From a virus: 25,275 nucleotides of DNA. The notes under the pieces were generated by a model. It saw nothing but the letters and a program-made list of their open reading frames with translations, searched no databases and was not told the DNA's origin. Location: positions 1 to 25,275 of the IMG/VR virus record IMGVR_UViG_3300043775_002220; one strand, given 5' to 3'. Position numbers and translations under genes: made by a program. Positions 1 through 25,275 of the stretch are shown here, piece by piece (within the stretch, counting starts at the first letter, position 1; each line of letters begins with the position of its first letter).

Positions 1-72
1 ACTGGCAACATATTAGTAGATAAAATTTTAGACAAATATAAGAATAATATTTCCAAGCCCTGGGTGTTGTAA
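1..72 (+). CDS. 3' end of an unidentified gene (partial), probably head-tail connector
   Basis: Only the last 23 codons lie in the window. Reading frame 1 is open from the first base to a TAA at 70-72 and ends in the residues ISKPWVL. The stop overlaps the start of the next gene by one base (TAATG), the tight coupling seen throughout this cluster. By position, directly before a probable head-closure gene, it would be a head-tail adaptor or another head-completion protein. This is inference from gene order; the visible tail of the protein is too short to recognise. Confidence 0.6.
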   Translation, partial: TGNILVDKILDKYKNNISKPWVL

Positions 73-518
73 TGGATCTATGTGAAGAGACAGACTTCAT
101 GTATCCAATGAAGGCAGATGTTTACTATCCACTAGTTGAGCAGGGAACTTATGGAAATGTTAAAAAAACTTGGGTTTTTAATAAGACAGTGGTTTGTAAT
201 TTTTCAAAAGATGGCACGGTAGATGAAGAAGTAAAGCCAAATGTAAACATAATATTAAAGAAAGTCTTAGTGGGAAGAACAAAGAAAGATATTCGTTTTT
301 CTGAAGAGAATATACCAGATGCAATAACAAACGTTATTGTTACAAATATTAGAACAAAAAACGATGTTCCCCTATATGTAGAGACTTCTGGAACAAGGGC
401 TGGAAAGTCAACAATATATGAGATTGAATCTCAATCACCAATCATAGGTCCATTTGGAGATCCAGACTACTATGCCTTAGTAATCCGCCGTTCAGAGAAT
501 CAGGCATCAGACATATGA
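72..518 (+). CDS. Probable head-closure (stopper-like) protein
   Basis: A 148-residue protein rich in predicted beta strand, with an early segment reading ADVYYPLVEQGTYGNVKKTW and a later strand pair around VIVTNIRT and PLYVET. No signal peptide or membrane segment is visible. The length and the place in the order (connector, this gene, gp10-like neck protein, tail terminator, major tail protein) match the head-closure protein of siphophages, which plugs the portal complex and forms the docking face for the tail. I do not recognise a diagnostic motif, so the role rests on synteny. The start overlaps the upstream stop by one base and its own stop overlaps the next start (ATGA), suggesting translational coupling on both sides. 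Confidence 0.5.
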   Translation: MDLCEETDFMYPMKADVYYPLVEQGTYGNVKKTWVFNKTVVCNFSKDGTVDEEVKPNVNIILKKVLVGRTKKDIRFSEENIPDAITNVIVTNIRTKNDVPLYVETSGTRAGKSTIYEIESQSPIIGPFGDPDYYALVIRRSENQASDI

Positions 519-1195
519 TGAAGATGGCAATTAATAGTACCCAGTTTAGAAAAGATATGAATAATATAATTGATTACTCTTTTGGATACCTAGATGGTGT
601 TCATGCTGGAAAGGTTGAATTTTTTCACAGCCTTGGTTTAAACATTTCAGAAATGCTACAAAAATATATTGACTCAAATGCAAGGGTAAATCCACAAGCA
701 CTAAACCATATATATGAATGGTATCAAGTGGGAAGTCCAAATGCAAGACTATACGACATAAAATATACAGTAAGTAATCTAGGGCTATCATTTATAACAA
801 ATTTTAAACAATCATCATCACTAAAAGAAGGATCAAACGTACCTTTTTATGACAAAGCAAGAATAATGGAAGAGGGAATACCAGTAGTAATTACCCCAAG
901 AAATTCTGATGTGCTTGTATTTGAACAAGACGGAGAAACAATATTTACTAAAAATAGTGTTAATGTAAATAACCCTGGCGGAGACGCAACAACAGGAGCA
1001 TTTGAAAAAGTAATAGATTCTTTCTTTACAAAATATTTTACACAAGCATTTTTAAGATCAAGCGGTATATCTCAATACTTAGAAAATCCAGTACTATATA
1101 AAAAGAACCTAACAGCAGGAAAGAAATCAGGAAGATCAAAGGGAAGAGATGTAGGATATAGATGGATAGCAAATGCGGGGTTACTAAATGGCTAA
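515..1195 (+). CDS. HK97 gp10-like neck / tail-completion protein
   Basis: A 226-residue protein. Its N-terminal part is helical, and the later part contains a Gly/Asn segment (VNNPGGDATTGAFEKVIDSFF) followed by a helix and a basic tail rich in Lys, Arg and Gly. Size and position between a head-closure candidate and a tail-terminator candidate fit the HK97 gp10 family of neck proteins, which join the head connector to the tail. ATG at 515 overlaps the previous stop by four bases. In-frame ATGs at 518 and 524 are alternative starts; the one at 524 would give the N-terminus MAINSTQF. All nine arginines use AGA or AGG, in contrast to the major tail protein. The family assignment is by context and general look, not by a decisive motif. 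Confidence 0.5.
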   Translation: MMKMAINSTQFRKDMNNIIDYSFGYLDGVHAGKVEFFHSLGLNISEMLQKYIDSNARVNPQALNHIYEWYQVGSPNARLYDIKYTVSNLGLSFITNFKQSSSLKEGSNVPFYDKARIMEEGIPVVITPRNSDVLVFEQDGETIFTKNSVNVNNPGGDATTGAFEKVIDSFFTKYFTQAFLRSSGISQYLENPVLYKKNLTAGKKSGRSKGRDVGYRWIANAGLLNG

Positions 1196-1796
1196 TACAG
1201 ACTTATTAAATACTCCATTGTTATGGATCAACAAGTATCTACAGTCACAACTAAGTGAAAGCCTAGGGTATGTAACCCCGTTTTTCCCACCTTCTCCATT
1301 TAATATTGACGACCTTACAGAAAAATGGATGGTCTTAAATAATCAAAATACACCAGTTAGCAATGGGGTCGCCTGCACATGGGACAGACTTGTAAAAATG
1401 AATAGAAGTGCATTTCCACATATTAAAGGTGAGCAGATATTATACTATTTTTATGGACTTGGAGAAGACTCTATTCCAACTATGATCCAGACACAGGAGG
1501 CTGTTTTAAGGCTTCTTGACCGTGGAGACGAGTCTGCACAGGAATTAAACGCCTGGTGTGCCAATAGAAAGATTAGGCTGGACGATGGAAGCACGGTAGA
1601 CAATATGTTCTTATTTCACAGTTTTAAGGTATACCAACTAGAAGAAACAAGAGACATTATTGACTTTGGAACAGCCCGTACCTATGGTGGAAACAAAATT
1701 ATTATTGACTTTGAGTACCACCAAAAGACAGCACTGACAAACCATGACTGGGCACCTGAAGCAAGACTTTCAAATGCAAATAAAATAATCATATAA
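1188..1796 (+). CDS. Probable tail terminator protein
   Basis: A 202-residue protein starting with eight bases of overlap with the preceding gene. It shows an N-terminal helix (LLWINKYLQSQL), a mixed middle with the hydrophobic segment GEQILYYFYGLG, and a C-terminal strand region with IIIDFEYHQKTAL. It is the last gene before the major tail protein. In siphophages that slot is held by the tail terminator, which caps the growing tail tube and later binds the head. The role is inferred from order and size. An alternative is a second neck protein. No membrane segment or enzyme motif is visible. Confidence 0.5.
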   Translation: MANTDLLNTPLLWINKYLQSQLSESLGYVTPFFPPSPFNIDDLTEKWMVLNNQNTPVSNGVACTWDRLVKMNRSAFPHIKGEQILYYFYGLGEDSIPTMIQTQEAVLRLLDRGDESAQELNAWCANRKIRLDDGSTVDNMFLFHSFKVYQLEETRDIIDFGTARTYGGNKIIIDFEYHQKTALTNHDWAPEARLSNANKIII

Positions 1797-1801
1797 AACA
1801 A

Positions 1802-1810
1802 TGTTATAAT
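1802..1810 (+). promoter_or_regulatory. Predicted extended -10 promoter for the major tail protein
   Basis: The bases TGTTATAAT are a perfect match to the extended -10 element (TGN-TATAAT). They lie just after the stop of the tail-terminator gene and 65 bases before the major tail protein start. No convincing -35 is seen at 17 or 18 bases, which extended -10 promoters can do without. Expected transcription start is near 1817, giving a leader of about 58 bases that carries a purine-rich Shine-Dalgarno stretch ending in GAGGTG before 1875. Confidence 0.55.
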
Positions 1811-1874
1811 TATGGCTGAGGAAACAAAAAACGCCAAAACAACTTAATATCTATTTTAAGGAAGAGGTGAATAA

Positions 1875-2513
1875 ATGGCATATAGTCGTGGAACATCGAC
1901 CAACATTATCGTTGGTGCAGCAGCGCTTTTCGTTGCAGATACAACCCTAACGCCAGGTACAATGGCCGCTTTTGTAAACGGTGAATCATACAAAGAAACT
2001 TTGGCTGATAACGCTGCTTACGACAACGTAGGTTATACCATGAACGGTCTTGAAATGCAGTTCCAACCAGACTTCGGTGAAGTCCAGGTAGACCAGATTC
2101 TTGACGTTGCTAAACTTTATAAGCAGGGCATGCAGGTTAATCTTGCAACTGCTTTTGCTGAGGCTACTCTAGAGAACTTGCTTCTCGCATTGGCAGCCAA
2201 CTCAGATGATCTATCTGGAAACAAGTTGACATCAGCAGGAAAGACATTAAATCTTTCTGCAGGTGACATCGGTGAGTGTCCAGTAGAGCGTGCTATCTGT
2301 GCTGTTGGACCAGGAACAGGTGATTGTGCAGACTCTCCATACATTGAGCGTGTCTACACAGCATACCGTGCTTTGTCTATTGAAAATGTAACAGTATCAG
2401 CAAAGCGTGATGAGGCTTCAATGTTTGAAGTTTCATTCCGTCTACTACCAGAGGACGCTTCTGGATCATACGGTAAGATCGTTGACCGTACTTGGGCATC
2501 AAACTCAATTTAA
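1875..2513 (+). CDS. Major tail protein
   Basis: A 212-residue protein of the type that polymerises into the tail tube. The N-terminus (MAYSRGTSTNIIVGAAALFV) and the C-terminal strand SMFEVSFRLLPED, followed by a short tail, match actinophage-type major tail proteins in layout. It sits between the tail-terminator candidate and the assembly chaperones, the standard position. A strong purine-rich ribosome site ends five bases before the ATG. It has its own predicted promoter upstream and a strong terminator directly downstream, so it forms a single-gene transcription unit, as expected for a high-copy protein. All seven arginines use CGT, unlike the AGA-rich neighbours, which points to selection for efficient translation. 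Two cysteines in the middle (ECPVERAIC) are a minor oddity. Confidence 0.8.
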   Translation: MAYSRGTSTNIIVGAAALFVADTTLTPGTMAAFVNGESYKETLADNAAYDNVGYTMNGLEMQFQPDFGEVQVDQILDVAKLYKQGMQVNLATAFAEATLENLLLALAANSDDLSGNKLTSAGKTLNLSAGDIGECPVERAICAVGPGTGDCADSPYIERVYTAYRALSIENVTVSAKRDEASMFEVSFRLLPEDASGSYGKIVDRTWASNSI

Positions 2514-2529
2514 TATAAACTGACAACTG

Positions 2530-2563
2530 GCCCACTCCCTTAACTGGGGGTGGGCTTTTTGTT
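2530..2563 (+). terminator. Intrinsic (rho-independent) terminator after the major tail protein
   Basis: A 10-bp stem, GCCCACTCCC (2530-2539) pairing with GGGGGTGGGC (2546-2555) with one G-T wobble, closes a six-base loop. It is followed at once by TTTTTGTTT. The hairpin starts 17 bases after the major tail protein stop and is by far the most GC-rich inverted repeat seen in the window. It should limit read-through into the chaperone and tape measure genes, keeping those at lower level than the tube protein. Confidence 0.9.
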
Positions 2564-2565
2564 TG

Positions 2566-2574
2566 TGGTAAAAT
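2566..2574 (+). promoter_or_regulatory. Predicted extended -10 placed for a leaderless transcript of the long chaperone
   Basis: TGGTAAAAT matches the extended -10 pattern with one deviation (TAAAAT for TATAAT). It lies only three bases after the terminator T-tract. Its last base is 2574 and the ATG of the next gene is at 2582, so the usual start point six to eight bases downstream falls on or next to the initiation codon. There is no Shine-Dalgarno sequence between the two. This is the arrangement of leaderless genes in actinobacteria. No -35 is visible, since the terminator stem occupies that place. Confidence 0.5.
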
Positions 2575-2581
2575 TGATAAG

Positions 2582-3283
2582 ATGGCAACAAGAATATATA
2601 AATCCGACATTATTACATTAATGGATGGTGAACAGATAGAAATTTATCCTCTCAAGATTAAGTATCTTAGAGAGTTTATGGAAGCATTCCATTTAATAAA
2701 AGAATCAAAAAATGATCTTGAATCAATATCCTATTTATCAGAATGTGCAAGAATTGCTATGCAACAATATAAGCCAGAAATTGCAAAGACACTTGAAGAA
2801 CTTGAAGATCATGTAGACTTGCCTACAATATATAAAATAATTAATATTGGAGGAGGTATTAGCGTTAATGGAGAAGTAGATGAGCCAGTAAAAGAACAAG
2901 CACTAAAACAAGACACTATGGGTAGCGGTTGGGATGAATTAGATTTAGCAAAATTAGAATCTGAGATATTTTTGCTGGGTATATGGAAAGACTATCAAGA
3001 ATTAGAGGCAAACCTGTCAATGCCTGAATTAGTGGCAACCATTGGATCAATTAGAGATTTAGATTATCAAGAAAAGAAATTTCTTGCAGCAATTCAGGGT
3101 GTGGATTTAGACGGGGAAACAAATAAAGATAGAGGACAAAAAGAATGGGAAGACATGAAAGCCAGAGTATTTAGTGGTGGTCAAACCAGCGATAGCAATG
3201 ATGTATTATCTTTACAGGGTGTAAATGCACAAAAAGCAGGGTTTGGAATAGGAATGGGCCTAGATTACGAAGACCTAACATAA
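2582..3283 (+). CDS. Tail-assembly chaperone, long form (G+T type, in one frame)
   Basis: A 233-residue protein. Residues 1-95 are clearly paralogous to the next gene: by hand alignment about 43 of 95 positions are identical, including the shared blocks ITL-DG, PLKI, IAM-QYKPE and DLPT-Y. Residues about 115-233 form an extension (starting GWDELDLAKLESE, ending GFGIGMGLDYEDLT) of the sort that in other siphophages is the T part reached by ribosomal frameshift from gene G. Here both parts are joined in a single uninterrupted frame. Such proteins hold the tape measure protein in an assembly-competent state and recruit tube subunits. No ribosome-binding site precedes the ATG, and the predicted promoter would give a leaderless message. 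All six arginines use AGA. Confidence 0.7.
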   Translation: MATRIYKSDIITLMDGEQIEIYPLKIKYLREFMEAFHLIKESKNDLESISYLSECARIAMQQYKPEIAKTLEELEDHVDLPTIYKIINIGGGISVNGEVDEPVKEQALKQDTMGSGWDELDLAKLESEIFLLGIWKDYQELEANLSMPELVATIGSIRDLDYQEKKFLAAIQGVDLDGETNKDRGQKEWEDMKARVFSGGQTSDSNDVLSLQGVNAQKAGFGIGMGLDYEDLT

Positions 3284-3303
3284 TAGGCTGTTTATGCTAT
3301 AAT
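3275..3303 (+). promoter_or_regulatory. Predicted promoter for the short chaperone
   Basis: TGCTATAAT at 3295-3303 is a perfect extended -10. A partial -35, CTAACA (four of six bases of TTGACA), lies at 3275-3280 with a 17-base spacer. It overlaps the end of the long chaperone gene. The expected start near 3310 gives a leader of about 19 bases that carries GAGAGG (3318-3323) just before the ATG at 3329. It is better than the promoter in front of the long form, and unlike that one it feeds a normal ribosome site. Confidence 0.6.
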
Positions 3304-3328
3304 TGAGGTAACTTACTGAGAGGAAGTT

Positions 3329-3658
3329 ATGACTACAACAGTTCATGAAGAAAAAACAATTACCCTGATTGATGGAACAAAGATCAAGGTAAGACCTCTC
3401 AAGATCTCACTTTTGCGTAAATTTATGAAGAAGTTTGAGGGCTTGGGGGCAGTCCAAAATGATAACGATAAGTCTATGACACTTTTAATTGAGTGCGTAG
3501 CAATCGCTATGGAGCAGTATAAGCCAGAGTTGGGGGAAAGCATTGAAAAACTTGAGGATGTAATTGATCTTCCTACGGTTTATTCAATCATTGAGGCAGC
3601 ATCTGGAATTAATCTTTCAGATTCCGCTTTACTTGCTTTAGCACAAGAAGAACTATAA
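3329..3658 (+). CDS. Tail-assembly chaperone, short form (G type)
   Basis: A 109-residue protein that aligns over nearly its whole length with residues 1-95 of the preceding gene (shared PLKI, IAM-QYKPEL, DLPT-Y-II, about 45% identical by hand count). It ends in LLALAQEEL and has no T-like extension. In lambda-like phages the short protein (gpG) is made in large excess over the frameshifted gpGT. Here it is a separate gene with its own predicted promoter and a clear Shine-Dalgarno sequence, consistent with higher output. I looked for a way to shift out of frame near its end: the frame used by the tape measure gene has a stop at 3670-3672, so no fusion product is possible. It lies directly before the tape measure gene, as expected. 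Confidence 0.7.
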   Translation: MTTTVHEEKTITLIDGTKIKVRPLKISLLRKFMKKFEGLGAVQNDNDKSMTLLIECVAIAMEQYKPELGESIEKLEDVIDLPTVYSIIEAASGINLSDSALLALAQEEL

Positions 3659-3678
3659 CGGTTTAAGGCTAACGGTTA

Positions 3679-6600
3679 ATGGCTGGAGATACAAATAGCA
3701 ATATTTTTATAAATATTGATACTTCACAAGCAATGGCGCAACTGCGCTTACTTGAGAAGGAACTAACAGCCCTTAACCGTTCCTTAATCGTTGGAACAAA
3801 GACTGCAGCAGCAGCGCAAGCAAAATACGCACAATCACTTCTACACAACGTAAATGCCACTGGTCAGTGGACAGCATCAATGACAAGAATGAGCACTGCC
3901 TCTGAGCAGTTTGCTACAAACCTAGATAGACAAAGACTATCACTTAAAGAATATTTTAGATATGGTGCAGCATCTACCAAGACATTTGGAAAGATGTTTG
4001 GTCGTGAGTTTGACACTATTGAAAAACTTGTAGATAAGCGTGTAAAGACTCTACAGCAACAGTATGTCCAATTAGGACGTGATGCCCAAGGTGCAATGAA
4101 CTCTATGAAGTTCACTCCAAAGTCATTAAACATGCAAAACTTAACTACACAGTTAATGATGGCAACGCAGCGTCAGCAAATAATGAATAAACTTATTGAT
4201 GATGGATCTACAAAACTTTTAAACTTTGGTAAAAATACACAGTGGGCAGGTCGCCAACTTATGGTTGGTTTTACAATTCCACTTATGCTTTTTGGCGCTC
4301 AGGCAATAAAGGTATTTAAAGAAATTGAAACACAAACTATTAGATTTAAAAAGGTTTACGGAGATATTTTTACAGATCAAGGAGCAACGGACGCTGCTTT
4401 AAAAAATATTCGTGCATTGGGAGATGAATATACAAAGTATGGACTTAAGGTTTCTGACACAATTAAGATGGCTGCAGATGCTGCAGCAGCAGGTTTTTCT
4501 GGCAAGGGATTAGAGCAACTTGTAGAGCAAACAAATAAACTTGCAGTGCTTGGTGGAGTTACACAAGAAAAAGCATTAGAGACAACGATTGCATTAAAGA
4601 ATGCTTTTCAGATTGATACTTCAGAAATGGCTGGAACAATTGATTTCCTTAACGCAGTAGAAAACCAAACAGTTGTAGCCCTTGAAGATTTAACAGAAGC
4701 AATACCAAAGGTTGCACCAGTTATTCAACAACTTGGTGGCGATGTAAAAGATTTAGCATACTTCATGGCTGCAATGCAAGAAGGTGGAATTTCTGCAGCG
4801 CAAGGTGCTAACGCACTTAAGTCAGGTCTTGCATCTTTAATTAATCCAAGTAATGCTGCATCTAAAGCAGCAGCAGCAGTTGGAGTTAACATTAAAGGAA
4901 TTGTTGAAGCCAACCAAGGAAACCTAAGAAACACAGTAACTGGATTTGCACAGGCACTACAACCACTCACTGATCTTGAGCGTTCAAGAGTTATTGAAAA
5001 GGTTTTTGGTAAGTATCAGTTTGCTAGAATTTCTGCACTCTTAAATAACTTAGGAAGAGAAGGAACTCAGGCTGCTCGTGTTCTGCAACTTACAAATGCA
5101 TCAGTAGAAGAACTTGCAATTTTAAGCCAACGAGAATTAAAGACTCAAGCAGATTCACCAATGAACAAGTTGGCAGCATCTATAGAAAAACTTAAGGTTT
5201 CTATTGCTCCAGTTGGAGAGTTGTTTGCTAAAGTATTTACTCCAGTAATTGAATTTATTGGAAAAATGGCTGACAAGTTTAATAATCTTCCAGAAGGAAT
5301 AAAGAAGGCTATTGGAATTATAACTGTTGTAGTTGGTGGATTAGGACCTATATTCTTAATGACGTTTGGCTTACTTGCAAATGCCGTTGCAAACTCAGTT
5401 AAGGGAATTCAGGTTCTTCGTAAAGGCTATCAGCAACTTGCAGCGGGATCAACTGATGCAGCATTAAAGACGCAATATTTATCACAAGAAGAATTAGAAA
5501 ACATTTCCATCAGTAATGCTCTTTATTCTAAGCATCAACAACTCTCTTCAGCATATGCACTAGAGGCAACAGCCCTAGCATCACTAACAAGTGTTTACTC
5601 TAAGGCCAACGCTTCTATGGGAGCCTTTGCAGCAAGCAATCCAGGAATGTTTATGCCTAGAGGAGGACTACTACTTCCAAAGAAGTTTGCGGGAGGAACA
5701 ACATCTGTTCCAGGACCAAAGGGAGCAGGGGATGTAATTCCAGCAATGCTATCACCTGGAGAGTCAGTTATTCCAGTAAAGCAAACACAAAAGTATTCAG
5801 GATTTATTAGTCAGATTATTCAGGACAAGGTTCCAGGATTTTTTGCTGGAAGAGTTGGAGCCTTACCGTCATCGCCAAATATTGTAAGAGGCTCATCTGC
5901 AAGAGGTCCTGTTGGACCCATGGCTCCAGTTATTCCAATTGGAGCAAGGCCAATTTCTTCTTCACTTCCTGGAATCAGGTATGCTCAAGAAGGAGACAAG
6001 GTTCGTATTTTTGCTGGTGACACATCTTTCTTAATTCCATTAAAAGATATTAGTACATTTAAAGTTAAACTTCAAGAAAACGAAGCATGGATGAAATCAC
6101 CAATCCATGGAAGTGGAAATAAAAATGTAAGAAAAGATAATACAGAACAAGCACTAATTAAAGCAATTACAAGACCACTAAGTGGAGGTAAAAAGCCTTC
6201 ACTACGTGAACAATCAGAAATTATTAAACCAGGAGACATATATACTCGTCTTCCAAAAGCAGGTGCACAAAGAAAGAGTAATCAAAATCAAGATATCGCA
6301 GATAAGAGATTTAAAGCATTAGTTAAATCAAAAAATCCTCATCTTGCAAAACTACAAAATTATTTACAAAATGAAGAAAAGGTTTATCTTGAAAGAGTAT
6401 TAGGTCCAGATGTTGTACAGTCTTTAAAGGGTTTTGATGCTAAGAAACTAACCCCAAGTCACATTAGAGAAGTGAGATCTCAGAATCGCACACCTGAAGA
6501 TTGGGCACCAAGTAAAATTGCAAGAGACTGGGCATGGTTTAACTCTGCACTAAGAGGAACTAAATTTGGAAAAGTTAAGGGTGGGCATCCAGTAAATGCT

Positions 6601-9600
6601 GCACAAGCAAGAGAACTTCTTGATAATCTAAAAATGACTCCATTTGAAAACCTTCCAAATGATAAAAAGGCTCTTCAAACTGTACTTGAATATAGATTAA
6701 ATCGCCAACCTTCATATTACGATGACTTTAGATTTATAGACAATGCAATGATGAAGGTTAATCCAGTAAAGTTGGCTGGTGGAGTTGTTTCTCTTGGAAT
6801 GCCAATTCCATTTAAAAAGGTACAAGCACAACGTGCAATGGCAGAAAAAATAGATGCACAAATTAAGGAAAGTAGATTTAAGAATCTTCCTGTTACAGAC
6901 ACTGGAAGAAAAATACAAAAACTTGGTGGATTTAGCGTTGGTTCAATTTCAAGAGCGGTCAATGGAGTTTATCAATTACCAAATGGTAGAACTGTAGTTT
7001 ACAAGGCTGTAGAAAGTGAAGAGGCTGCTTTAGCAGAAATGCGAATGTCTACCTTAATGAGAAAGGGTAGCGAACTTGATACTCCATCAAATCAATCAAT
7101 TAAGGTTATTGCAGATCCAACAGACTTAAGTAAACAAAGAAAAGTCCTTGTTATTGAATCAGACTATAACCCAAGATTTGCTAATCCAACTGGAGAGTTT
7201 ACACCAAAACAATTTATTAAACAAACCCTAGCCTCTGGTATTCGTGGAGATAAGGATCTTAAGACAGACAATGTTAGTGGTAACGATGTAGTAGATATGA
7301 GTAATGCTGGAGTATTCCCGACTGCATCAAATAGAGTTAAATATGCAGATGAGATGAAGTCAGTAGAAGAGCAACTTTTAATAAACTTTGGAGCAGTAAA
7401 GGGTGGAGCATCAAAAGACTTTTCAAGATCTGTTCAAGGAATTGCTGCAGAAATGGGTTTTACAAAATTTAAAAACGCAATGCTTAAAGAAATTGAAGAA
7501 TCTATTCCTAGATATAAAGCAACAATTGATACATTTAAGTTAAACCCAAGAGAAAGAGAACTTTACGATGCTGTAGTTGCTCGTTTAGAAGATGCTAAAA
7601 AAGCAGACTGGAAGAAGATTTACAATGCTGCTGTTGGTGATATTCCAGGATATGCAAATGGTATTGTTTCAGTTCCTGGTCCAAAGGGTGCTGGAGATAT
7701 TCAGCCTGCAATGCTTTCACCAGGTGAGGCCGTAATTCCTGCAAAACAATCTGAAAAGTATATGCCACTTATTCGTTCAATGATTGCAGACAATGTTCCT
7801 GGTTTTGCAGAATCAAATGTTGGGGGATTTGGAACTCCAGCCAGCCTAAGAGAAGGTGGAAAATATGCAGGAGCACCAGATGGTCGTGATCCCAGCGCAC
7901 CTCCATCAACTCCTCCTAACAGAAGAATGTCTCCAGACAGAGTTGAAAGAGCAATTGATAAAATATTTGATAACCCAAGAGTTAAAAAACTTGGGGACAG
8001 AATTGACAACTTTGCATCAAAATTAAGAACAGCGACACCAAAGGTTGCAGACTTAGGACAAACAGCAGATAAAACAACTGAGTCTTTTGGTAAAGATAAA
8101 ACTCGTGGATTCCGTGGATTTTTATCAGGTTACGGAAACGTATCTTCAACAGTTACAAATGAAGACGGAACAACAAGAGCAGCAACTGCTGCAGAGCGCA
8201 CCAATGCACGTCAAATGAACAGAATGAACTTTACACAAAAGATGATGCCTATGCAGATGGCTGGAATGATGATTCCAATGGCTGCAGGTATGGTTGCTCA
8301 AAAGAATCCAGATGGTGCTATAGCAAAGAACATGGATGCAATTATGATGCTATCTATGTTAACTATGCTTTTGCCAATGCTTAATAGTCCACTTAAATTA
8401 CTTGCAGCAACTGCAGTTGGACTTACTATTGTATTTAAAATGCAGGCAGCAACAATTAAAAAGAATATGATTGAAGGACAAAAGCAAGCAGAAGCAATGA
8501 GCATGACCACTAAGAATCTTGAAGAACTTGGAAAGATTACTAACAGAGTCTCTATAACTCAAACCGCTGCAGCAAAAAGAGCAGGAAGAAATACTGATCT
8601 TTCTCCAGTAAGTATGGACTTTGGAGCCAACCTTATATCTAGTAGCGAATTTGGTAAAAATCTTAAAAAATCATTCAACAATGCAATAGTAGACCTAGGA
8701 GAAGGAGCAGCAGTTAACTCACTGGTTAATCAACTAGGAACTGCAGTATCTCAGGGAGTTTTAAATTCAGAGCAAGCACAATCAATTGCAATTGCACTTA
8801 CAAGAGATTTAAAAGATGCAAGACTTGAGGTTAGTGTAAGAGGACGATTAATTCAACTTCTTGGTCCTAATGGAAAAAATGTTTTAGATAATCCACTACA
8901 GGTACAACTTGAATTAGTTACCACTGGAGAAAAGGTAGCACAGGCTGCAATTGAAAATCTTAATAAGGTTGCAAAACAACAAAAGGGTATTAATACTTTA
9001 GGAGAAGGCTTACAACTAGCAGCAGGTACAGCAGGCGGTGCTTTAATTGGAGCAAGAGCGGGAAGCCAAGCAGCAAGTATGGTTGCTGGACGAGGACTTA
9101 TTGCACAAGAAATGGCAATGACTGGCGCTAAGGGTGCAGGAGTTCTAGGCAGAGTAGCATCAGGAGTAAGAGTAGCACGAACTGCAGGACTTGTTGCTAG
9201 TGGAGCAGCAACGGCAACAGGAGTTGGAGCACCCTTTGGAGCAGTTGGTGCAGCAATTACAGCAGTTATTACTGGCGGTATTGATCTAGCAATTAGAAAC
9301 TGGCAAAAGGGTAAAGAAAAAGCAGTAATAGCAAAAGCAGCAGGTGTAGTTCAAGGACTTGTTTCACAAAACATAACTGCTTCACAAGGAAGTATAGACG
9401 CATTAACCTCAATCTTTGATACATCAATTGCAAATCTTGAGTTAAAGAAAAAAACTTTAAAGACAGACAAAGAACGAGCAGCAGTTGATTTAGAAATTGC
9501 TGGACTAGAATCTAAAAAGCAGTCTGGTTTGCAAACATTAAGACAAAAACAAGCAAAGATGCTTGCGGATGTTTCTTCAAACTATGATCAAGTTTCAGGT

Positions 9601-12600
9601 GCAGACCTTCTTGAAAAAATTAGTCCATTTGGTTCTGGCCGTGGACAAGTTCGTGATAAATATATGGAAGCATTTGCAGTTGGAATGCAAGATAAGTTTA
9701 AAGATAATGCACCACTTAAAGCACAGGCCGCTGCTCTTCAATCACAACTTGATCAGATTGGTAATGACAAGGTAACACTTGAGATTTCAACCTTGGTTAC
9801 TTCAGATGTTTTAACTCCTGGCGAGGCATCTGTATTGGTTAGCACTTTAACTAAGGCTGGCGGAGACATAAAGAAAAATCTAAATGCACTTGTTTCAGTT
9901 CAAGGAACAGAAGGCGTTCAAAGATTATCTACAATTCTCACAATGCTTCCAGATGAAGACAATCAAAAAAATCTTGTTCTTGCTGTTAGAAACCTAAACA
10001 AAGCAGATGCAGATGCAACATTTAGTTCAATAGAAGAACTTGGAAAAATTCCAGATTATATTGGAATTAAGTTAGAAATTGAAACAGAAAAGAGTGATCT
10101 GCCAAGAATTAAAGCACGAGGAAAAGAAATTGAAGCACTTAAAAAGCAATTCCCTAATGGACAAGTTACACTTAAGACTCTTGTTAAAATGCAAGAAGAG
10201 GCAGGTGGTGTTGGTAAAAACCTTACACTAGATTCTGCAATTAAGCAATGGAGCGAGATAAGTAAACTTGATAAGAATGTTCAACTTCAAGCAATCTTAA
10301 CTATTGGTTCTATTGAGTATAGCGATAGTTTTGATAAAATTTTAGATAGAGAATTAGAGGCAGACTTTTTAGAAAAAAATCCTAAATTCCGTGCAACTGC
10401 TGGAAGAAGCAGAACTGGTGAAAGACTATCAACTACAAAGATAGATCCAAAGGAAAAAGCAAAAGCCCTTGCAGAATTTAAAAAGAATGCAACAAATATA
10501 GAAAAAGCAAAAACAGAAGCACTGAATAAAATAAGAGACGAACTTTTCCCAAAAACACCTGTTAGTGGAGCGGTCGTTCCTGGTGCTACAACTCCAAAGG
10601 GTGATGGTCCAACAAGAGACGATTCATTCCTTAGTGATCTTGCTCAAAGACTTAAACTTATTAAAGAAGGTGGGTTTGATGCACTTAAGCCATTAGAATC
10701 TTTAAGAAAATTCCTTAAAGATGGTGGAAAAACTTCAATAAACCCAGGACTTGATGACCAACGTGGGGCAATCAAGCAAATAGAAGCAGCAGCAAAATCT
10801 GCTGGAATTGCTATTGATAAAGACTTTATGGAAATTATTAGAGGTTTAGACGCAGATCAGTTTGTTTTATGGTCAAAAACATTATTTGAAATAGGTAAAA
10901 ATGGAAGAATCACTGGTCTTAAAGATGACTTTGTAACCATTAACGAAGGATTCCGAAAAGCCACAATTGGTGGGTATATCCAAGATGTAAAAGATGCAAG
11001 TAAAGAAATTGAAAACCAAGTTGTTGCCCACAAAGTCTTAACACAAGAAGGATACAATTCACTTGAGATTCAAAAGATATTACAAGATGCAACCTTAACT
11101 GCAAAAATTGCAGCACAGGGTGGACTAAAAGCCACCAAGGAAGAGCAAGAAGAATTAAATAAAGAAATACAAAAAACTATTAATCTTAATTATGAACTAA
11201 GTAATATTAGACTTAATGATAATATTGAAGATACAAAAATGCAAGTTGAGGCATTTAAAAGACTTACTGCTGCTGGAGTAAAGCATGAAATTATTCTTGA
11301 AATATTAAAAGACAAAAACAACGCTTGGGCTATTGGGTCAGCCGATGCAACTGTAAATATTAAAGATAAGTTTGGCGACTTAATAGGAAAAACCAAAGAG
11401 TATTCTGATCTTCTTGAGTTAATTAGAAAGCAAACCCTTACATTTGAGCAAGCAACACAAGAAGCAATTGATGCTAACACTGCTGCACTTGATTTACAGG
11501 CTAGAACCTTCCAAAATCAGTTTGATATAAAAACATTTGAGTTAAAAGCAGAAATTAAAATAGCAGAAGATGCTGTTGAAAAAGTAAACAAAGATATTCA
11601 AGAAGAACAAGATAAGATTGATGATATTAATTTTGAACTTAAGTACGATTCAAAAATTGGTCAAAACCTTCTTGAAGATATTCAAGAAAACATTAACGAT
11701 GCTCAAAGAAAAATGGAAATTGATTTTGATAGACCTTTGCAGGCTTTATCTGATAGGTCAGCAGTATTGTCAAATGACCTAACATTAATTGATAAAGCCA
11801 CAGAAGCAATAAATGAAAAATACGATAAGCAAGAAGAGGCACTACGCACAATCTCTGAACTTAATCAAGATATTGCTGCACAAGAAAGAAGCCGTATTTC
11901 TCTTGCAGATGCCTTATCTCAAGGAGATATATCTGCAGCATCACAAATAGCAAACGAAATGCGCTCTACTGCTGCGGATGCAGCAAACCGTAGATCTGGA
12001 GATTTTATTTCAGAAGCAAGAAAGGCTGAAACAGAAGGGTTAGTTTCTGCAAGTGGTATGACAAGGGCACAAATTGAAGCAGAACAGTTTAGGATTAGTC
12101 AGCAGTCTTATGCTCTTGAACAACAAAGAAAAATAGCGCAGGAACAGATACTTGATCTAGAAGATCGAGTTTATGAAATAACAGAATTAAGAGAAGTTAA
12201 ACTTTTACAAATTAGAGATATTGAAACAATAATTGACGGTCTTAAGTCCGTTCAACTTGCTAAGGCTCAAGAAGAATTAGACAAACTTACTGCAAAACTT
12301 GCTGCTGAGCAAGCAATCCTAGACGCACAACTTGCTGGAATTGAAAAACAAAAACTAGCATGGGAATCAGTTCAGATCCAACTTGAAGCGTATAGACTTA
12401 AACTAAAAAGTATTATAGATGGTGAACTTACAAGTATGCTTGATATAATTAATAAGATTGCAGCAGCAATGGCAGGCCTTTCAGGATTTAATCCAAAAAG
12501 TCCGTATGTCCCACCAACAGGACCAAAGGGGGAAACTCCAGAAGAAAAAGCAGCAAGAGAAAAAAGAGAAAGAGAAGCCAAAGCAGCAGCAGACAAAGCA

Positions 12601-13545
12601 GCAGCAGACAAAGCAGCAGCAGACAAAGCAGCAGCAGAGGCACTGTTGGCTGCAGCAAAAACTGCAGCAGAAAAAGAAGCAGCAGAAAAAGCAATTGCAG
12701 CAGCAAAAGCCGCTGCAGAAAAAGCAGAGAGAGAGGCTGCGTATGTGGCAGCACTTGCAGCAGAAAAAGCAGCAAAAACTGCAGCAGAAAAAGCAGCAGC
12801 AGAAAAAGCAAAAGCAGATGCAGTAGCAAAATTTAATCCAACTGATTTAGCATCAAAAGAAAGTGGTGCAATTGGAGCAGCATCAATAGCAGCACAATTG
12901 ATTGCAGCAGAAAAGGCAGCCAAGGCAACAGCAGATGCAACTGCAGCAGCAAAAATTAATCCAACTGATTTAGCATCACAAGAAAGTGGTGCAATTGGAG
13001 CAGCATCAATAGCAGCACAAATTGCTGCAGCGAAGGCAGCAAAAGAAGCAATAGATGCAGCCTCACGTGCAGCAGCAGATGCAGCAGCAAATCAAGTTAA
13101 AGGCAAAACATCTGGAGGAAACTATTTTTCTGGCACTACTTACTATAGATCAAATGGTGGCTTAATTCCAAAATATTTTGCTTCAGGTGGAAAATCTATT
13201 GGTTCAGACACTGTTCCAGCAATGTTGACTCCTGGAGAGTTCGTAATGAATAAGTCAGCAACAAAGGCTTTTGGACCAATGCTTGCAGCAATGAATGGAT
13301 CTAAGTTCCCATCAATGTTGCAGAATGGCTTTACGGCACCTACATACCAGACATCTTCAACTAACATTATTGCTCCATCAAATATGTCAAATTCAAGTTC
13401 TGTAAACAACAACTCAAGTTCAGTGTATAATTATAATGTAGGAATTAGTGTTAACGGATCTAATCTAAACCCTCAAGATGTTGCAAGGGCAGTTATGACA
13501 CAGATTAAAAACGTTGATTCACAGAGAATTAGGACACAGAGGTAA
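3679..13545 (+). CDS. Tail tape measure protein (3288 residues)
   Basis: This protein sets tail length and is ejected with the DNA. Order of parts, by residue: hydrophobic segment about 192-212; TP901-type tape measure core about 230-480; membrane-like segment about 543-575; motif GAGDVIPAMLSPGE at 682-695; an insert of about 600 residues containing a kinase-like signature (1083-1215); a second copy of the motif near 1337-1350; Met-rich hydrophobic stretch about 1522-1594; Gly/Ala-rich segment about 1775-1872; long coiled coils about 2640-2935; Ala/Lys-rich low-complexity region about 2955-3135; third motif copy near 3175-3187; Ser/Asn-rich end closing with NPQDVARAVMTQIKNVD. At about 0.15 nm per residue it would predict a tail near 490 nm if all of it were extended; the folded insert would lower this. 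The ribosome site is weak (AAGG ten bases upstream), fitting a few copies per virion. It is much longer than lambda gpH (853 residues). Confidence 0.9.
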   Translation: MAGDTNSNIFINIDTSQAMAQLRLLEKELTALNRSLIVGTKTAAAAQAKYAQSLLHNVNATGQWTASMTRMSTASEQFATNLDRQRLSLKEYFRYGAASTKTFGKMFGREFDTIEKLVDKRVKTLQQQYVQLGRDAQGAMNSMKFTPKSLNMQNLTTQLMMATQRQQIMNKLIDDGSTKLLNFGKNTQWAGRQLMVGFTIPLMLFGAQAIKVFKEIETQTIRFKKVYGDIFTDQGATDAALKNIRALGDEYTKYGLKVSDTIKMAADAAAAGFSGKGLEQLVEQTNKLAVLGGVTQEKALETTIALKNAFQIDTSEMAGTIDFLNAVENQTVVALEDLTEAIPKVAPVIQQLGGDVKDLAYFMAAMQEGGISAAQGANALKSGLASLINPSNAASKAAAAVGVNIKGIVEANQGNLRNTVTGFAQALQPLTDLERSRVIEKVFGKYQFARISALLNNLGREGTQAARVLQLTNASVEELAILSQRELKTQADSPMNKLAASIEKLKVSIAPVGELFAKVFTPVIEFIGKMADKFNNLPEGIKKAIGIITVVVGGLGPIFLMTFGLLANAVANSVKGIQVLRKGYQQLAAGSTDAALKTQYLSQEELENISISNALYSKHQQLSSAYALEATALASLTSVYSKANASMGAFAASNPGMFMPRGGLLLPKKFAGGTTSVPGPKGAGDVIPAMLSPGESVIPVKQTQKYSGFISQIIQDKVPGFFAGRVGALPSSPNIVRGSSARGPVGPMAPVIPIGARPISSSLPGIRYAQEGDKVRIFAGDTSFLIPLKDISTFKVKLQENEAWMKSPIHGSGNKNVRKDNTEQALIKAITRPLSGGKKPSLREQSEIIKPGDIYTRLPKAGAQRKSNQNQDIADKRFKALVKSKNPHLAKLQNYLQNEEKVYLERVLGPDVVQSLKGFDAKKLTPSHIREVRSQNRTPEDWAPSKIARDWAWFNSALRGTKFGKVKGGHPVNAAQARELLDNLKMTPFENLPNDKKALQTVLEYRLNRQPSYYDDFRFIDNAMMKVNPVKLAGGVVSLGMPIPFKKVQAQRAMAEKIDAQIKESRFKNLPVTDTGRKIQKLGGFSVGSISRAVNGVYQLPNGRTVVYKAVESEEAALAEMRMSTLMRKGSELDTPSNQSIKVIADPTDLSKQRKVLVIESDYNPRFANPTGEFTPKQFIKQTLASGIRGDKDLKTDNVSGNDVVDMSNAGVFPTASNRVKYADEMKSVEEQLLINFGAVKGGASKDFSRSVQGIAAEMGFTKFKNAMLKEIEESIPRYKATIDTFKLNPRERELYDAVVARLEDAKKADWKKIYNAAVGDIPGYANGIVSVPGPKGAGDIQPAMLSPGEAVIPAKQSEKYMPLIRSMIADNVPGFAESNVGGFGTPASLREGGKYAGAPDGRDPSAPPSTPPNRRMSPDRVERAIDKIFDNPRVKKLGDRIDNFASKLRTATPKVADLGQTADKTTESFGKDKTRGFRGFLSGYGNVSSTVTNEDGTTRAATAAERTNARQMNRMNFTQKMMPMQMAGMMIPMAAGMVAQKNPDGAIAKNMDAIMMLSMLTMLLPMLNSPLKLLAATAVGLTIVFKMQAATIKKNMIEGQKQAEAMSMTTKNLEELGKITNRVSITQTAAAKRAGRNTDLSPVSMDFGANLISSSEFGKNLKKSFNNAIVDLGEGAAVNSLVNQLGTAVSQGVLNSEQAQSIAIALTRDLKDARLEVSVRGRLIQLLGPNGKNVLDNPLQVQLELVTTGEKVAQAAIENLNKVAKQQKGINTLGEGLQLAAGTAGGALIGARAGSQAASMVAGRGLIAQEMAMTGAKGAGVLGRVASGVRVARTAGLVASGAATATGVGAPFGAVGAAITAVITGGIDLAIRNWQKGKEKAVIAKAAGVVQGLVSQNITASQGSIDALTSIFDTSIANLELKKKTLKTDKERAAVDLEIAGLESKKQSGLQTLRQKQAKMLADVSSNYDQVSGADLLEKISPFGSGRGQVRDKYMEAFAVGMQDKFKDNAPLKAQAAALQSQLDQIGNDKVTLEISTLVTSDVLTPGEASVLVSTLTKAGGDIKKNLNALVSVQGTEGVQRLSTILTMLPDEDNQKNLVLAVRNLNKADADATFSSIEELGKIPDYIGIKLEIETEKSDLPRIKARGKEIEALKKQFPNGQVTLKTLVKMQEEAGGVGKNLTLDSAIKQWSEISKLDKNVQLQAILTIGSIEYSDSFDKILDRELEADFLEKNPKFRATAGRSRTGERLSTTKIDPKEKAKALAEFKKNATNIEKAKTEALNKIRDELFPKTPVSGAVVPGATTPKGDGPTRDDSFLSDLAQRLKLIKEGGFDALKPLESLRKFLKDGGKTSINPGLDDQRGAIKQIEAAAKSAGIAIDKDFMEIIRGLDADQFVLWSKTLFEIGKNGRITGLKDDFVTINEGFRKATIGGYIQDVKDASKEIENQVVAHKVLTQEGYNSLEIQKILQDATLTAKIAAQGGLKATKEEQEELNKEIQKTINLNYELSNIRLNDNIEDTKMQVEAFKRLTAAGVKHEIILEILKDKNNAWAIGSADATVNIKDKFGDLIGKTKEYSDLLELIRKQTLTFEQATQEAIDANTAALDLQARTFQNQFDIKTFELKAEIKIAEDAVEKVNKDIQEEQDKIDDINFELKYDSKIGQNLLEDIQENINDAQRKMEIDFDRPLQALSDRSAVLSNDLTLIDKATEAINEKYDKQEEALRTISELNQDIAAQERSRISLADALSQGDISAASQIANEMRSTAADAANRRSGDFISEARKAETEGLVSASGMTRAQIEAEQFRISQQSYALEQQRKIAQEQILDLEDRVYEITELREVKLLQIRDIETIIDGLKSVQLAKAQEELDKLTAKLAAEQAILDAQLAGIEKQKLAWESVQIQLEAYRLKLKSIIDGELTSMLDIINKIAAAMAGLSGFNPKSPYVPPTGPKGETPEEKAAREKREREAKAAADKAAADKAAADKAAAEALLAAAKTAAEKEAAEKAIAAAKAAAEKAEREAAYVAALAAEKAAKTAAEKAAAEKAKADAVAKFNPTDLASKESGAIGAASIAAQLIAAEKAAKATADATAAAKINPTDLASQESGAIGAASIAAQIAAAKAAKEAIDAASRAAADAAANQVKGKTSGGNYFSGTTYYRSNGGLIPKYFASGGKSIGSDTVPAMLTPGEFVMNKSATKAFGPMLAAMNGSKFPSMLQNGFTAPTYQTSSTNIIAPSNMSNSSSVNNNSSSVYNYNVGISVNGSNLNPQDVARAVMTQIKNVDSQRIRTQR
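5698..5820 (+). repeat. Tape measure motif copy 1 (Gly/Pro hinge with PAMLSPGE)
   Basis: Encodes residues about 674-720 of the tape measure protein: SVPGPKGAGDVIPAMLSPGE followed by SVIPVKQTQKYS. It is nearly the same as the segment at 7660-7782, where 27 of the first 32 or so residues agree. The DNA has drifted at third positions, so the two copies are old. A shorter version occurs at the C-terminus (13200-13260). Related PAML(S/T)PGE motifs are widespread in phage tape measure proteins; their role is not known to me. Confidence 0.75.
6922..7320 (+). other. Kinase-like signature inside the tape measure protein
   Basis: Residues 1083-1214 resemble a compact protein-kinase or PI3/4-kinase-like fold. 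A Gly-containing loop (GGFSVGS, 1083-1089) leads to a strand TVVYKA with Lys1109, then a helix with Glu1115 and Glu1120. A hinge-like strand VLVIESDY (1156-1163) follows. A catalytic-loop-like KDLKTDN (1192-1198) fits DxKxxN, and VVDMSNAG (1204-1211) stands where a metal-binding DFG-type Asp (D1206) would be. The gap between N1198 and D1206 is shorter than in typical Ser/Thr kinases, and DMS replaces DFG. What I see is the residues and their order; the fold and any activity are inference. It could also be a degenerate or structural domain. Confidence 0.35.
7660..7782 (+). repeat. Tape measure motif copy 2 (Gly/Pro hinge with PAMLSPGE)
   Basis: Encodes residues about 1328-1368: SVPGPKGAGDIQPAMLSPGE followed by AVIPAKQSEKY. 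It pairs with copy 1 at 5698-5820. The two copies bracket the insert that holds the kinase-like signature, which suggests that the insert, or the hinge with it, moved or duplicated as a module. Confidence 0.75.
12583..12627 (+). repeat. Three exact tandem copies of a 15-base unit in the tape measure gene
   Basis: The unit GCAGCAGCAGACAAA is present three times in a row and encodes AAADK repeats in the Ala/Lys-rich part of the tape measure protein. It keeps the reading frame and extends a helical low-complexity stretch. Recent expansion by slippage is the simple explanation. Confidence 0.85.
12835..13020 (+). repeat. Direct repeat of 63 bases (period 123) in the tape measure gene
   Basis: Copy 1 is 12835-12897 and copy 2 is 12958-13020. 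They differ at one base (AAA versus CAA, Lys to Gln). The period is 123 bases, or 41 residues, so the reading frame is kept. Each copy encodes NPTDLAS-ESGAIGAASIAAQ. The near identity at silent positions shows a recent duplication, a direct way for a tape measure, and so the tail, to grow. Confidence 0.9.
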
Positions 13546-13547
13546 AA

Positions 13548-14183
13548 ATGGCCACAGCAGCGTATTTAACGGGTAGACGTAGGTATCAGCGCCCCCAAGC
13601 CTTATTATGGTCTGAGAACCCTGGAACACTTGTTAATGGGCTATATGTGCCCAATGGATATGAGGTTCAAGGCAATTTTGATGCCTCTACAGATGAAAAT
13701 TTAATTAATCAATTTATTGTTCTTTCTGACCATAACCGAGGGGAAATAAACTTTAACCCAACTAGAATAGAGCAAAGACAAAGAACTATCAATGGACGCA
13801 TGAGGTCATATCACATTGCAGATAAATTAATTATGTCTGTTTCTTGGAATAATCTTCCTTCAAGAGGATATTATCAAAATGCAGGGTTTGATGAGGATGG
13901 AGAATCTCCTTATAAAAATGCAACTGGAGAGTTTACATCAGATGGCGGTGCAGGAGGAGTAGAACTTTTAAACTGGTATGAAAACCATACAGGTCCATTT
14001 TGGATGTATATGGCATATGACAAATATTCAAACTTTGGAAATGATAATGATGCTTATGGGCACCTAGCACAATATAATCAAATTATGCAAGTTTACATTG
14101 CAGATTTTTCATACTCTGTTGTAAAACGTGGTGGGAATAATCACGACCTCTGGAATATTTCGGTATCACTGGAAGAGGTTTAA
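13548..14183 (+). CDS. Distal tail (Dit-like) or minor tail protein
   Basis: A 211-residue protein directly after the tape measure gene, separated by two bases and preceded by AGAGG (13538-13542). It has a basic N-terminus (GRRRYQRPQALLW), an Arg-rich middle (RIEQRQRTINGRMRSYH), a glycine stretch DGGAGG and an aromatic block HTGPFWMYMAYDKY. Beta-rich character, size and position fit the distal tail protein, which forms a ring between the tube and the tip hub. The slot after the tape measure gene is its usual place. No enzymatic motif is visible. The call is from context plus resemblance to actinophage minor tail proteins. Confidence 0.5.
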   Translation: MATAAYLTGRRRYQRPQALLWSENPGTLVNGLYVPNGYEVQGNFDASTDENLINQFIVLSDHNRGEINFNPTRIEQRQRTINGRMRSYHIADKLIMSVSWNNLPSRGYYQNAGFDEDGESPYKNATGEFTSDGGAGGVELLNWYENHTGPFWMYMAYDKYSNFGNDNDAYGHLAQYNQIMQVYIADFSYSVVKRGGNNHDLWNISVSLEEV

Positions 14184-17100
14184 ATGTTTGTAAGTGAAGT
14201 ATTAAAAACACACCTAGAAACATCTTCAACAATAAGCCTTAAGTCTTTGGTCTTGGCTGAATGGAATATGAACTTACCAGATAATATATTTAAACTTGGA
14301 AACTATAGATATAGACCTACAGATTCAGAAGTTCAATATAGAACCCTTCCTATAACTTTTGATCAACTAGATGTTGGAAATTATTATACAGGTGCTACAG
14401 ATGCAGATATAGTTGTAGATGGTGGATTTGATAATCTAGGAGTCCCGCAACTATTTACATCAGTTAAAGAAAAAATGAAAATGATTTATTCTTTAGAGGA
14501 CTGTATAAAACCTTTTAGGCCACGTTCTGGAATTAATAAAGCCTCATACTTCAATAACAGATATTTAGCAAACTCTGGAGCAAGGATAGCAGAAAGACCA
14601 AGATATTATATGCCATCAAGATATGATGAGTTTAAGTATTGGTCATCATATAGAACAGAAAATAACATTGAACGTGGCGTTGCAAAAAATATATCTAATG
14701 GTCTTAATTATATAGATGATGCAGTTCCTTTTGTAATATACAAAGAAAATGTCCCAGCAAATAGAATTGTTGTAAAAATGCAAACAAATGTTGGAACTGC
14801 AGACCTTGGTCCGTTTACCACTCAGTCTGAAAGCATAAGTGATCCACTTTTTGGCACTGCAAATAAAACAACTCCAGTTAGATGGAAGATTCAATATTTA
14901 GATAATGATAACTGGATAGATGCATATACCTTTAATGAAAACTCTGTACGAGAAGATTCTTCAGCAATTATTCCAGAAGATGGTTATGTTGAGTTAGAGT
15001 ATGGGCTAAAAATACCATCAGAGTATGTCTCTAGATTTGTTTTTGCAGAAAGATTAACTTCTGCCACGTTGCTACCAGATAAATCTTTTGATGGGTACGC
15101 ATACCTTGTTATTGAAAATAATAATGAGCGTGGAGAATATTATGTTTGGAATGGAATAAATCAAGAGTATGATACCTTTGTTCCAGAGTATGGATGGGAA
15201 TTAGGATCAGGAATATTAAATAAAAATACAAAGTTAATAACTGACCTGACCAATCCAGATTTTTTTACTAATGATGCAAACAATTCAACAACCTACAGAG
15301 ATTTTTCTTATATTCGTGGCATTAGGATTGTTGCAGAAACAATGAATAAGTTTGATTGCACTTTTGATTTAATTGAAATGTCTCCTAGACTAGTTGTTAA
15401 TATCTCAGATAAGGTAATTGATTTTCAAATAAAAAAGATTCTTTCTGATATTGGAATTACGTCTCTTCCTGTAGGACAATTATTAGCGTCAACTGGAAGT
15501 TTATCTTTATTCGATGACGATCAAGCCTTTAACGAAAATAATACTTCTAGTATAATAAATAAATATATAAGAAAAAATATTAAGTTTAGTTTTTATGAAT
15601 CAATTTTTGATGTTGATGGTGATGAATATTCGGTTCCGATTAAAACGCTTTATTCAGAAGGAATGCCTCAAGCAGATGTAACTGCTGCAACACTTTCTTT
15701 AGAGTTAAGAGATTTCTTTTTCTTTTTAGAATCAATGCCTGCGCCAAGACTTTTAACAACTCAAACATCTTTAAGTTATGGAATATCACTACTACTAGAT
15801 TATATTGGATTTAGCAATTACGTTTTTAAGCGTGTTGAAGGAGAAAATGATCCAATAATTCCATTTTTCTTCATTGCACCAGATCAAAACGTAGCAGAGG
15901 TTTTAAATCAGTTAGCAATATCAACACAGACGGCAATGTTTTTTGATGAATATAATAATCTTGTTATCATGAGCAAAGACTACCTTATGCCAACCGCTAC
16001 ACAAAGACCAGTTGACTTTGTTATATCTGGATCAAACAACCAATTAGATACTGGAATTATAGAAAACTCTACTTCTGGAAACTTGCCTAATATTATTTCT
16101 ATTGCCTCTCAAGACAAAAAAATCTACAATGACGGAAAGATTAACTACACTGCTAGATATATTCAGAGATCTTATGGATCTATCAGACAGTCCTCAATGG
16201 TTGATAAAGAAAAAAGTTGGATTTATAAGCCTTCTTTGTTATGGGAAGTCGCTGGTACAGAATCAACAAAAACTATTAATGAGCAAGCATCAAAGCAGGG
16301 GAACTATGTATTAGGAGCAATGCCATTAAACTCAGACCTAGTAGGTACGGCTCCCGTTGTTGTAGGTAATGTAATTACGAACAATTTAATAGATCTTGGT
16401 GAAAACATTTATTGGCTTACAAGATATAGCGGATATCTATATTCAAATGGAGAAGTTATACGATATGACGCTGCAGAGTTTTCTGTTACAGGTGTAGGAA
16501 ATGTTTTTATTAGTAGTAATCAAGAATATCAAAAGTATTTTGCTTCCCTTCCTTTTAATGGAAAGATATATCCAACAGGAATAATTAGAATTTACTCAAC
16601 ACCATACTATGAAACTGTTGATGGTATAACACGACTTCAAAATGGACCAGTTGTAGATCATGGACGTGGACAATTTGGAACGCCAATAGTTACTCATTTT
16701 GCTGGCATAAATAGTTATTGGTCAAACAACGATTATGTTCGTGGACTAGAAATGCAATCTCAACTATTGTTTACTACTCAACTAGATGAGGATGTTTCTT
16801 TGCCTGCAACAGTAGTAGGAACTGCTGGAGTCAACAATCCAGTTGCAAGACAGTCAACAAGAAATAGTATAATTAAAAACTTTATGTCAACCAGTTATTT
16901 AACAGAAACAGATGTTAACAGTTTGCCTTCAACTCAATCTGGAACAATACAGTCTTCTGCTTTAGTTTTTAATGGGCCATCATTTAAAACAACAGAAAAG
17001 CCACTAAACTTTACCTCTTATGTTTATAAGCAATTAGACAATGCCTATAAACATTTTGGTACAAGAATGAGAATTATTGGTAAGATTGAAAACAATGTTT

Positions 17101-18500
17101 CAAGAACTCAAACTCCAATAGGAAGTACAACATATTACAATTCTAGTCCAGACAACCCTAGTGGAAATGTTAGCATTGGTGGTGGTTCAGGCGGTCTTGC
17201 TGTTTTATTAAATCCAGAGACTAACAATGGTTACTATTTTGAAATTATTGCATTAACAGAAGACAATATTAATTCATACTTAAGACTTGATAAAAACAAT
17301 AAATCAGAAATCTCAATTAATAATGTTGTGTTTTATAAAATTAAAAAAGATTCTTCAAATAATAATGCTATTCCAGTAAAACTTTGGGGAGGTCTTGCAA
17401 AAATTTTAGTTGATGATGGAAGGTTTACAGGCCAACAAAGAATGTCTGGTGACGAAAACTCAACGGTATACGATCTATCGGTTGAATACTTAGACATTGG
17501 TAAGACTAGAAGGTTTTATCTTTATATAAACAATCAGTTAATTAAAGTTGTTGATGATTTAGACCCACTACCAACTTACAATAATATGGCTTTATTTGTG
17601 CGTGGATCATCTAAATGTATGTTTGAAAATGTTTATGCTTTATCAGAAAACTACAGCCAAAATACAGTCTTTACAGTCAATGAAACAATTGGTCAGGTAT
17701 TTGGAGACAAGTCTATTGACGTAACAGAGTCTTTTAGAAAATATGCAATGAGTGGTATTGTTCAGTCAACATATCTTTCTGGAATAAGTTCTCAGCAACC
17801 ACCAAAGTATAATATGTATTTTGAAGAGTTTGGCTCTATTATGCGTGAGTGTGCTTATTTTGATATTAAGTATGATCGTGCATACCCTGCACTTTATGCA
17901 AAACTATCACCAACTTTTAATAACATAAAAGGATATACAACTTCAGGTTTTTATGCAGACTCGTACGGTGCTGAGTTTTTAATATTTAACTCAACAGATA
18001 AAGCGTTAAACCTAGATGAAACAACAGGAAATTTTTTAAGAATCCAAGGAATTACTTTTACTCAAGATACAACACATGAATTAACGGTAGATGAATTTTT
18101 TAAGAAAAGAAGTAATCTTTCTGATCCAGAGTTGTTGGGTAGTACTCTAACCCTATCGCCATTAGTTGAAAAAGCACGGTATGACGAAATTAAATTAAGC
18201 AGACTTACCTATGGCAAAAATGAATTTAGTATTGATAGCACATACATACAAACACAAGATGATGCAGAAGCAATGATGAACTGGATTATTAACAAAGTTA
18301 TGGTACCTAAAAAATCTATAGGGGTAAATATATTTAGCATTCCTACACTTCAATTAGGAGATATAGTTACAGTAGACTACAAAGATAATGACGGACTTAA
18401 TCTAGTTACATCAAACTTATCTAGATTTGTTATTTACAACATTGAATATTCAAGATCAATTGAAGGACCATCTATGACTATTTATTTGAGTGAGGTATAA
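14184..18500 (+). CDS. Large tail-tip hub / minor tail protein (1438 residues)
   Basis: It starts on the base after the previous stop. The N-terminal part (LVLAEWNMNLPDNIF, then tyrosine-rich strands) is of minor-tail type. Residues about 930-1157 look like a concanavalin/LamG-type jelly roll: strands end in YDLSVEYLDIGKTRRFYLY, INNQLIKVVDD and ALFVRGSSKCMFENVYAL, a layout typical of carbohydrate-binding domains. The C-terminal 90 residues (YIQTQDDAEAMMNWIINK, LQLGDIVTVDYKD, RFVIYNIEYSR) match the tail-hub end I know from actinophage minor tail proteins. The likely role is the central tip protein (Tal/hub) carrying an inserted sugar-binding domain for host recognition. Arginines mostly use AGA. 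No peptidase or lysozyme motif was seen. Confidence 0.7.
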   Translation: MFVSEVLKTHLETSSTISLKSLVLAEWNMNLPDNIFKLGNYRYRPTDSEVQYRTLPITFDQLDVGNYYTGATDADIVVDGGFDNLGVPQLFTSVKEKMKMIYSLEDCIKPFRPRSGINKASYFNNRYLANSGARIAERPRYYMPSRYDEFKYWSSYRTENNIERGVAKNISNGLNYIDDAVPFVIYKENVPANRIVVKMQTNVGTADLGPFTTQSESISDPLFGTANKTTPVRWKIQYLDNDNWIDAYTFNENSVREDSSAIIPEDGYVELEYGLKIPSEYVSRFVFAERLTSATLLPDKSFDGYAYLVIENNNERGEYYVWNGINQEYDTFVPEYGWELGSGILNKNTKLITDLTNPDFFTNDANNSTTYRDFSYIRGIRIVAETMNKFDCTFDLIEMSPRLVVNISDKVIDFQIKKILSDIGITSLPVGQLLASTGSLSLFDDDQAFNENNTSSIINKYIRKNIKFSFYESIFDVDGDEYSVPIKTLYSEGMPQADVTAATLSLELRDFFFFLESMPAPRLLTTQTSLSYGISLLLDYIGFSNYVFKRVEGENDPIIPFFFIAPDQNVAEVLNQLAISTQTAMFFDEYNNLVIMSKDYLMPTATQRPVDFVISGSNNQLDTGIIENSTSGNLPNIISIASQDKKIYNDGKINYTARYIQRSYGSIRQSSMVDKEKSWIYKPSLLWEVAGTESTKTINEQASKQGNYVLGAMPLNSDLVGTAPVVVGNVITNNLIDLGENIYWLTRYSGYLYSNGEVIRYDAAEFSVTGVGNVFISSNQEYQKYFASLPFNGKIYPTGIIRIYSTPYYETVDGITRLQNGPVVDHGRGQFGTPIVTHFAGINSYWSNNDYVRGLEMQSQLLFTTQLDEDVSLPATVVGTAGVNNPVARQSTRNSIIKNFMSTSYLTETDVNSLPSTQSGTIQSSALVFNGPSFKTTEKPLNFTSYVYKQLDNAYKHFGTRMRIIGKIENNVSRTQTPIGSTTYYNSSPDNPSGNVSIGGGSGGLAVLLNPETNNGYYFEIIALTEDNINSYLRLDKNNKSEISINNVVFYKIKKDSSNNNAIPVKLWGGLAKILVDDGRFTGQQRMSGDENSTVYDLSVEYLDIGKTRRFYLYINNQLIKVVDDLDPLPTYNNMALFVRGSSKCMFENVYALSENYSQNTVFTVNETIGQVFGDKSIDVTESFRKYAMSGIVQSTYLSGISSQQPPKYNMYFEEFGSIMRECAYFDIKYDRAYPALYAKLSPTFNNIKGYTTSGFYADSYGAEFLIFNSTDKALNLDETTGNFLRIQGITFTQDTTHELTVDEFFKKRSNLSDPELLGSTLTLSPLVEKARYDEIKLSRLTYGKNEFSIDSTYIQTQDDAEAMMNWIINKVMVPKKSIGVNIFSIPTLQLGDIVTVDYKDNDGLNLVTSNLSRFVIYNIEYSRSIEGPSMTIYLSEV

Positions 18501-18501
18501 A

Positions 18502-19362
18502 GTGCCAACTGCAGAAGAAAATATGGCTGCTCAACTTGCAAAAGCAGCAGAATGGCGAGCAAAAGGAAGAGAGGATAGGGCTGCTACAGCAGAGGCTGCT
18601 GCAGATAGGTATAAAAGAATTGCTGAAGCAAAAACAAAAATTGAAACAGCATCAAAAAATATTGCAGCAATAAAAGAAAAGATTACAACTTTACGTCCTC
18701 CAACTCCAACACCTACTCCAACCCCTACGCCTACTCCAACCCCTACGCCTACTCCAACCCCTACGCCTACTCCAACCCCAACACCTACTCCAACCCCAAC
18801 ACCTACTCCAACACCAACTTACAAACCTCCAATAACATTAAGTTCTTCTTTAATAACAGAAACTAAGGTTTCTCCAACCCCAGCAAGCCCAAGAATACTG
18901 CCTGCTCCAACACCACCACGACCTCCAGCAAAAACAGCACCAATTGATACAGTTTTATTTAATGATGAATCTATCTCGCCAGAAATAATGATTGATCTTG
19001 TTTTTGAAGATATTGGTGGTCATGAATTGTTAAGTATATCTAGAAATGACATTATTAACGGACAAAGAGTTTCTTATTCTCCAATTAAAAATCTAGGACT
19101 AATTCAGCAAACCTATAATCCAAACAATCTTTTTTCTTTACAAAAAACCTCAGACAAATATTTTGCTAATTTTGCTATAAAGTTTGATGAAAAGGTACCA
19201 CAAGAAGGTAGCGGAGAAAATGGAGTAAACGTGTATATTGAAGAAGAGACGGGGGACCTAATAATTGAAACTGTTAATATGAATAATGATGAACAAGTAG
19301 AATCTGAAATTGCTATAAATGGTACAATATATGAGGTGAACTTTGGAGAAACTGTATCATGA
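18502..19362 (+). CDS. Minor tail protein with coiled coil and long Thr-Pro linker
   Basis: 286 residues from GTG at 18502, which I prefer because GAGG (18492-18495) lies six bases upstream and it begins just after the previous stop. GTG at 18490 would add four residues. Three regions are seen: an Ala/Lys/Glu-rich helix (about 1-65), a Thr-Pro repeat of about 40 residues followed by further Pro-rich sequence, and a C-terminal beta domain of about 130 residues with SISRNDIINGQRVSYSPI and QTYNPNNLFSL, a pattern I associate with actinophage minor tail proteins. The rigid Pro linker would hold the C-terminal domain away from the tip. The Thr-Pro stretch is encoded by an 18-base minisatellite. Its stop overlaps the next start (ATGA). 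Confidence 0.65.
   Translation: MPTAEENMAAQLAKAAEWRAKGREDRAATAEAAADRYKRIAEAKTKIETASKNIAAIKEKITTLRPPTPTPTPTPTPTPTPTPTPTPTPTPTPTPTPTPTPTPTPTYKPPITLSSSLITETKVSPTPASPRILPAPTPPRPPAKTAPIDTVLFNDESISPEIMIDLVFEDIGGHELLSISRNDIINGQRVSYSPIKNLGLIQQTYNPNNLFSLQKTSDKYFANFAIKFDEKVPQEGSGENGVNVYIEEETGDLIIETVNMNNDEQVESEIAINGTIYEVNFGETVS
18703..18810 (+). repeat. 18-base minisatellite encoding Thr-Pro repeats
   Basis: Six tandem 18-base units. Units at 18721, 18739 and 18757 are identical (ACCCCTACGCCTACTCCA). Units at 18775 and 18793 are identical to each other (ACCCCAACACCTACTCCA). The unit at 18703 is a diverged copy. Each unit encodes (Thr-Pro)3, so gain or loss keeps the frame and changes linker length by six residues. 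Cytosine-rich sequence of this kind stands out in the AT-rich genome. Confidence 0.9.
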
Positions 19363-20513
19363 TAACTAATAAAGGTAAGAGTATTATTGGAAAGTATATG
19401 CTTGGTCAAGCACCAGCCTATGCGTCGTATCTTGCTGTTGGTTGTGGTCCAAAGCCCCTACAAACTGAAGACGTAGCAGATAATTTTGCAACAAAAGAAA
19501 ATTTAGATTTTGAGATGTTTAGAGTTCCTATCTCTTCTAGAGGTTTCGTAAACGAAAACGGTATTGATAAGATAGTATTAACAGCAGAACTGCCAACAGA
19601 AGAAAGGTATGAGATTACAGAGGTAGGCCTATACTCTGCAGGATCAAACCCTTCTGCTGGAGCATACGATAGTAAAACAGTTTTTTCTTTTGCTCAAGGC
19701 GAGTCTTGGGTCTATCATACTGCAAGTGCTGCATTGGCTATAGAAACAATTGCATCACCTCTTGACGATCCTCTAGATGACAACGTTATAGCACAAGATA
19801 GTGTTTTTCAAACAAATGCAGATAACGCAATTTTTTATAAAACAAATCGTCTTGAAAGATATGAAAGAGCAAGATTTTTAAACAATACAATTTTAATTCC
19901 AGGAGATGATTCAGACTTGACCTTAGATGGCGGTGGATCTGGAGGAGTAGATCATATAGTTGTTGAAGATGGGTCAAACCATATACATTTAACAGGACCA
20001 AACGTTGATTTTACAGAAAACTCACCAACAGATGAACTACGTCTTGCATTTTCTTTAGTAAATAAAGACGGAGACTCTGTTTCACTTCCAGATACTATTA
20101 GAATCCTAGTAGATTTTGCAGCAACAGATAGTTCGTCCCCAACAACTTATGCAAGGTTTGAAGTTGATATTGAAGATGGTGTAGATGGATATGACTTTGC
20201 AACAAATAGATATTTTGTAGTTTCAAAACAACTCCAAGAACTTTACACTAGTCAAGATTTTACTTGGGACGCAGTAACCGTTGTTAAAATTTACGCATGC
20301 GTTCTTGATACTGGAGTAAGTGGCGGACCTCTACCATCATCTGATTATTATATTGCATTAGATGCCATGAGATTAGAAAATATTTCAACGGTAAATCCCT
20401 TATATGGACTAACAGGATATTCTGTAATTAAAAATTCAGATGAGACAACAATTATTAAATCTCCAAATACAAACAACTATATTGAGTTTAGATTTTCTAT
20501 AGGTGTAACATAA
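19359..20513 (+). CDS. Minor tail / fibre protein
   Basis: A 384-residue protein with an N-terminal block MITNKGKSIIGKYMLGQ, then YASYLAVGCG and, about residue 85, YEITEVGLYSAG. This arrangement resembles N-terminal attachment domains of phage tail-fibre and baseplate proteins in which a subunit docks on the tip. The middle has a Gly hinge (LDGGGSGGVDH). The C-terminal 170 residues are beta-rich with FAATDSSSPTTYARFEVDI, consistent with a jelly-roll or other sandwich that might bind the host surface. The start overlaps the upstream stop by four bases, with GGAG ten bases before. The specific role (fibre versus tip wedge) is uncertain. Confidence 0.55.
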   Translation: MITNKGKSIIGKYMLGQAPAYASYLAVGCGPKPLQTEDVADNFATKENLDFEMFRVPISSRGFVNENGIDKIVLTAELPTEERYEITEVGLYSAGSNPSAGAYDSKTVFSFAQGESWVYHTASAALAIETIASPLDDPLDDNVIAQDSVFQTNADNAIFYKTNRLERYERARFLNNTILIPGDDSDLTLDGGGSGGVDHIVVEDGSNHIHLTGPNVDFTENSPTDELRLAFSLVNKDGDSVSLPDTIRILVDFAATDSSSPTTYARFEVDIEDGVDGYDFATNRYFVVSKQLQELYTSQDFTWDAVTVVKIYACVLDTGVSGGPLPSSDYYIALDAMRLENISTVNPLYGLTGYSVIKNSDETTIIKSPNTNNYIEFRFSIGVT

Positions 20514-20938
20514 TGCCTGATGCAAATATAAAAAAAGTTAGAATACCTAAATCATCTTTGCCTCCAATAGATAACGAAACTCTTGCATATAATCTTAGGT
20601 ATAGAATTATTTCCGAAGATAAAAACAGAACATCGCATTGGTCTCCTGTTTATAATGCAGATGGAATCTCAGTTGCTGGAACCTCTGGAGCACTTTCAAT
20701 AACTCAGACAATAATTACAGCGGTTTGGGGAGATGAAAACCTACACCCAGCATATGACGTATTTGTTAGTTTTGATGGAGATCCCTTTTATTGGCACGGT
20801 ACATCAGCAGTTCACTCATATTCATTTTTAAATGAAGGTTCAACAACCGTACGAGTAAAGGTTCAACTAGTATCATCTAAAAAAGTAATTAAAGCAGCGC
20901 TTAATATCTTTGACTCTGGAACAGAGTCTTTGGTATAA
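20513..20938 (+). CDS. Small beta-sandwich minor tail protein
   Basis: A 141-residue protein whose start shares one base with the previous stop (TAATG). The sequence looks like one fibronectin type III-like or Ig-like domain: LAYNLRYRIISEDKNRTSHWSPVY, then YDVFVSFDGDPFYWHGTS and TTVRVKVQLVSS, that is paired strands with a conserved-looking Trp before the turn. Such domains decorate tails and bind surface sugars weakly. The end of this gene carries the promoter for the next one. Function is inferred from position within the tail-tip cluster. Confidence 0.5.
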   Translation: MPDANIKKVRIPKSSLPPIDNETLAYNLRYRIISEDKNRTSHWSPVYNADGISVAGTSGALSITQTIITAVWGDENLHPAYDVFVSFDGDPFYWHGTSAVHSYSFLNEGSTTVRVKVQLVSSKKVIKAALNIFDSGTESLV

Positions 20939-20939
20939 T
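20910..20939 (+). promoter_or_regulatory. Predicted strong promoter for the small fibre-like gene
   Basis: TTGACT (20910-20915) is followed by an 18-base spacer and TATAAT (20934-20939), with the extended TG at 20931-20932. Five of six -35 bases and all -10 bases match consensus. It overlaps the last codons of the upstream gene. Expected start is near 20946, within the AGGAGG ribosome site, so the leader would be about ten bases. Confidence 0.65.
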
Positions 20940-20944
20940 TTAAT

Positions 20945-20950
20945 AGGAGG
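20945..20950 (+). promoter_or_regulatory. Consensus ribosome binding site (AGGAGG)
   Basis: A perfect AGGAGG six bases before the ATG at 20957. It is the best Shine-Dalgarno sequence noticed in the window and fixes the start of the gene. If transcription starts at the usual distance from the promoter above, the site may be partly cut off. In that case messages from further upstream, or a start a few bases earlier, would be needed to use it in full. Confidence 0.8.
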
Positions 20951-20956
20951 AAATAC

Positions 20957-21397
20957 ATGGCAAAAGTACCACTACCAGAAAGAGGTCAACCTCTTGATGT
21001 AACTTATATCTATCAGTTAGTTGAGGCTGTTAATGATTTATCTACCTCAATTTCTGATGCAACATACAATTACACAGATGTTGATGTTGTAGGTGCAGAT
21101 AAAAAGAGTTTAAAAACTTCAGAAACTAAGTTTGTTGCAAAATTTAAAAGAATTGCAGATGCAGAAACTGTAACAGCAGGTCAAGAAAAAGAATATTCAG
21201 TTCCATATTCTAATTTTAAATTTCCTCCAATTGTTACGGCATCTGTTGTTAATACAAGTGGAACAAGTGCAGGAACAAATACATCAGTAGTAATATCAAA
21301 AATATCTGCATCAGATGTAAGTTTTATTGTAAAATACGGAACATCTGGAACGGCATCTGTAGGTGTAAATATTATTGCTATTGGAGTTCCCAACTAA
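20957..21397 (+). CDS. Small tail-fibre-like protein, possibly lectin-type
   Basis: A 146-residue protein with a helical N-terminus (VTYIYQLVEAVNDLSTSI), able to trimerise, and a beta-rich Thr/Ser/Val C-terminal half (residues about 75-146). The pattern VPYSNFKFPPIVTASVVN, repeated Val/Ile strands, then IIAIGVPN resembles the short H-type lectin-like domains at the ends of some phage fibres. It is the last tail-type gene before the small regulatory and replication genes. It has its own near-consensus promoter and a perfect ribosome site, so it should be made in quantity. That is more than one would expect for a tip protein and might mean a decoration or multi-copy fibre role. Lectin assignment is inference from pattern only. 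Confidence 0.5.
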   Translation: MAKVPLPERGQPLDVTYIYQLVEAVNDLSTSISDATYNYTDVDVVGADKKSLKTSETKFVAKFKRIADAETVTAGQEKEYSVPYSNFKFPPIVTASVVNTSGTSAGTNTSVVISKISASDVSFIVKYGTSGTASVGVNIIAIGVPN

Positions 21398-21398
21398 C

Positions 21399-21587
21399 AT
21401 GACTTGCAAAAGATGTGAAGGAAAAATGTTTGTTGACAGAATACATTCAAACATAGATCACCTAGAAACATATTGTGTCAAGTGTGGAAATAGAAAATTT
21501 TACCATCCACCTAGCGAATCTTTGGAGGGAAAATGGTTACTGCAAAAGGAAAAATTCAGAGCGAAGCATATAATAGCGAACCTGTAA
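21399..21587 (+). CDS. Small zinc-ribbon protein
   Basis: A 62-residue protein, from ATG at 21399, one base after the previous stop. Cys3-x2-Cys6 and Cys26-x2-Cys29 form a four-cysteine zinc ribbon, followed by a basic and aromatic tail. A TTG at 21375 would add eight residues inside the upstream gene, but it has no ribosome site and I prefer the ATG, probably translated by coupling. Zinc ribbons of this size bind DNA or RNA or hold proteins together; a role in transcription at the junction of the late and replication genes is possible, not shown. The last 55 bases overlap the next gene in another frame. Confidence 0.6.
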   Translation: MTCKRCEGKMFVDRIHSNIDHLETYCVKCGNRKFYHPPSESLEGKWLLQKEKFRAKHIIANL

Positions 21588-22075
21588 TTTCTGGCGGTAA
21601 AAAGATATGGTTCCTTAATGGAGACTTAGTAAGACTTCATCACAGTTCTAGATCAACAGGAATGGTAACTGTTTATAATATTAACAAAGATAGATTAGAA
21701 ACTTGTTTACGTTCTGACTTTAGAAAAAACAGAAAAAGAGCATATACAGTTGCAGAGACTGCTAAGTTAGTTAATCGTCATAGAAAATATATGCCAAGAT
21801 TAATAAAACGAGGAGTGATTCCTCCACCAGTTGGATCTAGCATTGATGGTAAAACAGGTTTTCAAATAAGAGCATACTACTCAGAAGACCACGTTAGAGA
21901 TATTTGTGCTATACTTTCAACTATACATATTGGACAGCCAAGAAAAGATAAATTAATAACAAACAACATGACTCCTACAAGCCAAGAGTTGACAAGGCGA
22001 ATGGGAGACGGTATACTTACATATACGAAGACAGAAGATGGACGATTTATTCCAGTGTGGAGTGAGTCTATTTAA
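21533..22075 (+). CDS. Helix-turn-helix (MerR/excisionase-like) DNA-binding protein
   Basis: A 180-residue protein with GGAGG (21524-21528) four bases before the ATG. The first 60 residues are strand-rich (KKIWFLNGDLVRLHH, STGMVTVYNI). Residues about 66-120 read AYTVAETAKLVNRHRKYMPR then LIKRGVIPPP, a winged helix-turn-helix in which a short recognition helix is followed by a Pro-rich wing; RAYYSEDHVRDICAIL is a following helix. This is the layout of MerR-like and excisionase-like DNA binders. It is likely a transcription or replication regulator acting in the cytoplasm of the infected cell. It overlaps the zinc-ribbon gene by 55 bases. No nuclease motif is seen. Confidence 0.55.
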   Translation: MVTAKGKIQSEAYNSEPVISGGKKIWFLNGDLVRLHHSSRSTGMVTVYNINKDRLETCLRSDFRKNRKRAYTVAETAKLVNRHRKYMPRLIKRGVIPPPVGSSIDGKTGFQIRAYYSEDHVRDICAILSTIHIGQPRKDKLITNNMTPTSQELTRRMGDGILTYTKTEDGRFIPVWSESI

Positions 22076-22093
22076 TAGTTGAATGGGTGGATA

Positions 22094-22300
22094 ATGGAAA
22101 ACGATAACACAAAGGTATCTGTAACACTTGGATATACACTTAATCTAGGAAATTTTCAGTCACTACGTCTTGATTTAGGTATTGTAGATTCAAAGCGTGA
22201 GGGTGAAAATGTAGATGAGGCTTTTAGTCGTGTCTATAAGTTTGTAGAAGATAAACTTACAGAAAAGATTCAAGAAGCAAAGTCTGAAATCTCAGAGTAA
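22094..22300 (+). CDS. Small conserved-looking protein of unknown function
   Basis: 68 residues from ATG at 22094, with GGGTGG (22085-22090) three bases upstream. A TTG at 22079 would add five residues and is less likely. The sequence reads VSVTLGYTLNLGNFQSLRLD then a helix (VDEAFSRVYKFVEDKLTEKI), a strand-then-helix arrangement with an acidic, coiled-coil-like end. I do not recognise the family. Its stop overlaps the next start by one base (TAATG), placing it in the same unit as the replication genes. Confidence 0.6.
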   Translation: MENDNTKVSVTLGYTLNLGNFQSLRLDLGIVDSKREGENVDEAFSRVYKFVEDKLTEKIQEAKSEISE

Positions 22301-22608
22301 TGGCTGAGCGCAAAGACCGAATGGCTTTGCTCAGTAGGTTTAACAAGTTTTACCTGCAGAGGTATGAGCAGAAGTCTAACATGAATCTAAACGTTGAGCA
22401 GTGGGCTGCTGATGCCCTTGTAGAGTCATATGGAATTGCTCAGTGCTACGACATTCTTGAATATTATTTTAGTATTGCACAAGAACCTTCATGGAATTAT
22501 TTTGCATATAATGCAGAAAAGATTATTAACGGAAAAGCAGAAGTAGAGCAAGACAAAAGAGAACGTGAAGAGCGAAGAAAATTAGCAAGGGAGTGGTTAA
22601 GTGAATAA
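22300..22608 (+). CDS. Unknown protein before the helicase gene; possible helicase loader
   Basis: A 102-residue, mostly helical, charged protein. It starts with MAERKDRMALLSRFNKFY, has a central WAADALVESYGIAQCYDILEYYF-type helix pair (residues about 35-60), then PSWNYFAYNAEKII, and ends in a very acidic/basic helix (KREREERRKLAREWL). It overlaps the helicase start by eight bases. Small helical proteins directly before a phage DnaB gene are often helicase loaders or helicase-binding factors; that is the only support for the suggestion. No nucleotide-binding motif is present, so it is not a DnaC-type ATPase. Confidence 0.5.
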   Translation: MAERKDRMALLSRFNKFYLQRYEQKSNMNLNVEQWAADALVESYGIAQCYDILEYYFSIAQEPSWNYFAYNAEKIINGKAEVEQDKREREERRKLAREWLSE

Positions 22609-23821
22609 TACAGAGGCAAAGTTAATTTCTGCAGTATTACAAGATAAACAAATTCACGTATTACTTCAAGCAAATGTTGAGACATTACTAAGAACGCACA
22701 ATGACGTATGGAATTTTATTCGTTTATATTCTGAAAATAATCAATGCCTACCACCAGCAGACCTAGTTACAGAAAAGTTTAGAGACTTTGAGCCTGTTCC
22801 TGGAATTGGAGCGACCAAGCATCATCTAGCAGAATTACAAACAGAATATCTTAACGATAGTCTAAAAGATATTTTACGTAATGCTGCAGGAGAAGTACAA
22901 AGCGGTAATGGTGGAGAAGCCCTTGAGCACTTGATTACAAAGACATCAGAGTTAAAAAAGAACACTTCTGCAATTCGTGATATCGATGCAACAGATCTTG
23001 AGTCTGCAGTTGCATACTACGAAATGGTTCAACAGCAACAGATTACTGGGCAGGTTGGAATTAAGACAAACCTTCCAGGTTTTGATAACTATCTTCCATC
23101 TGGAATTATGCCAGGACAGTTAGGTGTATTTCTTGCTTACCCAGGAATAGGTAAGTCTTGGATGGCTTTATACTTTGCAGTTCAAGCATGGAAGCAAGGC
23201 AAGTCACCACTTATTATTTCTCTTGAAATGTCTGAAACAGAAGTTCGTAATCGTATTTTTGCAATTATGGGTGAAGGTCTGTGGTCACATAGAAAGTTAT
23301 CTAACGGAGAAGTTGAGATTGACATGCTTAAGAAATGGCATGCTAACAAGGTTGCTGGTCGCCCAGAGTTTCATATTATCTCAAATGATAGTGGTGGAGA
23401 AGTAACTCCTTCCGTTATTCGTGGAAAGATTGATCAGTACCGTCCAGACTTTGTAGTTGTTGACTACCTCCAACTTATGTCTCCAAACCAAAAGGCTGAC
23501 TCTGAAACGGTACGAATGAAAAACCTTTCAAGAGAACTTAAACTAATGTCTATTGGTGAAGAAGTACCTATTATCGCTATCTCATCTGCAACACCAGATG
23601 ATGTAAAGGATCTATCAAGTCCTCCAACGCTTGGACAAACTGCTTGGTCTAGACAGATTGCCTATGATGCTGACTGGGTTATGGCACTTGGTCGTGCAAC
23701 TAATAGTGATATTATTGAATGTGTTTTTCGTAAGAATCGTAATGGGTTTATGGGCGACTTCTTAGTTCAGGTAGATTTTGACAAGGGATACTACAGGTAT
23801 AAAGACTATGAAGACAAGTAA
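22601..23821 (+). CDS. dnaB: Replicative DNA helicase, DnaB/RecA-fold
   Basis: A 406-residue ATP-driven hexameric helicase that unwinds DNA at the phage fork. GTG start at 22601 with GGGAG (22589-22593) upstream. Residues 1-100 form a helical N-terminal domain. The C-terminal RecA core has a Walker A AYPGIGKS (179-186), a signature ISLEMSETEVRNR (about 206-218), Walker B DFVVVDYLQLM (283-293) and, further on, the segment WSRQIAYDADWVM with an arginine in the position used for fingers in DnaB. It is slightly shorter than bacterial DnaB (about 450-470), mainly in the N-terminal domain. The primase gene overlaps its end by 14 bases, so the two are probably translated together. Confidence 0.88.
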   Translation: MNNTEAKLISAVLQDKQIHVLLQANVETLLRTHNDVWNFIRLYSENNQCLPPADLVTEKFRDFEPVPGIGATKHHLAELQTEYLNDSLKDILRNAAGEVQSGNGGEALEHLITKTSELKKNTSAIRDIDATDLESAVAYYEMVQQQQITGQVGIKTNLPGFDNYLPSGIMPGQLGVFLAYPGIGKSWMALYFAVQAWKQGKSPLIISLEMSETEVRNRIFAIMGEGLWSHRKLSNGEVEIDMLKKWHANKVAGRPEFHIISNDSGGEVTPSVIRGKIDQYRPDFVVVDYLQLMSPNQKADSETVRMKNLSRELKLMSIGEEVPIIAISSATPDDVKDLSSPPTLGQTAWSRQIAYDADWVMALGRATNSDIIECVFRKNRNGFMGDFLVQVDFDKGYYRYKDYEDK

Positions 23822-24734
23822 CATATATACACAAGAACAAATCAAACGTGTTCTTGTAGGTTCTGGAGTTGATATTGAAGCAGAGTTTGGAAACGACTTT
23901 ATAATTTTTTGTCCTTATCACAATAACAACAGAACACCTGCTGGGGAGGTTGCAAAGGATAGTGGATTATTCTTTTGCTTTGGTTGCCAGACAACAAAGA
24001 ACTTAGAAGAATTAATTATGCACATGTCTGGGCGAACATATTTTGAAGCAGTTCGCTATATTAAAAGTAAAGAGACAGAGCACGACATTGAAAAGTTAGT
24101 TAATAAAACATTGGTTGCACCACCAGAGTTTACTCCATATGATGAATTAATATTAAAGCGTTTGCATAACCAATTACTTGCAGATGAAAAGCCTAAGAAT
24201 TATCTTAAGTATAGAAAGATTAACAGTTCTTCATTTACAAAGTTTTCACTTGGCTACTCAGAAAAGCAAGACTCAATAACTATACCAATGCATTCACCAG
24301 ATGGTATGTGTCTTGGATTTGTTGCAAGAACAATTGAAGGCAAAGACTTTAAGAATACACCAGGATTACCAAAGGGTAAAATATTATTTAATCTGCACAG
24401 AATTAAATCATCTGGTACAGTATATGTAGTTGAATCATCCTTTGATGCTATTCGACTAGACCAAGTAGGTTTTCCAGCAGTTGCTACTCTGGGGGCTAAT
24501 GTATCTAATTCTCAAATTAGATTGTTAGAAAAGTACTTCACAAACGTTGTACTAATTGCAGATAACGATGAGGCTGGTAATATAATGAAAGATAAGTTAG
24601 TTGAAAAACTTGGATCTTTGGTTACTACTATCAGACTTGATAAAAAATACAAAGACATAGGTGATATGGAAGATGAAGAAATTAAGAACTTAGAGTTCCA
24701 GTTTGACAAATCTATATCTGCTATGCTAAACTAA
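23808..24734 (+). CDS. dnaG: DNA primase, DnaG-type with zinc finger and TOPRIM domain
   Basis: A 308-residue primase making RNA primers for the phage fork. The ATG at 23808 (N-terminus MKTSNIYT) is preferred over a TTG at 23778; it lies inside the end of the helicase gene. A CHC2-type zinc finger is seen as Cys35-x2-His38 and Cys57-x2-Cys60. The TOPRIM core shows the metal-binding glutamate in VVES (Glu209) and the Asp-x-Asp motif ADNDEAG (252-257). Compared with bacterial DnaG (about 600 residues) it lacks the long helicase-binding C-terminal domain, as is common in phage primases. Together with the helicase and the ssDNA-binding protein it forms a compact replication set. Confidence 0.87.
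   Translation: MKTSNIYTQEQIKRVLVGSGVDIEAEFGNDFIIFCPYHNNNRTPAGEVAKDSGLFFCFGCQTTKNLEELIMHMSGRTYFEAVRYIKSKETEHDIEKLVNKTLVAPPEFTPYDELILKRLHNQLLADEKPKNYLKYRKINSSSFTKFSLGYSEKQDSITIPMHSPDGMCLGFVARTIEGKDFKNTPGLPKGKILFNLHRIKSSGTVYVVESSFDAIRLDQVGFPAVATLGANVSNSQIRLLEKYFTNVVLIADNDEAGNIMKDKLVEKLGSLVTTIRLDKKYKDIGDMEDEEIKNLEFQFDKSISAMLN
24703..24732 (+). promoter_or_regulatory. Predicted promoter for the ssDNA-binding protein
   Basis: A perfect TTGACA (24703-24708), 18-base spacer and TAAACT (24727-24732) preceded by extended TG (24724-24725). It overlaps the last codons of the primase gene. The start near 24739 gives a leader of about 21 bases holding AAGGAG (24747-24752). The spacer length equals that of the promoter at 20910. 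It would let the ssDNA-binding protein be made above the helicase and primase. Confidence 0.55.
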
Positions 24735-24759
24735 TATAACAACACGAAGGAGAAAAAAT

Positions 24760-25275
24760 ATGAGTATTGTAAAGGGATTGAAGAACATCGAAACCCTACT
24801 CGAAAAGCCAAAGTATGATGAGAATGCACCAAAGGTTAAGTGGCTAAAACTTGCCGATGGACAATCAGTAAAGATCCGATTCATTGAAGAGTTGGACGAA
24901 GATTCTGCAAACTATAGTGCAGAGCGTGGACTTGCACTAGTTGTTAAAGAACACACAAATCCAAAGGACTACAAGCGCAAGGCTGTAGACACAATGGAAA
25001 CAGAAGGTCGTGACTGGGCAGAAGAGATGCATCGCAAGGATCCAAAGGCTGGCTGGAGAGCCCGTCTTCGTTTCTATTGCAACGTTCTTGTAGACGACGG
25101 CATTGAAGCACCGTATGTTGCAATTTGGAACATGGGTATTAGCAAGCAGTCATCATTTAACACAATTCGTGAGTATGCTCTTGAAACAGGAAGCATCTCT
25201 AACGTACTATGGAAGTTAAAGCGTAATGGTCAGGGAACTGAAACTAATTACACACTTATTCCATCAGCACAAGAT
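24760..25275 (+). CDS. Single-stranded DNA-binding protein, gp32-like (5' part)
   Basis: 172 codons are present and the frame stays open to the window end. The start MSIVKGLKNIETLLEKPKYD, then VKWLKLADGQSVKIRFIEEL and a basic/aromatic core (GWRARLRFYCNVLVDDG, APYVAIWNMG), matches the gp32-type ssDNA-binding proteins found beside phage helicase and primase genes. It coats and protects single strands and organises the replisome. The ribosome site AAGGAG is eight bases upstream, with a predicted promoter before it. Nine of ten arginines use CGN, as in the major tail protein, which fits a high-copy product. The C-terminal acidic tail expected in such proteins is outside the window. Confidence 0.7.
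   Translation, partial: MSIVKGLKNIETLLEKPKYDENAPKVKWLKLADGQSVKIRFIEELDEDSANYSAERGLALVVKEHTNPKDYKRKAVDTMETEGRDWAEEMHRKDPKAGWRARLRFYCNVLVDDGIEAPYVAIWNMGISKQSSFNTIREYALETGSISNVLWKLKRNGQGTETNYTLIPSAQD

Follow-up and report, generated by a model that had tools for sequence, protein, structure and literature searches.

Separate genes for the G and GT tail assembly chaperones have probably replaced a programmed frameshift in a clade of long-tailed phages

Tailed phages offer a textbook example of conserved recoding, the −1 frameshift by which a single gene yields the tail assembly chaperones G and GT. The DNA analysed here (the window), a virus record of 25,275 bases (IMG/VR IMGVR_UViG_3300043775_002220), has two consecutive chaperone genes at the corresponding place, which raises the question of how its two chaperone forms are made and how this arrangement came about. 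An earlier note on the same DNA had proposed gene duplication in place of frameshifting. The reading that is favoured in this work, with a probability of about 0.8, is that the two genes encode the G and GT chaperones of a long-tailed phage separately, that one duplication replaced the −1 slip, and that expression sets the ratio of the two forms.

The expectations for such a pair come from two studied phages. In the available part of one source (PMC5009743), the lambda products are described as sharing a G part, to which the longer one adds T, the G:GT ratio of near 30:1 is called crucial, and the tape measure is reported to be bound by G and the major tail protein by T. Lambda makes both products from one start by −1 frameshifting, whereas the window has two genes. 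In phage TP901-1, according to a passage of another source (PMC4493119), a permanent gpG-gpT fusion results in particles that look intact but are non-infectious. Because of these findings, the window phage, too, should require unequal amounts of two forms, and, by analogy, its G would bind the tape measure and its T the tail tube protein.

Both ORFs were found exactly where the earlier note had placed them (2582–3283 and 3329–3658). Judging from the gene order and the annotation of relatives, they lie between the genes for the major tail protein and the tape measure protein, in the following arrangement:

1875–2513, + strand: major tail protein gene, the upstream neighbour (phrog_2175/phrog_885 matches; homologues annotated 'major tail protein')
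2529–2556, + strand: terminator-like hairpin and T run between the major tail protein and long genes (11-pair stem, 8 GC)
2569–2574, + strand: TAAAAT, a −10-like hexamer ending 7 nt before the ATG of the long gene, leaderless-type start
2582–3283, + strand: long tail assembly chaperone gene (putative GT form), 233 aa (phrog_10504 and phrog_10474)
about 2582–2869 and about 2930–3280, + strand: G-like part and T-like part of the long gene, with a linker between them
3298–3303, + strand: TATAAT of the predicted short gene promoter, with TG at 3295–3296
3320–3326, + strand: Shine-Dalgarno (SD) region GAGGAAG of the short gene (AGGA match)
3329–3658, + strand: short tail assembly chaperone gene (putative G form), 109 aa (phrog_10504)
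3679–13545, + strand: tape measure gene, the downstream neighbour (phrog_10030, E 8e-88; PF10145, E 9e-29)

The tape measure gene has 3288 codons in the window, and that of phage Sham spans 6312 bases. The translated product of the window gene, which is very long, contains three spaced copies of a motif like GPKGAGD.(I/Q)PAMLSPGE.VIP. On the same strand, 3' of the tail genes, DnaB-like helicase and primase genes are located at 22601–24734, and no tRNA genes were found in the window.

BLASTP analysis revealed that the long and short proteins are identical at 44 and positive at 69 of 97 aligned positions (E 1e-29), in agreement with the 43 of 95 positions counted by hand in the earlier note. Both proteins match phrog_10504 (E 2.2e-21 for the long and 1.1e-21 for the short one), and the long protein alone matches phrog_10474 (E 3.5e-14), through the T part in its second half. 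At the level of sequence, the pair thus comprises two products with a common N-terminal G part, the longer of which also has T, and these matches bear out the claim that the long gene holds G-like and T-like parts in one frame and that the short gene is G-like only. Searches of more general databases returned little: Pfam has no family for the long protein and gave one weak, unrelated name for the short one (E 0.13), only scattered weak names were obtained over 76 G proteins (Phage_TAC_19 in 1/76, E 0.036), and the sequence search of the PDB produced only chance matches at E 0.42 and above.

In the phage collection, the long protein matches 132 records, 127 of Streptomyces and five of Rhodococcus phages. 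When the short protein was used as a query, 127 records were matched at 127 places, i.e., no second G copy was found in this collection at the sensitivity of the search. In all of the 11 phage records inspected, one gene occupies the G position and T comes after it in the −1 frame; four of them (Sham, Francesca, Yaboi and NiceHouse) carry the annotation of a joined 'tail assembly chaperone'. The Stanwilliamsviridae, which infect Streptomyces, and the related Rhodococcus phages share with the window homologous G and T between the major tail protein and the tape measure, but differ from it in having one G gene, a −1 frame T and, in most subgroups, a slippery heptamer. The T part of the long gene corresponds to the −1 frame T of these frameshifting relatives; in an alignment of eight sequences, the window T and that of the Streptomyces phages have 32 invariant columns. 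The short protein, in turn, ends in a manner similar to G in the 0 frame (window LSDSALLALAQEEL, Sham LNDPNLLAMAQEAL / LNDPNLLAMAQEALGRS). As the same two parts constitute one gene plus a −1 frame in the Stanwilliamsviridae and Rhodococcus phages, the G-like and T-like identity of the parts is supported, and each copy appears to retain one product of the old single gene.

In the structural comparison suggested by the earlier note, the model of the short protein (pLDDT 73.6) consists of a hairpin plus helices and has a named tail assembly chaperone as its best match in BFVD (E 3e-7). Its resemblance to the HK97 chaperone (2ob9) is weak (Z 4.3, rmsd 5.2, 84 aligned) and tied with unrelated rows. 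The long protein model has a pLDDT of 76.7, highest in the G part, and neither model had any Foldseek match against the PDB at E 0.001.

In order to place the pair among its relatives, five viral-contig scans, one genome-contig scan and eleven phage records were drawn upon, which yielded 409 loci in addition to the window. Only the best 80 were kept per scan, the first of which had at least 598 relatives, so the counts given here are no measure of abundance. Out of the 410 sources, 299 have the two-gene form and 94 the −1 frameshift form. The other 17 comprise eight fused genes cut by the contig end, six loci without T, two Rhodococcus loci without a recognised G, and L368, in which the short gene (6417–6751) extends over two frames, owing either to a sequencing error or to a real break. 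One locus, L001, is the window again and was dropped from all counts. Since the loci overlap, the number of distinct G..T DNA sequences is the fairer figure: among the best 80 per scan there are 260 of these, 197 two-gene and 63 frameshift. All of the two-gene sequences come from IMG/VR contigs, and none from isolate records. Several related contigs have lengths of 105–110 kb. No source among the 410 contains two T frames, and no locus of intermediate form was seen.

Within the best 80 IMG/VR loci plus the window, both genes are present in 78 of 81, all with T in the frame of G as one closed ORF, so the gene order is shared by relatives. The remaining three loci (L002, L023 and L057) end before a second gene would be visible, and in six of the 78 (L009, L012, L014, L033, L069 and L075) the second gene runs past the contig end. 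The genome-contig scan found a single relative, L253 (CAINGU010000031.1), a contig of 109,918 bases with a frameshift-type relative of the tail module. It belongs to a MAG labelled as a cyanobacterium, but may be of phage origin and have ended up there through binning.

A canonical heptamer is present in the overlap of 49 of the 63 frameshift sequences (CCCAAAT in 15, GGGAAAC in 15, CCCAAAC in 11, CCCAAAA in six, AAATTTG and GGGAAAA in one each). The 14 sequences without one include three named Streptomyces phages, and several of the overlaps contain CCCGGAA. The Boydwoodruffvirinae-type relatives (L083, L084, L089, L097 and L102) are of this kind, with CCCGGAA at the matching place. The slippery site has also changed within one family: the group that is sister to the two-gene sequences in the trees described below has GGGAAAC in all of its 15 sequences (L110, L254, L257, L260, L272, L334, L344 and eight more), and the other frameshift relatives mostly have CCCAAAN (32/48).

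The direction of change was examined in four-gene trees of 876 columns, in which the major tail protein and the beginning of the tape measure were combined with two proteins encoded upstream. Throughout the tree work, only loci with long-enough markers were used, in two sets (231 loci, clustered to 89; 204 of the 260 sequences, clustered to 96). The 92-row four-gene tree was made after L087, L205, L189, L193, L188 and L184 had been dropped and L334 and L195 added, and the bootstrapped 46-row tree was built from every one of the 22 frameshift rows and from 24 of the two-gene rows, of which there were 70. The two-gene rows form one clade (98 in the 92-row tree, 100/100 in the 46-row tree), the sister of which is a frameshifting clade (99 and 99/99). 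As the more distant rows are all of the frameshift type, a single switch from the frameshift to the two-gene form suffices. Together with the census of gene architectures, these trees uphold the proposal of the earlier note that duplication took the place of frameshifting, and it is most likely, as far as the sequences tell, that this replacement occurred once.

Trees of single genes are less simple. In those of the major tail protein (210 columns) and T (125 columns), part of the sister group is nested inside the two-gene clade. In the trees of G (the first of which was made without L205 and L112), the long genes form one clade (98 in the first tree, 94 in the second), and the short genes form one clade in the second (84) and include one long-branched sister row in the first. 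The single genes of the sister group join the short genes, with the long genes outside (96 to 99). These topologies, and the GGGAAAC heptamer that sets the sisters apart from the other frameshift relatives, suggest a reversion, in which the duplication would predate the split from the sisters, and the sisters would have lost the long copy and returned to frameshifting (frameshift to two genes to frameshift). The four-gene trees, preferred for their length and support, do not uphold it, as they place the sister group outside the two-gene clade. The long stem of the long genes may be pulled towards the outgroup, and a clade of long plus short genes is not rejected (p-AU 0.46); the outside position of the long genes is explained if the long copy changed fast after a single duplication. 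With no intermediate locus seen among the 410 sources, the reversion is retained as an unlikely course of events.

The earlier note had assigned a promoter of its own to each gene. The consensus scan of the window confirmed this for the short gene (CTAACA-17-TATAAT, 10/12, preceded by TG) and detected no promoter for the long one, but the comparison of relatives supports a promoter-like element in front of both. For these counts, the start of the long gene was placed in 195 of the 197 two-gene sequences. A TANNNT hexamer lies 5–12 nt before it in 192/195 (24% in shuffles), and an SD of at least 4 nt was found in 0/195 (15% in shuffles). Upstream of the short gene, TATAAT is present in 195/197 sequences, mostly 23–30 nt before the start, and an SD of at least 4 nt in 196/197. 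TGN stands 5' of the TATAAT of the short gene in 194/195 and of the hexamer of the long gene in 168/192. With its −10-like hexamer just before the start (192/195) and no SD (0/195), the long gene is predicted to be of the leaderless type. A −10 element that adjoins the start without an SD is the pattern of leaderless genes in actinobacteria. In the window, an SD of at least 4 nt is absent from six of the 16 genes examined, and the hexamer at 5–12 nt occurs in the long gene alone.

The start signals of the frameshifting relatives resemble those of the short gene: an SD is present in 15/15 sisters and 47/48 others, and the near hexamer (5–12 nt) in 0/15 and 1/48, respectively. The hairpin before the long gene was found by a strict test in 31/194 two-gene relatives, as compared with 0/194 shuffles. 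Elsewhere in the tail region of the window, TATAAT followed by AGGAGG within 20912–20956, before the ORF that starts at 20957, may be a further internal promoter.

Codon usage was compared by means of CAI, for which the major tail protein genes from 182 two-gene sequences served as the reference. Median values in the two-gene set are 0.622 for the short gene, 0.463 for the G part and 0.498 for the T part of the long gene, 0.548 for the start of the tape measure and about 0.50 for two upstream genes. The short gene exceeds the long G part in 175/180 sequences and in 69/70 representatives; in the window itself the gap is small (0.568 versus 0.527). Codon adaptation is thus high in the short and low in the long gene, paralleling G and T of the frameshifting relatives (0.629 and 0.457 in the sisters, 0.614 and 0.506 in the others).

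Both genes are under purifying selection, with dN/dS by sums over 254 pairs of 0.131 for the short gene and 0.089 and 0.075 for the two long parts. The pairs were picked according to how far the long genes had diverged at synonymous sites, and in a few cases the contig ends within the short gene. Over the same pairs, the median dS of the short gene is 0.18, about one third of that of the long gene (0.58 and 0.73 for its two parts), a difference that could stem from strong codon selection or from recombination.

It could be supposed that the short gene is a paralog with a new role, e.g., a chaperone for another stretch of a very long tape measure, and that the long gene alone does the work of G and GT. 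The length of the window tape measure (3288 aa) next to that of Sham and the divergence of the long and short proteins to about 45% identity would fit this explanation. It is made improbable, even more so than a reversion, by the short protein having kept the 0-frame end of G and by the ancestral-type start signals and G-like codon usage of its gene, as well as by the loss of infectivity that, in the part of the source cited above, accompanies the permanent fusion in TP901-1 (PMC4493119).

Concerning recoding, T in the window is in the frame of G, and not in a separate frame with a slippery site in an overlap. Neither the G/T junction of the long gene nor the short gene contains a canonical X_XXY_YYZ heptamer. 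The long gene has a single such site, AAAAAAT at 2707, which falls within its G part and is followed by a −1 frame stop at 2713. Among the two-gene sequences, 173/197 long junctions and 177/197 short tails are without a canonical heptamer. In dnaX, a slip ends the product early. That one of the genes is still recoded in a comparable manner, an early-ending slip in the long gene adding to the G pool, is considered very improbable: besides AAAAAAT at 2707 it could appeal to the 24/197 long junctions (and 20/197 short tails have some heptamer as well), but the junction heptamers are of several kinds and are missing from all the other junctions, and a −1 frame from 2707 would end after about 43 residues, well within G.

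The replacement of the slip by one duplication, the reading preferred here, may be pictured as follows. The ancestor would have had one gene with a programmed −1 frameshift, making G and, by slippage, G-T. This gene would have been duplicated once; one copy would have become the permanent in-frame G-T fusion (the long gene), and the other would have lost T, retaining the 0-frame end of G together with an ancestral-type leader, TATAAT and SD (the short gene). The slippery site would not have been retained, and control of the G:GT ratio would have moved from slippage to expression. The short gene would depend on a TGN-TATAAT promoter together with an SD start, and the promoter of the long gene would end at the start codon, so that its mRNA would be leaderless and its output low. 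Because of the conserved start signals and the codon usage, we infer that the ratio is now set by transcription and initiation, i.e., by leaderless versus SD-led starts from separate promoters, and the same signals point to a leaderless long mRNA and a matching ratio of long to short protein. Taken as a whole, a single duplication that gave a short gene with an SD-led start and well-adapted codons and a long gene with poor codons and a leaderless start, the latter doing the work of the sisters' slippage and fixing G:GT, is likely, at a somewhat lower level of confidence than the duplication reading given at the outset.

Two-gene chaperones have been described before. According to a passage of one source (PMC10885494), which cites Vladimirov et al. 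2022, some T4-like phages possess a short chaperone gene plus a longer, fused one; the window, with a short and a fused long gene instead of a frameshift, corresponds to the definition in that passage. The same work is cited in part of another source (PMC12846349) for a slippery poly-T in T4-like chaperone genes, and the precedent may therefore hold for only part of the T4-like phages. T4 gp26 and gp51 are paralogs (E 2e-6) located on opposite strands. We take them to be the short and fused long chaperones of the T4-like report, and hhalign found no match between the G profile and these two proteins as single sequences (probability about 1%). In Microbacterium cluster EA phages (EA1 and others), two chaperone ORFs are apparently expressed separately with no evident frameshift, as described in passages of two sources (PMC7302621, PMC11659878). 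In the literature searched, with most subscription papers outside its scope, no report was found of the present clade or of a leaderless GT gene. The kind of arrangement is known; not found in that literature were this clade, a transition from frameshifting that is placed on a tree, and two modes of initiation divided between the genes.

For annotation, the finding means that consecutive chaperone genes are not necessarily a missed frameshift. For the biology of these phages, the switch from recoding to a gene pair can be located on a tree, next to close relatives that still frameshift, and this makes it testable whether selection keeps the slip itself, the coupling between the products, or nothing more than their ratio. 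The pattern of high G and low GT appears to have been re-created by codon usage and start signals after the slip, which points to the ratio as what is kept.
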